Shown here: piece by piece, positions 1 to 64,000 of the stretch
Numbering within the stretch: position 1 is the first letter of the stretch
Layout: every line of letters begins with the position of its first letter
Assembly: GCA_020249505.1 (NCBI GenBank)
Contig: JADCFN010000011.1
Coordinates: 1-64,000 of the forward strand
Direction of reading: 5' to 3'
Length of the DNA stretch: 64,000 nt
Source of the DNA: Roseomonas sp.
GTDB lineage: Bacteria > Pseudomonadota > Alphaproteobacteria > Acetobacterales > Acetobacteraceae
Position numbers and translations under genes: made by a program
The notes under the pieces: generated by a model
Told to the model about the DNA's origin: nothing
Databases searched by the model: none
Seen by the model: only the letters and a program-made list of their open reading frames with translations

Positions 1-408
1 CGAACTCCGCGAGATCAATGTGACACCTCATGTGGCGCAGAATACCAATGGGCGGCGCTCGGCGATTGATGGCCGGACCACCCGCCATCCCGGCTATGCC
101 ATCAGCCTGCGTATTCGCAAGCGGATCGAGGAGGCTTTCGGCTGGGCGAAGGTGGTCGCGGGCATGCGCAAGGCCCGCCATCGCGGGCTGCCCAAGGTGG
201 ATTGGCAATTCACGCTCGCGATGGCGGCTTACAACCTGGTTCGCCTGCCGAAGCTGCTGGCGGCGGCAGCATGACGCCCGGAATCCGTCCAGGGCGTGCC
301 GCCAGGGCCAAAAGGTCACTGAAATTGGTTGTATTCAGGCGAAAGCAGCGTTGAAAACATGCGCGCAAGCCAAAATCGCGATGCTCAATGAGGGCTTTTC
401 AGCAGCCT
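1..408 (+). mobile_element. Right end of an IS5/IS1182-type insertion sequence (partial)
   Basis: The window opens inside an insertion sequence. It contains the C-terminal part of the transposase, a non-coding tail of about 115 bases, and a terminal sequence 'AGGGCTTTTCAGCAGCCT' at 391-408. That sequence resembles the 'GGCTGCTGAAAA' type ends I know from IS5-group elements. The left end lies outside the window, so the terminal inverted repeat and the target duplication cannot be paired. Immediately after it, reading resumes inside a gene lacking its 5' part, which supports the boundary. Confidence 0.7.
2..274 (+). CDS. IS5/IS1182-family transposase, C-terminal fragment
   Basis: This is the last 90 or so codons of a DDE transposase; the N-terminal part is cut off by the window edge. 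The open frame begins at base 2 with 'ELREINVTPHVAQNT', so the internal Met at base 20 in the ORF track is not the true start. The segment 'RKRIEEAFGWAK' carries the conserved glutamate region of the DDE catalytic triad found in IS5/IS1182-like transposases. 'GLPKVDWQFTLAMAAYNLVRLPKLL' is the usual C-terminal tail of alphaproteobacterial members. It would cut and join the ends of its own element. Whether the copy is active cannot be judged from a fragment. Confidence 0.85.
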   Translation, partial: ELREINVTPHVAQNTNGRRSAIDGRTTRHPGYAISLRIRKRIEEAFGWAKVVAGMRKARHRGLPKVDWQFTLAMAAYNLVRLPKLLAAAA

Positions 409-421
409 ATTAGATTATCTG

Positions 422-928
422 GTGATGGGCATGTCGGCGATCACGTTTTTTGGTGGGAGGAAGGGTGCCGATGATTTTGTGGCACAAGTCGGGGATGTGT
501 CCGGGCTTGGAATCAGTATTGGCAGCCATTCCTGCACTGCGGCCCTGAATGCCTTTGGTGGCATCAGGCGCATTGCGGTGCTAACGCCCTATTGGCTGGT
601 GATGAATGCGGAAGTCGCGCATTATTTCTCTGATATGGGTTTCTCTGTAGTGCGCGACATTGCGCTGCAATGTCGCAGTTGGACCAGCATTGCGCAGGTG
701 ACGCCCGCTGAATGTGTCGCGGCGCTGAAGGGGCTTGATGGCGATGATGTGGATGCGATTGTGCAGGTGGGCACCAATCTTTCCATGATCCGTGTGGCGG
801 CAGCGGCCGAGCTTTGGTTGGGCAAGCCGGTGCTGGCGATCAATGCCGCAACCTATTGGCATGCGCTGCGTGCCAATGGGATTACGGAAAAGCGTGAAGC
901 TTGCGGGCGTATTTTTGAGGAGCTTTGA
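422..928 (+). pseudogene. 5'-truncated Asp/Glu racemase / AMDase-type protein
   Basis: The remaining 168 codons resemble the C-terminal two thirds of the aspartate/glutamate racemase superfamily (maleate isomerase and arylmalonate decarboxylase branch), whose members run to about 240-250 residues. Recognisable pieces are 'MGMSAITFFGG', 'SIGSHSCTAALNAFGG', 'VQVGTNLSM' and 'LGKPVLAINAATYWHALRANGI'. The same frame continues upstream as 'LDYLV' straight into the IS end at base 408, with an in-frame stop at 389-391 inside the IS. The N-terminal half was therefore probably removed by the insertion. GTG 422 is only the first available start. The fragment may be untranslated or dead. A downstream gene begins 3 bases after its stop, so the two probably formed an operon. 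Confidence 0.65.
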
Positions 929-931
929 TCC

Positions 932-1717
932 ATGTCCACCACCGTGCTTGCCGAAATCCGCGAAGCTGAGGCCCCGCCCGCGATTGCCGCGATTTATGCC
1001 GCGCTGCATGAAGGCATCGGCATCGCCCAGGTAAATCTCATCTGGCGCCATGCCGCCGCCTTGCCTGGTGTGTTGGATTGGCTTTGGGCACAGGCGGCGC
1101 CAGCACTCGCAAGCGGCGCAGCGGCCGCGGCGCGGGATCACATAACGGCAGCCATCACGCTGCCTGCGCCCGCTCCCACGCCTTCTGTCACGCCGGCCGA
1201 TATTGCTGAGTTGGTGGAAGTTTATCTTCGCGGGAATGCGACAAATCTTGGCCTGCTGACGGCGATCTTGCTGCGTTGCCAGGGTATGGCGCCAGGTGCG
1301 CCGCTGCTGCCGGCCCCGCGCGGCCCAATATTGCCCGCACCGCCGCCTTTGCCGCGCCTGGCGGCACTGCCGCCGACACTACAGGCGCAAATCAGTATCC
1401 TGACAGGAACGCATACGCTTTCCGATGCCGCTGTGGTGCCAAGCCTCTATTTACATCTGGCGTTATGGCCTGATTTTCTAGCGCAGCTGCCCAATTTGCT
1501 GGCGCCCCTTCATGCAGATGGGGGCTTGGCGCATTGGCGTAATGCCGCGGTAAAAGCCGCGCGGCTTGCTGCGCCGGGGCTGATGGCCGCACTTGGTGCA
1601 GCCCCAGCCCCTCCGCCGGCCTTACCGGAATTCCTTGTGCGCCTTGATGTCTTCGTGCGTGAGGTAATCCCTGGTATGGTGCCGGTTGGCATTTTCCTGC
1701 GGCGAGCGCTCGCTTGA
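932..1717 (+). CDS. DehI-like (halocarboxylic acid dehalogenase fold) protein
   Basis: This 261-residue protein looks like the DehI family of group I 2-haloacid dehalogenases, all-helical enzymes built from two pseudo-repeats. The N-terminal signature 'VNLIWRHAAALPGVLDWLW' (about residues 31-49) matches the family. A related segment recurs in the C-terminal half ('VVPSLYLHLALWPDFLAQLPNLL'), consistent with the internal duplication. Between the halves lies an Ala/Pro-rich linker of about 35 residues. Known DehI enzymes hydrolyse 2-haloalkanoic acids with inversion, but distant homologues are common and activity is not shown here. It starts 3 bases after the truncated racemase-like gene, so its own promoter may have been replaced by IS readthrough. 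Confidence 0.55.
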   Translation: MSTTVLAEIREAEAPPAIAAIYAALHEGIGIAQVNLIWRHAAALPGVLDWLWAQAAPALASGAAAAARDHITAAITLPAPAPTPSVTPADIAELVEVYLRGNATNLGLLTAILLRCQGMAPGAPLLPAPRGPILPAPPPLPRLAALPPTLQAQISILTGTHTLSDAAVVPSLYLHLALWPDFLAQLPNLLAPLHADGGLAHWRNAAVKAARLAAPGLMAALGAAPAPPPALPEFLVRLDVFVREVIPGMVPVGIFLRRALA

Positions 1718-1733
1718 AGTCCCAGGCTTCAAG
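1713..1733 (+). terminator. Weak hairpin between convergent genes
   Basis: A 7-bp perfect stem (CTTGAAG/CTTCAAG, 7-base loop) overlaps the stop codon of the DehI-like gene. There is no T-run after it, so intrinsic termination is doubtful. Confidence 0.25.
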
Positions 1734-1825
1734 GGCCTCGCGCCTCATACTTGGTTGGCCCGGCATCCCGCAACAAAGTTCAGCAGAATACACAAGCAAA
1801 AAGAGCCAAAGGAAAGACGCACCGG

Positions 1826-2452
1826 TCAGCCGGGAAGTGAAAATCCTCTTTTCAGGATGCTTTCGCCATGCGCCAGCGGGACAATAAAGCCATGGCCTGA
1901 ACGCCGCTCAAAACTCTGAGAGGTCAATTCATAGCGTGCATCCAGCATTGCGCGGGTGGTGCGTGGAAGTGCAGGCGGATCACCCAAGCGATTGAGCGTT
2001 TCCTGACCGCCCGGCGTAAAAAGTGGTGGACGCAAGGCGGCGGCTGCGCCGGCCGGGCTGCGCGCTGCAAGGGCGCTGCGGAGTTCAGTCAGGCTATCAA
2101 TCACGTCCTGAGCGCGCGCGTCAGCGGCGATACCGAAGGCGTCACGCCATTCACGCCGCGCTGCCGGCACCGCAAGCTGTCCCATGGGCAATATCACATT
2201 CCAACGCGGCCCATTTCGTAATTCTATCGCCAGGAATTCGAGCGCCTGGACCAGACGTGCGGTTTCCCATGGCTGGCCCGTGAGCCGGCCCGGATGGGTC
2301 AGCATATCGGCGCCCTGCTCGATCGAATAGCGCACGGGATCAATCGAAAGGAAACCCCTGAATTCGGGCAATCTGGCCACTTCCGGCGGCGTGCCGGAAC
2401 ATGCACCAAGACCGATCAGACCCGCGAGAAAAACGCGCCTGTCACGCCGCAT
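1826..2452 (-). CDS. Putative lipoprotein of unknown function
   Basis: A 208-residue protein I do not recognise. The N-terminus has basic residues (MRRDRR), a short hydrophobic stretch and a lipobox 'LGAC' with Cys18, so it is probably exported and lipid-anchored. The mature part is helix-rich and contains 'FLSIDPVRYSIEQGADMLTHPGR' and 'WNVILPMGQLAVPAARREWRDAFGI'. No catalytic motif is apparent. The start is supported by a GGAGGG ribosome site upstream of the ATG. It is convergent with the DehI-like gene. It lies downstream of the UPF0173 hydrolase on the same strand, with a gap of about 137 bases, so it is probably a separate unit. Confidence 0.6.
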   Translation of the reverse strand: MRRDRRVFLAGLIGLGACSGTPPEVARLPEFRGFLSIDPVRYSIEQGADMLTHPGRLTGQPWETARLVQALEFLAIELRNGPRWNVILPMGQLAVPAARREWRDAFGIAADARAQDVIDSLTELRSALAARSPAGAAAALRPPLFTPGGQETLNRLGDPPALPRTTRAMLDARYELTSQSFERRSGHGFIVPLAHGESILKRGFSLPG

Positions 2453-2589
2453 CGTGATTTCCCTCCATCAAATTCTACCAAGCACCGCCGCCCCTGCTAA
2501 GCGCTGGGCGCAGCACGTACCTCCATCAGAATCATGTGGCGCTGCATCGGCGTGAATCCAATAAAGCGCCAACCGATGCGTGGGGCCGC

Positions 2590-3300
2590 TTACAGGCTGA
2601 CCGCCTTGCCCTTTTCAGGGATCAGCACCTTGGCCTTGGCACCGACCATCTCCGCCTCAAAGCCCGAGGCATCCGGCAGCAGCATGCCGAAGGTCGCGTA
2701 ATGGCAGGGAATGGCCGTGGTGACATTGCGCAGATACCGCTTCACCGAAAGCGCCGCCGCACGCGGACCCATGGTGAAGCGATCCCCCACCGGCACCAGC
2801 GCAACCGTTGGCGCATACAGCTCATCAATCAGCGCCATGTCGGAGAAAACATCCGTATCGCCCATGTGATAGACGGTCGGTTCATGCTTGTCCTTCGGCG
2901 TCACCACAATGCCATTGGGCAGGCCAAGGCAATGGAAGACGCCATTGGCATCGACCTCAACCGAGGAATGGAAAGCCTGGGTCAGCGTGACGGTGAATTC
3001 GCCCTGATCGGTCGTGCCGCCCGTATTCATGGGATCGAACGCGGAAACACCCTGTTTGCCGAGCCACATGGCGAGTTCGTAATTGGTCACCAGCTTGGCG
3101 CCGGTGCGTTTGCAGATGGCGGCCGCATCGCCAATGTGATCGGCATGGCCATGCGTCAGCAGCACATGGGTCGCCCCCGCACTCGCGGCTTCCGCATCGC
3201 CGCCAAAGGCGGGATTGCCGGTGAGGAAAGGGTCAATCATCACAATCGACTTGCCGAATTCCAGACGAAAGGCGGAATGGCCGAACCAGGTGAGTTTCAT
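2590..3300 (-). CDS. UPF0173 metal-dependent hydrolase (metallo-beta-lactamase fold)
   Basis: A 236-residue cytosolic protein of the UPF0173 family, about full length. It opens with '[15 protein letters not shown]' and carries the metal-binding motif H50-G-H52-A-D54-H55 ('[13 protein letters not shown]'). Further metal ligands are plausible in 'AFHSSVEVD', '[11 protein letters not shown]' and the C-terminal '[10 protein letters not shown]'. The family adopts the metallo-beta-lactamase fold with a two-metal site and no settled substrate. The MaoC-like gene lies 18 bases upstream on the same strand, so the two are likely co-transcribed. Confidence 0.85.
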
Positions 3301-3318
3301 TGCGTGTTCCTTTTCGTT

Positions 3319-3792
3319 TCAGGTGAATGTCATGCGGATGGTATCCGCAATCATGGCGGGCTTAGCCTCATTTTCGATTTCAAGCGTCTGGCGCACGGTG
3401 ATGCGATGCGCGCCGGGTGCACCATCTTCCACCGCAACCAGGCTTTGGCGGAGCCTGATACGCGCGCCGGCCTTGACCGGATTCACGATGCGCACCTTGT
3501 CGCTGCCGTAATTGATGGACCGCGTAGGCCAGGAAAGTTTATAGATGCCAGCGCCAAGCTTGGGCAGCAATGAGAGCAGCAGATAGCCATGCGCGATGGT
3601 CTTGCCGCTTGGCATTTCACGCTTAGCGCGTTCCACATCCACATGGATCCATTGATGATCGCCCGTCACCTCGGCGAAGCGATCAATCAAATCTTGTGTC
3701 ACCTCCAGCCAATCACTGACACCCAATTCCTGCCCGATCAGCGCCCGGAGCGCTTCCGGGGTTTCGACCATACGCATCGCGTCCTCCCTCAA
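3319..3792 (-). CDS. MaoC-family (R)-enoyl-CoA hydratase-like protein
   Basis: A 157-residue single hot-dog domain protein. The hydratase-2 motif is visible as 'FAEVTGDHQWIHVDVERA', with D45 and H50 in the positions of the catalytic Asp/His of (R)-specific enoyl-CoA hydratases, followed by 'GKTIAHGYLLLSLLP'. It would add water to a trans-2-enoyl-CoA. This subgroup (NodN-like, about 150 residues) is widespread and its true acyl-CoA is unknown. A second Met at residue 6 or 8 is an alternative start. It heads a two-gene unit with the UPF0173 hydrolase and is divergent from the MFS gene across about 80 bases. Confidence 0.8.
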   Translation of the reverse strand: MREDAMRMVETPEALRALIGQELGVSDWLEVTQDLIDRFAEVTGDHQWIHVDVERAKREMPSGKTIAHGYLLLSLLPKLGAGIYKLSWPTRSINYGSDKVRIVNPVKAGARIRLRQSLVAVEDGAPGAHRITVRQTLEIENEAKPAMIADTIRMTFT

Positions 3793-3875
3793 TCACTTCA
3801 ACGTAACATCGGGCGCGGCGCGGCGGGGATCAAGCCGGGCTTTGCGAGGCGGGCAATTTGCGGCCTAATCCCCCC

Positions 3876-5087
3876 ATGACCCTGTCCCCCGGCAGCCGGG
3901 GTTTCGTCGTGGCCATGGTCACGGCGCAAATCCTGACCCAAATCGGCGCCTTCACCCTGCCCGCCTTGTTGCCGGAGATGATGGCGCGCTGGTCCCTTTC
4001 CGCCACCGAAGCGGGTTGGCTGATTGGGGTTTTCTTCGCGGCCTATGTGCCCGCGGTGCCGGTGCTGCTTTCGCTGACAGACCGCGTGCCGGCCAGGCGG
4101 ATTTATCTGATCGGCACCGGGGCCACGGCAGTGGCGCATTTGGGCTTTGCCTTTTTCGCCGATGGCTTTTGGGGTGCGCTATTCTTTCGCGCGCTTGCCG
4201 GGATTGGCTGGGCGGGCGCCTATATGCCCGGCCTTAAATCCATCGCTGATCCGCTGACGGGCGTGGCGCAATCGCGGGCGGTTGCCTGGCATGCGGCCGG
4301 CGTTGGGATTGCGGGGGCGGCTTCCTTCGCGCTCGCCGGGCTTTGCGATGCGTTGGTGGGGCCGAGTTTTGCCTTTCTGGTGGCGGGGCTAGCCGCCACT
4401 GGCGCCTTCGCCATTGCCATGCTGACCCTGCCCGATGCGCCGCCGCCCAAAAGCGCCGCGCCGCGCGGCTTGCTGGATTTCCGCCCGGTACTCGCCAATC
4501 GCCGCGCCATGGCCTGGATTGCGGGCTACACCGTGCACACGCTGGAAATGGCGGTGCTGCGCGCCTGGGCAGTGGCCTTCCTGACTGCGAGCTTTCTGAT
4601 CCAGGCGCCGCCGGATTGGCTCCCCGGCCCGACGGTGCTGTTCACGCTGGCCGGCTTGGTCGGGATTGCGACTTCGCTGGCCGGGAACCGCCTGGCGGAA
4701 AGCCTGGGGCGGGACAGGATTGTGGCGATTGCCATGCTCTCGGGCGCGGCGCTGTCGCTGGTAGCGGGGTTTGCCTTTGGTGCCTCACCTTGGGTGGTGC
4801 TGCTTTTTGTCTTTCTGTGGAATGCGGCGATCTATCTGGATAGCTCGGCGCTGACCGCGGGAACGGTGCAGGCGGCGGACCCGGCGTTGCGCGGCGCGAC
4901 CATGGGGCTGCATAGCATGCTGGGTTATGCGGGCGGCTTTGTCGGGCCTTTGCTGGCGGGCGTTTTGCTGGATTGGGCGGGCGGCGATGGTGTCGCGGCC
5001 TGGGGCATCGCCTTTGGGCATGTGGCTTTCATTATGTTGGCGGGCTTTGCCGTGCTGCGCTGGTTGGGACGCGGCACGGCAAGGTGA
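3876..5087 (+). CDS. MFS transporter
   Basis: A major facilitator of about 403 residues with roughly twelve hydrophobic segments. After TM2 there is the typical loop 'LTDRVPARRIYLIG', a degenerate MFS motif A. The family transports small solutes in symport or antiport across the inner membrane; substrate unknown. The ORF track start at 3858 is a TTG; I prefer ATG 3876 ('MTLSPGSRGF'), which places the first helix right after the N-terminus. Its stop codon is immediately followed by the stop of the convergent M20 hydrolase, leaving no intergenic space. Confidence 0.8.
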   Translation: MTLSPGSRGFVVAMVTAQILTQIGAFTLPALLPEMMARWSLSATEAGWLIGVFFAAYVPAVPVLLSLTDRVPARRIYLIGTGATAVAHLGFAFFADGFWGALFFRALAGIGWAGAYMPGLKSIADPLTGVAQSRAVAWHAAGVGIAGAASFALAGLCDALVGPSFAFLVAGLAATGAFAIAMLTLPDAPPPKSAAPRGLLDFRPVLANRRAMAWIAGYTVHTLEMAVLRAWAVAFLTASFLIQAPPDWLPGPTVLFTLAGLVGIATSLAGNRLAESLGRDRIVAIAMLSGAALSLVAGFAFGASPWVVLLFVFLWNAAIYLDSSALTAGTVQAADPALRGATMGLHSMLGYAGGFVGPLLAGVLLDWAGGDGVAAWGIAFGHVAFIMLAGFAVLRWLGRGTAR

Positions 5088-6686
5088 CTACAACGCCTCC
5101 CCCGCGCCGGTGCCGGCGAAGGGGGTCGGGATGCACCATTCCTCACCCCGCGCGGTGGTGACGTATTCCGGCCAGCGCAGATCAACGGGCGGGACGAAAT
5201 CCGCCGGCAGCAAGGGCCCGACCCATTTTGAGCCACCAATGCCGCCGCCGGTGCGCTCACGAAACTCCGCCTGCGCCGCGGCCAACACGGCGGGATCGCT
5301 CGCCAAATCCACCAGCGTCAGCGCCATGGTCTTGGCCGCAACGAATAGCCCAGGGTCAACCGCGGCAGGCAGACCGCCCAGCGCGTTATAGGCCCAATTC
5401 GGATAGGCATAGCCAGGTGTGGGCGGTTGCAGCCTTGGCCGCGCCGCCAGCAGCCGCACCGTCGGCGCATGCCAGCTATATTCGACATAATCATCGGCGC
5501 TGAGGTGCTTCTGCCAGGAAGGCAGGCCGGCACGCAGCCGGGCTTCATTTTCCTCGGGCGTGGTCAGCTTGCTCACACTTGGGATGAAGGGATCGGCCAT
5601 GGGCGCAAGGCCCAGATTGCGCTGGATGGCGCGGCCGAATTCCAGTGCCGTTTCATCATAGCGGGGCGCGCCGACTTCCTGCAGGTTTTTCCAGGTAAGA
5701 TCGGTCATCACCGTATTGGGCAGGCCAACGCGGGTTTTAGTGACCCAGCGCGCATAAGCCTTGCAGCCGGTAATGGACGCAACATGGCGCGCATTGGCCG
5801 CCAGCACCCGCCAGATCTGTTCCTGAATGCCAAGCGATGAGGAGCGCCAGGAATATTGAATCTGCGAAAAACGCGGCGTCAGATTATCCGATGTCGCGCC
5901 ACCATCGCCCAGGATGAATTCATTGAGCGTCCATGACCCCGCATGGGGGAACATGGCTTCCTTGGTATATTTCGTGGTGGTGTACATCAGACAAAGCGCA
6001 TCCACCGCACCAGGGCAGCGCGCCGCGGCATGGGCACCTTCAATTGGCATCAGTGTCGGATCAATCCAGTTTTCCGGCTGATCGGCTTCGAAGCTGATGA
6101 TCACACTCCAATAGGCGCCGAAATGGGTTTCGCCCGTCACAGTATTGGATGGCCAGGGATGCCAGACCACGGCGGCATCCAGCCCATCATAATAGCCCTT
6201 GGCGGCATGGATGGGTTTTGAGCCGCAGACTTTCTCGGCCGGTTCACCGAAAAGCTTGAGCTTGCCCTTCACGCCATGCTGCTGCATCGCAGCCTTGGCA
6301 CCCAGTACGGCGGCAAGCGCGGCCGTGCCCAATACCGAATGCGGGTCCGTATGGCCGGCCGTATAGGGGTGCAGCCCGGCACGCGGCGCCTGATAGGGCA
6401 CGACCTGCTGCGAATTGCCGGGCACCGCATCATATTCCGAAAAGCTTGCCAGCACCGGCGCGCCTTCGCCCCATTCGGCGACAAAGGCAGTGGGCATACC
6501 AGCCGAGCCTTCTTCAACCGTGAAGCCTTCAGCGCGCAGCAATTCCACATAATCGCGGCAGGATTTATATTCCCGCCAGGCGGGTTCGGCATGTGCCCAG
6601 ATACCTTCATTGAAGCGCGAAAGCCGCGCCTCATTCGCCGCGATCCAGTCAAGTGCTGCGGCGCGGATGGTTTTGTTTGCGTTCAC
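5088..6686 (-). CDS. M20 peptidase / AbgB-like amidohydrolase
   Basis: A 532-residue M20-family metallohydrolase related to aminobenzoyl-glutamate hydrolase subunit B (AbgB). The N-terminus 'RFNEGIWAHAEPAWREYKSC' is the usual opening. 'LASFSEYDAVPGNSQ' occupies the first metal-ligand region. 'GHTDPHSVLGTAALAAVLGAKAAM', 'LFGEPAEKVCGSKPIHAAKGYYDGLDA' and 'VWHPWPSNT' follow in the order seen in this branch. It should hydrolyse an amide bond in an acyl- or aroyl-amino acid. No AbgA partner is nearby. It begins about 20 bases downstream of a binding-protein gene on the same strand, hinting that the imported solute is its substrate. Confidence 0.8.
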   Translation of the reverse strand: MNANKTIRAAALDWIAANEARLSRFNEGIWAHAEPAWREYKSCRDYVELLRAEGFTVEEGSAGMPTAFVAEWGEGAPVLASFSEYDAVPGNSQQVVPYQAPRAGLHPYTAGHTDPHSVLGTAALAAVLGAKAAMQQHGVKGKLKLFGEPAEKVCGSKPIHAAKGYYDGLDAAVVWHPWPSNTVTGETHFGAYWSVIISFEADQPENWIDPTLMPIEGAHAAARCPGAVDALCLMYTTTKYTKEAMFPHAGSWTLNEFILGDGGATSDNLTPRFSQIQYSWRSSSLGIQEQIWRVLAANARHVASITGCKAYARWVTKTRVGLPNTVMTDLTWKNLQEVGAPRYDETALEFGRAIQRNLGLAPMADPFIPSVSKLTTPEENEARLRAGLPSWQKHLSADDYVEYSWHAPTVRLLAARPRLQPPTPGYAYPNWAYNALGGLPAAVDPGLFVAAKTMALTLVDLASDPAVLAAAQAEFRERTGGGIGGSKWVGPLLPADFVPPVDLRWPEYVTTARGEEWCIPTPFAGTGAGEAL

Positions 6687-6706
6687 TGCGATAATTCCTT
6701 CTGGCT

Positions 6707-8302
6707 TCAGGATTTCCGGACATTCCAGAAGGTCGCGAAACCATCCTGAATACCGCTCAGATTGCTGCGGAAGGCGGTCGGCTGCAGGTACTGGCCGATC
6801 GGGTAATAGGGCACCTCGCGCATCGCTTCGCGCTGAATGTCCTGACAGATGGTTTTCTGCGCCGCTTCATCCGGGGCGCGGAACCATTCATCGCGCAGGG
6901 TTTCAATGCGCGGCATGCTGGCCCAGCCGGCATAGCCAGCCTCACCATTGCCGCGCAGCGCGATATGCCCGGCAGGGCTCAGCCAATCGGAACCGGACCA
7001 ATTGGTGACAAAGGCGCTCCAGCCGCCATCGGCAACGGGGCCCTTGCGGTTGCGCCTTTGCAGCATGGAATTGAATTCCACGGCATAGACTTCAACATTC
7101 ATGCCAACGCGCTTGAAGGTATCTTCCATCACCGCGCCAAGCGCCATCAGGGTCGCGGAATTGGATGGCACCATCAGCAACACAGGTTCGCCACGATAGC
7201 CCGCGGCGCGCAGCGCATCGCGCACCTTGGCGGTATCACGCGCGCCCATCAGTGGCTCAAGCCCCGCTTCCGAACCCATGGGGGTTTTCGGGCAGAAGAA
7301 GCCAAGCGGCGTGTGATAGAGGCTTTTTTCATCCGGCCCGACCACCGCCTGCATGAAGGCGGTTTGGTCAATCGCGCCCCAAAGCGCACGACGGATATCG
7401 GGGTTGTTGAAGGGCGCCTGCAAATGATTGACGCGCACCATGCAAACAAAGCCGGTATTATCCAGAACGCGCACATTCACATTGCGCGCGCGGCGCAGCA
7501 GGGGAAGCTGATCGTGATAGGCGTATTCGATCCAATCCACTTCATTCGCCACAAGGGCTGAAACGGCGGTGGAAGGATCAGGCATGCTGCGCCATTCGAC
7601 ACGGTCGAAATGCACCACCTTGGCGCCCGAGGTCCAGCCGCCCGCGGCACCAGGACGCGGCACATAGCGATCAAATTTGGTATAGACATTAAGTGATCCT
7701 GGCACGCGTTCATCCGACTTGAAGCGGAAGGGGCCGGAGCCGATCAATTCCGGCACCTGGCGGAAGGGATCGGTATTGGCCAGGCGTTCCGGCATCATGG
7801 CGCAGACGGGGACAGACGCCTTGCCAAGCGCGATGGGCAGCAAGGGGAAGGGCTGCTTCAGACGGAAGCGGATGGTGCGATCATCCGGGGCGGAGAGTTC
7901 ATCTGTGGCATTCAGCAGCGTCTCACCAAAGGGATCGCGCCGCGCCCAGCGGCGAATGCTGGCGACACAATCGCGCGCCAACACACGTTCGCCATCATGC
8001 CAGAACAGGTTTTCGCGCAGCGTCAGATTCCAAAGCCGACCGTCATTTTCCACCCGATGGCCTTCGACCATTTGCGGGGTGGCCTGAAAATTGGCGTCCA
8101 TGCTGTAGAGCGTATCGAACACCATATAGCCGTGGTTGCGGCTGATATAGGCGGTGGTCGTCACGGGATCGAGTGTCACGAGATCCTGCTGCGGCACGAA
8201 ACGCAGCACCCGTGAGGCTTGCGACTGGGCGACAGAAGGGGCGGCGATGGGGGCGAGCAGGCCGGCTGCAGTCAGATTGCCTAAGTGGCGGCGCGTGATC
8301 AT
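6707..8302 (-). CDS. ABC transporter substrate-binding protein, family 5
   Basis: A 531-residue periplasmic binding protein of the peptide/nickel/opine class (SBP_bac_5). The leader 'MITRRHLGNLTAAGLLAPIAAPSVAQ' has a twin-arginine-like start and a signal cleavage region near residue 26. Typical elements are 'LRFVPQQDLVTLDPV', 'GYMVFDTLY', 'PQMVEGHRVENDGRLWNLTLRENLFWHDG' and 'RRALWGAIDQTAFMQAVVG'. The ORF track extends 30 codons further from a TTG, but the signal peptide sets the start at 8302. No permease or ATPase gene adjoins it. It lies directly upstream of the AbgB-like hydrolase and is probably co-transcribed with it. Confidence 0.85.
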   Translation of the reverse strand: MITRRHLGNLTAAGLLAPIAAPSVAQSQASRVLRFVPQQDLVTLDPVTTTAYISRNHGYMVFDTLYSMDANFQATPQMVEGHRVENDGRLWNLTLRENLFWHDGERVLARDCVASIRRWARRDPFGETLLNATDELSAPDDRTIRFRLKQPFPLLPIALGKASVPVCAMMPERLANTDPFRQVPELIGSGPFRFKSDERVPGSLNVYTKFDRYVPRPGAAGGWTSGAKVVHFDRVEWRSMPDPSTAVSALVANEVDWIEYAYHDQLPLLRRARNVNVRVLDNTGFVCMVRVNHLQAPFNNPDIRRALWGAIDQTAFMQAVVGPDEKSLYHTPLGFFCPKTPMGSEAGLEPLMGARDTAKVRDALRAAGYRGEPVLLMVPSNSATLMALGAVMEDTFKRVGMNVEVYAVEFNSMLQRRNRKGPVADGGWSAFVTNWSGSDWLSPAGHIALRGNGEAGYAGWASMPRIETLRDEWFRAPDEAAQKTICQDIQREAMREVPYYPIGQYLQPTAFRSNLSGIQDGFATFWNVRKS

Positions 8303-8392
8303 CGGGTGATCTCCTTTCCAGGCGAGGCGGCAGCCGGGGCGCGTCGGGGCTGCCTTAAGGGGGATGCTTGCGCGGCCCGGCCCGGGCGACAA

Positions 8393-8789
8393 GTACCGCG
8401 TTGTTGCGGTGAGCCGATTCGCCTAGGCCAACCCGGTAAGCTTCCTGCCAAAGCGCTGCCTTGCAGGCGGATTTGCCCGGCCTTCCATTCGGTTTCGGGC
8501 ATGATTCCGGGTGCCCCGGGGGGCTTTGAGGAAAAAAAACGGGCGCAAGATGGATTTTGCTTGCATTCCTGGGGCGCAGGGCATAGATGCGCCTCAGACG
8601 CAGTACGCACGTGCCTCTGGCCCCCGGCCCCTCGGCCAAAGGGTTTACGCAACGACGTCAAGCGTTCTGGCAACCCCGTCTGGGTCTTCTCGGGCGGCAA
8701 TTTACTGGTCGCTGGTTCGTTCGACCGTTTCGTTAACCTTGGGCCGTCGCCTTCATGGGCGGCCCGTTTGGAGCCTGGAGGGTGCTGCG
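8393..8789 (+). promoter_or_regulatory. Long leader upstream of ornithine decarboxylase, speF-motif-like
   Basis: About 400 bases without an independent gene lie before the ornithine decarboxylase start. The speF RNA motif is a long cis-regulatory leader described upstream of speF in Alphaproteobacteria, so position, length and downstream gene all match. The segment holds several GC-rich inverted stretches and a highly regular tract around 8640-8760. The decarboxylase frame stays open through it from 8511 and reads '...VYATTSSVLATPSGSSRAA...'. I cannot confirm the conserved secondary structure by eye; the call rests on context and recollection of the motif. Confidence 0.5.
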
Positions 8790-9920
8790 ATGACACCGAA
8801 AATCGCACGCTTTTTGCGCGACAACGCGCTGGCCACGCCATGCCTTGTGCTGGATGTGGATCGTGTCGAAGAAAAGTACCGCGCCATGCACGCGGCGCTG
8901 CCGCTTGCGCGCATCTATTACGCCGTGAAGGCCAATCCCGCCGCGCCGATCCTGGAGCGGTTGGTGAAGCTTGGCTCAAGCTTTGATGCGGCTTCCTTTG
9001 AAGAAGTGGAGGCTTGTCTGGAAGCCGGCGCGCGTCCGGAAGCGATTTCCTATGGCAATACCATCAAGAAGGCGTCGGCGATTGCGGCCGCCCATAAGGC
9101 TGGTGTTTCCATGTTCGCCTTCGACAGCATCGAGGAATTGGAAAAGCTGGCGCGCCATGCGCCCGGCGCGCGGGTTTATTGCCGCATCCTGGTGCAGAAT
9201 GAAGGCGCGGAATGGCCGCTTTCGCGCAAATTCGGCTGCGAATTGGAAATGGCGCGCGACCTGATGCTGAAGGCCGGCGATATGGGGCTAGACCCCTATG
9301 GCATTTCCTTCCATGTCGGCAGCCAGCAGACCAAGACCGCGGCTTATGAAGGTGCGATCGCGCGGGTTGCGATGCTGTTCACCGATTTGAAGGAAGCGGG
9401 CGTGAAGCTCCGCATGGTCAATCTGGGGGGCGGCTATCCGGTGCGTTACCGTGCGGAAGTGCCGGGCATTGATGATTTCGGCATGGCCATCATGGGCGCC
9501 ATGACGAAGCATTTCGGCAATGACCTGCCAGAGATGGTGGTGGAGCCTGGGCGCTTCATTGTGGGCGATGCCGGCCTGATTTCCAGCGAAGTGGTGCTGG
9601 TTTCCCGCAAAGGAACGGCTGATCCGGTGCGCTGGGTCTATCTGGATATCGGGCGCTTTGGTGGCCTGGCGGAAACGGAAGGCGAGGCCATTCGCTACGA
9701 TATCCGCACGCGGCATGACGGGTCTGAGGATGGGCCGGTGACCATCGCGGGCCCGACCTGCGACAGCACGGATACGCTGTATGAAAAATCCAATTACCGC
9801 ATGCCGATGAATCTGGCCTGTGGTGATCGGGTAGAGTTGCTGTCCACCGGGGCGTATGTGACGACCTATGCGTCGCAAGGCTTCAACGGCTATGCGCCGT
9901 TGAAGGAACACTACATTTGA
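8790..9920 (+). CDS. speF: Ornithine/lysine decarboxylase, fold type III
   Basis: A 376-residue PLP enzyme of the alanine-racemase-fold decarboxylases. 'YYAVKANP' places the PLP lysine at K47, 'FHVGSQ' and 'NLGGGYP' bind phosphate, 'EPGRFIVGDAG' is the family Glu-Pro-Gly-Arg, and 'GPTCDSTDTLYE' carries the active-site Cys-Asp. These fit ornithine decarboxylase making putrescine in polyamine synthesis, possibly also using lysine. ATG 8790 is chosen over the ORF-track start at 8511 because it follows a GGAGGG site and matches the family N-terminus. A leader precedes it and a strong hairpin follows, so it is probably monocistronic. Confidence 0.85.
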   Translation: MTPKIARFLRDNALATPCLVLDVDRVEEKYRAMHAALPLARIYYAVKANPAAPILERLVKLGSSFDAASFEEVEACLEAGARPEAISYGNTIKKASAIAAAHKAGVSMFAFDSIEELEKLARHAPGARVYCRILVQNEGAEWPLSRKFGCELEMARDLMLKAGDMGLDPYGISFHVGSQQTKTAAYEGAIARVAMLFTDLKEAGVKLRMVNLGGGYPVRYRAEVPGIDDFGMAIMGAMTKHFGNDLPEMVVEPGRFIVGDAGLISSEVVLVSRKGTADPVRWVYLDIGRFGGLAETEGEAIRYDIRTRHDGSEDGPVTIAGPTCDSTDTLYEKSNYRMPMNLACGDRVELLSTGAYVTTYASQGFNGYAPLKEHYI

Positions 9921-9928
9921 CGTCCTAT

Positions 9929-9968
9929 GGCGTGATCCGCTTGCGCGGGTCACGCCACACCAATTTTA
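9929..9968 (+). terminator. Strong intrinsic terminator after ornithine decarboxylase
   Basis: A 13-base stem, TGGCGTGATCCGC against GCGGGTCACGCCA with one G-U wobble and a TTGC loop, starts 9 bases after the stop. A short T-tract ('AATTTT') follows 8 bases later. Confidence 0.6.
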
Positions 9969-9976
9969 GGCTGGTC

Positions 9977-10020
9977 GCATTTTCCGAGTCACCAAACATT
10001 TCCGTTTGCCTTGAAAATGC
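9977..10020 (+). repeat. 44-nt palindromic intergenic repeat, copy 1
   Basis: Outer arms 'GCATTTTC' and 'GAAAATGC' are perfect inverted repeats 28 bases apart. An inner pair CAAAC/GTTTG closes a second stem. The element matches, at equal length, the reverse complement of 46436-46479: both share 'TTTTCCGAGTC' and 'CTTGAAAATGC' while the centre differs. It sits between the convergent decarboxylase and enolase-superfamily genes. Confidence 0.65.
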
Positions 10021-10043
10021 TCCGCGCGGGAAACCGGGGCGGG

Positions 10044-11183
10044 TCAGACGTAACCCGGCCCCTCGATCGCGGGGTGCGCCTTCAAAAACGCCTCATCCAC
10101 CTCAACACCAATGCCCGGCGTTTCCAGCGGACGCACGCAGCCATCCTTGCCGATGCGCCAGGGTTCGCTGCCCAATTCATCGCGGAACTTATTGGCGCGC
10201 GACACATCGGCTTCGAAATAACCACCATTATCAATCGCAGCGAGCAGATGGATGGATGCTGCCTGATTGACGCCTGTCATGGATGAATGTGGGTGGATCG
10301 GGATCTTGAAGCCGGATGCCATGGCGGCGATGCGCATCGTTTCCGTGACGCCACCGCATTTGGACAGATCAGGCTGCCAGATGCGAATCACATCATCTTC
10401 CAGCACGCGGGTGAATTCAAAGCGGGTGAAGTGGTTTTCGCCGGCAGCCAAAGGCGTGCTGCCGAAACCATGTGCCTCGGCATAGGAACGGTGATCATGG
10501 GCGGGGAAGGGTTCTTCCAGCCAGCCGATATTCAGCCGGTCCATCTCGGGCAGCACCTGGCGCACCTGCGCGATATTATAGCCGATATTGGCATCGGTCA
10601 GGATTTCCAGATCATGGCCGAAGGCATCGCGCACCGCTTCCATGCGCGCAATATCATCACGCACCGTATCGCCAACGCGAAGTTTTACCGCCTTGTAGCC
10701 CGCTTCCATATGGGGTGCCGCTTCATCAAGCAGTTGCGCTGGCGGCTGATAGCCAAGTGCGACGCCACCGGCATAGGCCGGCACCGGGCGCGCGGAACCG
10801 CCGAGCAACTTGTAAAGCGGCAGGTTCAGCGCCTTGCCCTTGGCGTCCCATAACGCCATGTCGAGACCCGACATGGCCATGGCGGTGGCCGCGCCCATGC
10901 CATGGCTCGCCAATTGGTATTTGTAGATGCGCGCCCAAATGCCGGTGGTGTCAAAGGCATCCATACCCAACACCAATTGCTTGAGCGTGGTTTCCAGCAA
11001 TTTCGCGATGGCGGTATGCGCCCGGCCGTGATGGCTTTCGCCCCAGCCAACAATGCCATCTTCCGTGATGACCTTCACCATCACCGCATCGCGCTTCACC
11101 GCCTGGCCAATCCCAAGCCGAGGCCCGGAATTGGGCGGCAGCGGGAAGGAGGTTGGGAATGCCTTGATGTCCACGATTTTCAT
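10044..11183 (-). CDS. Mandelate racemase/muconate lactonizing enzyme family protein
   Basis: A 379-residue member of the enolase superfamily. The N-terminal capping domain begins 'MKIVDIKAFPTSFPL'. The barrel carries 'YKAVKLRVGD' (Lys-x-Arg base pair), metal ligands in 'ILTDANIGYN', 'WLEEPFPAHD' and 'LAAGENHFTR', and 'HPHSSMTGVNQ' with the general base His. It would remove the alpha-proton of a carboxylate to catalyse racemisation, cycloisomerisation or sugar-acid dehydration; the substrate cannot be told. The ORF track adds 47 unlikely N-terminal residues; ATG 11183 is the family start. It is divergent from the AtzG-like/amidase pair across about 100 bases and may share regulation with it. 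Confidence 0.85.
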   Translation of the reverse strand: MKIVDIKAFPTSFPLPPNSGPRLGIGQAVKRDAVMVKVITEDGIVGWGESHHGRAHTAIAKLLETTLKQLVLGMDAFDTTGIWARIYKYQLASHGMGAATAMAMSGLDMALWDAKGKALNLPLYKLLGGSARPVPAYAGGVALGYQPPAQLLDEAAPHMEAGYKAVKLRVGDTVRDDIARMEAVRDAFGHDLEILTDANIGYNIAQVRQVLPEMDRLNIGWLEEPFPAHDHRSYAEAHGFGSTPLAAGENHFTRFEFTRVLEDDVIRIWQPDLSKCGGVTETMRIAAMASGFKIPIHPHSSMTGVNQAASIHLLAAIDNGGYFEADVSRANKFRDELGSEPWRIGKDGCVRPLETPGIGVEVDEAFLKAHPAIEGPGYV

Positions 11184-11286
11184 GCGGCGATCCTCATGCT
11201 TGCTGGCGCTCAGCCTGCCACCTTGGTCGGGCATTTGCAAAGCCTGGGCACCCGTCGCAGCATGAGTGACCGCAGGAGAGACTGTC

Positions 11287-11493
11287 ATGAAACCCGACCC
11301 CATCCCCCCCAGCATGGAAGCCATCCGCCTATGGAGTGGCGTTGAATGCCCGAATGAGGCCGCACGGCTTGGCCTGGCTGATCACCTCGGTCTGCTCAAG
11401 GAACTTGAGGCTTTGCGCGGGACGCTGGTGTTTGAAGATGAACCTTCCAGCTTTGAAGCGGCACTCCGCACCGAGCAGGAGAAGGAATCATGA
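11287..11493 (+). CDS. Small AtzG-like (DUF4089-type) amidase partner
   Basis: A 68-residue protein just upstream of, and overlapping by 4 bases (ATGA), an amidase. Its pattern 'W.GVE.PNEAA..GLADHLGLLKELEALRGTLVFEDEPSSFEAAL' resembles the small helical AtzG/DUF4089 proteins. These partner AtzE-type amidases in the way GatC partners GatA. It would wrap and stabilise the amidase rather than catalyse. The start is ATG 11287; the upstream Met in the track lacks a better ribosome site. Similarity is short and judged by eye. Confidence 0.55.
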   Translation: MKPDPIPPSMEAIRLWSGVECPNEAARLGLADHLGLLKELEALRGTLVFEDEPSSFEAALRTEQEKES

Positions 11494-12899
11494 GCGCTTT
11501 GCATGAACTTTCCATGACGGAAGCCGCCGATGCGGTGGCGCGTGGAGAGGTGACGGCGACTGCGCTCACGGAAAGCTGCCTCGCGCGCATTGCCGCGCAT
11601 GATGGCAAGGTGAATTCCGTGATCAGGCTTGATCGCGACAGCGCCTTGGAACAGGCGGCGGCGGTGGATGCCGCACGCAAGGCGGGCAAACCGCTCGGCC
11701 CGCTTGGCGGTGTGCCGATGATGCACAAGGATATGTATTATCGCGCGGGGAAGATTTCGACTTGTGGGTCAAAAATCCGGCGGGATTTTGTGCCCAAGGT
11801 GACAGCGACCGTGCTGGAAAGGCTGGACGCTGCGGGCGCGATTGATATGGGCACGCTGAATATGGCGGAATTTGCCCAGAACCCGACCGGGCATAACGCG
11901 CATTTCGGCCATTGCCATAATCCCTGGCAGCATGGCTATTGCACGGGCGGATCATCCTCAGGCTCTGGCGCGGGTATTGCGGCGCGGTTTTTCTATGGTG
12001 CGCTTGGGTCGGATACGGGTGGGTCCATCCGGCTGCCGGCGACGATTTGCGGTGTGACAGGGATCAAGGGCACGCAAACACGGGTGTCGCGCGCTGGCGT
12101 TATGCCCCTTTCATTCTCAGCCGATAATGTCGGGCCTTTGGTGCAGACGGCGCGCGATGCGGCGCGCTTCATGCGGGTGATTTCCGGCCATGATCCGCGC
12201 GATGCGACCAGCGCGCGCGAAGCCGTGCCGGATTATGAGGCCGCGCTCACCGGCGATTTGCGCGGCATTTCGGTGGCCGTGCCGCAGGAATATTTCTTTG
12301 ACGGCGCTGATGCGGTGGTGGTGAACGCCTTTGATGCCGCGCTTGATGCCATGCGGGAACGAGGCGCGAAAATCACGCGGCTGTCCTGCCCGTCGCTGCG
12401 CGCCATTGCCGCCTATACCGCGCTGGTCAGCCGGTCAGAAGCGGCGGCGATCCATGCCGCATGGATGCGCGAAAGGGCCGCGGATTATTCCATCCATCTG
12501 TCGTCCCGGCTTTATGGTGGCTATCCCATCCCGGCGCATCTTCACATAGAAGCGCTGTCACGCCGTGGCCCGCTACTGCGCCAATTCTGCGCCGAGGCCA
12601 TGACAGGGCATCACATTGTCGCAACCCCTGCGCTGCGGACCCGCGTGCCCACATTGGCCGAGACGGATATTGATGCCGATGCGGCGAATTGGTCGCGCTT
12701 CATGGCGGTTTCGGCCAATACGCGGCCTTTCAATTATTTAGGTCTGCCGACCATCAGCGTGCCCTGCGGCTTTGATGATCGCGGCCTGCCGATTGGCCTG
12801 CAATTGGCCGCGCGCCCCTTTGCCGAGGCGCGGGTGCTGGCGGTGGCCGATGCCTATCAGCGCGTGACGGATTGGCATAAGCGCTGCCCCGCCCTTTGA
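11490..12899 (+). CDS. Amidase signature family hydrolase, AtzE-like
   Basis: A 469-residue amidase-signature enzyme of normal length. The Ser-cisSer-Lys triad is visible: K80 in 'GGVPMMHKDMYY', cis-Ser near S155 in 'CTGGSSSGSGAG', and nucleophile S179 in 'GSDTGGSIRLPA'. The C-terminal part 'NYLGLPTISVPCGFDDRGLPIGLQLAARPFAEARVL' is typical. It hydrolyses an amide to acid and ammonia. With the small AtzG-like protein in front, the closest known arrangement is AtzE/AtzG, which deaminates 1-carboxybiuret in cyanuric acid breakdown; whether this pair does so is unknown. It is translationally coupled to the small gene by ATGA. Confidence 0.85.
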   Translation: MSALHELSMTEAADAVARGEVTATALTESCLARIAAHDGKVNSVIRLDRDSALEQAAAVDAARKAGKPLGPLGGVPMMHKDMYYRAGKISTCGSKIRRDFVPKVTATVLERLDAAGAIDMGTLNMAEFAQNPTGHNAHFGHCHNPWQHGYCTGGSSSGSGAGIAARFFYGALGSDTGGSIRLPATICGVTGIKGTQTRVSRAGVMPLSFSADNVGPLVQTARDAARFMRVISGHDPRDATSAREAVPDYEAALTGDLRGISVAVPQEYFFDGADAVVVNAFDAALDAMRERGAKITRLSCPSLRAIAAYTALVSRSEAAAIHAAWMRERAADYSIHLSSRLYGGYPIPAHLHIEALSRRGPLLRQFCAEAMTGHHIVATPALRTRVPTLAETDIDADAANWSRFMAVSANTRPFNYLGLPTISVPCGFDDRGLPIGLQLAARPFAEARVLAVADAYQRVTDWHKRCPAL

Positions 12900-12908
12900 G
12901 GGGTGCGC

Positions 12909-12926
12909 TTGCCCAAGAATTGGGCG
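12909..12926 (+). terminator. Small hairpin after amidase gene
   Basis: GCCCAA-GAA-TTGGGC forms a 6-bp stem about 10 bases after the amidase stop. There is no T-tract, so its role as a terminator is weak. Confidence 0.2.
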
Positions 12927-13023
12927 TGGCGGATACCGGGCGGGCAATAAGGCGCCGTCCGGCCCATTTTTCGGGCATCACAGGCTTGTGTGGTGTACCG
13001 TTTGACCCGATCTTCTGAGAAAC

Positions 13024-13030
13024 AGGAGGT
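13024..13030 (+). promoter_or_regulatory. Strong ribosome binding site deciding the ATP-grasp start
   Basis: AGGAGGT lies 10 bases before ATG 13041. This favours that start over the 17-codon longer reading in the ORF track. Confidence 0.7.
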
Positions 13031-13040
13031 CGGTAAGGCG

Positions 13041-14474
13041 ATGGCGGAACCCATCAGGGCCTTTGACGAAATGGGTGAGCCAGGCGCAGCGCGGGCGGCC
13101 TATGCCGAGATTGCGCGCTGGCTGGCGGCAACGCCCATCGCGCAATTGGAACGCAAGCGCCAGGAAGCCGAATTGCTGTTTCGCCGCATCGGCGTGACCT
13201 TCGCGGTTTATGGCGAAGGCGGCGATCCGGAACGGCTGATCCCCTTCGATATCATCCCCCGCATCCTGGCGTGGCAGGAATGGGAACATTTGTCGCGCGG
13301 CCTTACGCAGCGTGTACGCGCGCTCAATATGTTTCTGGCGGATGTTTATGGGCCGGGGGAAATCCTGAAGGCCGGGCGCATTCCGGAAGCGTTGATTTTG
13401 CAGAATGAAGCCTATCGGCCCGAGATGCGTGGCATCACGCCGCCTGGCGGGATTTACGTGCATATCGCCGGCATTGATGTGGTGCGGACGGATGCGGCGC
13501 AATTCCATGTGCTGGAAGATAATTGCCGCACGCCATCGGGCGTTTCCTATATGCTGGAAGGCCGCGAAGCCATGCTGCGGCTATTCCCCGGGCTTTGCGC
13601 CGCGCATCGCATCGCCCCCGTCAGCCATTACCCGAGCGATTTACTGGAAACGCTGATGTCGGTGGCGCCGCCTGCCTGCCGCGGCCTGCCGCGCGTGGTG
13701 CTGCTGACCCCCGGCGCCTTCAATAGCGCCTATTACGAACATTGCTTCCTGGCTGATGAAATGGGCGTGGAAGTGGTGGAGGGTCAGGATTTATTCGTCG
13801 AAGATCGTGTTGTGTATATGCGCACCACCGCAGGGCCGCAGCGCGTGGATGTGATCTATCGCCGGATTGATGATGATTATCTGGACCCGGCGGTGTTTCG
13901 CGCTGATTCCATGCTGGGTGTGCGCGGGCTGATGGAAGCCTATCGTGCCGGCAATGTCGCGTTGGCCAATGCGCCAGGTGGCGGCATTGCCGATGACAAG
14001 GCGGTTTATCCTTACGTGCCGGAAATGGTGCGATTCTACCTTGGCGAAGAACCAATACTGGCCAATGTGCCGACCTATCTGTGCGAAAGGCCGGATGATT
14101 GCGCCTATGTGCTGGAACATTTGCATGAATTGGTGGTGAAGCTGACAAAGGGCTCGGGCGGCTATGGCATGCTGGTCGGGCCACATAGCACTGCTGAACA
14201 GCGCGCTGAATTCTCCACCCGCATCAAGGCGCATCCAGTGGATTATATCGCGCAGCCGACGCTTGCCCTTTCCACCGTGCCAACTTTCACCGGCAGCGGC
14301 ACCGCGCCACGCCATGTGGATTTGCGGCCTTTTGTGCTTTCGGGTGCGGAGACGCGGATTGTGCCGGGCGGCCTCACGCGCGTGGCCTTGCGTGAAGGGT
14401 CGCTTGTGGTGAATTCATCGCAAGGCGGTGGCACCAAGGATACCTGGGTTTTGGCCCCGGATGCGCCATGCTAA
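13041..14474 (+). CDS. Circularly permuted ATP-grasp protein of the Anbu operon
   Basis: A 477-residue protein of the circularly permuted ATP-grasp type 2 family. Recognisable stretches are 'RALNMFLADVYGPGEILKAGRIP', 'HVLEDNCRTPSGVSYMLEGREAM', 'VDVIYRRIDDDYLDP', 'LVVKLTKGSGGYGMLVGP' and C-terminal 'VNSSQGGGTKDTWVL'. ATP-grasp enzymes activate a carboxylate as acyl-phosphate and join it to an amine, so this one is predicted to be a peptide or amide ligase; no substrate is established. Its stop overlaps the alpha-E gene by 7 bases, and the Anbu peptidase follows, reproducing the conserved neighbourhood. It is the first gene of the operon. Confidence 0.85.
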   Translation: MAEPIRAFDEMGEPGAARAAYAEIARWLAATPIAQLERKRQEAELLFRRIGVTFAVYGEGGDPERLIPFDIIPRILAWQEWEHLSRGLTQRVRALNMFLADVYGPGEILKAGRIPEALILQNEAYRPEMRGITPPGGIYVHIAGIDVVRTDAAQFHVLEDNCRTPSGVSYMLEGREAMLRLFPGLCAAHRIAPVSHYPSDLLETLMSVAPPACRGLPRVVLLTPGAFNSAYYEHCFLADEMGVEVVEGQDLFVEDRVVYMRTTAGPQRVDVIYRRIDDDYLDPAVFRADSMLGVRGLMEAYRAGNVALANAPGGGIADDKAVYPYVPEMVRFYLGEEPILANVPTYLCERPDDCAYVLEHLHELVVKLTKGSGGYGMLVGPHSTAEQRAEFSTRIKAHPVDYIAQPTLALSTVPTFTGSGTAPRHVDLRPFVLSGAETRIVPGGLTRVALREGSLVVNSSQGGGTKDTWVLAPDAPC

Positions 14475-15409
14475 GCCGCACGGCCGATAGCCTCTATTGG
14501 CTCGGGCGCTATATGGAACGCGCCGGCAATACGGCGCGCGCGCTGCAAGTGGCGCTGCGCGAAGCGGGCATGGGCGGCGGGCGGCCAGCGCAGGGGCAAG
14601 GCTGGCGCGCCCTGCTGCTGACCAGCGGCGATATCGGGCTATTGCAGGGTTTTGGTGCCTCACCCGATGCAGCGCAGATCATCCAGCATCTGGTCATGGA
14701 CCGCGCCAATCCTTCTTCCATCCAATCCTGCATCGAGGCTTCGCGGCAGAATGCGCGGCAGGTTCGCACGGCACTCACGGTTGATATGTGGGAAGCGGTG
14801 AATGACACTTGGGGGCAGATGCGGCGCATGGAAAATGCCATGCCAAGTGCGGATGATCTGCCGGGCTTTCTGGATTGGGTGAAGCGCCAGACCATCCTGT
14901 TCAATGGCGCCTATGATGACACCATGCTGCGCGATGAAGCCTGGCGCTTTGTCCGCCTTGGCACCATGCTGGAACGCGCTGACAATACCGCACGTGTGCT
15001 GCATGCCCATGCCGGGGCGCTCAGCATCGCCGAAGCTGGCACGGCGGAAGATTACCTGAATTGGCAAGCTATATTGCGCAACTTCACCGCGCTGCGGGCC
15101 TATCAATGGGTGTATCATGGGCGGATCGAACCGCGGCGGATTGCTGAATTGCTCATCCTGCGCGGGGAATTGCCGCGTTCCATGATTGCCTGCCATGCCC
15201 GGATTGAAGGCGTGTTGGATGAAATCGCCACGGCCCATGGCGGACGGCGCGGGGAATGCCATCGGCGCGCCGGAGAAATCCATGCCAGGCTGCGTTTTGG
15301 CCGGGTTGAGGATATATTCGCGGCGGGGCTTGAAGCCTTCCTGAATGAAATTATGGCACGCAATATTGATCTCGGCGGCCAAATCGCCGAATTCTACCTG
15401 CATAACTGA
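14468..15409 (+). CDS. Alpha-E domain protein
   Basis: A 313-residue all-helical alpha-E domain protein. The family opening 'MLSRTADSLYWLGRYMERAGNTAR' is clear, and 'RLGTMLERADNTARVLHAH' repeats a similar signature in the second half. 'YQWVYHGRIEPRRIAELLILRGELPRSM' is also typical. Alpha-E domains occur almost only beside circularly permuted ATP-grasp proteins and transglutaminase-like proteases, and are thought to help the ligase. It overlaps the ATP-grasp gene and sits 19 bases before the Anbu gene. Confidence 0.85.
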   Translation: MLSRTADSLYWLGRYMERAGNTARALQVALREAGMGGGRPAQGQGWRALLLTSGDIGLLQGFGASPDAAQIIQHLVMDRANPSSIQSCIEASRQNARQVRTALTVDMWEAVNDTWGQMRRMENAMPSADDLPGFLDWVKRQTILFNGAYDDTMLRDEAWRFVRLGTMLERADNTARVLHAHAGALSIAEAGTAEDYLNWQAILRNFTALRAYQWVYHGRIEPRRIAELLILRGELPRSMIACHARIEGVLDEIATAHGGRRGECHRRAGEIHARLRFGRVEDIFAAGLEAFLNEIMARNIDLGGQIAEFYLHN

Positions 15410-15428
15410 AGGGCGCGGAGCGCTTGCC

Positions 15429-16166
15429 ATGACCTATTGCGTCGGCCTGTTCCTGAAGGATGGGCTTGTTCTGCTTTCCGATACGCGCACCAATGCGGGG
15501 CTGGATCACATTTCCAGTTTTTCCAAGATGCATGTTGTGGAACAGCCCGGGGAACGCATGCTGGCGCTGATGTCGGCGGGCAATTTAGCGATCACGCAGG
15601 CCGTTTGGAATCGGGTGCAGGAGGGTTTCCCGCTTGGTGAGGAAATCCACACGCTGCGCGATGTGCCAAGCATGTTCCGCGCTGCGCAATTGGTGGGTGC
15701 GGCCGTGCGCGATGTATTTGAAACCGATGGTCCGGCGATGAAGGCGCAGGGCGTGGCTTTTGAGGCTTCCTTCCTGCTGGGCGGGCAGATTGCCGGCGGG
15801 CCGATGCGGCTATTCCTGATTTACGCTGCCGGCAATTTCATTGAAGCCACCGCCGATACGCCCTTCCTGCAAATTGGTGAGCATAAATACGGCAAGCCGA
15901 TCCTGGACCGTGTGGTGAAAAGCGATACGTCCTTGGCCGATGGGGTGAAGCTGGTGCTGATCAGCATGGACAGCACGCTCAGGTCCAATCTTTCCGTGGG
16001 GCTGCCGATTGATCTGATGGTCTATCGCGAAGGTGAACAGAAAGTCTCGCTCAGCCGGCGCATCACGGAAGAGGATGCGTATTTCCGGCAAGTGAGCCAG
16101 CGCTGGTCCGATAGTCTGCGCGAAGCCTATCGCGCCCTGCCCTCCCCCGGGTGGATTGCGGATTGA
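15429..16166 (+). CDS. Anbu proteasome-like peptidase
   Basis: A 245-residue Ntn-hydrolase of the Anbu (ancestral beta-subunit) type. 'MTYCVGLFLKDGLVLLSDTRTNAGLDHISSF' is the family N-terminus. Met removal would expose Thr2 as nucleophile, with the Asp/Lys equivalents in the following strand. Middle motifs 'EASFLLGGQIAGG' and 'FLQIGEHKYGKPILDRVV' match. Anbu subunits assemble into large open rings in the cytosol; their substrates are not firmly known. ATG 15429 is chosen over the track start at 15345 because the nucleophile must lie at the N-terminus. A transglutaminase-like gene, often found in this operon, is absent here. Confidence 0.85.
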   Translation: MTYCVGLFLKDGLVLLSDTRTNAGLDHISSFSKMHVVEQPGERMLALMSAGNLAITQAVWNRVQEGFPLGEEIHTLRDVPSMFRAAQLVGAAVRDVFETDGPAMKAQGVAFEASFLLGGQIAGGPMRLFLIYAAGNFIEATADTPFLQIGEHKYGKPILDRVVKSDTSLADGVKLVLISMDSTLRSNLSVGLPIDLMVYREGEQKVSLSRRITEEDAYFRQVSQRWSDSLREAYRALPSPGWIAD

Positions 16167-16167
16167 C

Positions 16168-16199
16168 CCTTGCGCCCCAGCCCTGGCTGCGCCAAGGGA
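16168..16199 (+). terminator. Hairpin after the Anbu operon
   Basis: CCCTTG-CGC pairs with GCGCCAAGGG with a one-base bulge, starting just after the Anbu stop. No T-run follows, so it is at best a weak or Rho-assisted end. Confidence 0.3.
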
Positions 16200-16224
16200 A
16201 GGTCAAATAAACCGGGGGTGTGTC

Positions 16225-17187
16225 ATGATTTCACGCAGAACAGGTTTGGTTTTGGGGGCGGCGCTGTTCGCTGGGCGGCAGGCGCAGGCTCAAGCTTGGC
16301 CCACGCGGCCCATTCGCATCATCGTGCCTTTCGGGCTTGGCGGGTCCGCCGATGTCGCGGCGCGGTTTTTGGCGGAGCCTTTGCAACAGGCTTTGGGGCA
16401 GCCGGTGGTGGTGGAAAACCGCCCCGGTGCGGGTGGCACTATCGGCGCGGATCAGGTGGCCAAGGCAGCGCCCGATGGCCACACGCTGCTGCTGATGTCC
16501 AATACGCATACCGCCAATGAAACGCTGCTGCCCAATCGGCCCTATGTGCTGCTGCGTGATTTGGCGCCGGTGGCGTATGTGAATGTCGCGCATCACGTTT
16601 TGGTGGTGCATCCATCGCTTGGCGTGAATTCGCTCGCGGAATTGATCGCCTATTGCAAGGCCAATCCGGGGAAGTTGGATTACGCTTCCTCAGGCCCCGG
16701 CACACCTTACCATGTAGCCGGCGAGATTTTCCGCGCCATGGCCGGCATTGAAATTACGCATATCCCCTTCCGTGGTTCGAATGAGGCGCGCACCGCGCTG
16801 ATCGCGGGCCAGGTGCCAATGATGTTCGATGCCATCCCCACCATGGCGGAACAGGCGCGCGGTGGGCGTGTGCGGGCGCTGGCAACCACCGGGCCGCGGC
16901 GTAGCCCGCTTTTGCCGGATGCGCCGACGGTGGCGGAAGCCCTGCCCGGCTATGAAGCCAGTATCTGGCTTGGCGTGATGGCGCCAGCGCAAACGCCAGC
17001 GCCTATCGTCGAAAGGCTGAATGCGGAGATCAACCGCATCATGTCCCTACAAGCGACGCGAGACGCTCAGCTACGTGCCGGCGCTGCGGTGAACCCCATG
17101 GCGGTTGCGGCTTTCGGTGATTTCCTGCCCCAGGATATCATCAACCAGGCGGAGGGCATTCGCATTTCCGGTATGAAAGCGAATTGA
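16225..17187 (+). CDS. Bug/TctC-type tripartite tricarboxylate transporter binding protein
   Basis: A 320-residue periplasmic solute-binding protein. The signal peptide 'MISRRTGLVLGAALFAGRQAQAQ' is Tat-like. The mature protein starts 'AWPTRPIRIIVPFGLGGSADVAAR', and 'VVVENRPGAGGTIGADQVAKAAPDGHTLL' is the diagnostic Bug-family segment. These proteins bind carboxylates, amides or aromatic acids, and the genuine transport complex needs TctA/TctB. No such membrane genes occur in this window, so it may work with a distant TctAB or as a sensor. ATG 16225 is set by the signal peptide. The next gene begins 8 bases after its stop. Confidence 0.85.
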   Translation: MISRRTGLVLGAALFAGRQAQAQAWPTRPIRIIVPFGLGGSADVAARFLAEPLQQALGQPVVVENRPGAGGTIGADQVAKAAPDGHTLLLMSNTHTANETLLPNRPYVLLRDLAPVAYVNVAHHVLVVHPSLGVNSLAELIAYCKANPGKLDYASSGPGTPYHVAGEIFRAMAGIEITHIPFRGSNEARTALIAGQVPMMFDAIPTMAEQARGGRVRALATTGPRRSPLLPDAPTVAEALPGYEASIWLGVMAPAQTPAPIVERLNAEINRIMSLQATRDAQLRAGAAVNPMAVAAFGDFLPQDIINQAEGIRISGMKAN

Positions 17188-17194
17188 TCCTGCC

Positions 17195-18151
17195 ATGATT
17201 TCGCTGAGCCTTGCCTGCACTGCCACGGATCGTACACGCCCCTTGATGGAAGGTCGCTTCAAGGTGCCGGGCGCTGACATCACCTTTTTGCCCGGTGAGC
17301 CCGAGGATATCTTCCGCCGTGCGCTGCGCGACCTTGCCTTTGATATCTCTGAACTATCCATGGGCAGCCATATCGTCACCAGTGCACGCGGTGATGCGCC
17401 CTATATTGGCGTGCCGGTGTTTCTTTCCCGCGCCTTTCGGCACTCGGCGATCTATATCCGCACGGATCGCGGCATCAACAACGCGGCTGATCTGGCGGGG
17501 CGGGAGATTGGCCTTCCGGAATATCAGCAAACCGCAGCGCTTTGGGTGCGCGGCATTTTGCGTGACCATTACGGCGTGGATACGAAGGGCATTTCCTGGC
17601 GCACAGGTGGCGAACGTGTGGCGATTACGCTGCCGGATGGCTTCAAGGTGAAGCCGATGGGGGAACCTCTGGAGGAAGCTTTGGCCGCTGGGCGAATTGA
17701 TGCGCTGATCGCGCCGCGCCCACCCGCCTGTTTCAACACGGGCAGCGCGCCGGTTGCACGGCTTTTCCTTGATTATCGGCGGGAAGAAGAAAACTGGTTC
17801 CGCGCTTCGGGCTTTTTCCCAATCATGCATTGCCTGGCCCTGCGCAAGGATGTGGCGGAACGCCATCCCTGGTTGCCGGTGGAATTGTTCCGCGCCTTCA
17901 GCGCGGCCAAGGCCGCTTCGCTTGCGGAATTGTCGCTGGTGAATGTGTTGCGCGTTTCGCTACCCTGGATTGCGGCAGAAGCGGAAGCGCAAAGCGCGAT
18001 CTTTGGCGGCAATCCCTGGCCTTACGGTTTCAAGCGCAACCGAGACGAGATTGCCGCCATGATCCGCTATGCGGTGGAAGATGGGTTGGCGACGCGGCAG
18101 ATGGAGCCGGAGGAATTGTTTCATCCTTCCGTTCTTGACCTGATGGAATAA
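17195..18151 (+). CDS. 4,5-dihydroxyphthalate decarboxylase-like / solute-binding-fold protein
   Basis: A 318-residue protein with the periplasmic-binding-protein-like fold found in proteins annotated as 4,5-dihydroxyphthalate decarboxylase or ABC substrate-binding protein. Typical stretches are 'LACTATDRTRPLMEGRFKVPGADI', 'DISELSMGSHIV', 'YIGVPVFLSRAFRHSAIYIR' and 'DLAGREIGLPEYQQTAALWVRGIL'. It lacks a signal peptide, so it is probably cytosolic, which argues for an enzyme-like role rather than transport. A second member is at 37574-38422. It lies between two Bug genes in what looks like one operon. Confidence 0.7.
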   Translation: MISLSLACTATDRTRPLMEGRFKVPGADITFLPGEPEDIFRRALRDLAFDISELSMGSHIVTSARGDAPYIGVPVFLSRAFRHSAIYIRTDRGINNAADLAGREIGLPEYQQTAALWVRGILRDHYGVDTKGISWRTGGERVAITLPDGFKVKPMGEPLEEALAAGRIDALIAPRPPACFNTGSAPVARLFLDYRREEENWFRASGFFPIMHCLALRKDVAERHPWLPVELFRAFSAAKAASLAELSLVNVLRVSLPWIAAEAEAQSAIFGGNPWPYGFKRNRDEIAAMIRYAVEDGLATRQMEPEELFHPSVLDLME

Positions 18152-18170
18152 GCAAAAAAAGAAGGGAGAC

Positions 18171-19136
18171 ATGACCATGAAGATTACGCGTCGTGCCGCG
18201 CTGGGCGGTTTGGCGGCAGCCAGCATTCTGCCGGCTCATGCTCAGGGAAATTCCATTCGCATTGTTGTGCCCTTCGGGCCGGGTGGGTCCACGGATGCGG
18301 TCGCGCGCTTGGTCTCGCCCGGGCTGATGCAACGGCTTGGAGTGCCTATCATCGTGGAAAATCGCCCTGGCGCGGCAGGGTCTATCGGGACGGATATTGT
18401 GGCGAAGGCACGGCCCGATGGGCAGACTTGGCTGCTGACCTTTGACAGCCACGCCACCATGCCGGCGCTGCTCGCCAATCTGCCCTTCAACCTGACGCGT
18501 GATCTTGACCCCGTGATGCTGATTGGTGGCGCACCTTATGTGATTGCCTGTCGCGCAGACAAACCGTTTCGGTCCTTGGCTGATGTGGTGGCGGCGGCGA
18601 AGGCGCGGCCAGATGCGGTTTCCTTCGGGTCCACCGGAAATGGCACGATCGGGCATTTGGCCATGATACAGTTCCAGGCGCGTAGCGGCACGCGGCTCAC
18701 GCATATTCCCTATCGCAGCGGCGGCCTTGCGGTGAATGACACCATGGCAGGCACGGTAGAGATGATGATCGGCTCGGCAGCGCTGGTGGCCGCACAAATT
18801 GCCGCCGGCACTTTCCGCGCCGTGGCGCAATTTGGCCCGGCACGACTGCCGGCGCTGAGTGATCTGCCGACTGCCGAGGAAAGCGGCTTTCCCGGCTTGC
18901 AGGCAGAAGCCTGGTGGGGCGTTTTCGCCCCCGCCGGCACGCCGGCCGAATTGGTGGCGAGCATGAATAATGCGCTGCGGGAGACGCTTTCCGAAGAACG
19001 CATTCGCACGCAAATGACACAGACTCAGCAGGCGCGGCTGGTGCTGTCTGATCCTGCGGAGCTCGCGCGCTTTCTGGATGCGGAGGTGGCGAAGTGGAGC
19101 GCCGTGGTGCGCGAATTCAACGTGCGGCCTGACTGA
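18171..19136 (+). CDS. Bug/TctC-type tripartite tricarboxylate transporter binding protein
   Basis: A 321-residue exported binding protein. The leader 'MTMKITRRAALGGLAAASILPAHAQ' carries a twin-arginine motif. 'SIRIVVPFGPGGSTDAVARLV' and 'IIVENRPGAAGSIGTDIVAKARPDGQTWL' are diagnostic. ATG 18177 (MKITRRA) is an equally good start. It is the second Bug protein of the small operon 16225-19136, flanking the dihydroxyphthalate-decarboxylase-like gene; no permease is present. Its TGA is immediately followed by the stop of the convergent queuosine operon. Confidence 0.85.
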   Translation: MTMKITRRAALGGLAAASILPAHAQGNSIRIVVPFGPGGSTDAVARLVSPGLMQRLGVPIIVENRPGAAGSIGTDIVAKARPDGQTWLLTFDSHATMPALLANLPFNLTRDLDPVMLIGGAPYVIACRADKPFRSLADVVAAAKARPDAVSFGSTGNGTIGHLAMIQFQARSGTRLTHIPYRSGGLAVNDTMAGTVEMMIGSAALVAAQIAAGTFRAVAQFGPARLPALSDLPTAEESGFPGLQAEAWWGVFAPAGTPAELVASMNNALRETLSEERIRTQMTQTQQARLVLSDPAELARFLDAEVAKWSAVVREFNVRPD

Positions 19137-19694
19137 TCAGGCCGGCAGAATGCCGCGCCGCGCATCATGCCGGCGCAGCCAGTGAATGAAGGGCAAGGCC
19201 AACAATACCATCCAGGCCTTGCCGATGATTTGGCCCGCCAGAAATTCCAGGCTGCCAAAGGCGAGAAACAGAAAGACGACGCTATCCACGACAAGGCCGA
19301 CCGCGCCACTCGCGGCCACTGCTAGCACCAGGCCGCGCTTTTGCAACGGCGTATAGACCGCCAAATCGGCGGTTTCACTCAGTAGGAAAGCCGCCGCCGA
19401 GGCCAGCACCAAGGCGGGCGGCGCCAACAGCGCGGAAAGCATCACACCCGCCGCGATTGCGGCGAAGGCCCAGATCAGGCCAAGGCGGCGCTGCACCAAA
19501 TCCCTCAACACCAGTGCCAAGCCAATCATGAGAACACCCGATGGTGCCATGATGCCGGGCGCGACAGGAATGAGGCAGGGGCCATTCGGGGCGCAGAAGC
19601 TGCCGAGATTTCCGATCATCCAATTCGCCGCTGGAATACAAAGCGCGAAGCCGATCAGAAAGGCGAAGCCTTGAAGGCGGGGGGAAAGGTTCAT
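19137..19694 (-). CDS. VUT-family queuosine precursor transporter (YhhQ-like)
   Basis: A 185-residue membrane protein with about six hydrophobic segments. '[19 protein letters not shown]', '[23 protein letters not shown]', '[23 protein letters not shown]' and '[15 protein letters not shown]' follow the order of the VUT/YhhQ family, whose E. coli member imports preQ0 and preQ1. The start ATG 19694 overlaps the queC stop by 4 bases. The ORF-track version with 17 extra residues is not needed. As the last gene of a queuosine operon, its role as a deazaguanine importer is well supported by context. Confidence 0.75.
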
Positions 19695-20398
19695 GTGGAC
19701 TCCCGCGCTGCATAGGCCGCCCAACCCTTGGCGCGCAAGTCGCAAGCCGGGCAGGTGCCGCAGCTATAGCCCCAAGCGTGGTGCTGGCTGCGATCACCCA
19801 GGTAGCAGCTATGCGTGTGTTCCAGCAGCGCCGCCACAAAGGGCGCTCCGCCCAGGCTTTCCGCCAGCCGCCAAGTTGCGGCCTTGTCGAGCCACATAAG
19901 CGGCGTTTCCAGCACAAAGCGCCGATCCATGCCAAGGTTCAGCGCCACTTGCAGCGCCTTGATCGTGTCATCGCGGCAATCGGGATAGCCGGAGTAATCC
20001 GTCTCACACATACCGCCCACGATATGCTTGATGCCGCGGCGATAGGCGATGGCGGCGGCGAAGCTCAGGAAAATAATGTTGCGCCCGGGCACGAAAGTAT
20101 TGGGCAGCCCATCGGCGTTGAAGGCGATGGTTGCTTCGGAAGTCAGCGCAGTATCGGAAACCTGGCCCAAGGCATCCATCCGGATCAAATGATCGGCGCC
20201 GAGCTTCGCTTGCCACTCCGGGCGCGCTTGCAGCAGGGCGGCGCGAAATTCATCACGGATATCGAGTTCGATCCGGTGGCGCTGGCCGTAATCGAAGCCG
20301 ATGGTCTCGACCGCTGCGAAACGATCCAAAGCCCAGGCGAGGCAGGTTGCGGAATCCTGCCCACCACTGAACAGGACCAGGGCTTTTTCTTGCGTCAT
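19691..20398 (-). CDS. queC: 7-cyano-7-deazaguanine (preQ0) synthase
   Basis: A 235-residue QueC of normal length. It converts 7-carboxy-7-deazaguanine to preQ0 using ATP and ammonia. The N-type ATP pyrophosphatase loop is '[15 protein letters not shown]' (S11-S16). '[21 protein letters not shown]' is a family signature. The zinc site is formed by the C-terminal cysteines in '[31 protein letters not shown]'. It overlaps queG and the VUT gene by 4 bases on either side. Its upstream pathway partners queD and queE are not in the window. Confidence 0.95.
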
Positions 20399-21432
20399 GC
20401 AGCGTGTTCCAATTGCGCGGCGGCCCAGGCCGCGGCTTCTGCCACCACGGGGTCAGCATCGGTGCAAAGTGCGCGCGCGGTTTCGCGCAAGCTGGGATCG
20501 CCAGAATTGCCAATGGCGATCAGCACATTGCGAATAAAGCGATTGCGCCCGATGCGCTTGATGGGGCTACCGGAAAACAGCGCGCGAAAGGCGGCATCAT
20601 CCAGTGCGGCCAGATCTGCCAGCTTTGGCGCAGTAAGTTCCGCCCGCGGTGCGAAGGCCGGTTCTTCATGCACGACCGCGAATTTGTTCCAGGGGCAGAC
20701 CGCAAGGCAATCATCACAGCCATAGATGCGATTGCCCATGGGTTTGCGAAATTCCTCCGGGATCGGGCCGTGATGTTCGATGGTCAGGTAGGAAATGCAG
20801 CGCCGCGCATCCAGCCGATACGGCGCGGGGAAGGCCTTGGTCGGGCAGATATCAAGGCAGCGCGTGCAAGTCCCGCAATGATCAACCTCAGGCGCATCGG
20901 GGCTGAGATTGAGCGTGGTGTAAATCTCACCCAAAAATAGCCATGAACCATGGGTGCGGGAGACAAGATTGGTATGCTTGCCCTGCCAGCCCAAACCCGC
21001 CTGCTGCGCGAGCGGCTTTTCCATCACCGGTGCGGTATCCACAAAAACCTTCACGCCCGAATCAGCGTATTCCGCCACGATCCAACGCGCCAGCGCCTTC
21101 AGGCGTTTCTTGACCACATCATGATAATCGCGATTACGCGCATAGACACTGATCGTCGCGCGATCCTGCCAAGCCAGGCTTTCCAGCGGATCGCTCTCCG
21201 GCGCGTAGGAAAGGCCGAGTGCAATCACACTCCGCGCTTCCGGCCATAATGCGCGCGGGTCCGCGCGCTGATCGGCGCGGGCTTCCATCCAGCCCATGCC
21301 GCCATGCATGCCGGCAGCGAGGAATTCTTGGAGCCTTTCGCGCGCCTCCGGACCCAGCCGCGCCGGCGCAAAGCCAATGGCATCGAAGCCGAGGCGTTGC
21401 GCCTCTGCCCTTATGGCGTCAGCCGCGCCCAC
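20395..21432 (-). CDS. queG: Epoxyqueuosine reductase
   Basis: A cobalamin- and iron-sulfur-dependent reductase catalysing the last step of queuosine synthesis in tRNA (epoxyqueuosine to queuosine). The N-terminal part holds '[14 protein letters not shown]'. '[28 protein letters not shown]' lines the active site. Two [4Fe-4S] ferredoxin-like clusters are clear: '[16 protein letters not shown]' and '[13 protein letters not shown]'. The C-terminus has a HEAT-like helical tail. The track ORF starts at 21504, but GTG 21432 fits the family N-terminus better (345 residues) and overlaps queF by 14 bases. The choice of start is uncertain. Confidence 0.93.
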
Positions 21433-21877
21433 GATAGGGCTGCACTTCCTGCGCCGGAATCCAAACCGCTTCCGGCGGAGCGCCGCTTTGCCAGAAGACA
21501 TCAATGGGAATGCCGCCGCGCGGATACCAATAGCCGCCGATGCGAAGCCAATGCGGCGTCAGCAAGCCCATCAGGCGCTGCGCGATATCCAGCGTGCAGG
21601 CTTCATGGAACGCCCCATGATTGCGGAAGGAAGCAAGATAAAGCTTCAGCGATTTGCTTTCCACAATCCAGGCATCCGGCACGTAATCAATCACCAGATG
21701 CGCGAAATCCGGCTGGCCTGTCAGCGGGCAGAGTGAGGTGAATTCCGGCGCGGTGAAGCGGATGCAATAGCGCAGGCCAGGATGCGGGTTGCCGACACGT
21801 TCCAGCACGGCCTGTTCCGGGCTTTGTGGTTGCTGGGCGGCCTGGCCAAGCTGGGTCAGATGCGACAGATCGCTCAT
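21419..21877 (-). CDS. queF: NADPH-dependent 7-cyano-7-deazaguanine reductase
   Basis: A 152-residue, single-domain (short type) QueF of the T-fold superfamily, reducing preQ0 to preQ1 with two NADPH. The nucleophile C50 and the general acid D57 are in '[15 protein letters not shown]', and '[20 protein letters not shown]' is the QueF signature with its substrate-binding Glu. It overlaps tgt by 4 bases (ATGA) and queG by about 14. Confidence 0.96.
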
Positions 21878-22998
21878 GCTGTATTTTCCTTTTCCGCCTG
21901 CCAGCCGGCTTCAATGCGCGCGGCCGTACCGGCGAAATCACCTGCCAGGATGCCGGCGCGCAGTTCCGCCATCAGGTCCTGATAGTATTTAATATTGTGC
22001 CACGTCAGCAGCATGGGCCCCAGCATTTCATTCGCCTTGAAGAGGTGATGCAGATAGGCACGCGAATGGGCCCTACAAGCGGGGCAGGCGCAGCCGGGAT
22101 CGAGCGGGCGATTATCCTCGGCATGGCGGGCATTGCGGATATTGATCACGCCGCCCCGTGTATAGGCGCGGCCGGTGCGGCCGGAACGCGTTGGCATGAC
22201 GCAATCGAACATATCTATGCCGCGCCGCACCGCGCCAATCAAATCGGAAGGCGTGCCCACACCCATCAGATAACGTGGCTTATCGGCGGGAAGCAGGGGC
22301 GTGGTGCATTCCAGCGTGGTGAACATGGCTTCCTGGCCTTCACCCACCGCGAGCCCGCCCACCGCATAGCCTTCAAAGCCGATACCAGTCAGCGCCGCGA
22401 CACTCTCGGCGCGGAGATCCGGGAAAACACTGCCCTGGACAATGCCAAACAGGCCATGGCCCGTACGCGGCACAAAGGCTTCTCGGCTACGCGCCGCCCA
22501 GCGCATGGAAAGCCGCATGGATGTCGCGGCCTGTTCATGCGTCGCAGGAAAGGGTGTGCATTCATCAAAACACATGGTGACATCAGCGCCGAGCAGATGC
22601 TGGATTTCCACACTGCGTTCCGGTGTCAGGCGATGGCGCGACCCATCCACATGGCTTTGGAAAGTGACGCCATCCGCATCCATCTTGCGCAAGCCGGAAA
22701 GTGACATGACTTGAAAGCCGCCCGAATCCGTCAGGATCGGCCCATGCCAATCCATGAAGCGATGCAGGCCGCCAAGCCGCGCAATGCGTTCAGCGCCAGG
22801 GCGCAGCATGAGGTGATAGGTATTGCCGAGCACCATGCGTGCACCTGTGGTGCGCACCGCATCCGCGGTCATGGCCTTCACCGTGCCGGCGGTGCCAACG
22901 GGCATGAAAACAGGTGTGGGCACCGTGCCATGTGCCGTGTGCAGAACACCCGCACGCGCAGCGCCATCTTGGCCTTCATGCTGCCAGGTGAGCGTCAT
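21874..22998 (-). CDS. tgt: tRNA-guanine transglycosylase
   Basis: A 374-residue TGT that exchanges guanine-34 for preQ1 in tRNAs with GUN anticodons. The general base D91 is in '[13 protein letters not shown]', the nucleophile aspartate region is '[14 protein letters not shown]', and the zinc site is '[16 protein letters not shown]'. The 'PTRSGR' form, rather than 'PTRNAR', is what I recall from Zymomonas and other Alphaproteobacteria. It overlaps queA by 4 bases and queF by 4 bases. Confidence 0.96.
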
Positions 22999-24065
22999 GG
23001 TGCGTCACTCGCGCGGAAGAGCAGCGATGAATCGCCATAGGAATAGAAGCGATAACTTTGCGCGATGGCGTGCGCATAGGCAGCACGCATGCACTGATCA
23101 CCAGTAAAGGCGCAAACCAGCATGAACAGCGTGCTGCGCGGCAGATGGAAATTCGTCATCAGCGCATCGGCACTGCGGAATGTGTGCCCCGGCAGCAGAT
23201 ACAAATCCGTCAGGCCGCGAAAGGGTATAATGCTGCCATCTGGTAGCACTGCGCTTTCCAAAAGCCGCAAGGCAGTGGTGCCGATGGCGATGATGCGCCC
23301 GCCGGCAGTACGCGCCGCGTTCAATTGCGCGGCAGCTTCCGGGGTGATTTCGCCCCATTCCTCATGCAGCTTATGCGCCCGCGCATCATCGGTGCGCACC
23401 GGCAGGAAGGTGCCGGCGCCGACATGCAGCGTCACGGTCACACGCGCAACGCCGCCCGCATCAAGCGCTTGCAGCAGGGCTTCGGTGAAATGCAGGCTCG
23501 CGGTGGGCGCCGCGACAGCACCGGGGCGGCGCGCGAAGATGGTTTGGTAATCGCTGGTATCTTCGCTGGTCGGGCCTTCGGGACGGCTGATATAGGGCGG
23601 CAGGGGGACCTCTCCCGCCTTTTCCAAAGCGGCCGCGAGCCGCGCTTGATCCGGCCCGAAATCAAGCCGCGCGGCGCCGCCTTCGGGGTCATCCAGCACG
23701 CGCGCGGTGCAGTCATAGGCGCCCTCAATCACGATCTCATCCCCGGCCTTGAGGCGGCGGGCATTGCGGATCAGCGCGTGCCAAATGCCCGCTTCCTCAT
23801 GCCGGTTCAGCATGATTTCAACCCGCGCCTGGCCGCGCCTCGCATGCAGCCGCGCAGGAATCACGCGCGTATCATTCACCACAATCACATCACCGGGGCC
23901 GAGCAAGGCGGGCAGATCGCGCACGCCGCGATCTTCCAGGCCAGCCGGGCGCACCACGAGCATGCGCGCAGCATCGCGCGGGCGGATGGGCGCCTGCGCG
24001 ATCAGATGTTCAGGCAGGATGAAATCATAATCATCCAGCCGCAAAGAAGGTCGTTGGGCCAGCAC
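22995..24065 (-). CDS. queA: S-adenosylmethionine:tRNA ribosyltransferase-isomerase
   Basis: A 356-residue QueA that transfers and isomerises the ribosyl moiety of SAM to preQ1-tRNA, giving epoxyqueuosine. Family pieces are '[26 protein letters not shown]', '[19 protein letters not shown]', '[18 protein letters not shown]' and '[19 protein letters not shown]'. The GTG start at 24065 follows the track. A TTG 21 bases downstream would give an N-terminus aligned with the usual 'MR..DFDF', and neither has a clear ribosome site. It is the first gene of the operon queA-tgt-queF-queG-queC-VUT. Confidence 0.95.
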
Positions 24066-24125
24066 GCGGGGGCGGTAGCGCGAAGCCGCCCGCCGCGCAA
24101 CCGGGCAGCCCCGGTGCTGGGGGCC

Positions 24126-25058
24126 TTATTCGGCGGAACGGAGCCCGGTTGCTTCAATCAGGCTACGGAATTTCTCGCTCTCCGCGCGGGAGAAAGCGGC
24201 GAAATCGGCACGGTTGCGATAAAGAATGGGCTGGGCCACGCGCTTCATGCCTTCAATGAAGCCCTCGGCCCTCACTGCCCTTTCGCAAGCGGCTTCGAGA
24301 CGCGCCAGGACAGGTTCTGGCGTACCGGCGGGGGCGTAAAGCCCGCTCCAGATCGTATAGACCAGGTCATGGCCTTCTTCGCGCATGGTGGGCACATCGG
24401 GGAAGTCCGGATTGCGCGCTGCGGTGAGAAAGGCAATCGGGTGCAGATCATATTGGCGGATCAACAAGGTCTGATCGGTGAAAAGCTGCAATTGCCCCTG
24501 CTGGAACGCGAGCATCACCTCACCCGAACCACGAAACGGCACATGGTTCATCTGAATATTCGCCGCGCGCATCAGCGCCACCATGGAAATATGCGGGATG
24601 CTGCCAGCGCCGGTGGAGGCAAAGGGCATGCCGCCATTCTCGGCCCGCGCACGCGCAATCACATCGGCCACGCGCCTCATGCCGGAATTCTTCGGTGTCA
24701 TCATAATGACCGGGCTATCGGCCACCTGGCAGATCGCCGCAAGGTTTTCGAGCTTGTAAGTCAGGTTATTGCGAAAATGCGGCTGAATGGCGATGGGGCC
24801 AATCGGGGAGAGCAGAATGGTCTGCCCATCAGGCCGTGCGCGTGCGACTTCAGCCGTGCCGATGGTGCCGCCCGCACCCACCACATTGCGCACCACGACC
24901 GGCTGGCCGAGTGCGGTCGCCATATCATTCTGCATCAGCCGCGCGACGATATCCGATGGTCCACCCGCGGAGAAATTCACCACCATTGAGATTTGCGCCT
25001 TGGCAGGCACAGCCCAAGCCCAGAGCAGCGCCGCAAGCGCCGGAAGCCATTTCTGCAT
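24126..25058 (-). CDS. Bug/TctC-type tripartite tricarboxylate transporter binding protein
   Basis: A 310-residue exported binding protein with signal peptide 'MQKWLPALAALLWAWAVPAKAQ'. 'ISMVVNFSAGGPSDIVARLM' and 'VVVRNVVGAGGTIGTAEVARARPDGQT' are the Bug hallmarks. It stands alone on the minus strand upstream of queA (60 bases), and divergent from the TPP enzyme gene with a 77-base gap, so it may supply that operon's substrate. No TctA/TctB is nearby. Confidence 0.83.
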   Translation of the reverse strand: MQKWLPALAALLWAWAVPAKAQISMVVNFSAGGPSDIVARLMQNDMATALGQPVVVRNVVGAGGTIGTAEVARARPDGQTILLSPIGPIAIQPHFRNNLTYKLENLAAICQVADSPVIMMTPKNSGMRRVADVIARARAENGGMPFASTGAGSIPHISMVALMRAANIQMNHVPFRGSGEVMLAFQQGQLQLFTDQTLLIRQYDLHPIAFLTAARNPDFPDVPTMREEGHDLVYTIWSGLYAPAGTPEPVLARLEAACERAVRAEGFIEGMKRVAQPILYRNRADFAAFSRAESEKFRSLIEATGLRSAE

Positions 25059-25135
25059 CTGTTTCCCCCTGCCCGCTTGTCGGCGCGGGCTGATGAAGGC
25101 AGGCTAACCCCAGAAAGCAAGGGAAGGGAAGCGCC

Positions 25136-26812
25136 ATGGCTGAGACCATGACAGGGGCGCAATGGCTGGCCGGCAGCATCGCCGCTTCAGGTCAGACGCA
25201 TGTGTTTTTCGTTGATGCTGTCTTGCGGCGGACCTTATTGGCGCTGGGCGATGCCGGGGTGCAGCCGGTACTTGCGCATACTGAAAAAGCCGCAGTCTAT
25301 ATGGCGGATGGCTATGCGCGGGTTTCGGGCAGACCGGGCATTGTTGCGGCGCAATCCGCGGGGGCAGCGAACCTCGCGGCCGGGTTGCAGGATGCCTATT
25401 TGTCGCGCGCGCCGATCATTGCGCTGACAGGGCGCAAGGTACCGGCGCATCAGCACCGCAATGCCTATCAGGAAGTGGATCACGCGCCGCTTTTCTCACC
25501 CGTGACGAAATTGCAGACGGATGTAGCCGATGCTGCCGATCTGCCGCGTGTTTTGCGCCAGGCTTTTGCAGCATCGGTCGCACTACCACCGCGCCCGGTG
25601 CATCTTGATCTGTTCGGCTTACAGGCTGAGGTGATTGAGAATGGTAAGGTTTCTGTACCTATCATCGATCTTTCTGCATTCCGCATGCCGATGCATCGCC
25701 CAGGGCCGGATATGGCAGCGATCGAAGCGGCGGCCCGCGCGCTGCTGGCCGCACCCAAGGTCGCGATTGTGGTGGGTGATGCGGCGGCACTTTCGGGCTG
25801 CAGCGCGGAGGTGCTGATGGTGGCGGAAGCCCTCGCCGCGCCGATTGCCACAGCGCTTGGGGCGCGCGGGATGATTTCAACGCGTCATCCGCTGCATATC
25901 GGCGTGGCTGGCGCCTATGCCGCGCCGCCAGCCAATCGGATTCTGCATGAGGCGGATTTGATTCTATTTGTTGGCGCCGATACGGGCGATATGCTGACGA
26001 ACTACTGGCGGACGCCGTTCGCAGGTGCCACAGTTGTGCAGATTGATGCTGACCCGCATGAATTCGATCGTTCCTACCCCGCGGCGGTGGCGGTGCAGGG
26101 TGATCCGCGTGCAGCGCTGGCAGCATTGGCTGCAGCGCTTGGTACGCCGAAGCGCGATGGTGCTTATCTGGCATCCGCACAAGCACAAATGGCGGCCTGG
26201 CGCGCGGAAATGGCGCCGCGTTTCGCAAGCGATGCCAAACCCATTGACCCCGCGCGGCTTGCTGCGGAAATCACCGCGGCCCTGCCCGCCGATGGGATTC
26301 TGGTAGCGGATACAGGCTATTCCGGCATCTGGACTGCGACCATGGTGGATCTGGAACCAGGGCAAACTTACTTGCGCGCGGCGGGATCACTCGGCTGGTC
26401 TTTCCCGGCAGCGCTTGGTGCGAAATGCGCGGCACCTGATCGGAAAGTTGTCTGCTGGTCCGGCGATGGCGCGCTTTATTATCACTTGGCAGAATTGGAA
26501 ACAGCGCGTCGACGCAGCATTGCGGTGACGCTCGTGGTGAACAACAACTCCGGCTTCGGTCAGGGCTGGCCGAATTTCAAGCGCAGCGCTGGCAATCGCC
26601 CCGGCGCGGCGGAAGAAATTCTGCGTTTCGGACCGACGGATTTCACCGCCGTGGCGCGTTCCTTCGGGCTGAATGGCATTCGCGTGGAACGGCCTGAAGA
26701 TATCGGCCCCGCGCTGCGTGAAGCCATGGCCTCACCAGAAACCGTGGTGGTGGATGTGGTGACGGATATTGAAGCACGCGCGCCCGCACCCTGGGCGCCG
26801 GAAGGAGCATGA
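25136..26812 (+). CDS. Thiamine pyrophosphate-dependent enzyme, acetolactate-synthase-like
   Basis: A 558-residue TPP enzyme with the usual Pyr-middle-PP domain order. The activating glutamate is E50 in 'LAHTEKAAVYMADGYARVSG', and the TPP/Mg motif is 'GDGALYYHLAELETA' ending in 'LVVNNNSGFGQG'. It resembles acetolactate synthase large subunits and related decarboxylases or ligases. The absence of a regulatory subunit and the neighbours (hydroxyacyl-CoA dehydrogenase, SDR) argue for a catabolic 2-oxo-acid or acyl-CoA reaction rather than branched-chain amino acid synthesis. It overlaps the next gene by 4 bases (ATGA). Confidence 0.8.
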   Translation: MAETMTGAQWLAGSIAASGQTHVFFVDAVLRRTLLALGDAGVQPVLAHTEKAAVYMADGYARVSGRPGIVAAQSAGAANLAAGLQDAYLSRAPIIALTGRKVPAHQHRNAYQEVDHAPLFSPVTKLQTDVADAADLPRVLRQAFAASVALPPRPVHLDLFGLQAEVIENGKVSVPIIDLSAFRMPMHRPGPDMAAIEAAARALLAAPKVAIVVGDAAALSGCSAEVLMVAEALAAPIATALGARGMISTRHPLHIGVAGAYAAPPANRILHEADLILFVGADTGDMLTNYWRTPFAGATVVQIDADPHEFDRSYPAAVAVQGDPRAALAALAAALGTPKRDGAYLASAQAQMAAWRAEMAPRFASDAKPIDPARLAAEITAALPADGILVADTGYSGIWTATMVDLEPGQTYLRAAGSLGWSFPAALGAKCAAPDRKVVCWSGDGALYYHLAELETARRRSIAVTLVVNNNSGFGQGWPNFKRSAGNRPGAAEEILRFGPTDFTAVARSFGLNGIRVERPEDIGPALREAMASPETVVVDVVTDIEARAPAPWAPEGA

Positions 26813-27777
26813 GCATGACGCGCGTTGCCGTTCTTGGCGCTGGCACCATGGGCCATGCGCTGGCGCTGGTTTTCGCCCTTGGCGGGCATCAGGTGCGCCT
26901 GACCGATAATAACCCCGAAACCCTGCGCCGCGCGCAGGGCCTGATGGAAAAAGCTTTGGCGACATTGGCCGAAGCGGGCGAAGCGCCAGAGGGCTGGACT
27001 TCCGCCCATTTGGCGCAGGCCATTACGCGGCATGAGGATTTGCGCGAATGCCTTGATGGCGCCGAGTTGATTGTCGAAGCAGTAGTGGAAAACCCCGATA
27101 TAAAGCGCAAGCTTTACGCGGAATTGGACAGGTTGGCGCCGGCAGAGGCGATTATCGCGTCCAATACATCCTATCTGGACATCTTTCCGCTGATGCCGGC
27201 AGCGCGGCAGAAAAAGACGCTGATCGCGCATTGGTATACGCCGCCCTATCTGGTGGATTTGGTGGACATCGTCGCAGGACCGGAAACTGATCCGGCAGCG
27301 GTAGAGATGGTGCGCAAGCTTTGCGCCGATATGGGCAAGAAGCCGATTGTGATGCGCAAATTCATCCCCGGCTATATCGCCAATCGCATCCAATCCGCGA
27401 TCGGGCTTGAGGTGCAGAAGCTGCTGGATGAGGGGGTGGCGGATGCCGCGGAAATCGATGCCTCCATCATCCATGGCATTGCGTTGCGGCTGCCGATTCT
27501 GGGGGTGCTCGCCAAGGCGGATTTCACCGGCTTGCCGATGATGCAATTGGCTTTGACGAATCGCATGTATGAACCGCCGCCGGTACGGGGGCATAGTGAA
27601 TCGCTGGACAAGCTAATTGGCGAAGGCAAGACCGGTGTGATGTCTGGCGCTGGTTTTTATGATTGGGGCGGCAAGGATCCCGCGACTTTGTTTGAAGATC
27701 GGGACCGCCGCCTACTCGCGCTGCGCAAGGCGCTGCGTGAAATTGGAACCCTGGCAGGAATGGAGCGTGACCAATGA
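26809..27777 (+). CDS. 3-hydroxyacyl-CoA dehydrogenase family protein
   Basis: A 322-residue NAD-dependent dehydrogenase with Rossmann motif 'VLGAGTMGHALALVFALGG' and the C-terminal helical domain of the 3-hydroxyacyl-CoA family. The catalytic His region reads 'AHWYTPPYLVDLVDIV'. Where the family normally has H...LVE, the last residue is Asp, a conservative but notable change in the His-Glu dyad. 'GYIANRIQSAIGLEVQKLL' gives the substrate-binding Asn. Such divergent members include carnitine and other hydroxy-acid dehydrogenases, so the substrate may not be a CoA ester. ATG 26815 is an alternative start. Coupled by ATGA on both sides. Confidence 0.78.
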   Translation: MSMTRVAVLGAGTMGHALALVFALGGHQVRLTDNNPETLRRAQGLMEKALATLAEAGEAPEGWTSAHLAQAITRHEDLRECLDGAELIVEAVVENPDIKRKLYAELDRLAPAEAIIASNTSYLDIFPLMPAARQKKTLIAHWYTPPYLVDLVDIVAGPETDPAAVEMVRKLCADMGKKPIVMRKFIPGYIANRIQSAIGLEVQKLLDEGVADAAEIDASIIHGIALRLPILGVLAKADFTGLPMMQLALTNRMYEPPPVRGHSESLDKLIGEGKTGVMSGAGFYDWGGKDPATLFEDRDRRLLALRKALREIGTLAGMERDQ

Positions 27778-28538
27778 CCGTAAGCTATGATCTGAAAGGC
27801 AAGACCGCGCTGGTGACGGGGGGTGCTTCCGGCATTGGCTTGGCCACCGTTGAAATGCTGGCCGCCAATGGCTGCAAGGTCGCCATCAACCATTTGGCGG
27901 GCGATGAGCGCGGTGCGGCTGAAGTGGCGCGGCTGCGCGGGGTGGGGCGGGACGTGATTGCCGCACCTGGCAATGTGGGCGATGCGGCGGATTGCAAACG
28001 CATGGTAGAACAGGCCGTCGCTGATCTCGGCCGCTTGGATTATTTGGTGAATAATGCCGGCACGCCGGGGACAAAAACCACCATTGCGCCCAATGAATTT
28101 GACCGGTTGACAGAAGACTTATGGGATACGGTGTTGCAGGTTAATCTGCTTGGCGTGTTTCGCTGTACCAAGGCTGCCGCGCCAGCACTGCGCGCTGCCG
28201 GTGGCGCGGTAGTGAGTGTGGCGTCCATCGCCGGGCTTAATCACGCTGGGTCTTCCATGGCCTATGGCGCGACCAAGGCGGGGGTTGTGAGCCTCACGAA
28301 AAACCTCGCGCGCGGGCTGGCGCCGGAAGTGCGCGTAAATGCGGTGGCGCCAGGTGCAGTGGACTCCACCTGGATGATTGAATGGACCGAAGAACAGCGC
28401 CGCGGCAGCATTGAAAAGGCGCTGCTGAAGCGGCGCTGCACCACGGCGGATCTTGCGGAGGTGATGGTATTTCTGCTGGCTGGCGCGGCCATGGTGACCG
28501 GGCAGACCATTGTGGTGGATGGCGGGCTGACCCTGTAG
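27774..28538 (+). CDS. Short-chain dehydrogenase/reductase
   Basis: A 254-residue classical SDR. The cofactor motif is 'VTGGASGIGLATVEML', 'NNAGTPG' follows, and the catalytic Ser-Tyr-Lys is in 'VASIAGLNHAGSSMAYGATK'. The C-terminal 'TGQTIVVDGGLTL' is typical of FabG-like enzymes. It would oxidise or reduce a hydroxyl/keto group with NAD(P). It is the third gene of the TPP enzyme operon, suggesting sequential oxidation steps on a common intermediate. Confidence 0.85.
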   Translation: MTVSYDLKGKTALVTGGASGIGLATVEMLAANGCKVAINHLAGDERGAAEVARLRGVGRDVIAAPGNVGDAADCKRMVEQAVADLGRLDYLVNNAGTPGTKTTIAPNEFDRLTEDLWDTVLQVNLLGVFRCTKAAAPALRAAGGAVVSVASIAGLNHAGSSMAYGATKAGVVSLTKNLARGLAPEVRVNAVAPGAVDSTWMIEWTEEQRRGSIEKALLKRRCTTADLAEVMVFLLAGAAMVTGQTIVVDGGLTL

Positions 28539-28545
28539 GGCCTTT

Positions 28546-28761
28546 TCAGTGGTGTCGGCCACGCTGCCGACGCCCAAGGGCCGGGCCGCTGAAGGCAGCC
28601 AACATCGCCAAATGGCTGCCATGGTCGGCATCCCGCAATGGCAGGCGGACCAGCCTGCCTTGCCCGTCGCGCATATGAAGTTCGGCACCGCTGCTTGTTT
28701 CAAGCAGGGCAACGCAGGTGAAAGCGGCTTCAGGCGTTTCAACGCGACGGTTGGTTTGCAT
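28546..28761 (-). CDS. Small hypothetical protein
   Basis: A 71-residue protein I do not recognise. ATG 28761 is favoured over the longer track start because AAGGAG stands 10 bases upstream of it. The sequence 'AAFTCVALLETSSGAELHMRDGQGRLVRLPL' looks like a small beta-rich domain followed by a helix and a basic tail 'GRRQRGRHH'. It ends 8 bases from the convergent SDR gene. Coding status rests on the ribosome site and protein-like composition only. Confidence 0.45.
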   Translation of the reverse strand: MQTNRRVETPEAAFTCVALLETSSGAELHMRDGQGRLVRLPLRDADHGSHLAMLAAFSGPALGRRQRGRHH

Positions 28762-28794
28762 GGATTTTTCGCTCCTTAGAATCACGCTTGTTGT

Positions 28795-28817
28795 GATGCG
28801 CTTAAGGAAAGCGCATC
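28795..28817. promoter_or_regulatory. Perfect 9-bp inverted repeat in a divergent promoter region
   Basis: GATGCGCTT and AAGCGCATC face each other across AAGGA, between the small hypothetical gene and the M20 carbamoylase. The rest of the gap (about 28830-28910) is unusually AT-rich for this genome, as expected for a promoter. It could be a regulator-binding site; no regulator gene is nearby. Confidence 0.35.
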
Positions 28818-28921
28818 CCTGGTTGTGGAACAGTTAACAGGAATGGTTTCGCGGTGATTTTCTTGCTAAGAATTTTTTGGTATTAATCAAAAGTAAAATT
28901 CCCCAACCAAAGGTTCCCGCC

Positions 28922-30124
28922 ATGGTGCAGATCAATGCTGAGCGTTTCCTTGCCGATCTTCATGAGCTGCGCAAAATCGGCGCCTATAAAACGGGCGTGC
29001 ATCGCCCGACCTATTCGCCGCAGGATATGGAAAGCCGCCATTGGCTGATGGAAAGGCTAAAGGAATGCGGGTTGGAAGCGAGCATTGATGGCATTGGCAA
29101 TGTCTATGGTCGCCATAAGGGGCCGGGGCCGCATTTGCTGGTGGGCAGCCATATTGAAAGCCAGAATTACGCGGGCTGGCTGGATGGCGCGCTTGGTGTG
29201 ATGGCCGGCGTTGCCCTGGCGCGCGCTGGCCTGCCCGTAGATGTTGCGGCTTTTGCTGATGAGGAGGGGCATTTCGAAGGTGGCTTCCTTGGCAGCCGTT
29301 CGATTATTGGTGATTTGACGGAAGCGGAAATTGATCGCAGCCGCAGCCGCAATGATGGCACGCCCTTGCGTGATGCGCTGGCGGCGGCAGGGCTGGCCGG
29401 CAAGCCGCGCATGCAATTGGAACCCGGGCGGCATAAGGGTTTCTATGAAATGCATATCGAACAGGGCACGCAGCTTGAAAGCCAAGGGCTACGCGTGGGT
29501 GTGGTGACAGGTATTGTTGCCATTTGGCAATGGCGCATTCAAATCCAGGGGCAACAGGATCACGCCGGCGGCACGACCATGGCGGAACGCAAGGATGCCG
29601 GGCTTTCCGCAGTGCGCTTGCTGGCTGCGATTGATCAGGAATTCCCCCGCATTTGCGGCCCACGCAGCACCTGGACCACAGGGCGCATCAGCCTTGACCC
29701 CGGCGCACCCTCCATTATCCCCGGCAGCGCGGATGTACTGTTCCAATTCCGCGATGTCTCCGTGCCCGTACTGGAACGCATGGAAGCCGGGCTGCGCGCC
29801 TTGGTGCAGGAAAGTAACCGCCGCGAAAAATGCCCCGCGACTCTCACGCAAATGAGCCGCGCGACACCCGCCATTTGCGACCCGGCCATGATGAAGGCTT
29901 TGGATCAGGCGGCGGAAGCCCATGCGCCGGGCTTGTGGCAGCAAATGCCATCAGGGGCTGGGCATGATGCGCAATACATCGCGCGGCTGATGCCCGCATC
30001 CATGATCTTCGTGCCTTCCATTGGCGGTATCAGCCATCATTGGGCGGAAGATACCAAGGATGAGGATTTGGCTTTGGGCTGTCAGGTGCTTGCCAGCGCG
30101 GCGGAGAAATTCCTGGCGGGGTGA
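28922..30124 (+). CDS. M20 Zn-dependent amidase/carbamoylase (hydantoinase-carbamoylase family)
   Basis: A 400-residue enzyme related to N-carbamoyl-L-amino acid hydrolase, allantoate amidohydrolase and beta-ureidopropionase. The metal-ligand order is visible: H77 in 'LLVGSHIES', D88 in 'GWLDGALGV', E114/E115 in 'FADEEGHFEGGFLGSR', then 'EMHIEQGTQLE' and 'GAGHDAQYIA' with the C-terminal His in 'ISHHWAEDT'. The usual H-x-D of the first motif is H-x-E here. It would hydrolyse an N-carbamoyl or similar amide to amine, CO2 and ammonia. ATG 28922 fits the family start better than the track's 28877. Confidence 0.82.
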   Translation: MVQINAERFLADLHELRKIGAYKTGVHRPTYSPQDMESRHWLMERLKECGLEASIDGIGNVYGRHKGPGPHLLVGSHIESQNYAGWLDGALGVMAGVALARAGLPVDVAAFADEEGHFEGGFLGSRSIIGDLTEAEIDRSRSRNDGTPLRDALAAAGLAGKPRMQLEPGRHKGFYEMHIEQGTQLESQGLRVGVVTGIVAIWQWRIQIQGQQDHAGGTTMAERKDAGLSAVRLLAAIDQEFPRICGPRSTWTTGRISLDPGAPSIIPGSADVLFQFRDVSVPVLERMEAGLRALVQESNRREKCPATLTQMSRATPAICDPAMMKALDQAAEAHAPGLWQQMPSGAGHDAQYIARLMPASMIFVPSIGGISHHWAEDTKDEDLALGCQVLASAAEKFLAG

Positions 30125-30133
30125 ATAGCCCCG

Positions 30134-31117
30134 CTATTCCAGCTTGATATTCGCTTCCCGAATCACGCGGCCGAATTTCTCCGTCTCGCTCCGCAGAAAG
30201 GCTTCGGCCTGCGCAGTGGAATTCGGTTGCACCACCATGGCAAGCTGTGTGTAGCGCGCTGCCACTTCGGGGTCCTGCACAACCTCATTCAACGCAGCAT
30301 TCAGTTTTTCAATGATGGCAGCGGGCGTGCGGGTAGGGGCCAGAATGCAATTCCACTCATACGCCTCATAGCCCGCAAGCGTATCGCCAATGGCGGGCAG
30401 ATCCGGGAAGGCCGCGATGCGCCCGCGCCCGGTATGCGCGACCGCACGCACGCGCCCACCCTGCACGAAGGGTAGCGAGACATTTGAATTGCTGAAGAAA
30501 TAACCGACCTGCCCCGCCACCACATCGGTCAAGGCCGGCCCACCACCGCGATAGGGCACATGGTTCACGGTGATGCCCGCAGCGCGCGTGAATAACTCCA
30601 AGGCCAGATGCTGCGCCGATCCATTGCCGGAAGACGCCCAATCGAGCGATCCCGGCCGCGCCTTGGCAAGTGCAATCACATCAGCCAGGGATCGCGGCGC
30701 CTGGGAGGGATGCATCACCAGCAGCATCGGCACCTGCATGGGCACAAAGACCGCCTTCAGATCGGCCAGCGCATCAAAGGAAACGCGGATCAGGAAGGGA
30801 TTGATCGCAAGCGGTGTCGCATCATGCAGCAGCGTATAGCCATCGGGTGCTGCGCGCGCGACTTCCGCGGCACCAATACTGCCGGAAGCGCCGGGGCGGT
30901 TTTCAATCACGAAGGGCTGGCCAAGCTTTTGCGCCAGTTTCGGGAAAATCATGCGCGCTGTGGTATCGGCGCCCCCGCCGGGTGGCCAGGGCACAACAAC
31001 GCGCACCGGGCGATTGGGCCAATCACTGCCCTGCGCCTGGGCGTTGATTGCAAGAAAGGGTGTCGCCAGCAATGCGGAAAGCGCCGCACGACGGCCAGGA
31101 TTTAAACGCGTCATCAT
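30134..31117 (-). CDS. Bug/TctC-type tripartite tricarboxylate transporter binding protein
   Basis: A 327-residue exported binding protein. Leader 'MMTRLNPGRRAALSALLATPFLAINAQAQ' has a twin-arginine-like 'GRRAAL'. 'WPNRPVRVVVPWPPGGGADTTARM' and 'FVIENRPGASGSIGAAEVARAAPDGYTLL' identify the family. GAGGGGA upstream supports ATG 31117. It lies 8 bases after the GMC oxidoreductase gene, so the two are likely co-transcribed and it may bind that enzyme's substrate or product. It is convergent with the carbamoylase gene. Confidence 0.84.
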   Translation of the reverse strand: MMTRLNPGRRAALSALLATPFLAINAQAQGSDWPNRPVRVVVPWPPGGGADTTARMIFPKLAQKLGQPFVIENRPGASGSIGAAEVARAAPDGYTLLHDATPLAINPFLIRVSFDALADLKAVFVPMQVPMLLVMHPSQAPRSLADVIALAKARPGSLDWASSGNGSAQHLALELFTRAAGITVNHVPYRGGGPALTDVVAGQVGYFFSNSNVSLPFVQGGRVRAVAHTGRGRIAAFPDLPAIGDTLAGYEAYEWNCILAPTRTPAAIIEKLNAALNEVVQDPEVAARYTQLAMVVQPNSTAQAEAFLRSETEKFGRVIREANIKLE

Positions 31118-31125
31118 GCGTCCCC

Positions 31126-32736
31126 TCACGCCGCCCGGCGGATAAGGTCGGATGCGCGCTCCGCCAGCATCAGCACTGCCGGATGGATATTGGAAGATGG
31201 CACCAAGGGAAAGACCGAGGCATCCACCACCCGCAAGCCTTGTACGCCACGCACGCGCAATTCCTCATCCACCACGGAACGCTGATCCGCACCCATGCGA
31301 TTGGTGCCGCAAGGGTGATAAACCGTCGTGCCAGCACTGCGGATATAATCCAGCATTTCATCCTCGGAACCCGTACTGGGGCCGGGATATTGTTCGCTTT
31401 CGATCAAGCCGGCGAAAGGCTCGGTTGCGGCAATGCGGCGGCCGAGCTTGGCAGATTCCAGCATGATGCGAATATCGGATGGCGCGGTCAGGTAATTCGC
31501 GCGGATCACGGGCTTGTCTGCCACATTGGGCGAGCGCAGAGTCAAATCACCGCGGCTATCAGGCCGGCAGACGCAGAAATTGAAGGTGAAGCCCGGATGC
31601 TTCGCGAGTGAATTCGCAGAAGTCCCCTGATTGCCGCCCAGGCTGAAATTGACGAATTGGAACTGCACTTCCGGTTCTTCAGACCCCGGCAGCACACGCG
31701 CAAAAAGGCTCGCTTCCGAAGCGCCGACCGCCATCTGGCCCTTGCGGCGCAGCGCCCATTCCAAGCCAAGCCCAGCCGCGCGGATGGGATTGGCCATGAT
31801 TTCATTGAGCGTGCCGCAAGGCTTGGTGCGATAGGCAAAGCGCACCATGAAGTGATCCTGCAAATTCTTGCCGACTTCCGGCGCATTCACCTTCACTTGA
31901 ATGCCCATTTCCTGCAGCGCATTCGCATCACCAATGCCAGACAGCATCAGCATTTTCGGGCTTTCGATGGCACCTGAAGACAGGATCACTTCCCGCCGCG
32001 CGCGATAGGTTTCCTCACCCGCCGGGCCGCGCACCACCACGCCAACGGCGCGGCCATTTTCGATCAGGATACGTTGGCCAAGCCGTTCGGTTTCCACGCG
32101 CAGATTAGGCCGCTTCAAGGCAGGGCGCAGATAAGCCACAGCCGGGCTCCAGCGCCGCCCGCGATGTACATTCAATTGATTGGGCGCAACACCTTCATAC
32201 CAATCGCCATTATTGTCGCGGTTGCGTGTAAATCCCAACTTCACGCAGGCCTCCACAAAGGCGCGGCAACCGGGCGAGGGTTCCGGCACCTCGGCAATCT
32301 GCATCGGGCCATCCTTGCCGCGATATTCGCTCTCAGGCCCCGCGAAGCTTTCCAGCCGCTTGAAGTAAGGCAGGCAGTCTTCATAAGACCAGCCGCGCGC
32401 GCCGGATTGCGACCAGCGATCATAATCGCGCGGGCTGCCGCGCAGAAACACCAGACCATTGACGCTGCCGGAGCCGCCAATCACGCGCCCGCGCGGCCAA
32501 TAGACGCTGCGCCCGCCAAGCTCCCCTTCCGCTTCGGTCTGGTAGTTCCAATCGAATTTCTTCGTCACATAAAGCCGCGCAAAGCCCATGGGGATATGGA
32601 TCCAGGGGTTGCGGTCCCAGGGGCCGGCTTCCAGCATGGTGACACTCGTGCCCGGGTCTTCAGAAAGCCGCGTCGCCAGCACACAGCCGGCCGAGCCCCC
32701 ACCCAGAATGACATAATCCGATTCGTGCTGAGCCAT
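31126..32736 (-). CDS. GMC-family FAD oxidoreductase (choline dehydrogenase-like)
   Basis: A 536-residue flavoprotein. FAD-binding 'YVILGGGSAGCVLATRLSEDP' at the N-terminus, 'RGRVIGGSGSVNGLVFLRG' (GMC signature 1), 'ILSSGAIESPKMLMLSGIG' (signature 2) and the catalytic His region 'VYHPCGTNRMG' near the C-terminus are all present. It oxidises a primary or secondary alcohol, passing electrons to the respiratory chain or oxygen. ATG 32736 matches the family; the 13 extra track residues are unlikely. It is divergent from tspO and co-transcribed with a Bug gene. A second GMC enzyme is at 39386. Confidence 0.88.
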   Translation of the reverse strand: MAQHESDYVILGGGSAGCVLATRLSEDPGTSVTMLEAGPWDRNPWIHIPMGFARLYVTKKFDWNYQTEAEGELGGRSVYWPRGRVIGGSGSVNGLVFLRGSPRDYDRWSQSGARGWSYEDCLPYFKRLESFAGPESEYRGKDGPMQIAEVPEPSPGCRAFVEACVKLGFTRNRDNNGDWYEGVAPNQLNVHRGRRWSPAVAYLRPALKRPNLRVETERLGQRILIENGRAVGVVVRGPAGEETYRARREVILSSGAIESPKMLMLSGIGDANALQEMGIQVKVNAPEVGKNLQDHFMVRFAYRTKPCGTLNEIMANPIRAAGLGLEWALRRKGQMAVGASEASLFARVLPGSEEPEVQFQFVNFSLGGNQGTSANSLAKHPGFTFNFCVCRPDSRGDLTLRSPNVADKPVIRANYLTAPSDIRIMLESAKLGRRIAATEPFAGLIESEQYPGPSTGSEDEMLDYIRSAGTTVYHPCGTNRMGADQRSVVDEELRVRGVQGLRVVDASVFPLVPSSNIHPAVLMLAERASDLIRRAA

Positions 32737-32806
32737 GGCGGCCTTCCCCCTTTGCTTCTGGGGCCAGCATGCCACTACCCCTCGGCAAGCCGCAATCTTG
32801 GTCTAT

Positions 32807-33295
32807 ATGAGGGGAATGGAACTTTCCTCGATTTACGGATTTTTGGGCTTTTTGGGTGCCAGCGTCGCGGCGGCCATGTCGGGCGCCGTCTTCACCCCCG
32901 GCCCCTGGTATGACGCGCTGACCAAACCGCGCTGGTGCCCGCCCAATTGGCTGTTTGCGCCGGCCTGGGGGGTGCTGTTCCTGATGATCGCCATTGCCGG
33001 CTGGCTGATCTGGGAAGCCGTGGGCTTCGCCGGCGGCGCGCTGGCGCTTGGGCTTTATGCGCTGCAATTGGTGCTGAATGCCGCCTGGTCCGGCATATTT
33101 TTTGGTATGCGGCGGATGGATTTGGCCTTTGCCGAGCTTTGCCTGCTTTGGCTTTCCATCCTGGCCTGCATCATCGTCTTTTGGCCGATTGATGTCCGCG
33201 CGGCATTGCTGATGGTGCCCTATCTGGCCTGGGTGAGCTTTGCCGGGGCGCTCAATTTCGCCATGTGGCGCCTGAATCCGGGCTTGCCGCGCTGA
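32807..33295 (+). CDS. tspO: TspO/MBR family tryptophan-rich sensory protein
   Basis: A small membrane protein of about 160 residues with five helices. 'SGAVFTPGPWYDALTKPRWCPPNWLFAPAWGVLFLMIAIAGWLIW' is the TspO signature, and 'LQLVLNAAWSGIFFGMRRMDLAFAEL' with 'MVPYLAWVSFAGALNFAMWRLN' completes it. The family binds porphyrins and related ligands and modulates tetrapyrrole or stress responses in the outer or cytoplasmic membrane. Start is uncertain: ATG 32807 or ATG 32816; a GAGGGG lies too close to the latter. It is divergent from the GMC oxidoreductase. Confidence 0.88.
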   Translation: MRGMELSSIYGFLGFLGASVAAAMSGAVFTPGPWYDALTKPRWCPPNWLFAPAWGVLFLMIAIAGWLIWEAVGFAGGALALGLYALQLVLNAAWSGIFFGMRRMDLAFAELCLLWLSILACIIVFWPIDVRAALLMVPYLAWVSFAGALNFAMWRLNPGLPR

Positions 33296-33354
33296 CCATT
33301 GCGCCAGGGCGCCGAAGGCGGTGAGATAGGGCGAATAACGCCGGAGCCCACACC

Positions 33355-34857
33355 GTGATCCGCCTTTTCGCCCTTGCCCTTGTTGGGCTGCTCGCCCTGC
33401 CTGCTGGCGCGCAGCATTTGCGCATTGGCATCGCCTCAGACCCCGATGTGCTGGACCCCACACTCTCGCGCAGCGTGGCTGCGCGGCAGATTTTTGCCGC
33501 CATGTGCGACAAGCTGGTGGATATTGATGAAAAGCTGAACATCGTACCGCAGCTGGCAACTGCCTGGCGCTGGGAAGATCAGGGCCGCGCGCTGGTGCTG
33601 ACGCTCAGGCCCGGAGTGCGCTTTCATGATGGCGCGCCGCTGGATGGCGAAGCGGCGGCGATTGGGCTGCGCCGGCACATCGAAACCGCGGCATCCACAC
33701 GCAAGGCGGAATTGGGCCCGGTGCGCGAAGTGGCGGCGACCGGCCCGATGGAGGTCACCATCCGGCTATCCGAGCCCTTCGCGCCCTTGCTGGCGGCGCT
33801 GACAGATCGTGCGGGCATGTTGGTTTCACCGCGTCAGGCGCAGGTGCTGGGTGCGGATTTTCAGCGCGAACCCGCCTGCGCCGGCCCGTTTCGCCTCACG
33901 CGCCGTGTGGCGCAGGACAGGATCGAGCTTGAGCGCTTCAATGAATATTGGAACGCCGCTGCCATTCATGCGCAGCGCGTGACCTATCGCCCGATCACCG
34001 ATGCCACGATCCGCATGGCGAATTTGCGTGCCGGCGCCTTGGATGTGGTGGAACGCATCAGCCCATCAGATGTGGCTGATATTCGCGGCGATCGACGCAC
34101 GCGGTTGGTGGAAGCGCCATCGCTGGCGTCTTTTTACATCGCGATCAATGTTGCGCATGGGCCGGCGGCGAATACGCCCTTGGGGCGGGATGCGCGGGTG
34201 CGCGAAGCCCTGGAACGCGCCATAGATCGGCAGGCGCTGGTGAATGTTGCGTTTGAGGGGCTTTGGCTTCCCGGCAATCAATCCGTGCCCCCGGGCCATG
34301 CCTTTTATGCCAATAGCCAGCCAATCCCGCCACGTGATGTGGCGCGGGCACGCGCGGCTCTGCGCGAAGCCGGGCATGATCGCGTGCGGATGAAGTTATC
34401 CGTTCCGAACACCACGGATTACCTGCAAGCATCAGAAGTGATCCAGGCCATGGCACGCGAAGCCGGGATAGATATCGAATTGCAGGTGATCGAAACGGCG
34501 ACGCTGCTGCGCCAATGGACGGCCGGTGAGTTTGAAGCACTGATCATCCAATGGTCAGGCCGCGTTGATCTGGACCAGAACCTGTATAACTTCAACGCTT
34601 GCGGCCAGGCGCTGAATGGTGGGCGCTATTGTAACCCGGCACTTGATACGCTGCTGAATACGGCGCGGCAGAATGTTGATCCGGCAGCGCGCGCCGCAGC
34701 TTATGAGGCAGCGGCCAGGATTTATCTGGCGGATCGGCCTTATATCTATCTGTGGCACTCGCGCGTCTTGCATGGTGTGGGCGCCGCGATACAAGGTTTG
34801 CAACCGGTGCCCGATGGCATCATCCGTATTCAGGGCCTGACAGGCGCAAGGGGATAG
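33355..34857 (+). CDS. ABC transporter substrate-binding protein, family 5
   Basis: A 500-residue periplasmic binding protein of the peptide/nickel class. It uses a GTG start and has a clear signal peptide 'MIRLFALALVGLLALPAGAQ'. 'LRIGIASDPDVLDPTLSRSVAARQIFAAMCDKLVDID' and 'WRWEDQGRALVLTLRPGVRFHDG' are typical. No permease or ATPase adjoins it. It is followed within 4 bases by a quinone reductase-like gene and then an amidohydrolase, so it may bind an N-acyl amino acid or peptide processed by them. Confidence 0.85.
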   Translation: MIRLFALALVGLLALPAGAQHLRIGIASDPDVLDPTLSRSVAARQIFAAMCDKLVDIDEKLNIVPQLATAWRWEDQGRALVLTLRPGVRFHDGAPLDGEAAAIGLRRHIETAASTRKAELGPVREVAATGPMEVTIRLSEPFAPLLAALTDRAGMLVSPRQAQVLGADFQREPACAGPFRLTRRVAQDRIELERFNEYWNAAAIHAQRVTYRPITDATIRMANLRAGALDVVERISPSDVADIRGDRRTRLVEAPSLASFYIAINVAHGPAANTPLGRDARVREALERAIDRQALVNVAFEGLWLPGNQSVPPGHAFYANSQPIPPRDVARARAALREAGHDRVRMKLSVPNTTDYLQASEVIQAMAREAGIDIELQVIETATLLRQWTAGEFEALIIQWSGRVDLDQNLYNFNACGQALNGGRYCNPALDTLLNTARQNVDPAARAAAYEAAARIYLADRPYIYLWHSRVLHGVGAAIQGLQPVPDGIIRIQGLTGARG

Positions 34858-34861
34858 TAGC

Positions 34862-35845
34862 ATGACCGAAACCATGAAGGCGGCGGTAGTTACGGCCGAA
34901 GGCGTGAGGGTGCAGCAAGCGCCGCGTCCCGTACCAGGGCCAGAACAAGTGCTGGTGCGGGTGCGCGCCGCGGGTCTCAATCGCGCTGATCTTGGCGTTG
35001 CGGCTGGGCATGCGCATGGCCGCATGGGGGGTGCCGGCACCATTCTGGGGTTGGAATTTGCCGGTGAGGTTGCCGCAGTGGGCGCCGGCGTTTCCGGCAT
35101 CAAGCCCGGTGATCGCGTGATGTGCGCGGGTTCCGGCGGCTATGCGGAATATGCCATTGCCGATATGGGCCGCGTGCAGCCGGTGCCGGATCGGAACATG
35201 TCCTGGGAAGAAGCCGTGACTTTGCCGGTAGCACTTTCCACCATGCATGATGCGCTGATTTCCAATGGGCGTCTGGCCAAGGGCGAAGCGGTGCTGATCC
35301 TGGGCGCTTCCAGCGGCGTTGGGCTGATGGGCATGCAGATTGCGAGATATATGGGCGCGGGGCTTGTGATAGGCACCTCCACCAATGCCGAACGGCGGGC
35401 GCGGTTGAAGGAATTTGGCGCGGATCATGCGGTGAACACCAATGATGCGGATTGGGCCGATCAGGTGCTGGCGCTGACCGAAGGGCGCGGTGTGCAGCTG
35501 GTGATTGATCAGGTCTCGGGCGGCACCATCAATGCCGCCATGCGCGCCACCGCCATTCTGGGCCGCATTGTGAATGTCGGGCGGCTTGGCGGGGCGCATG
35601 GCGATTTCGATTTTGATCTGCACGCCACGCGCCGCATTGCCTATACCGGTGTGACGCATCGCACGCGCAGTGTCGCGGAGATTCGCGAAGAGGAACGCGT
35701 GGCAAGGCGGGATTTGCGTAAGGGTGTGGATGAAGGCGTGTTTCATTTGCCGATTGACCGCGTCTTTGCGCTTGATGAAGCGGTTGAAGCGCTCGCGCAT
35801 ATGAAGGCCAATGCGCATCTTGGCAAAATCATCCTGAAAACCTGA
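34862..35845 (+). CDS. Zinc-type/quinone oxidoreductase, MDR superfamily
   Basis: A 327-residue medium-chain dehydrogenase of the NADPH:quinone reductase branch. 'MKAAVVTAEGVRVQQAPRPVPGPEQVLVRVRAAGLNRADL' is the usual N-terminus. 'LILGASSGVGLMGMQIARYMGAG' is the nucleotide-binding loop. Zinc-ligand cysteines are absent, which fits quinone reductase rather than alcohol dehydrogenase. It would reduce an enone or quinone with NADPH in the cytosol. It sits between the binding protein and the D-aminoacylase-like gene, 11 bases before the latter. Confidence 0.82.
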   Translation: MTETMKAAVVTAEGVRVQQAPRPVPGPEQVLVRVRAAGLNRADLGVAAGHAHGRMGGAGTILGLEFAGEVAAVGAGVSGIKPGDRVMCAGSGGYAEYAIADMGRVQPVPDRNMSWEEAVTLPVALSTMHDALISNGRLAKGEAVLILGASSGVGLMGMQIARYMGAGLVIGTSTNAERRARLKEFGADHAVNTNDADWADQVLALTEGRGVQLVIDQVSGGTINAAMRATAILGRIVNVGRLGGAHGDFDFDLHATRRIAYTGVTHRTRSVAEIREEERVARRDLRKGVDEGVFHLPIDRVFALDEAVEALAHMKANAHLGKIILKT

Positions 35846-35856
35846 AGGAAACCCCC

Positions 35857-37569
35857 ATGGCACGCGACGCAAGCCTGATCATTCGTGGTGGTACGCTGGT
35901 GGATGGCACCGGCGCGCCGCCTTATGAGGCCGATATCGCCATTGGCGATGGGCGTATTCTGGAAATCGGCAAAATCTCGGCCCGCGCGCCAGAGGAGATT
36001 GACGCAAAAGGGCTGATCGTCACGCCTGGCTTCGTGGATATCCATACCCACTACGATGCCCAAGCGACTTGGAGCAGCCGCCTGCTGTCTTCATCCATCA
36101 ATGGCGTTACCACGGCGCTGCTCGGCAATTGCGGCGTGGGTTTCGCGCCCTGCCGGCCGGACCGGCGCGACATGCTGGTGAAGCTGATGGAGGGTGTGGA
36201 GGATTTGCCGGAGGTTGTGCTAACCGAAGGCCTGCCCTGGAATTGGGAAAGCTTCCCCGAATACATGGATGCGCTTGATGCGCGCCCCTATGACATGGAT
36301 GTCGCCGCCATGGTCACGCATGCGCCCCTGCGCGTGCATGTGATGGGCGAAGCAGCCGAGGCGCATGCGGTGGCCGCCCCTGAACAATGCGCTGAGATGG
36401 CGCGGCTTACCGCAGAAGGCTTGGCCGCCGGCGCACTCGGCTTTTCGACATCGCGCGCCATTGCGCATCGCACCTTGGATGGGCGGCATATCCCCACGCT
36501 TGGCACGCCAGAAGCGGAGTTGGAGACCATCGCGCGCGCCATTCGTGCGCAAGGTTCAGGCTGGATGCAGGTGATTTCGGATTTTGACGATCCGGAAGAT
36601 GAATTCGCACGCCTGCAACGCATTGCGGCAGCTTCGGGCCGGCCGATGACATTCTCGCTCTTGCAACGGGAATCCAAGCCGGGGCTATGGCGCTGGCTGC
36701 TCGACAAAGTGGAAGCGGCGCATGAGGCCGGTGTGCCCATGTATGGCCAGGTGATGGGCCGGCCCGTTGGCTTGATGTTTGGCTTTGAACTTTCGCAGCA
36801 CCCCTTCCTGATGCGTGCTTCCTATCAGGCGATTGCGCATCTACCCTTCGAACAGCGTATCGCTGCGCTGCGTGATCCGGAGTTGCGCGCGCGCATCATT
36901 GCGGAGCCGACCGAAGACCCTGCGCTGCGTGTGCGGCTGAATAATTGGGAAAAGATCTTTGCCCTGGGCGATCCCCCGGATTATGAGCCTCCGCCGGAAA
37001 AATCAGTGGCCGCCATGGCCGCCGCGCGCGGTGTGGACCCGGCGGCGCTTTGCTATGACTTGATGATGGAACAGGATGGCCACGCCATTCTGAACCGGCC
37101 CATTCTGAACTATGCGGATGGAGATTTGACTGCCATTCGCAATATGGTGACGCATCCACACACGCTGATGGGGCTTGGCGATGGTGGCGCGCATGTTGGT
37201 TATATCTGCGATGCATCCTGCATGACGCATATGCTGGTGCATTGGGCGCGCGATCGTGCGCGCGGGCCGCGCCTGCCGCTGGAATTCGTGGTGAAGCGCA
37301 TTTCGCGCGACAATGCCCATGCGCTCGGCCTCAAGGATCGCGGCGTGCTGGCACCAGGCAAGAAGGCCGATATCAATGTGATTGATTTCGGCCGGCTGGG
37401 GCTGGAGATGCCGAAAATGCATTGCGATCTGCCCGCCGGCGGCAAGCGCCTGATCCAAAAAGCCCAGGGCTATGTCGCGACCATTGTGGCCGGCACGCCT
37501 GTTTATCGCGAAGGTGAGGCAACCGATGCGCTGCCTGGGCGTTTGGTGCGGGGCGCCAAGGCAGCGTGA
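35857..37569 (+). CDS. N-acyl-D-amino-acid deacylase family amidohydrolase
   Basis: A 570-residue amidohydrolase of the D-aminoacylase type. 'VTPGFVDIHTHYDAQATW' carries the first metal-binding His-x-His. 'VTTALLGNCGVGFAPC', 'DLTAIRNMVTHPHTLMGLGDGGAHVGYICD' (late metal/catalytic Asp region) and 'RGVLAPGKKADINVIDFGRLG' complete the barrel and composite domain. It would release acyl groups from N-acyl-D-amino acids, though relatives act on other amides. The stop lies 4 bases from the convergent binding-protein-like gene. Confidence 0.82.
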   Translation: MARDASLIIRGGTLVDGTGAPPYEADIAIGDGRILEIGKISARAPEEIDAKGLIVTPGFVDIHTHYDAQATWSSRLLSSSINGVTTALLGNCGVGFAPCRPDRRDMLVKLMEGVEDLPEVVLTEGLPWNWESFPEYMDALDARPYDMDVAAMVTHAPLRVHVMGEAAEAHAVAAPEQCAEMARLTAEGLAAGALGFSTSRAIAHRTLDGRHIPTLGTPEAELETIARAIRAQGSGWMQVISDFDDPEDEFARLQRIAAASGRPMTFSLLQRESKPGLWRWLLDKVEAAHEAGVPMYGQVMGRPVGLMFGFELSQHPFLMRASYQAIAHLPFEQRIAALRDPELRARIIAEPTEDPALRVRLNNWEKIFALGDPPDYEPPPEKSVAAMAAARGVDPAALCYDLMMEQDGHAILNRPILNYADGDLTAIRNMVTHPHTLMGLGDGGAHVGYICDASCMTHMLVHWARDRARGPRLPLEFVVKRISRDNAHALGLKDRGVLAPGKKADINVIDFGRLGLEMPKMHCDLPAGGKRLIQKAQGYVATIVAGTPVYREGEATDALPGRLVRGAKAA

Positions 37570-37573
37570 CGGC

Positions 37574-38422
37574 TTAGCCCACCGCTGCCGGCAGGCCCGC
37601 CCAGATTTCGTCAAGGCTGAGCGGGCGCGCCATCAGGCCCTGATCGGCGCACCAGCGTGATGCCAGTTCCAACGCTGGGTTCAGCACCGCGCGGCTACGC
37701 GGTGCCGTGCCGGCAGCGTTGAATTGGCGCAGCACTTCAGCCACCAGCGCAGCATCACGCGCATAAGCGCCCTTCATCACCACAAGATGGTTCACGGGCT
37801 TGAAGCCGTAGCGCGCCAGAAAGGCTGCACCCGCTGCTGCGGGGTCTGGGAAGACCGTGCGCACATCATCACCGCCAGGCAATTCGAAACCCATAATGGC
37901 AGCATCAAGCGCGCCGCTTGCGAACATGCCATTCAGGGTTTCGCTGGCGCTGGCACGCTGTACCCAGGGTGGGTCGCGGAAGCTTGGTTCATGCGCGTCT
38001 TCAAACGTCACCCAGCGCATCGCATCCGCACGCAGCCCAAAGCTTTCCTGCAAGACGCCCCTGATCCACATGCCGGTGGTTTGGCTATAGGCGCGCACAC
38101 CAATGCGCTTGCCGACCAAATCGGCGGGGGTTTCAATCCCCCTCCCCGCGCGGCAGAACATCGCCGTTTCCTGAAAGCGTTCCGCCACCACCAGCGGCAG
38201 CAGCACCAAATCGCGCCCGGCGGCTTTCGCCATCAGAAAGGTCGCAATCGCCATTTCGCTGATGTCAAAACGCCCTTCGCGCACCATGGGCGCGAATGCC
38301 TTGCTGATGGGCTTCACCACCTGCATCGCTAGGCTAAGGGTTGCGCTTGCGGTCTCTCCGCGATGCAGCGCCATTGTATGCGGGTAATCATCCACGCAAA
38401 TGGAAAGTATGGCGGCATTCAT
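37574..38422 (-). CDS. 4,5-dihydroxyphthalate decarboxylase-like / solute-binding-fold protein
   Basis: A 282-residue protein, second in this window of the family also seen at 17195. 'GRFDISEMAIATFLMAKAAGRDLVLLPLVVAERFQETAMFCR' and 'DLVGKRIGVRAYSQTTGMWIRGVL' align with the equivalent stretches there. There is no signal peptide, so a cytosolic role is likelier than transport. It follows the alpha/beta hydrolase gene with a 4-base overlap and is probably translated with it. Confidence 0.68.
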   Translation of the reverse strand: MNAAILSICVDDYPHTMALHRGETASATLSLAMQVVKPISKAFAPMVREGRFDISEMAIATFLMAKAAGRDLVLLPLVVAERFQETAMFCRAGRGIETPADLVGKRIGVRAYSQTTGMWIRGVLQESFGLRADAMRWVTFEDAHEPSFRDPPWVQRASASETLNGMFASGALDAAIMGFELPGGDDVRTVFPDPAAAGAAFLARYGFKPVNHLVVMKGAYARDAALVAEVLRQFNAAGTAPRSRAVLNPALELASRWCADQGLMARPLSLDEIWAGLPAAVG

Positions 38423-39267
38423 GCGCCAATCTCCTCAAAGAAAGCATCCACCAAGGCGTTGAAGGCGCTCGCGCGTTCGAAATGGCCGGAATGGCCAGCC
38501 TTATGCAGCACGGCATAACGCGCGCCTGGAATGGCACTCGCCATTGCACGCGCGGCGAAGGGCGGCAGCACAATATCTTCCTCACTTGGAATAAACAGCA
38601 GCGGGCATTGCGCAGCGGCGAAGGATTCCGGCGCGCGGTTGCGCCCTGCCTGCAGCCGCGCGCGCACCGCTTCACGATCAAAGCCCTGGGTCAGGCCATA
38701 GACGTGGTTATAGAGGTGATAAAGCGCTGGCTGTTCCGCTGCCATGCGTGCGCCCGCCGCCGGGTTGATATTGCGCTTGAGGCCCGCTTCACGCGCCGCC
38801 GCGCTTTCGTCCTGCCAGGTTTTCAGGCGTGATCGCTCGGGTTCGCGCATCTGGCGCGGGTCGAGTGTGCCGGTGGTGGCACCCAGCACCAACGCCTTCA
38901 CGCGCCCGGGACGCAGCAGCGCATATTCAACGCCGGTCCAGCCACCCATGGATTGGCAAATGATGCGAATATCGCCCAAGCCAAGCTCATCCACCAAGGC
39001 TGCCAGATCGGCGGGATAGGCAGCGGCATCAGGCCCTTCCGCCGGCGCGGTGGAAGGGAAAAAACCGCGATGGGAAAAGGCAACACATGTATAGCGCGGC
39101 GCGAAATGCGCGACCTGCTGCCACCAGGACATGAGATTCCCACCAAGCCCATGCGCGAAGACAATGGCGGGGCCTTGGCCCGTGACTTCATAGCGAATGC
39201 GCGCATCGGGGCGTTCGATCCAGCCGGCGCGGCGCGGCGGGGCGGTGAAATCTGCTGGGCTGGTCAT
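38419..39267 (-). CDS. Alpha/beta hydrolase
   Basis: A 282-residue alpha/beta-hydrolase. 'GQGPAIVFAHGLGGNLMSWW' is the oxyanion-hole region, the nucleophile elbow is 'IICQSMGGWTGVEYAL' (Ser in Q-S-M-G), 'LLFIPSEEDIVLPP' holds the acid, and 'HKAGHSGHFE' the catalytic His. It resembles the 3-oxoadipate enol-lactonase and related C-C or ester hydrolases. It precedes and overlaps the binding-protein-fold gene and is divergent from the GMC-led cluster across 118 bases. Confidence 0.85.
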   Translation of the reverse strand: MTSPADFTAPPRRAGWIERPDARIRYEVTGQGPAIVFAHGLGGNLMSWWQQVAHFAPRYTCVAFSHRGFFPSTAPAEGPDAAAYPADLAALVDELGLGDIRIICQSMGGWTGVEYALLRPGRVKALVLGATTGTLDPRQMREPERSRLKTWQDESAAAREAGLKRNINPAAGARMAAEQPALYHLYNHVYGLTQGFDREAVRARLQAGRNRAPESFAAAQCPLLFIPSEEDIVLPPFAARAMASAIPGARYAVLHKAGHSGHFERASAFNALVDAFFEEIGA

Positions 39268-39385
39268 GCGGGTCTGCTCCCCAAGGCTTCCCCGGCATCA
39301 TGGGCCAAAATGAACGGCCTGTCTTGGGCTGGCGCGGCGGCCAAAGCTTGCTAGGATTCGTCCCGAAAAGCATGAGGAAGCAACC

Positions 39386-41026
39386 ATGGCGCAAGCGGAT
39401 GCCGATACCTTCGATTACGTGATTGTGGGTGCCGGGGCGGCGGGGTCTATCCTTGCCGCGCGGCTGACGGAAGACCCGGAAACCACCGTCTGCGTGCTGG
39501 AAGCGGGCCCGCCCGATACCAACCCCTTCATTCATATTCCTGCTGGCTTCATCAAGGCTTTGGTGAACCCCGACATCACCTGGCAATTCAGCACCGAGCC
39601 CACGGAAAACACCGCCGGGCGACGCGTGAAAACCGTGCAGGGACGCACGCTGGGTGGCGGTTCTTCGATCAATGGCATGATCTATAATCGCGGCCAGCCG
39701 GGGGATCAGGATAGCTGGGCGCAGCGCGGCAATCGCGGCTGGGGTTATGCGGATTGCCTGCCCTATTACAAGCGGAGCGAAAAGCGCCTTGGCTTTGGTG
39801 AGGAACGCCGCGGACGTGATGGCGGTGTGCCGGTGACAGACATGGATTGGTTCAATCCCGTATCGGAAGCCTTCATCGCGGGCTGCGTTGCCGCCGGCAT
39901 TCCGCGCAACCCAGATTACAATAACGGCAATCAGGCTGGCGTTGGCTATTTCCAACGCGCCATTCACCGTGGTCGGCGTATCTCGGCCGCGCGCGGCTTT
40001 CTGCATCCTGCCATGGCGCGCAAGACGCTTGATGTGCGCACTAATGCGCGTGCCTGCGCGATTATTTTGGAAGGCAAGCGCGCGGTTGGCGTGCGCTATT
40101 TGAACCAGCGCGGCGGCGCAGCGCGCGAAGTGCGCGCGCGGCGGGAAGTGATCATCTCCGCCGGCACGGCGAATACCGCGCGGCTTTTGCAAGTTTCCGG
40201 CATTGGTCCGGGCTGGCTATTGCAAAAGCTTGGCGTGCCAGTGCTGCATGAATTGCGTGGTGTGGGTGAGAATTTCCGCGACCATTACGCAACGCGCGTT
40301 GTCATGCGCGCCAAGCCCGGTGTCACTACGCTGAATGAACTGGCGCGCGGCGTGAAGCTGGCGGGCCAAGTGGCGCGCTGGGCGATGGGGCGGCCTTCCA
40401 TCCTCGCCACCGTGCCATCGCATGTCTATGTTTTCTGGAAATCCTTTGAAGGCTTGGATCAGCCCGATCTGCAATGCGTCTTCACGCCGGGGTCCTATGC
40501 TGAAGGCAAAGTCTATGTGCTGGATGATTATCCGGGCGTGACGGCCGGCGCTTGGCAGCATCGGCCGGAGAGCGTTGGCTGGGTGCGCGCGAAGACCGCC
40601 GATGTGTTTGATGATCCCGAAATCCAGCCGAATTATTTGTCTGATCCCATGGATCGGCGTGTACATCTGGGGGGCATTCGGCTGATCCGGCGCTTGCTCA
40701 ATACGCCCGAACTCAGCCCCTTCCTGGAAGCGGAAACCCTGCCCGGCCCCCATATCGATTCCGATGATGAGCTAATGGATTTCGCGAGGCGCAATGGTTC
40801 CACCACCTATCATTTGATCGGCACGGCACGCATGGGCCCCAATACAGACCCGACCGCGGTGGTGGATGATCGGCTGCGCGTGCATGGGCTGGAAGGCTTG
40901 CGCGTGGTGGATGCCTCCGTGATGCCGAACATGACCTCGGCCAATACCTACGCCACCACTATGATGATCGCGGAAAAGGCATCGGATTTCATTCGCGGCC
41001 GTCCGCCCTTGGAGCCGATGTTGTAA
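39386..41026 (+). CDS. GMC-family FAD oxidoreductase
   Basis: A 546-residue flavoprotein alcohol dehydrogenase. FAD motif 'YVIVGAGAAGSILAARLTEDPE', GMC signature 1 'GRTLGGGSSINGMIYNRGQPGD', signature 2 'IISAGTANTARLLQVSGIGP', and catalytic His region 'TTYHLIGTARMGPN' are present. It is a paralogue of 31126-32736 (similar order, moderate similarity). As first gene of the cluster to 46434, it likely oxidises an alcohol whose product is then activated by the CoA transferase or acted on by the flavin oxidases. AGGAAG precedes the ATG. Confidence 0.88.
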   Translation: MAQADADTFDYVIVGAGAAGSILAARLTEDPETTVCVLEAGPPDTNPFIHIPAGFIKALVNPDITWQFSTEPTENTAGRRVKTVQGRTLGGGSSINGMIYNRGQPGDQDSWAQRGNRGWGYADCLPYYKRSEKRLGFGEERRGRDGGVPVTDMDWFNPVSEAFIAGCVAAGIPRNPDYNNGNQAGVGYFQRAIHRGRRISAARGFLHPAMARKTLDVRTNARACAIILEGKRAVGVRYLNQRGGAAREVRARREVIISAGTANTARLLQVSGIGPGWLLQKLGVPVLHELRGVGENFRDHYATRVVMRAKPGVTTLNELARGVKLAGQVARWAMGRPSILATVPSHVYVFWKSFEGLDQPDLQCVFTPGSYAEGKVYVLDDYPGVTAGAWQHRPESVGWVRAKTADVFDDPEIQPNYLSDPMDRRVHLGGIRLIRRLLNTPELSPFLEAETLPGPHIDSDDELMDFARRNGSTTYHLIGTARMGPNTDPTAVVDDRLRVHGLEGLRVVDASVMPNMTSANTYATTMMIAEKASDFIRGRPPLEPML

Positions 41027-41044
41027 AATCGGGAGGAAATAACA

Positions 41045-42181
41045 ATGGAATTGCCGCTGCACGGCATGCGCGTGATTGAAGTGGGTCAGGCTTTGGCGGG
41101 CCCCCTCGCCGGCGTCATCATGGCCGATATGGGTGCCGATGTGATCAAGGTGGAAAAGCCCGATGGTGGCGATGATGCGCGCGCCTGGGGTCCTCCCTTC
41201 GGGCCGGATGGTGAAACCTCGCTCTATTTCCACGGGCAGAATCGCAACAAGCGTTCCATCACGCTTGATCTGAAAAAGCCCGAGGATGTCGAAGCCCTGC
41301 ACAAGCTGGTGGAGACCGCTGATGTGCTGATCCAGAATCTGCGCCCTGGCGTGGTGGATGAAATCGGCATCGGGCCGGAAGCGATGCTCAAGCGCCATCC
41401 GCGTTTGGTTTATTGTTCGATCTGGGCTTTTGGCCATGAAGGGCCGATGCGGTTAAAACCCGGCTTTGATCCGCTGCTGCAAGCCTATGGCGCCATGATG
41501 TCTGTCACGGGCCGGCCAGAAGACCCGCCGACTTTTTGCGGCGCTTCCATCAATGACAAGGCGACGGGTATGTTCTGCGTAATTGGCGCCTTGGCGGCAC
41601 TCCGTCAGCGCGATCGCACCGGCAAGGGCAGCCTGGTGGATACATCACTGTTTGAAACCGCAGTTCATTGGGTGGAAGGCCATGTGAATAATCACGTGGC
41701 GAGTGGCGATATCCCAAAGCGCCACGGCACGGGTGGCGCGGTAATTGTGCCCTATCAGGTGTTTGATACCGCTGATCGGCCGCTTTGCCTTGCGGCCGGT
41801 AATGATCGGCTTTGGGCGCGCTGCGCCAAGGTTTTGGGGCATCCGGAATGGGCAAGCGATGTGCGTTTCGCGACCGGCCCCGCCCGTGTGCGCAACAAGG
41901 CAGCACTTTCGCCTTTGATTGCGGATGCGCTGCGCCTGCAGCCGCGCGATCATTGGCTGGCCGCGCTGGAAGCTGCTGGTGTGCCGAGCGGCCCGGTAAA
42001 TGACATTGCGGAGCTTGCGGCGAGCCCGCAATTCGCTGCCATGAACATGATGCAGGCCCTGCCGGAAGGCGGCCCGAGCGTGGTTGGTTTGCCGATTTCC
42101 TTCAATCGTCGCCGGCCTTTGTCGCGCCGCCCAGCGCCACGCATCGGCCAGCATAATCAGGAGATTTTGGGCCGCCCCTGA
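41045..42181 (+). CDS. CaiB/BaiF-type (family III) CoA transferase
   Basis: A 378-residue family III CoA transferase. The opening 'LHGMRVIEVGQALAGPLAGVIMADMGADVIKVEKP' is diagnostic, and the catalytic aspartate is D171 in 'GASINDKATGMF'. 'GSLVDTSLFETAVHWVEGHVNNHVASG' follows. It moves CoA from an acyl-CoA donor to a carboxylate acceptor via a mixed anhydride. It is slightly shorter than usual at the C-terminus. Gene order suggests it activates an acid made by the upstream GMC enzyme. Confidence 0.88.
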   Translation: MELPLHGMRVIEVGQALAGPLAGVIMADMGADVIKVEKPDGGDDARAWGPPFGPDGETSLYFHGQNRNKRSITLDLKKPEDVEALHKLVETADVLIQNLRPGVVDEIGIGPEAMLKRHPRLVYCSIWAFGHEGPMRLKPGFDPLLQAYGAMMSVTGRPEDPPTFCGASINDKATGMFCVIGALAALRQRDRTGKGSLVDTSLFETAVHWVEGHVNNHVASGDIPKRHGTGGAVIVPYQVFDTADRPLCLAAGNDRLWARCAKVLGHPEWASDVRFATGPARVRNKAALSPLIADALRLQPRDHWLAALEAAGVPSGPVNDIAELAASPQFAAMNMMQALPEGGPSVVGLPISFNRRRPLSRRPAPRIGQHNQEILGRP

Positions 42182-42255
42182 CGCAGCCCAAACACCCTGG
42201 ACTCTAAGGGGGGTCCGCGATACCAGCCTTGCAACAAGCAAAGGCGGAGTCCCCC

Positions 42256-43071
42256 ATGCCCCTTCCCAGCCGTTACTGGCAAGACCTCACCTGGCCGGAT
42301 TTCCGCGCCCTTCCCGCCAATACCGTCGCGGTTTTGCCCGTCGGTGCTATTGAACAACACGGGCCGCATCTGCCGGTGGCGGTGGATACCGCAATCAATC
42401 AGGGCATTGTCGCGCGCACGCTGAAAGTCATTCCGGATGATCTGCCGGTGCTGATGCTGCCAACGCAAGCCGTGGCGCTTTCGGTGGAGCATTTGCGCTT
42501 CCCCGGCACCATCACCACCAGCGCGGAAACCTTGATGGCGCTGGTCTGCGATATCGGCGCATCGGTCGCGCGCGCGGGCGTGAAACGGCTGGTGTTTTTG
42601 AATAGCCATGGCGGCAATGTCTCGGCGCTTGATATCGCTGCGCGGCGGTTGCGCATCCAGCACGGGCTTTTCGTGGTGAATGCCATGTGGGCGCGCATGG
42701 GCAAACCTGACGCGTTGCGAGACCCTGTGGAAGCGCGTTTCGGCATTCATGCCGGGCGCGATGAAACGGCGGTGATGCTGGCGCTGCGGCCTGATCTGGT
42801 ACGCATGGATAAGGCGCGGAATTTCGTCAGCCGCTGGCAGAGCGTTTCCGTTGATACGCCTAGCCTGGCGCCTGATGCCGGCGCACCACTGGCCTGGCAG
42901 GCGCAGGATCTTGGGCCTGCCGGCGCTGTCGGTAATGCTTCGGCCGCCACGGTTGAAATTGGCGAAGCGCTGCTGGATCACGCCGCGCAACGCATGGCAG
43001 CACTTTGGCAGCAGGTTGCCGGCATGGATGTTTCCATGTGGCTCGATGGAGAACCCAATCCCGATGCCTGA
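42256..43071 (+). CDS. Creatininase family amidohydrolase
   Basis: A 271-residue creatininase/mycofactocin-hydrolase-type protein. Metal ligands E33, H35 and D44 appear in 'VGAIEQHGPHLPVAVDTA', and 'VFLNSHGGNVSALD' is the second family motif; a further Glu ligand follows near 'FGIHAGRDETAVML'. The family hydrolyses cyclic amides (creatinine) or forms and opens related rings using two metals. Start ATG 42256 is chosen over 42229 on family length. The stop overlaps the next gene by 8 bases. In this cluster a cyclic amide or lactam substrate is plausible but unproven. Confidence 0.83.
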   Translation: MPLPSRYWQDLTWPDFRALPANTVAVLPVGAIEQHGPHLPVAVDTAINQGIVARTLKVIPDDLPVLMLPTQAVALSVEHLRFPGTITTSAETLMALVCDIGASVARAGVKRLVFLNSHGGNVSALDIAARRLRIQHGLFVVNAMWARMGKPDALRDPVEARFGIHAGRDETAVMLALRPDLVRMDKARNFVSRWQSVSVDTPSLAPDAGAPLAWQAQDLGPAGAVGNASAATVEIGEALLDHAAQRMAALWQQVAGMDVSMWLDGEPNPDA

Positions 43072-44425
43072 TATTGATGCCTTCACCGCCGAACTGGCCG
43101 GGGTTGAACAATCCACCGATGCGGCGCTGCTGCGCCAGAAAAGCCGCGACTTCTACTGGTATAGCCCCATCCTGAAGCGCCAATTGGATGGCAAGCGCGC
43201 CGATATCTGGCTGCGCCCGCAGAACGAAGATGAAGTGATGCGCATCCTGAACGCTGCGCGCCGCCATGGCGTGCCGATCACGGTGCGCGGTGGGGCGACG
43301 GGCAATTACGGTCAATGCGTGCCGCTGAATGCTGGCGCGGTATTGGATACCACGGCGATGACAGCACCCATCGCGCTGAAGGATGGCGTGCTGGAAGCCG
43401 AAGCCGGCGCGCGCATGATTGATCTTGACCTTTGGGCGCGTGAACGCGGGTGGGAGCTGCGGCTTTGGCCCAGCACCAAACGCACCGCGACCATTGCGGG
43501 TTTTGTCGCTGGTGGCGGTGCGGGCGTTGGCGGCATCAGCCATGGCACCATGCGCGAACGCGGCAATTTGCTCGGTGTGCGTGTCGCGACATTACAAGAC
43601 CCGTCAGCGCTGCTTGATCTGGAAGGTGATGCGGCTAATCCGGTTAATCGCACCTATGGCACCACGGGCGTGATTACGCGGGTGCGGCTGCCGCTGACGC
43701 CGGCGCAGGATTGGCGCGATATTGCGGTGGTGTTTTCGGATTTCGCGGCTGCGGGGCGGTTTGCACTGGCGCTCGCTTTCGCTGATGGCATCGCCAAGAA
43801 AATGTGTGCCGTGTTTGATGCGCGCCTGCCGCCCTTCTTCCGTGCCATCGCGGATGTAGTGCCCGCCGATCATGCCTTAGCTTTGGTGATGGTGGCACCT
43901 TCTGGCCTGGTTGCACTGCGCGATATGGCGCGCGAACATGGCGGGCGGATTGTCGCGGATCAGGATACGGTGGCTGCAGAACGCGACCCGGAAGCAACGC
44001 CTTTCTATGAGTATTGCTGGAACCACACCACGCTGCAGGTGCTGAAGCGCGATCGTGGCGTGACTTATCTGCAATGCCGCTTCCCTTTTGAAGGTACTTT
44101 GGAATCGGTCGAGAAAGTGCGCGCTGCCTTCCCGGATGAGGTTTGGATGCACACGGAATGCGTGCGCTTTGGCGGGCGCACCACCATGACCGCCCTGCCT
44201 GTCATTCGCTGGAAGGATGATGCGCGGCTTGCTGAAATCATGGCCGGTTTTGAAGCGGCGGGCGCGGGCATTGCCAATCCGCATGTCTTCACCATTGAAG
44301 AAGGCTCCGGCTATCGCCGCGTGCCTGGCGATCAACTTGGCTTTAAGCGCCGCGTTGATCCGCTGGGGCTGTTCAATCCCGGCAAAATGAAAAGCTTCGA
44401 TGAACCAGAAAGTGACGCCGCATGA
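43064..44425 (+). CDS. FAD-binding (PCMH-type) oxidoreductase, tandem copy A
   Basis: A 453-residue flavoprotein of the vanillyl-alcohol-oxidase/glycolate-oxidase-like class. The FAD pyrophosphate loop is 'TVRGGATGNYGQCVPLNAGAVLD', unusual in having 'NYGQ' where 'G.AGG' is common. 'STKRTATIAGFVAGGGAGVGGISHGTMRERGN' follows, and 'LGLFNPGKM' ends the cap domain. The N-terminal block 'KSRDFYWYSPILKRQLDG' is shared with copy B. It should oxidise a hydroxy acid or related alcohol. The ORF track start is 71 codons too early; ATG 43064 overlaps the creatininase stop. It overlaps copy B by 4 bases. Confidence 0.8.
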   Translation: MPDIDAFTAELAGVEQSTDAALLRQKSRDFYWYSPILKRQLDGKRADIWLRPQNEDEVMRILNAARRHGVPITVRGGATGNYGQCVPLNAGAVLDTTAMTAPIALKDGVLEAEAGARMIDLDLWARERGWELRLWPSTKRTATIAGFVAGGGAGVGGISHGTMRERGNLLGVRVATLQDPSALLDLEGDAANPVNRTYGTTGVITRVRLPLTPAQDWRDIAVVFSDFAAAGRFALALAFADGIAKKMCAVFDARLPPFFRAIADVVPADHALALVMVAPSGLVALRDMAREHGGRIVADQDTVAAERDPEATPFYEYCWNHTTLQVLKRDRGVTYLQCRFPFEGTLESVEKVRAAFPDEVWMHTECVRFGGRTTMTALPVIRWKDDARLAEIMAGFEAAGAGIANPHVFTIEEGSGYRRVPGDQLGFKRRVDPLGLFNPGKMKSFDEPESDAA

Positions 44426-45843
44426 CGCATGATGTTGCTGGCCTGATGGCCGCGCTGCCTGATATCCATTGGGTGACGGATGCCGCGCTGGTACGCCAAC
44501 GCAGCCGGGATTTCTTCTGGTATAGCCCCGTGCTGAAGCGCCAATTGAATGGCGTGAGCGCGGATGTGGTGGCCGAAGCGCGTGATGAGGCTGATGTGGT
44601 GCGCATTCTTGCGGCCTGCCATGCGCGGCGCATTCCGGTGACGCCACGCGGGGCCGGCACCGGCAATTACGGCCAGGCCATGCCGCTGCAGGGCGGCGTG
44701 GTGTTGGATGTATCGGCGCTTGATAAGCTGCTTTGGGCCAAGCCCGGCATCATGCGCGCGCAAGCCGGCGCCAAGCTAATCGCCTTGGACGAACAAACGC
44801 GCCAGCAAGTGGGCGGCGAATTGCGCTTTCATCCTTCCACCAAACGCACCGCGACCATCGCGGGCTTTGTCGCGGGCGGTTCCGCGGGTGCCGGTTCCTG
44901 CATGTGGGGGTCCTTCCGGGAGCCTGGCAATGTGCTCGGGCTACGCGTGGTCACTATGGAAGCCACGCCGCGTATTCTGGAATTGCGTGGCGGGGAGATT
45001 GAAAAAGCCAATCACGCCTATGGCACGAATGGCATCATCACGGAGGTCGAGATGCCCCTCGCCCCCGCCTATGATTGGGTGGATGTGATGATGGCCTTCC
45101 CAAGCTTCATGGAAGCCGCACGTTTTGCGGAAGCTGTCACGCTCGCTGATGGCATTGTGAAAAAGCTTGCGACAGTGGTCGCCGCGCCCGCGCCGCAGCA
45201 ATATTTCCGCCATTTCGAAGGGCGCATTCCTTCGGGCATGAGTGTTGCGCTGCTGATGATCGCAGCCCCCTTCCTGGAAGCTTTTGAAGCGCTGAAGGCC
45301 AAGCATGGCGCGACGCAGGCGGAGATTTATCGCTGCCCCACGGAAGAAGCGGCAGTGCCACTTTACGAACATTCCTGGAACCACACCACGCTGCAGGCGC
45401 TGAAGATTGATCGCGGCATTACCTATCTGCAAACGCTGTTCCCGCCGCCAGGCCACATGGCTTTGGTGGAGAAAATGGAAGCGCTGTTCGGTGATGAAGT
45501 ACCGATGCATCTGGAATTTGTGCGCTTCGGTGGGCATGTCACCTGCTTCGGCCTGCAATTGGTGCGCTACACCAGCGAAGAACGCTTGGCCGAGATTATT
45601 CGCATCCATGAAGTCAATGCCTGCCCGGTCTTCAACCCGCATGCGTTTTCGCTTGAAGAAGGCGGCATGAAGCGCGTGGATGCGCGGCAATTGGCCTTCA
45701 AGAAGGAAGCCGATCCGCTCGGCCTGCTCAATCCCGGCAAGATGCTCGCCTGGGATGATCCGGAATGGTCGCCCGATCGTCCGCGCACGCATTACATGTA
45801 TGGCGACCCGGATGCGCCGGAAATTGAGGAAAAGCTGGAATAG
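44422..45843 (+). CDS. FAD-binding (PCMH-type) oxidoreductase, tandem copy B
   Basis: A 473-residue paralogue of the preceding gene, aligned from end to end: 'RSRDFFWYSPVLKRQLNG', 'TPRGAGTGNYGQAMPLQGGVVLD', 'STKRTATIAGFVAGGSAGAGSCMWGSFREPGN', and 'LGLLNPGKMLAWDDPEW'. Copy B has a slightly longer C-terminus (PEWSPDRPRTHYMYGD...). The pair could act as a heterodimer or on two related substrates. ATGA coupling with copy A suggests stoichiometric production. Divergence of the loops is large enough that this is not a recent duplication. Confidence 0.8.
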   Translation: MTHDVAGLMAALPDIHWVTDAALVRQRSRDFFWYSPVLKRQLNGVSADVVAEARDEADVVRILAACHARRIPVTPRGAGTGNYGQAMPLQGGVVLDVSALDKLLWAKPGIMRAQAGAKLIALDEQTRQQVGGELRFHPSTKRTATIAGFVAGGSAGAGSCMWGSFREPGNVLGLRVVTMEATPRILELRGGEIEKANHAYGTNGIITEVEMPLAPAYDWVDVMMAFPSFMEAARFAEAVTLADGIVKKLATVVAAPAPQQYFRHFEGRIPSGMSVALLMIAAPFLEAFEALKAKHGATQAEIYRCPTEEAAVPLYEHSWNHTTLQALKIDRGITYLQTLFPPPGHMALVEKMEALFGDEVPMHLEFVRFGGHVTCFGLQLVRYTSEERLAEIIRIHEVNACPVFNPHAFSLEEGGMKRVDARQLAFKKEADPLGLLNPGKMLAWDDPEWSPDRPRTHYMYGDPDAPEIEEKLE

Positions 45844-45852
45844 GACATCGCC

Positions 45853-46434
45853 ATGCGGGTGCTGCTGATCCATTGCCATCCGCGGGCTGAGAGTTTTTCG
45901 GCAGCACTCCGCGACACAGCGCGACAAGCGCTGGAAGCCGCCGGGCATCACGTGGAATGCCGTGATCTTTACGCGGAGGGCTTCGTGCCCGCGCTGAGTG
46001 ATGCCGAGCATCGCGACTATCTGGACCCTGCAAGCCATCCGCCGGATGTCGCGGATCATGTCGCTTCGCTTCAACAAGCTGAGGCGCTACTGCTGGTCTA
46101 TCCCACCTGGTGGTATGGGCTGCCGGCCATGCTGAAGGGCTGGTTTGATCGAATCTGGGCGCCGGGCGTTGCCTTCAAGCTTGGCGAAGGCGCGATTGAA
46201 CCGCTGCTGACCAATATCAAGCGCATCGGCGTGGTGACGACCTATGGCTCACCCTTGTGGTTGTTATGGGTGATTGGCTGGCCGGACAAGAAACTCATCA
46301 ATCGCGGCCTCAGGCGATTGTGCGCGCGCGGGTGCAGCGTAGAATGGCTGATGCTGACACGGATGGATCAGCGCACCGCACCGCAACGCGCGGCGTTTCT
46401 GGCAAAGGTGAAGGCGCGGCTTGGCCGGTGGTAG
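45853..46434 (+). CDS. NAD(P)H dehydrogenase (quinone), flavodoxin-like fold
   Basis: A 193-residue flavoprotein of the NQO1/MdaB/Kef-type family. 'MRVLLIHCHPRAESFSAALRDTARQALEAAGHHVECRDLY' and 'LLVYPTWWYGLPAMLKGWFDRIWAPGVAF' are the flavin and ring-binding motifs. It reduces quinones or supplies reduced flavin with NAD(P)H. It follows the FAD oxidase pair with a 9-base gap, so it may recycle electrons from them. It is the last gene of the cluster before a palindromic repeat. Confidence 0.85.
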   Translation: MRVLLIHCHPRAESFSAALRDTARQALEAAGHHVECRDLYAEGFVPALSDAEHRDYLDPASHPPDVADHVASLQQAEALLLVYPTWWYGLPAMLKGWFDRIWAPGVAFKLGEGAIEPLLTNIKRIGVVTTYGSPLWLLWVIGWPDKKLINRGLRRLCARGCSVEWLMLTRMDQRTAPQRAAFLAKVKARLGRW

Positions 46435-46435
46435 A

Positions 46436-46479
46436 GCATTTTCAAGCCAAGTGAGCTCACTTGGCGACTCGGAAAATAC
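46436..46479 (-). repeat. 44-nt palindromic intergenic repeat, copy 2
   Basis: On the minus strand this aligns base for base in length with 9977-10020, sharing 'TTTTCCGAGTC' and 'CTTGAAAATGC'. Its centre is a perfect 20-base palindrome, GCCAAGTGAGCTCACTTGGC, whereas copy 1 has a different but still self-complementary centre. It begins 1 base after the quinone reductase stop and lies between convergent genes, so it could serve as a bidirectional transcript end. Confidence 0.65.
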
Positions 46480-46489
46480 GATCAAAAAA

Positions 46490-47833
46490 TTACTCGAATA
46501 GATGATCCAATTCCCGCCAATCCGGCACTTCCGCATCCAGCACTTTGCCATGGCGCAGCACAATCCGATCCGCTTGGGGGCGTGACAGAAATTCAGTCAT
46601 GTGGCGCGCGCGGAAGAGGATAAGATCAGCCGGCGCACCGGGGCGGATCATGCCCGCCCCTTGCAGCCCCATCGCCGCGGCAGGGCGCGCACCGACGGAA
46701 AGCGGCCAGTCACCATAGGGGTGATCCAGATGCAGGATGCGCGTCGCTTCGCGTATCACCTCCACCATATCCAAATCGCCATAGGCATAGAAAGGATCAC
46801 GCGTATTGTCTGACGCAAGCGAAACAGACACGCCACCCGCCTGCATTTCATGCACCAGCGTCACACCGCGCCAGCGTGGCGTGCGCCCCGGCTCCCGGTC
46901 CTGCAGATACATATTGCACATGGGCAGCACCACAATCGAAACGCCCGCTTCGGCGCAAGCCTTGATTGTTTCCAGTGCGAATTCATCTGTCTGGCGCGAA
47001 AGGGAACAGCAATGGCCGCATTGGATGCGCCCCTTGAAGCCGCGGCGCATCGCCGTCAGCGCAATTTCGCGCAAGGCGCGCGCGCCGGTTTCCCCGCTTT
47101 CATCCACATGCAAATCCAGATCAAGCCCGCGCGCTTCGGCAAGCGCGAAGAAATGATCCAGCATGGCGTGGAACTCAGGCGGAATATCATCATGAATGCC
47201 ACCGGAAAGCCGCGTCACCATGCCCAAGACACCGCCCGATTCAGCAACGATATCGGCAAGCTGCGTGCCCTCTTCCCCGGCAAAGCGATCAAGCGGCGCG
47301 ATGGAGGAAGCCTGCAAGGTGATGCGCCCCGCCCAATCATCACGCAGCTGGCGGAACATACGCCAGGCCTTGGGCGCATGGGGCATGTAGCTATCCAGAT
47401 GGGTGCGCACCGCAACCGTGCCATGGGCGTAAGCGGCACGCAGCGCGAATTCAGCGCGTGCACGCATATCGGCTTCAGACCAATTCACATCGCGATCCGC
47501 CATCACGGTAGTAAGCGCACCGAAGAAGCTGCCATCCGGATTGGCGGCGCGTTGCCAGATATGGCCCTTATCCAAATGGGTATGCGCATCCAGCATGCCG
47601 GGCCATACCTGCCCACCATCCAGGGAAACCCCATCCGGCGCAGAGCCAAGCGGCGCGATGGCGGCGATGCGCCCCTGTTCAATGCGCAGATCAAACCGCG
47701 CGATGCCATCACGGTCCAAGGGTAGCGGCCCGGCGCCTTCCAGCACCGCAGCCGGGGCGCGGACATCACGCAGCCAAAAATCGTTGCCCACGCCGGTCAA
47801 GGCCGCGCGGGTTATTGCCATGGCGCTGCTCAT
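46490..47833 (-). CDS. Cytosine deaminase-like amidohydrolase
   Basis: A 447-residue amidohydrolase of the cytosine-deaminase branch. Metal and active-site motifs: 'DAHTHLDKGHIWQR' near residue 80, 'LHVDESGETGARAL', 'IQCGHCCSLS', and 'LASDNTRDPFYAYGDLDMVEV'. E. coli CodA turns cytosine to uracil; relatives deaminate isocytosine, creatinine or other cyclic guanidines. It is the last gene of an ABC importer operon and overlaps the permease by 4 bases, so it probably acts on the imported solute. Confidence 0.8.
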   Translation of the reverse strand: MSSAMAITRAALTGVGNDFWLRDVRAPAAVLEGAGPLPLDRDGIARFDLRIEQGRIAAIAPLGSAPDGVSLDGGQVWPGMLDAHTHLDKGHIWQRAANPDGSFFGALTTVMADRDVNWSEADMRARAEFALRAAYAHGTVAVRTHLDSYMPHAPKAWRMFRQLRDDWAGRITLQASSIAPLDRFAGEEGTQLADIVAESGGVLGMVTRLSGGIHDDIPPEFHAMLDHFFALAEARGLDLDLHVDESGETGARALREIALTAMRRGFKGRIQCGHCCSLSRQTDEFALETIKACAEAGVSIVVLPMCNMYLQDREPGRTPRWRGVTLVHEMQAGGVSVSLASDNTRDPFYAYGDLDMVEVIREATRILHLDHPYGDWPLSVGARPAAAMGLQGAGMIRPGAPADLILFRARHMTEFLSRPQADRIVLRHGKVLDAEVPDWRELDHLFE

Positions 47834-48663
47834 CGCCGATCCCCCCTGCCCATCGCGCTTTCATGCCAATGGCGCAGCAGCAAATGCGTGAGCAAGCTGA
47901 GCGCCAGGAAAATCGCAATCCCCGTGGTGGAAACCAGCACAAGTGCGGCGAACATACGCGGGATTTGCAACTGATACCCTGCTTCCAGAATGCGATAAGC
48001 CAATCCCGAAGCACTGCCCCCCGTGCCCGCGACAAACTCCGCAACAATGGCGCCAATCAGCGCAAGCCCGCCGGAAATGCGCAACCCCGCGAGGAAGTAA
48101 GGGAGCGCAGATGGCAGCAGCAGGCGCGTCAATACCTGCCACCGAGAAGCACGATACAGCTTGAACAAATCCTTCAAATTATGGTCGGCTGAGTTCAAGC
48201 CGACGGTCGTATTCGACAGGATCGGAAAGAAGGCGACAATCCAGGCGCAAATCAGCAGGGAAATGGCGATATCATCCACCCAAATGATGATCAGCGGCGC
48301 AATCGCCACAATGGGGGTGACTTGCAGGATGACCGCGAAGGGAAATAGCGACAATTCAATGATGCGCGATTGCGCAAAAAGAATGGCCAGCACCAGCCCC
48401 AAAATCGCTGCAACCGAAAGTGCAAGGAAGGTGATCTTCAGCGTGATCAGCAGCGATACTGAAAGCGATCCCCAATCGCGCAGCAACGTCTGCCAAATCG
48501 CAATCGGCCCTGGCAGGATATAGGGCGGGATTTCGCGCACCCGCACCATCATCTCCCACCCGCCCAGGAACAGCAGCGCGAGCAGCGTGGGCGCCAAAAT
48601 GCGCAGCCAGGGGCCTTCCATGAAGCCACCGGTCGCGGGTGATGCTGCCGTGCTTTCACTCAT
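47830..48663 (-). CDS. ABC transporter permease (SsuC/TauC/NMT1 class)
   Basis: A 277-residue inner-membrane permease with about six helices. The cytoplasmic loop 'YRASRWQVLTRLLLPSALPYFLAGLRISGGLALIGAIVAEF' contains the EAA-like coupling segment contacting the ATPase. It matches the nitrate/sulfonate/pyrimidine-precursor permease class. ATG 48663 is chosen over the track start (19 residues longer) on family length. It overlaps the ATPase gene by 8 bases and the deaminase gene by 4. Confidence 0.87.
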   Translation of the reverse strand: MSESTAASPATGGFMEGPWLRILAPTLLALLFLGGWEMMVRVREIPPYILPGPIAIWQTLLRDWGSLSVSLLITLKITFLALSVAAILGLVLAILFAQSRIIELSLFPFAVILQVTPIVAIAPLIIIWVDDIAISLLICAWIVAFFPILSNTTVGLNSADHNLKDLFKLYRASRWQVLTRLLLPSALPYFLAGLRISGGLALIGAIVAEFVAGTGGSASGLAYRILEAGYQLQIPRMFAALVLVSTTGIAIFLALSLLTHLLLRHWHESAMGRGDRR

Positions 48664-49441
48664 GTGCGCCCCCCATGGCAGAAGAAAGCGCCAGGGATAC
48701 CGTGCGGCATTGCGCGGCATATTCAGGGGATGTGCGGAATTCTTCGCCCCGTTCCGTGGGCGCGGTGATGCGCACTTCCTCTGCTATGCGGCCCGGGCGT
48801 GGGGCCATCACCACAATGCGGTCCGCCAGATAGACGCTTTCAAAGACTGAATGGGTCACGAAAATCACCGTAAAACGCTCCTGCGCCCAAAGCTTCACCA
48901 GATCATTGTTCAGCCGAAAGCGCGTGATTTCATCCAAAGCCGCGAAGGGTTCATCCATCAGCAGAATGCGCGGGCGCGTCACAAGGGCGCGCGCGATGGA
49001 AACGCGCATGCGCATGCCGCCCGAAAGCGCGCGCGGATAGGCTTTCTCAAACCCTTTCAGATCCACGCGGGCAATCCATTCTGCAGCGCGCTCTTCAGCT
49101 TCGCGCCGCTTCATGCCGGCCAATTCCAAAGGTAACGCCACATTGCGGATCACGCTGGCCCAGGGCATCAGGGTTGGTTCCTGAAATACAAAGCCGATAT
49201 CGCGTTCTGCCTCTCCGCCCGCATCACGCATGGCGGTCGGCCATTCCATGGTCCCGCCACTCGGCGCGGTCAGCCCCGAAATCAGGCGCAGCAGTGTGGA
49301 TTTGCCGCAACCGGAAGGCCCCAGAAGGGCAATGAAATCCCCGGGCATGATTGTCAGATCAATGCCATCCAACGCCAGGGTTCCCGTCGCGTAGCGCTTG
49401 GAAACCCCGGTGAGCGAAAGCAGCGGGCGCCGAGGGCTCAA
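48656..49441 (-). CDS. ABC transporter ATPase (SsuB/TauB/NMT1 class)
   Basis: A 261-residue ATP-binding subunit. Walker A is 'GPSGCGKST' (41-49), the Q-loop sits in 'FVFQEPTLMPWASV', the signature is 'LSGGMRMRVSIARAL' (a variant of LSGGMQQR), Walker B is 'ILLMDEPFAALD', and the switch His is in 'FVTHSVFE'. It energises import through the adjacent permease. The start is a TTG overlapping the binding-protein stop. An extended C-terminus of about 30 residues follows the core. Confidence 0.9.
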   Translation of the reverse strand: MSPRRPLLSLTGVSKRYATGTLALDGIDLTIMPGDFIALLGPSGCGKSTLLRLISGLTAPSGGTMEWPTAMRDAGGEAERDIGFVFQEPTLMPWASVIRNVALPLELAGMKRREAEERAAEWIARVDLKGFEKAYPRALSGGMRMRVSIARALVTRPRILLMDEPFAALDEITRFRLNNDLVKLWAQERFTVIFVTHSVFESVYLADRIVVMAPRPGRIAEEVRITAPTERGEEFRTSPEYAAQCRTVSLALSSAMGGAHE

Positions 49442-50457
49442 GCCAGCCCAACCCGTCTATTGACGAAGCGCAGAGAATAGGCGCGCTTCACATCAAGCCC
49501 AGGCGGCATTACCTCCGCATCGCGCATGGCGGTATAGAAGGCTTCCCAGCGCTCATCCGTCATGGCGCCAACTCCAAGCCGTTCGGCATCGCCCGAGAAG
49601 ACAATGCCGCGTTCATTCAGGGCACGCACGGCGTAATCAATCTTCTCCTGCGTCATTTCCTGATTGTCGCGCATGATCAGCGCATTCGCCGCCGCCACAT
49701 CCTGCCCGCGCAAATACTGCGTCCAGCCTTGCATGGTGGCGTCCACAAAGCGCTGGATCAGATCAGGCTTTTCCTCAACGAGTTTGCGGGAGATATCAAT
49801 CGTCGTCTGGTAATTCGGGAAGCCCGCATCGGCGAAAAGCAGTACGCGCGGATCAGCCCCACCAAGCCGCGCCGCGAAGGGTTCAGAAGACACAAAGCAT
49901 TGCTGAATGGCCTGCTTATCCGCAAGGAAGGGCTGGATATTGAAGGTATAGGGGCGGATTTGGCTATCGGTGAAGCCGAAGCGCCGGCGCAGGAAAGGCC
50001 AATAGGTCACGCGCCCACCGGCACCAACCAAAATCGGCTTACCGCGCATTTGTTCGAAGCTGGTGAAGCCTGCTTCCGCATGGAACATGAAGCCCTGCGG
50101 ATCCTTTTGCATGATGGCGCCAATCGCCATGAAGGGGATATTTTCGCGCACATAATTCAGCGCCTGAAAGCCCGAAGACATGATCATGTCTACCCGGCCC
50201 GCGAGCAATAGCTGCGCTGGGTTTTGCTGCGGGCCGCCCATGCGAATTTCGCAATCAATGCCGGCACGGCGATAGAGCCCATTGGCCAGCGCCAGATAAT
50301 ACCCGCCATGTTCAGCCTGGGCGCGCCAATTGGTCTGGAAGGTGAGTTTTTCGAGCGTCTGCGCCAGTGGCAGCCGCGCACACGCCACCGCTGAAAGCAC
50401 GAAAGCAGTGCCGCCCGTGAGCAATGCGCGGCGTTCGATCCGATATCTTGTTCTCAT
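49438..50457 (-). CDS. NMT1/THI5-type ABC substrate-binding protein
   Basis: A 339-residue exported binding protein. The Tat-like leader is 'MRTRYRIERRALLTGGTAFVLSAVACA'. 'LTFQTNWRAQAEHGGYYLALANGLYRRAGIDCEIRMGGPQQNPAQLLLAGRVDM' is the NMT1/THI5 signature, the family of pyrimidine-precursor (ThiY), riboflavin and sulfonate binders. GGAG upstream supports ATG 50457. It begins the four-gene operon with ATPase, permease and deaminase. A pyrimidine- or ureide-like ligand is a reasonable guess. Confidence 0.87.
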   Translation of the reverse strand: MRTRYRIERRALLTGGTAFVLSAVACARLPLAQTLEKLTFQTNWRAQAEHGGYYLALANGLYRRAGIDCEIRMGGPQQNPAQLLLAGRVDMIMSSGFQALNYVRENIPFMAIGAIMQKDPQGFMFHAEAGFTSFEQMRGKPILVGAGGRVTYWPFLRRRFGFTDSQIRPYTFNIQPFLADKQAIQQCFVSSEPFAARLGGADPRVLLFADAGFPNYQTTIDISRKLVEEKPDLIQRFVDATMQGWTQYLRGQDVAAANALIMRDNQEMTQEKIDYAVRALNERGIVFSGDAERLGVGAMTDERWEAFYTAMRDAEVMPPGLDVKRAYSLRFVNRRVGLA

Positions 50458-50754
50458 GGGGGAATTCTCCTCGCTTGGGGGCGGCTTGGCGTGTCTCCAT
50501 GCCTCAGGCAGATGGGGGCAGCAAGGCATATGCCAATCCTTTGAGCGGTAGGGAGCGCTGAATCACCCGATCATCGCCTGTTTTCTGTGCATTAGGCGCC
50601 GCAGATGCGTTCACCTGACCGATAATGCGGGCGGGCATCGCGGCGCGACTCGCCATGCTGCGCTGCGGCATTGCGCCCTGACCAAGGTTTCCCCTGCGCT
50701 GGCTTATGCCCTATCCTGCCCTTGGCCAGGAGCCTCCGGGAGGGCGCAAGCCTC
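50458..50754. other. Divergent intergenic region with no recognised element
   Basis: About 297 bases separate the ABC importer operon from the EamA exporter gene. I see no RNA gene, riboswitch or long repeat; promoters for both directions must lie here but no clear -35/-10 pair stands out. Confidence 0.5.
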
Positions 50755-51645
50755 ATGACCACCACCGCGGTGCCGCCGCGTCAGACCAGCTTGCTGCTTG
50801 GCATTTTCTTTATGTGTGCGGCCTGCACGCTATTCCCGATCATGAATGGCATCGTGCAGGTCTTGAGCCGCACCTACCCCTCGGAACAGATCATCTGGGC
50901 GCGCACGACAGGCCATTTGCTAATTGTGCTGGCGTTGATTGTGCCGCGCTATGGGTTGGTCGTGCTGCAAAGCCGCAAACCCTGGGTGCAGATTTCGCGG
51001 TCTTTGCTGCTGCTGGCTTCCACCACCTTCTTCTTTTTCTCGGTGAAGGATGTGCCACTGGCCAAGGCTTCGTCCATTTCCTTCATGTCGCCGTTTTTCG
51101 TGACACTGCTGGCGCTGCCCATGCTGGGTGAGCAGATCGGCTGGAAGCGCCTGGCCGCAGTGACGGTGGGCTTCCTTGGCGTGCTGGTGGTGATCCGGCC
51201 GGGGTCTGAGGTGTTCCAACCCGCCGCCCTTGGCATTGTGGCCAGCGCTTTTTGTTATGCCATCTACCAAATCCTGACGCGGCAAGTAGCGGGTCTGGAT
51301 CGGCCGGAAACATCGGTGATGTATAGCGGGCTGTTTGGCGCCTTGGTGATGTGCTGCATCATTCCCTTCTTCTGGGTGCCTTTCAATAATTGGGCGGATA
51401 TATTTTGGCATTTGACTTTGGGTGTTCTGGGCGCAGCGGGCCATTGGTGTGTGGCCAAGGCCATGACCTATGGCGCGGCCAATGTCATCGCCCCGTTTCA
51501 GTATTGGCAGATGATCGGCGCCATCGCAGTGGGCTATGCCATTACCGGGCTTTGGCCGGATCAATGGACCTGGCTTGGGGCCAGCATTATCATCGGCGCA
51601 GGGCTCTATATTGCCATCACCGAAACCAGGGCGCGCAAGGCGTGA
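50755..51645 (+). CDS. EamA/DMT-family transporter
   Basis: A 296-residue membrane protein with about ten helices in two EamA repeats. 'SLLLGIFFMCAACTLFPIMNGIVQVLS' opens the first and 'FQPAALGIVASAFCYAIYQILTRQVAGLD' the second. 'VPLAKASSISFMSPFFVTLLALPMLGEQIGWKRL' is the typical end of the first repeat. Members export amino acids, nucleobases or drugs. GGGAGG precedes ATG 50755. It is 61 bases upstream of the CoA transferase genes, so co-transcription is possible. Confidence 0.85.
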   Translation: MTTTAVPPRQTSLLLGIFFMCAACTLFPIMNGIVQVLSRTYPSEQIIWARTTGHLLIVLALIVPRYGLVVLQSRKPWVQISRSLLLLASTTFFFFSVKDVPLAKASSISFMSPFFVTLLALPMLGEQIGWKRLAAVTVGFLGVLVVIRPGSEVFQPAALGIVASAFCYAIYQILTRQVAGLDRPETSVMYSGLFGALVMCCIIPFFWVPFNNWADIFWHLTLGVLGAAGHWCVAKAMTYGAANVIAPFQYWQMIGAIAVGYAITGLWPDQWTWLGASIIIGAGLYIAITETRARKA

Positions 51646-51706
51646 ACCCCCCTTGCCAATGGCGCCACTTCGGCGAAGCATAAGCACGGTATCACAGGGG
51701 CACCGC

Positions 51707-52441
51707 ATGGCACGCAACAAGACCTTTCCGGATTTCGATGCGGCGGTGGCGGATATCCCGGACGGCGCAGTGATTGCCATTGGCGGCTTCGCCGGCCCCG
51801 GCACGCCATATAATTTGATTGCCGCTCTGGCGCGACGCGGCGCCAAGCGCCTGACCTGCATCGCCAATACCACGGGCGGCGCGCATAAGCCGCGCATGCC
51901 CGATATCGGCATGCTGGTGGAAAATGGCCAGGTTGCGAAGGTGATATGCTCCTTCACCGCGGCCACGCGCGCTTCCGATGTGCTGCCCTTCACGAAATAC
52001 TATGAAGCCGGAGAGGTGGAGGCCGAAATCGTCCCGCAAGGGACCCTGGCCGAGCGATTGCGCGCCGCCGGCGCTGGCATTCCTGCCTTCTACACACCAA
52101 CCGCCGCTGGCACTGAATTGGCGGAAGGCCGCGAAACGCGCGAAATCAATGGCCGGCGCTATTTGCTGGAATATGCGCTGCCGGTGGATTTCGCCTTCAT
52201 TCGTGCCGCGCGGGCGGATGCGGTTGGCAACCTTCGCTTTCATCGCAGCCAGCGCAACTTCAATCCCATGATGGCGATGGCCGCGAAAACCACCATTGTG
52301 GAAGTGGAAGAAGATATCCTACCCGCCGGCGCGATAGATGCCGATGATGTGCACACCCCTGGTCTTGTGGTGCATCGGCTGATCCGCGTACCGCCACCCC
52401 CCATGGGGCTTTGGACTCGCAAGCGGGAGGCCGCAAGATGA
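51707..52441 (+). CDS. CoA transferase subunit A (3-oxoacid CoA-transferase type)
   Basis: A 244-residue alpha subunit of a family I CoA transferase. 'IPDGAVIAIGGFAGPGTPYNLIAAL' is the family N-terminus with the CoA-binding Gly-rich loop (GGFAGPGTP). 'EVEAEIVPQGTLAERLRAAGAGIPAFYTPT' is highly characteristic. It needs the beta subunit encoded directly after it. The best-known relatives act on acetoacetate, 3-oxoadipate or butyrate. ATG 51707 is chosen over the track start at 51536. It overlaps the beta gene by ATGA. Confidence 0.9.
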   Translation: MARNKTFPDFDAAVADIPDGAVIAIGGFAGPGTPYNLIAALARRGAKRLTCIANTTGGAHKPRMPDIGMLVENGQVAKVICSFTAATRASDVLPFTKYYEAGEVEAEIVPQGTLAERLRAAGAGIPAFYTPTAAGTELAEGRETREINGRRYLLEYALPVDFAFIRAARADAVGNLRFHRSQRNFNPMMAMAAKTTIVEVEEDILPAGAIDADDVHTPGLVVHRLIRVPPPPMGLWTRKREAAR

Positions 52442-53067
52442 GCTGGACACGCCTGCAAATGGCCGAAAGGCTGGTGCGCGAATTTCAGGATGGTTGGGTG
52501 GTCAATCTTGGTGTCGGCATACCGACCATGATCGCCGATGTGCCCATGGGTGATCGCGATATCATCTTCCATGCTGAAAATGGCGTGATCGGTTATGGCG
52601 CTGTTTGCGCACCGGGTACGGAAGACCTCAATCTGGTCAATGCGGGTGGGCAGAATGTCATGCTGAACCCCGGCGCTTCCATTGTGCATCACGCCGATAG
52701 CTTTGCGCTGATCCGCGGCGGGCGCATGGATGTGACGGTGATGGGCGCCTATGAGGTCGCGGCAAATGGTGATTTCGCCAATTGGAAGCTGAAAGACGCC
52801 AAGGGCGGTGGCATTGGCGGAGCAATGGATTTGGCTGCCTCCGCACAGCGTGTTTTTATCATGTTGGAACATCGCACGCGTGATGGTGCTTCCCGATTGC
52901 TGCCGCATTGTAGCCTGCCGATCACCGCTGCCGGCGTGGTGACGCTGGTGGTGACGGACCTTGGGCTTTTCGCGCCCATGGGTGAGGGCTTCGCGTTGCG
53001 CGATCTGGCCCCTGGCGTGACGCCGGAAGAAGTACGCGCCGCCACCGCCTGCCCCATCATCGATTGA
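52438..53067 (+). CDS. CoA transferase subunit B (3-oxoacid CoA-transferase type)
   Basis: A 209-residue beta subunit. The catalytic glutamate E47 is in 'IFHAENGVIGYGA', 'VNLGVGIPTMIADVP' precedes it and 'GAMDLAASAQRVFIMLEHRTRDG' is typical. Together with subunit A it transfers CoA through a glutamyl-CoA thioester. Substrate specificity is unassigned; neighbours point to an acid from heterocyclic or aromatic breakdown. The following gene starts 9 bases after its stop. Confidence 0.9.
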   Translation: MSWTRLQMAERLVREFQDGWVVNLGVGIPTMIADVPMGDRDIIFHAENGVIGYGAVCAPGTEDLNLVNAGGQNVMLNPGASIVHHADSFALIRGGRMDVTVMGAYEVAANGDFANWKLKDAKGGGIGGAMDLAASAQRVFIMLEHRTRDGASRLLPHCSLPITAAGVVTLVVTDLGLFAPMGEGFALRDLAPGVTPEEVRAATACPIID

Positions 53068-53076
53068 GGAAACATC

Positions 53077-53685
53077 ATGGCTTTGCTGATTGATTACTAT
53101 GTCTCGCTGAATTCGCCCTGGGCCCATCTGGGCGCGGCCCGGATTGAAGCGCTAGCGGCACAGCATGGGGCGGAACTGCGCATCTGGCCTGTAGATTTCG
53201 GCACCATCTTCGCGGGTTCCGGCGGCCTGCCACTGCCGAAACGTGCGCCGCAGCGCCAAGCCTATCGCTTGCAGGAATTGCAGCGATGGCGTGATGCACT
53301 GGGCATTCCAATCAATATTCATCCCAAGCATTCCCCGGCCAATGAATTGCCCGGCGCGGCCAGTGTGATTGCGCTGCGCGAAACCCAAGGCCACGCACCG
53401 GCCATTCGCCTGGCGCATCGCATCCTGAAAGCGCTTTGGCAGGAAGAACAGGATACGGGCAACACGGCGACCCTCGCCGCGCTGATGCGCGACTGCGGCC
53501 TGGAAGCGGATGCGCTGCTGCGTCTGGCGGAAGACCCGCGCTGGCTGGAACAACGCAAGGCCGATACCGCCGCCGCGCTGGAACGCGGCGTCTTTGGCGC
53601 GCCTTCCTATGTGATTGGTGAGGATATTTTCTGGGGCCAGGACAGGCTCGAATTCGTCGCCAAGCGCTTGAGCAAAGGCGCTTGA
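53077..53685 (+). CDS. DsbA-family / 2-hydroxychromene-2-carboxylate isomerase-like protein
   Basis: A 202-residue thioredoxin-fold protein of the NahD/kappa-GST type. The N-terminal 'IDYYVSLNSPWAHLGAARIEAL' places Ser13-Pro-Trp where the family has S-P-x-x-Y/H, the glutathione-binding serine. The C-terminal 'ALERGVFGAPSYVIGEDIFWGQDRLEFV' is the standard finish. NahD isomerises 2-hydroxychromene-2-carboxylate in naphthalene breakdown using glutathione; other members act on different enols. It overlaps the molybdoenzyme start by 1 base (TGATG). Confidence 0.83.
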   Translation: MALLIDYYVSLNSPWAHLGAARIEALAAQHGAELRIWPVDFGTIFAGSGGLPLPKRAPQRQAYRLQELQRWRDALGIPINIHPKHSPANELPGAASVIALRETQGHAPAIRLAHRILKALWQEEQDTGNTATLAALMRDCGLEADALLRLAEDPRWLEQRKADTAAALERGVFGAPSYVIGEDIFWGQDRLEFVAKRLSKGA

Positions 53686-55985
53686 TGTTCAGCGGGAAAT
53701 CCATTGCAAGACTGGAAGATGCGCGGTTTCTGACCGGGCGCGGGCGGTATGTTGCGGATATGCTTCCCGCGGATGCGCTGCATGCCGTGGTGTTGCGCTC
53801 GCCCCATGCCCATGCGGTATTGGGTGACATCAACACGGACCTAGCGCATGCTATGCCCGGCGTGGTTGGTGTTTTCACCGCCGCTGATCTTACGGCGGAT
53901 AATCTGGCGCCGCTCCCTTGCACGGCGGTTGTGGCGAGCGTTGCGCCCATGGTGGTGCCGCCACGCCCGGTACTCGCCACGGGTCGCGTACGGCATTTAG
54001 GCGAGGCGGTTGCCTTGATCATCGCAAGCAACGCCGCAGCCGCGCGTGATGCGGCTGAGGCGATTGAGGTCAGCTATGACCCACTGCCCGCGGTGATTGA
54101 TGGCGCCAGCGCCCTTGGCGCGGAGGCACCGCAAATCTGGCCGCAAGCGCCAGGGAACGAGGCGTTTCGTTTCCTGAAGGGTGATCGCGCCGCCACAGAT
54201 GCGGCTTTCGCGCAGGCGGATCACGTCATCAGCCTCGATCTGTTCAATAATCGCGTTCATGCCGTGCCGATTGAACCGCGCGCCGCGCTGGCGCGGTTTG
54301 ATGATGGACGGTTTGAGCTGATCTTCACCGGCATGGGCGTGCATGGCATTCGTCGCCAACTCGCGACCGTATTTCGCCTGCCGGAGGATACCTTTCATCT
54401 CGTCTGCCCCGATGTGGGCGGCGGCTTTGGTGCCAAGAATTTTCTGTTTCCGGAATATGTGCTGGCGCTTTGGGCCGCGCGCCGGCTTGGTCGCGCCATC
54501 GCCTGGCAGGCGGAACCCAGCGAGGAATTCGCCGCCGCCGTGCATGGCCGCGATTTACGGGCGCGGGCAAGGCTGGCAGTTGCGCATGATGGACACTTTC
54601 TGGGGCTGGAGATCAGCAGCATTGCGGATATGGGCGCTTATCTTTCCGCTGTTGGACCGCATTGCCCGACCAATGCATTCTCCACGGCGATGGGCGGGGT
54701 TTACGCCATTCCCGCGATGCACCTGGAAGTACGCGGTGCCTTCACCAATAGCCTGCCGGTGGATGCGTATCGTGGCGCCGGCAAGCCAGAGGCGAATTAC
54801 ATCATCGAAAGGCTGGTGGATGCCGCAGCGCGCCAATTGGGGCGCCATCCTGCGGCTTTGCGCGCCATGAATATGTTGCCCAATGCGCCACATCGCACGG
54901 CCATGGGCATGGCGGTGGATGGCGGGCGTTTCGCCGCCAATCTTGCTGTGCTGGACAAGGCTTCTGATGCAGCAGGTTTTGCTGCGCGGCGCGAAGAAGC
55001 CGCGCGGCGCGGTATGCTGCTTGGCCGTGGCATTGCCTGTTTTCTGGAAACCGCGCGCGGCGCGCCCGGTGAATGGACCTCTGTATCGGTGAATGCTTCA
55101 GGGCAAGCCAGCGCGGCCATCGGCACGCAAAGCAATGGCCAAGGTCACGAAACCAGCTATGCGCAAATCATTGCTGACCGTCTTGGTCTGACGCCAGCGG
55201 AAGTGCGCGTACAGCAGGCCGATACGGATTTGCTGCCCAATGGCAATGGCCATGGTGGCGCACGGTCTTTGCATCTTGGCGGTGGCGCGCTGGTGCTGGC
55301 GCTTGATGCGTTGATGGAAAAGGCGCGCCTGATTGCGGCGCATTTGCTGCAGGCCGATCCCGCCGCGCTTTCTTTTGCTGATGGGCGCTTTGCCCTGCCG
55401 GATGGGAAGCGCTTCATTGCCTTGGCGGAGATCGCGCGTGCCGCAGAAGATTCAGCCAGCCTGCCGGAAGGCATGACGCCGGGGCTTACCGCTTCTGGCC
55501 ACAATACCTCCGACCTCGTGACCTTTCCCAATGGCTGCCAAGCAGCGGAGGTTGAGATTGATCCTGAAACCGGCCATGTGCGCCTCACGCGCTATGTCGC
55601 GGTGGATGATTACGGGCGCCTGGTGAATCCGCGGCTCACGCAAGGCCAGGTGCAGGGAGGGCTGGTGCAGGGCATTGGTCAGGCCATGCTGGAGAACATC
55701 ATTTATGATCGCGAGTCAGGCCAATTGCTGACAGGCTCCCTGATGGATTACGCGCTGCCGCGTGCCGATGATGTGCCAGCGATTGAAGTGATCCTGGAAG
55801 GCACACCAACCGCCGCCAATCCGCTTGGTGTTAAAGGCTCTGGCCAGGCGGGGGCCATTGCCGCGCCGCAGACAGTGATGAACGCCATTGCCGATGCGCT
55901 TACTCAGCGTGGCGCGACACCGCCTGATATGCCTGCAAAGCCTGAGAAGATTTGGCGTGCCTTGCAGAACGCCGCCTCTCCCTGA
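53685..55985 (+). CDS. Xanthine dehydrogenase-family molybdopterin-binding subunit
   Basis: A 766-residue large subunit of the molybdenum hydroxylase family (CO dehydrogenase/aldehyde oxidoreductase type). 'SIARLEDARFLTGRGRYVAD' opens it, 'DVGGGFGAKNFLFPEYV' and 'VDAYRGAGKPEANYIIERLVD' bind the cofactor, and 'TQSNGQGHETSYAQIIADRLG' follows. At the usual catalytic 'KG.GE.G' motif it reads 'GVKGSGQAGAIAAPQ': Gln replaces the Glu that activates water. The FAD and [2Fe-2S] subunits that normally accompany it are not in the operon. It may rely on subunits elsewhere or have a changed function. Confidence 0.85.
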   Translation: MFSGKSIARLEDARFLTGRGRYVADMLPADALHAVVLRSPHAHAVLGDINTDLAHAMPGVVGVFTAADLTADNLAPLPCTAVVASVAPMVVPPRPVLATGRVRHLGEAVALIIASNAAAARDAAEAIEVSYDPLPAVIDGASALGAEAPQIWPQAPGNEAFRFLKGDRAATDAAFAQADHVISLDLFNNRVHAVPIEPRAALARFDDGRFELIFTGMGVHGIRRQLATVFRLPEDTFHLVCPDVGGGFGAKNFLFPEYVLALWAARRLGRAIAWQAEPSEEFAAAVHGRDLRARARLAVAHDGHFLGLEISSIADMGAYLSAVGPHCPTNAFSTAMGGVYAIPAMHLEVRGAFTNSLPVDAYRGAGKPEANYIIERLVDAAARQLGRHPAALRAMNMLPNAPHRTAMGMAVDGGRFAANLAVLDKASDAAGFAARREEAARRGMLLGRGIACFLETARGAPGEWTSVSVNASGQASAAIGTQSNGQGHETSYAQIIADRLGLTPAEVRVQQADTDLLPNGNGHGGARSLHLGGGALVLALDALMEKARLIAAHLLQADPAALSFADGRFALPDGKRFIALAEIARAAEDSASLPEGMTPGLTASGHNTSDLVTFPNGCQAAEVEIDPETGHVRLTRYVAVDDYGRLVNPRLTQGQVQGGLVQGIGQAMLENIIYDRESGQLLTGSLMDYALPRADDVPAIEVILEGTPTAANPLGVKGSGQAGAIAAPQTVMNAIADALTQRGATPPDMPAKPEKIWRALQNAASP

Positions 55986-55999
55986 AAGGAATTGACGCC

Positions 56000-56908
56000 A
56001 TGACCTATCAAGTTGCGCGGGATTTCATTGGCTACGGTGCCAATCCGCCCGATCCGCAATGGCCAGGCGGCGCGAAGCTCGCCGTCAATTTTGTGATCAA
56101 TTTTGAAGAAGGCAGTGAGCCTTCCTTTGAACTCGGCGATGGTGTCACGGAAAATGGCCTGACGGAGGCGCATGGACTCAATCAGGTGAAATCGGGCCGC
56201 GATCTGGCGGCCGAGGGCATGTTTGAATATGGCAGCCGCATTGGGTTTTGGCGCTTGCATCGCCTGTTCCAGGAACGCAGTCTGCCCGTCACCATTTTTG
56301 GCTGCGCGCTGGCGCTGGAACGCAACCCGGAAGCCGCCGCCGCCATCAAGGCCGCGGGCTATGATGTCTGTTCGCATGGCTGGCGCTGGGTGAAGCATTT
56401 CGAATTATCGGAAGAAGAAGAACGCGACCATATTCGTAAAGCGATTGACAGCCAGCAAAAGACCGTCGGGCATCGGCCCGATGGCTGGTATTGCCGCTAT
56501 GGACCTTCCGTGAACACGCGCCGGCTAGTCGTGGAAGAAGGTGGGTTTTTGTACGATAGCGACTATTACGGCGATGAATTGCCGATCTGGACGCGCGTGA
56601 ATGGCAAGCCGCATCTGGTGGTGCCGTATTCGCTCACGAATAATGATGGAAAATATGCCGGCTGGATGGGCACATCCGATCAGTGGTTTTCCTATATCCG
56701 TGATGCCTTCGATATGCTTTATGAGGAAGGCCGAAAGGGCCAGCCCAAGATGATGTCGGTAGGGCTGCATATGCGCCTGATTGGCCATCCGGCACGCGCT
56801 GTCGCGCTACAAAAGCTGCTGGATTACATGGCAGCGAAGCGCGATGTCTGGATCACGCGCCGTGTGGATATCGCTCGTCACTGGATGGCGGTACATCCAG
56901 CGAAGTGA
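56000..56908 (+). CDS. Polysaccharide deacetylase-fold amidohydrolase (PuuE allantoinase-like)
   Basis: A 302-residue NodB-fold protein. 'ARDFIGYGANPPDPQWPGGAKLAVNFVINFEEGSEPSF' matches the metal-independent PuuE allantoinase branch, which opens allantoin's hydantoin ring. 'YDVCSHGWRWVKHFELSEEEERDHI' and 'GWYCRYGPSVNTRRLVVEEGGFLYDSDYYGDELP' follow. True PuuE is a little longer, so the substrate may be another cyclic amide. AAAGGA precedes ATG 56000. It is 14 bases after the molybdoenzyme. Confidence 0.8.
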   Translation: MTYQVARDFIGYGANPPDPQWPGGAKLAVNFVINFEEGSEPSFELGDGVTENGLTEAHGLNQVKSGRDLAAEGMFEYGSRIGFWRLHRLFQERSLPVTIFGCALALERNPEAAAAIKAAGYDVCSHGWRWVKHFELSEEEERDHIRKAIDSQQKTVGHRPDGWYCRYGPSVNTRRLVVEEGGFLYDSDYYGDELPIWTRVNGKPHLVVPYSLTNNDGKYAGWMGTSDQWFSYIRDAFDMLYEEGRKGQPKMMSVGLHMRLIGHPARAVALQKLLDYMAAKRDVWITRRVDIARHWMAVHPAK

Positions 56909-56959
56909 TCTAAGAAGCATCAATATGATATGATGAATGGAATACAATAGCCAAACCTC

Positions 56960-56964
56960 GGAGG
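56960..56964 (+). promoter_or_regulatory. Ribosome binding site deciding the dctP start
   Basis: GGAGG stands 5 bases before ATG 56970. This favours that start over the track's 11-codon longer reading from 56937. Confidence 0.6.
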
Positions 56965-56969
56965 ACTTC

Positions 56970-58043
56970 ATGATGCTGAAACATCTCCTCGCCGGTGCTG
57001 TAATGGCCACTGGCATTGTCTTTTCCGCTGCGGCGCAATTGCCGACGCTGCCAGCCGGCGCGCCGATCCGCATTTCGGCGGTGACGCAACCTCTGCCGAC
57101 ACAGCCGCAATATACCCGCGTGGATATTCCGGTCCTGCGTGACGGTACGGCGGCGCGCAGTAACGGCCGCGTGCAAGTGCAACTTTCGACCCATGCGGAA
57201 CGTAATCTGGCAGGCAATGAGATTGTTCGCCTGGTGCGCTCAGGCCAGGTTGAAATCGGCGCTGGCACGCTGACGACCCTGTCCGGTGATGTGCCCATCT
57301 TGGATGGCATCGACCTTGCAGGCCTTGCACCAGACATCAATGACGCGCGCCGCATTGCGGAAGCGGTGCTGCCCGTCGCCAACCGTGATCTGGAACGCTT
57401 TGGCGCGCGGCTGGTTGCGATGTATCCCTTCCCCGCGCAAGTTGTGTTCTGCCGCGCCGCCTTCACCAGCCTGAATGATTTGCGTGGCCGGCGCATTCGC
57501 ACTTTTGGTAATTCGCTGGTTGATTTCTTTACCACCCTTGGTGCGCAACCGGTCAGCATTGGCTTCCCTGAAGTCTATTCGGCACTGGAGCGCGGTGTGG
57601 TGGATTGTGCCATAACAGGCTCTGGTTCCGGCGCCGCAGCGCGCTGGCCGGAGGTATCCACGCATATATCCGACCTGCCGGTTTCCTGGGCGGTTGCGGG
57701 CTATCTTGTGAACCTGAATTGGTGGAACCGGCTTGAACCTGCCGTGCGCGATTTCATGGAAGCGACCATGAAGGAAGTAAGCAATCAGCAATGGGCGCTT
57801 GGCCTTGCCGCCACGCGCGATGGTATTGATTGCAATATCGGTCGCGCTGCGGGCTGCAGCATTCACAACCTCGCGTCCCGACCCATGACGGAAGTGACAG
57901 CTTCCGCCGCGGATAAGGCCCAGGCGAAGGAGATTTTCCGCACCACCGTATTGCCTGGTTGGGTACGCCGCTGCGGCGCGCGCTGCGGTGAAGTCTACAA
58001 CGACGTGATTGCGCCCATCAGCGGCGTGCGCTTCGGCGGATGA
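56970..58043 (+). CDS. TRAP transporter substrate-binding protein (DctP type)
   Basis: A 357-residue exported solute-binding protein. Signal peptide 'MMLKHLLAGAVMATGIVFSAAAQ' ends near residue 23. The TRAP signature is 'FTSLNDLRGRRIRTFGNSLVDFFTTLGAQPVSIGFPEVYSALERGVVDCAITG', with the conserved ligand-binding Arg in the RRIRTFG segment. It binds an organic acid or zwitterion for the adjacent DctQM permease. Several Cys near the C-terminus ('RRCGARCGE') could form a disulfide. It overlaps dctQ by 4 bases. Confidence 0.87.
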   Translation: MMLKHLLAGAVMATGIVFSAAAQLPTLPAGAPIRISAVTQPLPTQPQYTRVDIPVLRDGTAARSNGRVQVQLSTHAERNLAGNEIVRLVRSGQVEIGAGTLTTLSGDVPILDGIDLAGLAPDINDARRIAEAVLPVANRDLERFGARLVAMYPFPAQVVFCRAAFTSLNDLRGRRIRTFGNSLVDFFTTLGAQPVSIGFPEVYSALERGVVDCAITGSGSGAAARWPEVSTHISDLPVSWAVAGYLVNLNWWNRLEPAVRDFMEATMKEVSNQQWALGLAATRDGIDCNIGRAAGCSIHNLASRPMTEVTASAADKAQAKEIFRTTVLPGWVRRCGARCGEVYNDVIAPISGVRFGG

Positions 58044-58681
58044 CTGAAGGCGCCAGCTTTGCACCCGCATGGCTACATGCGGCGCGGCGACTCAGGCTTT
58101 GGGTCGCCGCGCTGGCTGCCGTGATGGCGCATATTGCTGGCTGGAACTACATTCTCTGCGCATGCTTTATCACTTTTGACATAGTTGGGCGGAGTTTTTT
58201 CGGCTTTTCCTCCAAGGCCACGGTGGAAGTGACCGGCTATATGCTGGCGGGTGGCATTGCTTGGGCCTTGGCGCATACACTCGCCAAGCGTGCCCATATT
58301 CGCGTGGATGTCTTCATGATGCGCCTGCCGCTTAGTCTGCGCGCTTGGTTGCATCTTTTCTCGCTGGCCCTGCTGCTAGGGCTTGGGATTTTCTTCGCCT
58401 GGGCGGCGATGGAATTGGTGGATGAAAGTGCGCTGTTCAATGCGCATGATAATTCCGCGCTGCGGATTGAAATGATTTGGCCACAGGGCTTTTGGGCCTT
58501 TGGCATCATCACCTTCGCCATCATGGCCGCGGTGCTGATGCTGGAAGCGAGCCTTTCCATCCTGGCGGGGCAGCCAGAGGAATTGGATGAGTTGCTCGGT
58601 TCCCGCACGTTGAAGGATGAAACCGACGAAGCACTTGAAGCTGTCGCCATGGCGCATGAAGCGCCAAGGCCGCAATCATGA
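58040..58681 (+). CDS. TRAP transporter small permease (DctQ type)
   Basis: A 213-residue membrane protein with about four helices, 'LAAVMAHIAGWNYILCACFITFDIVGRSFFGFSSKATVEVTGYMLAGGIAWALAHTLAKRAHIRVDVFMMRLP' being the DctQ signature. It joins the large permease to form a sodium-coupled importer. The N-terminus is longer than usual, and the tail after the last helix is acidic (EELDELLGSRTLKDETDEALEA). ATGA overlap with dctM suggests 1:1 synthesis. Confidence 0.87.
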   Translation: MTEGASFAPAWLHAARRLRLWVAALAAVMAHIAGWNYILCACFITFDIVGRSFFGFSSKATVEVTGYMLAGGIAWALAHTLAKRAHIRVDVFMMRLPLSLRAWLHLFSLALLLGLGIFFAWAAMELVDESALFNAHDNSALRIEMIWPQGFWAFGIITFAIMAAVLMLEASLSILAGQPEELDELLGSRTLKDETDEALEAVAMAHEAPRPQS

Positions 58682-60042
58682 TTGCGATTGTCTTTCTGCT
58701 GGGGCTATTGGCGGTGACCGTATTCGCCGCAGCCACCGGCGCACAGGCTCTGCCCATCGCTGAAATCCTAATGCTGGTGGGCATTTTCGTGCTGTTTTTC
58801 AGCTCGGGCGTCTATATCGCAGCCGTGCTCGGCATTCTTGGCGTATTGGTCGGCTTTTTGTTTTCTGATCGCCCCTGGTGGGCCTTCATGGGGCAAACGC
58901 TTTGGGCGCCCTCATCCAACTTCGTACTGGTTGCGGTGCCGCTATTCCTGTTGATGGGCGAAATCCTATTGCGTGCTGGCCTTTCTGATCGGCTCTATCG
59001 CGCGCTGAATGTCTGGCTTAACCGCATGCCGGGCGGTTTGCTACATACCAATATCGTTTCCTGCGCGGTGTTTTCTGCCATCTCCGGCAGTTCGGTTGCA
59101 ACCGCGGCTACCATGGGTTCGGTAGCCCTGCCCTATTTTCAGGGCACGAAATATAGCCAGCGTATGGTGCTGGGCTCGCTCGCTGCAGGCGGTGCTTTGG
59201 GTAACTTAATCCCGCCGGGCATTACCTTCATCATTTATGGTCTGATCACGGAAACCTCGGTCGGCGCGCTTTATATCGCCGCGATTATTCCTTCGCTGCT
59301 CGTCACCGGGCTTTTCATTATGGTGATCCTGGCACATGGCCTGACGCACCCCATGGAAAAGCCTCCGAAACTGCCGCTTGCCATGAAGCTGCGCGCGCTG
59401 GTTGATCTTGTGCCAACGGTCCTGCTGATTCTACTGGTACTGGGCTCCATTTATGGTGGCTTCGCCACACCCACGGAAGCCGCCGCGCTTGGTGTTGTTG
59501 GCGCTGCACTCTTCGCTGCCTTGGAAGGCAAGCTGACGCTCCGCATGCTGAACGCCTCGGCCGAAGCGACCGCGCGCAATACGGCACTGCTTGGCCTGAT
59601 CCTCTTTGGCGCCTATTTGCTGAACTATATCCTGACGCTCATCAATGTGCCGCAAGCGCTCGCCGGCATGATCTCTGGCCTGCCGATTCCGCCCTGGGCC
59701 ATTATGCTGTGCATCATCGCGCTTTACGTGGCGCTCGGCACTTTCATGGAAGGCTTTTCCATGATCATCACCACGGTTCCGGTGGTATTTCCCATCGTCA
59801 CCGCGCTTGGCTATGACCCGATCTGGTTTGGCGTGATCGTCACCATGCTGGTGGAAATCGCCCAAATCAGCCCGCCTGATGGGACGGTGATGTACGTCCT
59901 GCAAGGCATGCGAAAACGGGCGGGGCCAATTACGGATGTCTTCGCCGGCGTCATGCCCTTCCTCGCTGTCTATCTTTTGGCTGTAGCGCTTCTGATGATA
60001 TTCCCGGGGCTGGCGCTTTGGCTGCCTAGCGTCATGGGCTGA
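58678..60042 (+). CDS. TRAP transporter large permease (DctM type)
   Basis: A 454-residue inner-membrane protein with about twelve helices. 'SNFVLVAVPLFLLMGEILLRAGLSDRLYRALNVWLNRMPGGLLHTNIVSCAVFSAISGSSVATAATMGSVALP' and 'GGALGNLIPPGITFIIYGLITETSVGALYIAAIIPSLL' are the DctM hallmarks. It carries solute with sodium, fed by the DctP protein. HyuA begins 24 bases downstream, so the imported molecule is probably the substrate of HyuA/HyuB, for example 5-oxoproline or a hydantoin. Confidence 0.92.
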   Translation: MIAIVFLLGLLAVTVFAAATGAQALPIAEILMLVGIFVLFFSSGVYIAAVLGILGVLVGFLFSDRPWWAFMGQTLWAPSSNFVLVAVPLFLLMGEILLRAGLSDRLYRALNVWLNRMPGGLLHTNIVSCAVFSAISGSSVATAATMGSVALPYFQGTKYSQRMVLGSLAAGGALGNLIPPGITFIIYGLITETSVGALYIAAIIPSLLVTGLFIMVILAHGLTHPMEKPPKLPLAMKLRALVDLVPTVLLILLVLGSIYGGFATPTEAAALGVVGAALFAALEGKLTLRMLNASAEATARNTALLGLILFGAYLLNYILTLINVPQALAGMISGLPIPPWAIMLCIIALYVALGTFMEGFSMIITTVPVVFPIVTALGYDPIWFGVIVTMLVEIAQISPPDGTVMYVLQGMRKRAGPITDVFAGVMPFLAVYLLAVALLMIFPGLALWLPSVMG

Positions 60043-60066
60043 CCTTATTCTTGACGGATCAAAACC

Positions 60067-62136
60067 TTGAGCACCGAAACCACCACGCGTCCCATTCGCA
60101 TCGCCGTTGATATCGGCGGCACATTCACTGACCTGCAAATCCTGGACGCGCGCCTTGGCGTGGCGCAGGCCTGGAAAACGCCGACAACGCCGGAAGACCC
60201 CTCCATTGGCCTTCTGACCGGCGTTAATGAAGCCGCGGCACGCTTTGGTTTTGCTCTGTCCGATGTAGGACTACTGCTACATGGCACTACCATTGCCACC
60301 AATGCGGTTTTGGAAAGAAAACTCACTCGTGGCGTTTTACTGACCACTGCGGGCTTTGAGGATGTGCTTGAAATCAATCGCCATGTCCGGCGCGATATTT
60401 ACGGCCTGGCGCAGGAACCTTTTCCAACGCTGATCCCGCGCGACCGCCGGCTTGGTGTGCATGAACGTCTGCGCGCAGATGGTAGCGCTGAAATACCGCT
60501 GGATGAATCTCAACTACCGGCACTGCTGGATCGCATCCAACAGCTCGGCGCCGAGACCATCGCGATTTCGCTGCTGCACGCCTATGCCAATCCCGCCCAT
60601 GAAAAGCGCTTGGCTGCGCTGATCCAGGCCGCGCGCCCTGATCTGCCGATTTCGCTTTCTGCTGATATTTCGCCGGAAGTTCGTGAATATGAGCGTTGCT
60701 CCACCACTGTGCTGAACGCGCTTCTGATGCCAGTCGTGAAAGCCTATCTGGACCGGCTTGAAAAGCGTTTGGGGGAGGACGGATTTTCGCCGCTTGTCTT
60801 CCTCGTGCAATCCAATGGTGGCGTCTGCAGCCTTCGCATGGCGGCTGAGCAACCCGCGCGGTTGCTGCTCTCTGGCCCATCGGGCGGTGCATTAGCAGCG
60901 GGCCGCATTTCGGAAATGCTCGCACGTCCCAATCTGGTCGCGGTGGATATGGGCGGCACATCCTATGATGTTTCTGTAGTGCAAGGCGGGCGCGTTTCCG
61001 TGATTACCCAGGGCGAGATTGACCGCCTGCCGGTGCGCCTGCCCATGGTAGAAATGCGCACCATCGGCGCCGGCGGCGGTTCCATCGGTTCTGTTGATGC
61101 CGCTGGGCGGCTCACGGTTGGCCCGCGTAGCGCCGGCGCACGGCCCGGGCCGGTTGCCTATGGGCGCGGCGGTACGGAGCCCACAGTCACGGATGCCAAT
61201 CTGGCACTCGGCCGTCTTGATCCCGAATTCTTCCTTGGCGGTGCCATCAAGCTTGATATGCCGGCTACGCGCACCGCGATTGAAACACGCATCGGCGCGC
61301 CGTTGCAATTGTCGTTGGAACTGGCGGCGGCGGGTATGCTGATGGTCACCAACGCCAATCTCGGCGCGGCGGTGCGGCTATCACTTTTTGAAAAAGGGTT
61401 TGATCCGCGCGATTTCGCGCTGCTGTCCTTTGGCGGTGCAGGCGGTTTGCACGCCACCGAAGTGGCCGAGGAAATGGGCATCACGGAAGTGATTTTCCCG
61501 CGCGAACCCGGCACGCTTTCTGCCTATGGCATCCTGTTTTCTGATCTGGTGCAGGATTTGGCGCGCACAAGGCTGACGCGCGCTGAACCCGCTGGCTTGC
61601 CACAGATGCGCGACATCATCGCTGAACTGCGCCAGGCCGCGGATGCGCGATTGGCACAGGATGGCATTCCGGCTGATGAACGTGAAATCACAATTGCCGC
61701 TGATATGCGCTATCATGGTCAGGCCTTTGAACTGCTTGTCCCATGGGGCCAACTACACGCCCCGGATGAGGCTGCCTTGACTGACCTTATCCAGCGCTTT
61801 CATGCCACGCATAAGCAGCGCTTTTCCTATTCCAATCAGGATGAAGTGGTGGAAATCGTCACCTTCCGCGCCATTGCCAAAGGCAAGCTCGCGAAACCTG
61901 TATTGCGCGAACCGACACCAGCCGCCCGCCCGGCGCGCAAAGCGAAGCGGCTCGCCTATGATGGACAGCAATGGTGCGACGTGACCGTCTGGGACCGTGA
62001 AACGCTCGGCGCCGATGATCTTATCGAAGGCCCAGCCATTATCGAAGAAGCCTTCGCCACCCATTGGATTTCCCGCGCCTGGCAAGCAAGGCTTGCCACC
62101 GGCGGCGCCCTGATTGCAAAGAAGATCGCGCCATGA
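60067..62136 (+). CDS. hyuA: Hydantoinase/oxoprolinase subunit A
   Basis: A 689-residue actin-like ATPase subunit. 'RIAVDIGGTFTDLQILD' is the N-terminal phosphate loop, 'LLHGTTIATNAVLERKLTRGVLLTTAGFEDVLEI' and 'VAVDMGGTSYDVSVVQGG' complete the ASKHA fold. With HyuB it hydrolyses hydantoins or 5-oxoproline at the cost of ATP; acetone carboxylase and caprolactamase are in the same superfamily. The start is TTG 60067 ('STETTTRPIRIA'), the only start near the family N-terminus. It overlaps hyuB by 4 bases. Confidence 0.88.
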   Translation: MSTETTTRPIRIAVDIGGTFTDLQILDARLGVAQAWKTPTTPEDPSIGLLTGVNEAAARFGFALSDVGLLLHGTTIATNAVLERKLTRGVLLTTAGFEDVLEINRHVRRDIYGLAQEPFPTLIPRDRRLGVHERLRADGSAEIPLDESQLPALLDRIQQLGAETIAISLLHAYANPAHEKRLAALIQAARPDLPISLSADISPEVREYERCSTTVLNALLMPVVKAYLDRLEKRLGEDGFSPLVFLVQSNGGVCSLRMAAEQPARLLLSGPSGGALAAGRISEMLARPNLVAVDMGGTSYDVSVVQGGRVSVITQGEIDRLPVRLPMVEMRTIGAGGGSIGSVDAAGRLTVGPRSAGARPGPVAYGRGGTEPTVTDANLALGRLDPEFFLGGAIKLDMPATRTAIETRIGAPLQLSLELAAAGMLMVTNANLGAAVRLSLFEKGFDPRDFALLSFGGAGGLHATEVAEEMGITEVIFPREPGTLSAYGILFSDLVQDLARTRLTRAEPAGLPQMRDIIAELRQAADARLAQDGIPADEREITIAADMRYHGQAFELLVPWGQLHAPDEAALTDLIQRFHATHKQRFSYSNQDEVVEIVTFRAIAKGKLAKPVLREPTPAARPARKAKRLAYDGQQWCDVTVWDRETLGADDLIEGPAIIEEAFATHWISRAWQARLATGGALIAKKIAP

Positions 62137-63764
62137 GCCTCGGCCCCATCGAAATTGAAGTCATCCGTAATGCGCTGACTGCGGCGGCGGCCGAGATGGA
62201 TATCACCATCTGGCGCACCAGCCGCAGCACCACAGTACGCGAATTGCTGGACTATTCGACAGCGGTCTTCGATGCTGATGGCAATAATGTCGCGCAATCG
62301 GCACGCATTCCGCAGCATCTGAATTCCATGGGCGCGGCGCTCCGCATATTGCTGGACCGCTTCGTGGATGCGGCGGATTGGCACGAAGATGATGTTGTTG
62401 CTACCAATGATCCCTATTGCGGCGCGCAGCACCTGAACGACATATTGGTCTTCAAGCCAGTTTTCCATGACGGCAAGCGGGTGGCCTATGTGGGTGCGCT
62501 TTGCCATCACATAGATATGGGTGGCATGGCGCCTGGTTCCTATGCTGCGACAGCAACTGAAGTCTTTCAGGAAGGGCTGCGCATTCCGCCGCTGAAACTG
62601 ATTGAAGGCGGCGTGCTGAACAAAGCAATCTACGCCATGATCGGGCAGAATGTGCGCAAGCCCGCGCTCATGCTCGGGGATTTGCAATCCCAATTGGCAA
62701 GCCTTGAGGTTGGCGCCGCTTCCATCCGCCGTATTGCCGCGCGCTATGGAGCCGCGACACTGATTCAAGCCACAAGCCGCATCCTGGATCAGAGCGAGGC
62801 CGCAATGCGTGCCGCCATTCGCGCCATGCCAGATGGCACTTATAGCTTTGAAGATTTCCTTGATGATGATGGTGTATCCAGTGAGCCGGTGCGGCTGCAC
62901 GCCTCTATCACCATCAAGGGCGATGAGATTGAGGTTGATTTGACCGCCTGCGCGGATCAGCAGCGCGGCCCCATCAATTGTACGCCGGCGATGTCCAATT
63001 GTGCTGTCTATTACAGCATCATAGCCGCAACAGATGGTGCCATGCCAGCCAATGCGGGCTGTTATCGCCCCATCCGTATTCGGCATCGTGAAGGCAGTGT
63101 CACATCCTGTCGCGCACCGGCATCCGTTGCGCATCGTGTGGCGGTTTGTCATCGGCTGGCCAATGTCATGTTCGGCTGCCTGCATAAGGCGCTGCCGGAC
63201 CGCATGCCGGCGGCCTATTATGGCGGGTCTTATGTGGCGACCTTCCAAACCGAAGCGGCGGATGGCGGGCGTGAAGTGCTGGTGGAAATCGAAATCGGCG
63301 GCACAGGCGCCAGCCCCGCCAAGGATGGCGTGAATGCCTGGTCCTTCGGCATGCACAATAACAGCAATATCCCGATCGAAATGATCGAAAGCCAAATGCC
63401 GCTCACTATCACTCATTACGGGCTGAAGCCTGATTCAGGTGGTGATGGGCAATATCGCGGCGGCCTTGGCCTTATTCGTGAATGGCGCGTGGATAGTCCC
63501 GCTGGGATTTTCACCGCGAATATGGATCGCTTTCGATTTCCGCCCTATGGCCTTGCCGGCGGCAAGCCGGCCAGCCTTGGGCGCCTGCTGCGTATTCGTG
63601 ATGGCAAGGAAACACCCATCGCACCTAAAAGCGATGCGGTGCGCTTGCTGAAGGGCGATATTGTGCGCCTGGAAACTTCCGGCGGCGGCGGCTTTGGTGA
63701 TCCTGGTAAGCGTGCAGCGGAACGGCGCAAGGCAGATCAGGCGCTTGGTTATGTGACGGGCTAA
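62133..63764 (+). CDS. hyuB: Hydantoinase/oxoprolinase subunit B
   Basis: A 543-residue partner of HyuA. 'LGPIEIEVIRNALTAAAAEMDITIWRTSRSTTVRELLDYSTAVFDADGNNVAQSARIPQHLNSM' is the characteristic N-terminus, 'NDPYCGAQHLNDILVFKPVF' follows, and the Gly-rich end 'LETSGGGGFGDPGKR' closes it. Metal ligands probably lie in 'CHHIDMGG' and the nearby Asp. ATG 62133 is taken from overlap with hyuA rather than the track start. It is the probable end of the operon that begins with dctP, or earlier. Confidence 0.88.
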   Translation: MSLGPIEIEVIRNALTAAAAEMDITIWRTSRSTTVRELLDYSTAVFDADGNNVAQSARIPQHLNSMGAALRILLDRFVDAADWHEDDVVATNDPYCGAQHLNDILVFKPVFHDGKRVAYVGALCHHIDMGGMAPGSYAATATEVFQEGLRIPPLKLIEGGVLNKAIYAMIGQNVRKPALMLGDLQSQLASLEVGAASIRRIAARYGAATLIQATSRILDQSEAAMRAAIRAMPDGTYSFEDFLDDDGVSSEPVRLHASITIKGDEIEVDLTACADQQRGPINCTPAMSNCAVYYSIIAATDGAMPANAGCYRPIRIRHREGSVTSCRAPASVAHRVAVCHRLANVMFGCLHKALPDRMPAAYYGGSYVATFQTEAADGGREVLVEIEIGGTGASPAKDGVNAWSFGMHNNSNIPIEMIESQMPLTITHYGLKPDSGGDGQYRGGLGLIREWRVDSPAGIFTANMDRFRFPPYGLAGGKPASLGRLLRIRDGKETPIAPKSDAVRLLKGDIVRLETSGGGGFGDPGKRAAERRKADQALGYVTG

Positions 63765-63805
63765 ACCTCTTACCAGCGCAATCATCCTGGCCTAGGCTTG
63801 GTTAC

Positions 63806-63810
63806 GGAGG
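63806..63810 (+). promoter_or_regulatory. Ribosome binding site of the 3'-partial OYE gene
   Basis: GGAGG lies 8 bases upstream of ATG 63819; it identifies the start of a gene too near the window edge for the ORF track. Confidence 0.6.
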
Positions 63811-63818
63811 ATTGCACC

Positions 63819-64000
63819 ATGACCCTGCCTTTGCTGTTCACGCACTGGACCAAACGTGGCGTTACGCTGAAAAACCGCGTGGTGGTCGCACCCATGCATC
63901 AATATGCGGCGGATCGTGGCTTCATCACGGATTGGCATTTGATGAATGCGGGACGCTTCGCCGCCGGTGGTGCCGGTATGGTGATGGTGGAAAGCACCAA
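63819..64000 (+). CDS. Old Yellow Enzyme-family NADH:flavin oxidoreductase, N-terminal part
   Basis: The first 60 codons of a gene running off the window. 'LLFTHWTKRGVTLKNRVVVAPMHQYAADRGFITDWHLMNAGRFAAGGAGMVMVEST' is the OYE N-terminus: 'LKNR.V.APM.QY' binds FMN, and 'W......RFA.GGAGMV' continues the barrel. OYE proteins reduce activated alkenes or break cyclic enones with NAD(P)H and FMN. It begins 54 bases after hyuB on the same strand and could share its promoter. It is missing from the ORF track. Confidence 0.85.
   Translation, partial: MTLPLLFTHWTKRGVTLKNRVVVAPMHQYAADRGFITDWHLMNAGRFAAGGAGMVMVEST

Follow-up and report, generated by a model that had tools for sequence, protein, structure and literature searches.

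Two hairpin repeats between convergent genes

The window, by which we mean the whole 64,000-nt stretch analysed, contains two copies of a 44-nt hairpin repeat, and both sit in gaps between convergent genes. Copy 1 (9977–10020, plus strand, GCATTTTCCGAGTCACCAAACATTTCCGTTTGCCTTGAAAATGC), which has a degenerate inner stem, was matched by the covariance model described below with an E-value of 3.1e-15. It lies between a PLP-dependent Orn/DAP/Arg decarboxylase family gene (8550–9920, plus strand) and a convergent mandelate racemase/muconate lactonizing enzyme family gene (10044–11324, minus strand). Copy 2 (46436–46479, minus strand, GTATTTTCCGAGTCGCCAAGTGAGCTCACTTGGCTTGAAAATGC; E-value of 2.4e-17) is intact and is flanked by a Flavodoxin_2/NAD(P)H oxidoreductase family gene (45853–46434, plus strand) and an amidohydrolase family gene (46490–47833, minus strand). 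The whole inserted unit of copy 2 (46432–46492, minus strand) includes a linker, read as GATCAAAAAAT on the plus strand, and a TA at each end, and it supplies the stop-codon region to both convergent neighbours. Copy 1 is preceded by a degenerate T-rich linker (9964–9976, plus strand; TTTTAGGCTGGTC against the consensus TTTGTTTGGTC) and, further upstream, by a hairpin (TGGCGTGA..TCACGCCA; 9928–9957, plus strand) that could be either similar to the hairpin A introduced below or the terminator of the 8550–9920 gene. Folding of both copies, on each strand, was better than that of dinucleotide shuffles (z −3.1 to −4.3).

An earlier note, made from the letters of the window, had described these two sequences, and we could reproduce its description: the two 44-nt sequences are present at the above coordinates, their outer 11 bases match at 10/11 and 11/11 positions, the central 10 bases match at only 1/10, and both centres are self-complementary, as CAAAC/GTTTG in copy 1 and as a 20-base palindrome in copy 2. 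The centre of copy 1 retains only 5 paired bp, flanked by A.C, C.C and A.C mismatches that have no counterpart in its orthologues, at which a perfect CCAAAC/GTTTGG stem is found (GCCAAACGATTCCGTTTGGC centre). Relative to these orthologues, three pair-breaking substitutions were identified in its inner stem, and copy 1 is best read as a decaying copy that is losing this stem. The perfect palindrome of copy 2 is incidental, since several of its orthologues have the loop AGTT instead of AGCT.

Anatomy of the unit

The unit is about 58 nt long and consists of the T-rich linker followed by the 44-nt hairpin, ending in GCTC(TA). Its plus-strand consensus reads TTTGTTTGGTC-GCATTTTC-CGAGTC-GCCAAGTG-ATTC-CACTTGGC-TT-GAAAATGC-TC(TA or CC), at which GCATTTTC/GAAAATGC form an outer stem of 8 bp, while the inner stem, also of 8 bp, is variable in sequence and self-complementary, and carries a variable tetraloop. 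The asymmetric internal loop CGAGTC/TT between the two stems is nearly invariant, partly because the searches were anchored there.

Copies occur singly, in head-to-tail arrays, or in a composite behind a second hairpin, referred to here as A. Arrays have a period of 54–64 nt, with two units in the window's genome and up to five near-identical units in relatives; all neighbouring copies in the window's genome (contigs C1, C3, C14, C21, C27 and C54) are head-to-tail. Hairpin A has the form TAGAGC..TTCAC..GTTCAC..GCTCTA, runs TAGAGC..GCTCTA outside the genus, and is joined by the T-rich linker to the 44-nt hairpin, B. At L028, L031 and L026, hairpin A was seen upstream of the repeat as TTAGTGCGTGTCC-TTCAC..GTTCAC-GGACACGCACTAA, a second covarying repeat. 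A separate family model would probably be justified for hairpin A. In a weak test, a hairpin was found upstream of the linker in 122 of 141 cases, against 99 for shuffled sequences, and we base no conclusion on it.

Distribution of the repeat

The pattern TTTTCCGAGTC N5-35 TTGAAAA had 16 exact matches in the 4.06 Mb genome, and the reversed control pattern had none. A covariance model was built on these 16 edge-pattern matches and used at a threshold of E<1e-13, which brings the copies in the window's genome to about 40 (37 below the threshold and ~6 decayed), and the palindromic repeat family proposed in the earlier note is thereby borne out genome-wide. Among the matches listed, the repeat-rich congeners, with genomes of 2.6–4.2 Mb, have from 49 to at least 102 copies; other congeners, mostly of 5–6 Mb (4.8–6.4 Mb), have 0–7. 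Copy number splits the genus mostly along genome size, with the exception of one 4.2 Mb genome (G004) that has none.

Other Acetobacteraceae and Sphingomonadaceae carry from 4 to at least 150 copies. Among the named carriers are Roseomonas acroporae (at least 150), a Neomegalonema MAG (132), Falsiroseomonas selenitidurans (87), Sphingomonas UBA1000 (75) and Siccirubricoccus phaeus (74), as well as freshwater MAGs labelled Roseomonas sp. All matches in the samples of the class and of the phylum fall in Alphaproteobacteria. Some of them are cousins that share the TAGAGCATTTTC..GAAAATGCG frame and have a different inner hairpin, and blastn finds cousin repeats on plasmids of Sinorhizobium, Bradyrhizobium and Methylobacterium. 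Along two near-complete genomes, 14/15 cousin matches in G043 were on the minus strand and 13/13 in G162 on the plus strand; these are weak matches to near-palindromes, with uncertain strand calls. Pattern matches in Methanosarcina, Faecalibacterium, Rodentibacter and others had no inner stem, were judged to be chance and were excluded. The repeats are a real dispersed family recurring across Alphaproteobacteria, and not a product of chance.

No Rfam family reached its gathering score over the window, and only chance-level E-values were obtained around one composite and one cousin. Phage records gave no match to the repeat. Within the literature library searched, neither sequence strings nor keywords led to a description of the repeat, and the strings of its rhizobial cousin gave none either; the rhizobial relatives may already have a name in other papers.

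Filled and empty sites

The site of copy 2 is filled in eight genomes, including that of the window, and empty in at least eight relatives, which read ..GGTGG TAG CCGG.. and lack about 57 nt; in this empty form the convergent genes overlap. At the site of copy 1 a different subset of genomes is filled, one of them with two tandem copies. The upstream hairpin at 9928–9957 is absent from the empty sites, accompanies the repeat in three genomes (G015, G027 and G005), and occurs without it in G024, where the orthologous locus (L235, G024:C142) shows the upstream hairpin followed by an insertion of ~1 kb, with the repeat absent. Relatives thus differ in whether they carry the element at either site, and the window copies are accordingly read as separate insertions. 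Further sites differ between relatives by single or A+B elements.

Most junctions show no clean target duplication and often 3–9 nt are replaced; the flanks have diverged by 6–15%, so deletion could explain some of the empty sites. In Sphingomonas sp. UBA1000 (L293), an A+B composite splits a REP-type transposase gene. The N-terminal portion of this gene gave a hit to REP_Tyr_transpos that stays below the family cut-off (E 2.4e-8); past the element, the frame looks, by eye only, like the C-terminal portion of an intact relative, and blastp gave no alignment. The junctions in the split gene read ..CTCCCC-TA-GAGCGG.. and ..GAAAATGCTC-TA-TGCTGCG... At another locus (L100, ~2050–2330), two tandem repeats are bracketed by the last part of the preceding gene (TTTCTCGCGCGATGACA..GGCGCG), which resembles a flank duplication of ~35 nt; this gene end occurs only once at the related locus L061.

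Covariation of the inner stem

Across 42 diverse copies, 95.5% of cells in the inner stem are paired, doubly changed cells number 92 vs 24.6 in shuffles, and sliding the register abolishes the signal. The earlier note had named centres that are not self-complementary as evidence against its reading, and this check speaks for it: poorly paired centres do occur, but as decayed copies. In 109 distinct cores, the inner stem departs from pairing by 12 G.T and 20 A.C. Neither strand therefore stands out as an RNA, and the covariation is no specific pointer to RNA structure. Selection acting on the RNA fold as such was rejected because of this absence of a G.U vs A.C strand bias; from the earlier suggestion of selection on DNA or RNA structure, what stands is that the covariation of the centres is real.

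Among orthologous and some tandem neighbour copies, the inner stem took 8 pair-breaking changes, 2 to wobble pairs and 1 compensated change. A further 23 changes fell on the 4 positions of the loop and 11 on the 8 positions of the internal loop; all these counts are approximate, as the groups mix orthologues with tandem neighbours. As changes among related copies mostly break pairs, the covariation mainly separates subfamilies and genomes. Centres are nearly uniform within a genome (GCCTTGCG.. in Falsiroseomonas, GTCCGGCG.. in Siccirubricoccus phaeus and GGGCAATG.. in the Neomegalonema MAG), and such likeness within and unlikeness between genomes is as expected if copies were recently amplified from a source copy. 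Since the centre is perfect in the orthologues of copy 1, the difference between the two window copies is one between subfamilies. The compensatory change that the earlier note read from this pair is accordingly not supported; the pair represents independent insertions of different subfamilies and not one evolving site.

Template switching in quasi-palindromes (quasi-palindrome correction) is an established mutational process, and it would match the two arms with neither selection nor a recognising enzyme. The absence of strand or RNA bias suits such an origin of the covariation; however, breaking changes stay uncorrected among related copies and the dispersal of the repeat is left unexplained, and we consider this origin highly improbable.

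Location relative to genes

Convergent gaps hold 63 of 120 intergenic loci against 14.9 expected (nominal p 4e-26), with gene orientation taken from a dicodon gene caller, the expectation drawn from those gaps of the named loci that carry no element, and loci of related species being not fully independent; 48 of the remaining loci are in tandem and 9 in divergent gaps. In tandem gaps, neither the upstream stop (26 vs 22) nor one orientation (28 vs 20) was clearly preferred.

The strong enrichment between convergent genes would be expected of a cis-acting 3′-end element, selected there as a bidirectional transcription barrier, a terminator or a stabiliser of mRNA 3′ ends. Many copies carry a T-rich tract behind their upstream hairpin, and among orthologues the tetraloop changes at a higher rate than do the stem and the internal loop, which fits the same explanation and could reflect a function in place, a point against reading the repeat as mobile. 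Yet no U-tract, the mark of an intrinsic terminator, stands directly behind the 44-nt hairpin on either strand (TGCTCC or CTAG follows on the plus strand and GCGACCAAACAAA on the minus strand, and the T-tract lies 5′), and the wobble pairs and tandem gaps, as described above, show neither an RNA-strand bias nor a clear preference. Copies are also missing in many relatives, and copy 1 is losing its inner stem. A cis-acting role as the primary explanation is, in our view, quite improbable.

Search for a mobilising enzyme

The earlier note had pointed to REP-associated tyrosine transposases (RAYTs), a suggestion that the genomes do not support. With the Pfam profile Y1_Tnp (PF01797), no match was found in the window's genome and a match in only 1/35 congeners; 3/20 wider carriers, none of them copy-rich, had a match above the cut-off, and none was seen in the five non-congeneric genomes with the most copies. 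The positive controls in E. coli and Caulobacter were detected. A regular-expression scan, which degenerate copies could escape, found no repeat copy beside seven RAYT-type loci except L293, where the apparent association is the above insertion of the repeat into a RAYT-type gene. RAYT mobilisation was therefore rejected for the window's genome and the richest carriers, as no RAYT was found there; the mobilising enzyme is not a RAYT encoded in the window's genome.

IS630-family DDE_3 matches were detected in 20/34 genomes of the genus. About seven IS630-family loci in the genus end in TAGAGC, one of them in TAGAGCATTTTCCGATC, which equals the first 12 bases of the repeat, and no such end pair occurs in 104 control stretches. 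Perhaps, then, the unit or the A+B composite is similar to a MITE of the IS630/Tc1-mariner type and is moved in trans by an IS630-family DDE transposase, a specific form of the mobile-repeat explanation favoured below, with TA (often CTAG) bounding the unit or composite and TAGAGC..GCTCTA, the ends of hairpin A, acting as terminal repeats. TA at both ends fits site 46436 and the split transposase gene, and the GCTC-TA end is present in 29/42 copies from outside the genus. Against this, the other empty-site comparisons show no TA duplication, the B unit alone has TAGAGC at one end only, and other IS630 elements have different ends, TAGAGC (6 to 12 bases) being common to some only. In addition, at the thresholds used, no DDE_3 match was found in at least six repeat-rich congeners or in the rich outside carriers G236 and G238. 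The IS630 link is therefore presented as an unproven lead and not as a finding, and we hold this explanation to be rather unlikely. In L303 (G000:C14:68117-69563), a decayed repeat copy lies within a broken element of the IS630 family whose TAGAGCATGCTGTGTTTATACGGA ends are perfect.

The explanation that we favour, with a probability of roughly 0.6, is that of a non-autonomous, REP-like mobile hairpin repeat, mobilised at the DNA level by a putative trans-acting enzyme. The observations behind it are the dispersal, the orthologous presence and absence, the insertion inside a gene of another genus, the covariation, the genome-specific centres and the location. New copies of the unit would arise mainly in intergenic DNA, and there chiefly in convergent gaps, through an enzyme that may act in trans and read the hairpin in a folded form, either single-stranded or cruciform. 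The outer stem and bulge would be the sequence-specific part, and the inner stem would be required only as a stem. The unit may lie behind genes because insertions survive where they do no harm or because such targets are chosen, and any influence on mRNA 3′ ends would be secondary. The missing transposase and the mostly unclean junctions count against this mobile-repeat explanation.

Relation to known palindromic repeats

The earlier note had likened the elements to REPs, which holds for their distribution and not for the definitions of GTAG and CGTC REPs. Like GTAG REPs and BIMEs (PMC2817692, PMC3733652), the repeat is a short imperfect hairpin with a mismatched middle, present in tens to hundreds of dispersed intergenic copies, mostly behind genes or in convergent gaps, and has genome-specific variants with complementary changes. 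Unlike them, it has no GTAG/GTGG 5′ of the hairpin, where the consensus reads TTTGTTTGGTC-GCATTTTC.., no RAYT in the window's genome or the richest carriers, and, at the seven RAYT-type loci, no transposase flanked by two inverted copies; instead of inverted pairs it forms head-to-tail arrays of units with two stems and a conserved asymmetric internal loop. CGTC REPs (Di Nocera 2013, PMC3733652) are likewise mostly alphaproteobacterial, patchy by species and have no dedicated transposase known, but they have a CGTC head, a single 8–9 bp stem starting with AT pairs and a CCA tail, none of which is present here, and form mainly head-to-head dimers with negligible head-to-tail ones, whereas the repeat here has 44 nt in two stems and is arranged head-to-tail. 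Acetobacteraceae are listed as having no CGTC repeats (PMC3733652), and the present repeat is abundant in them. As the defining features of both groups were tested and found lacking, we file the repeat under neither; it works like a REP, in being a short hairpin spread behind genes, with no RAYT.

To IS630/Tc1-mariner MITEs it is similar in its TAGAGC..GCTCTA ends, in the TA at some junctions and in the end motif common to some local IS630 elements, and dissimilar in that TA duplication is not general and a transposase is inconsistently found in repeat-rich genomes. Sinorhizobium RIMEs and A/B/C palindromes, as described where they are cited in PMC2573895 and PMC2873474, are also intergenic palindromic mosaic elements of an alphaproteobacterium, and rhizobia contain a cousin that shares the TAGAGCATTTTC..GAAAATGCGAC frame of the present repeat. 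Hairpins A and B and the rhizobial cousins might even belong to one class-wide alphaproteobacterial superfamily, bounded by TA/CTAG and moved in trans by IS630/Tc1-mariner-type DDE transposases with ends starting in TAGAGC, a proposal that we regard as unlikely. If it were true, the REP/BIME-like arrays of this class would have arisen via an enzyme class other than RAYTs, and the CTAG end of each element would be the next insertion site, giving head-to-tail arrays.

Palindromic repeats of Alphaproteobacteria have been noted as having no known mobilising enzyme (PMC3733652). The abundance of the present repeat in Acetobacteraceae, its many filled and empty sites and the end motif shared with some local IS630 elements would therefore make it a concrete system for studying the RAYT-free spread of REP-like repeats.
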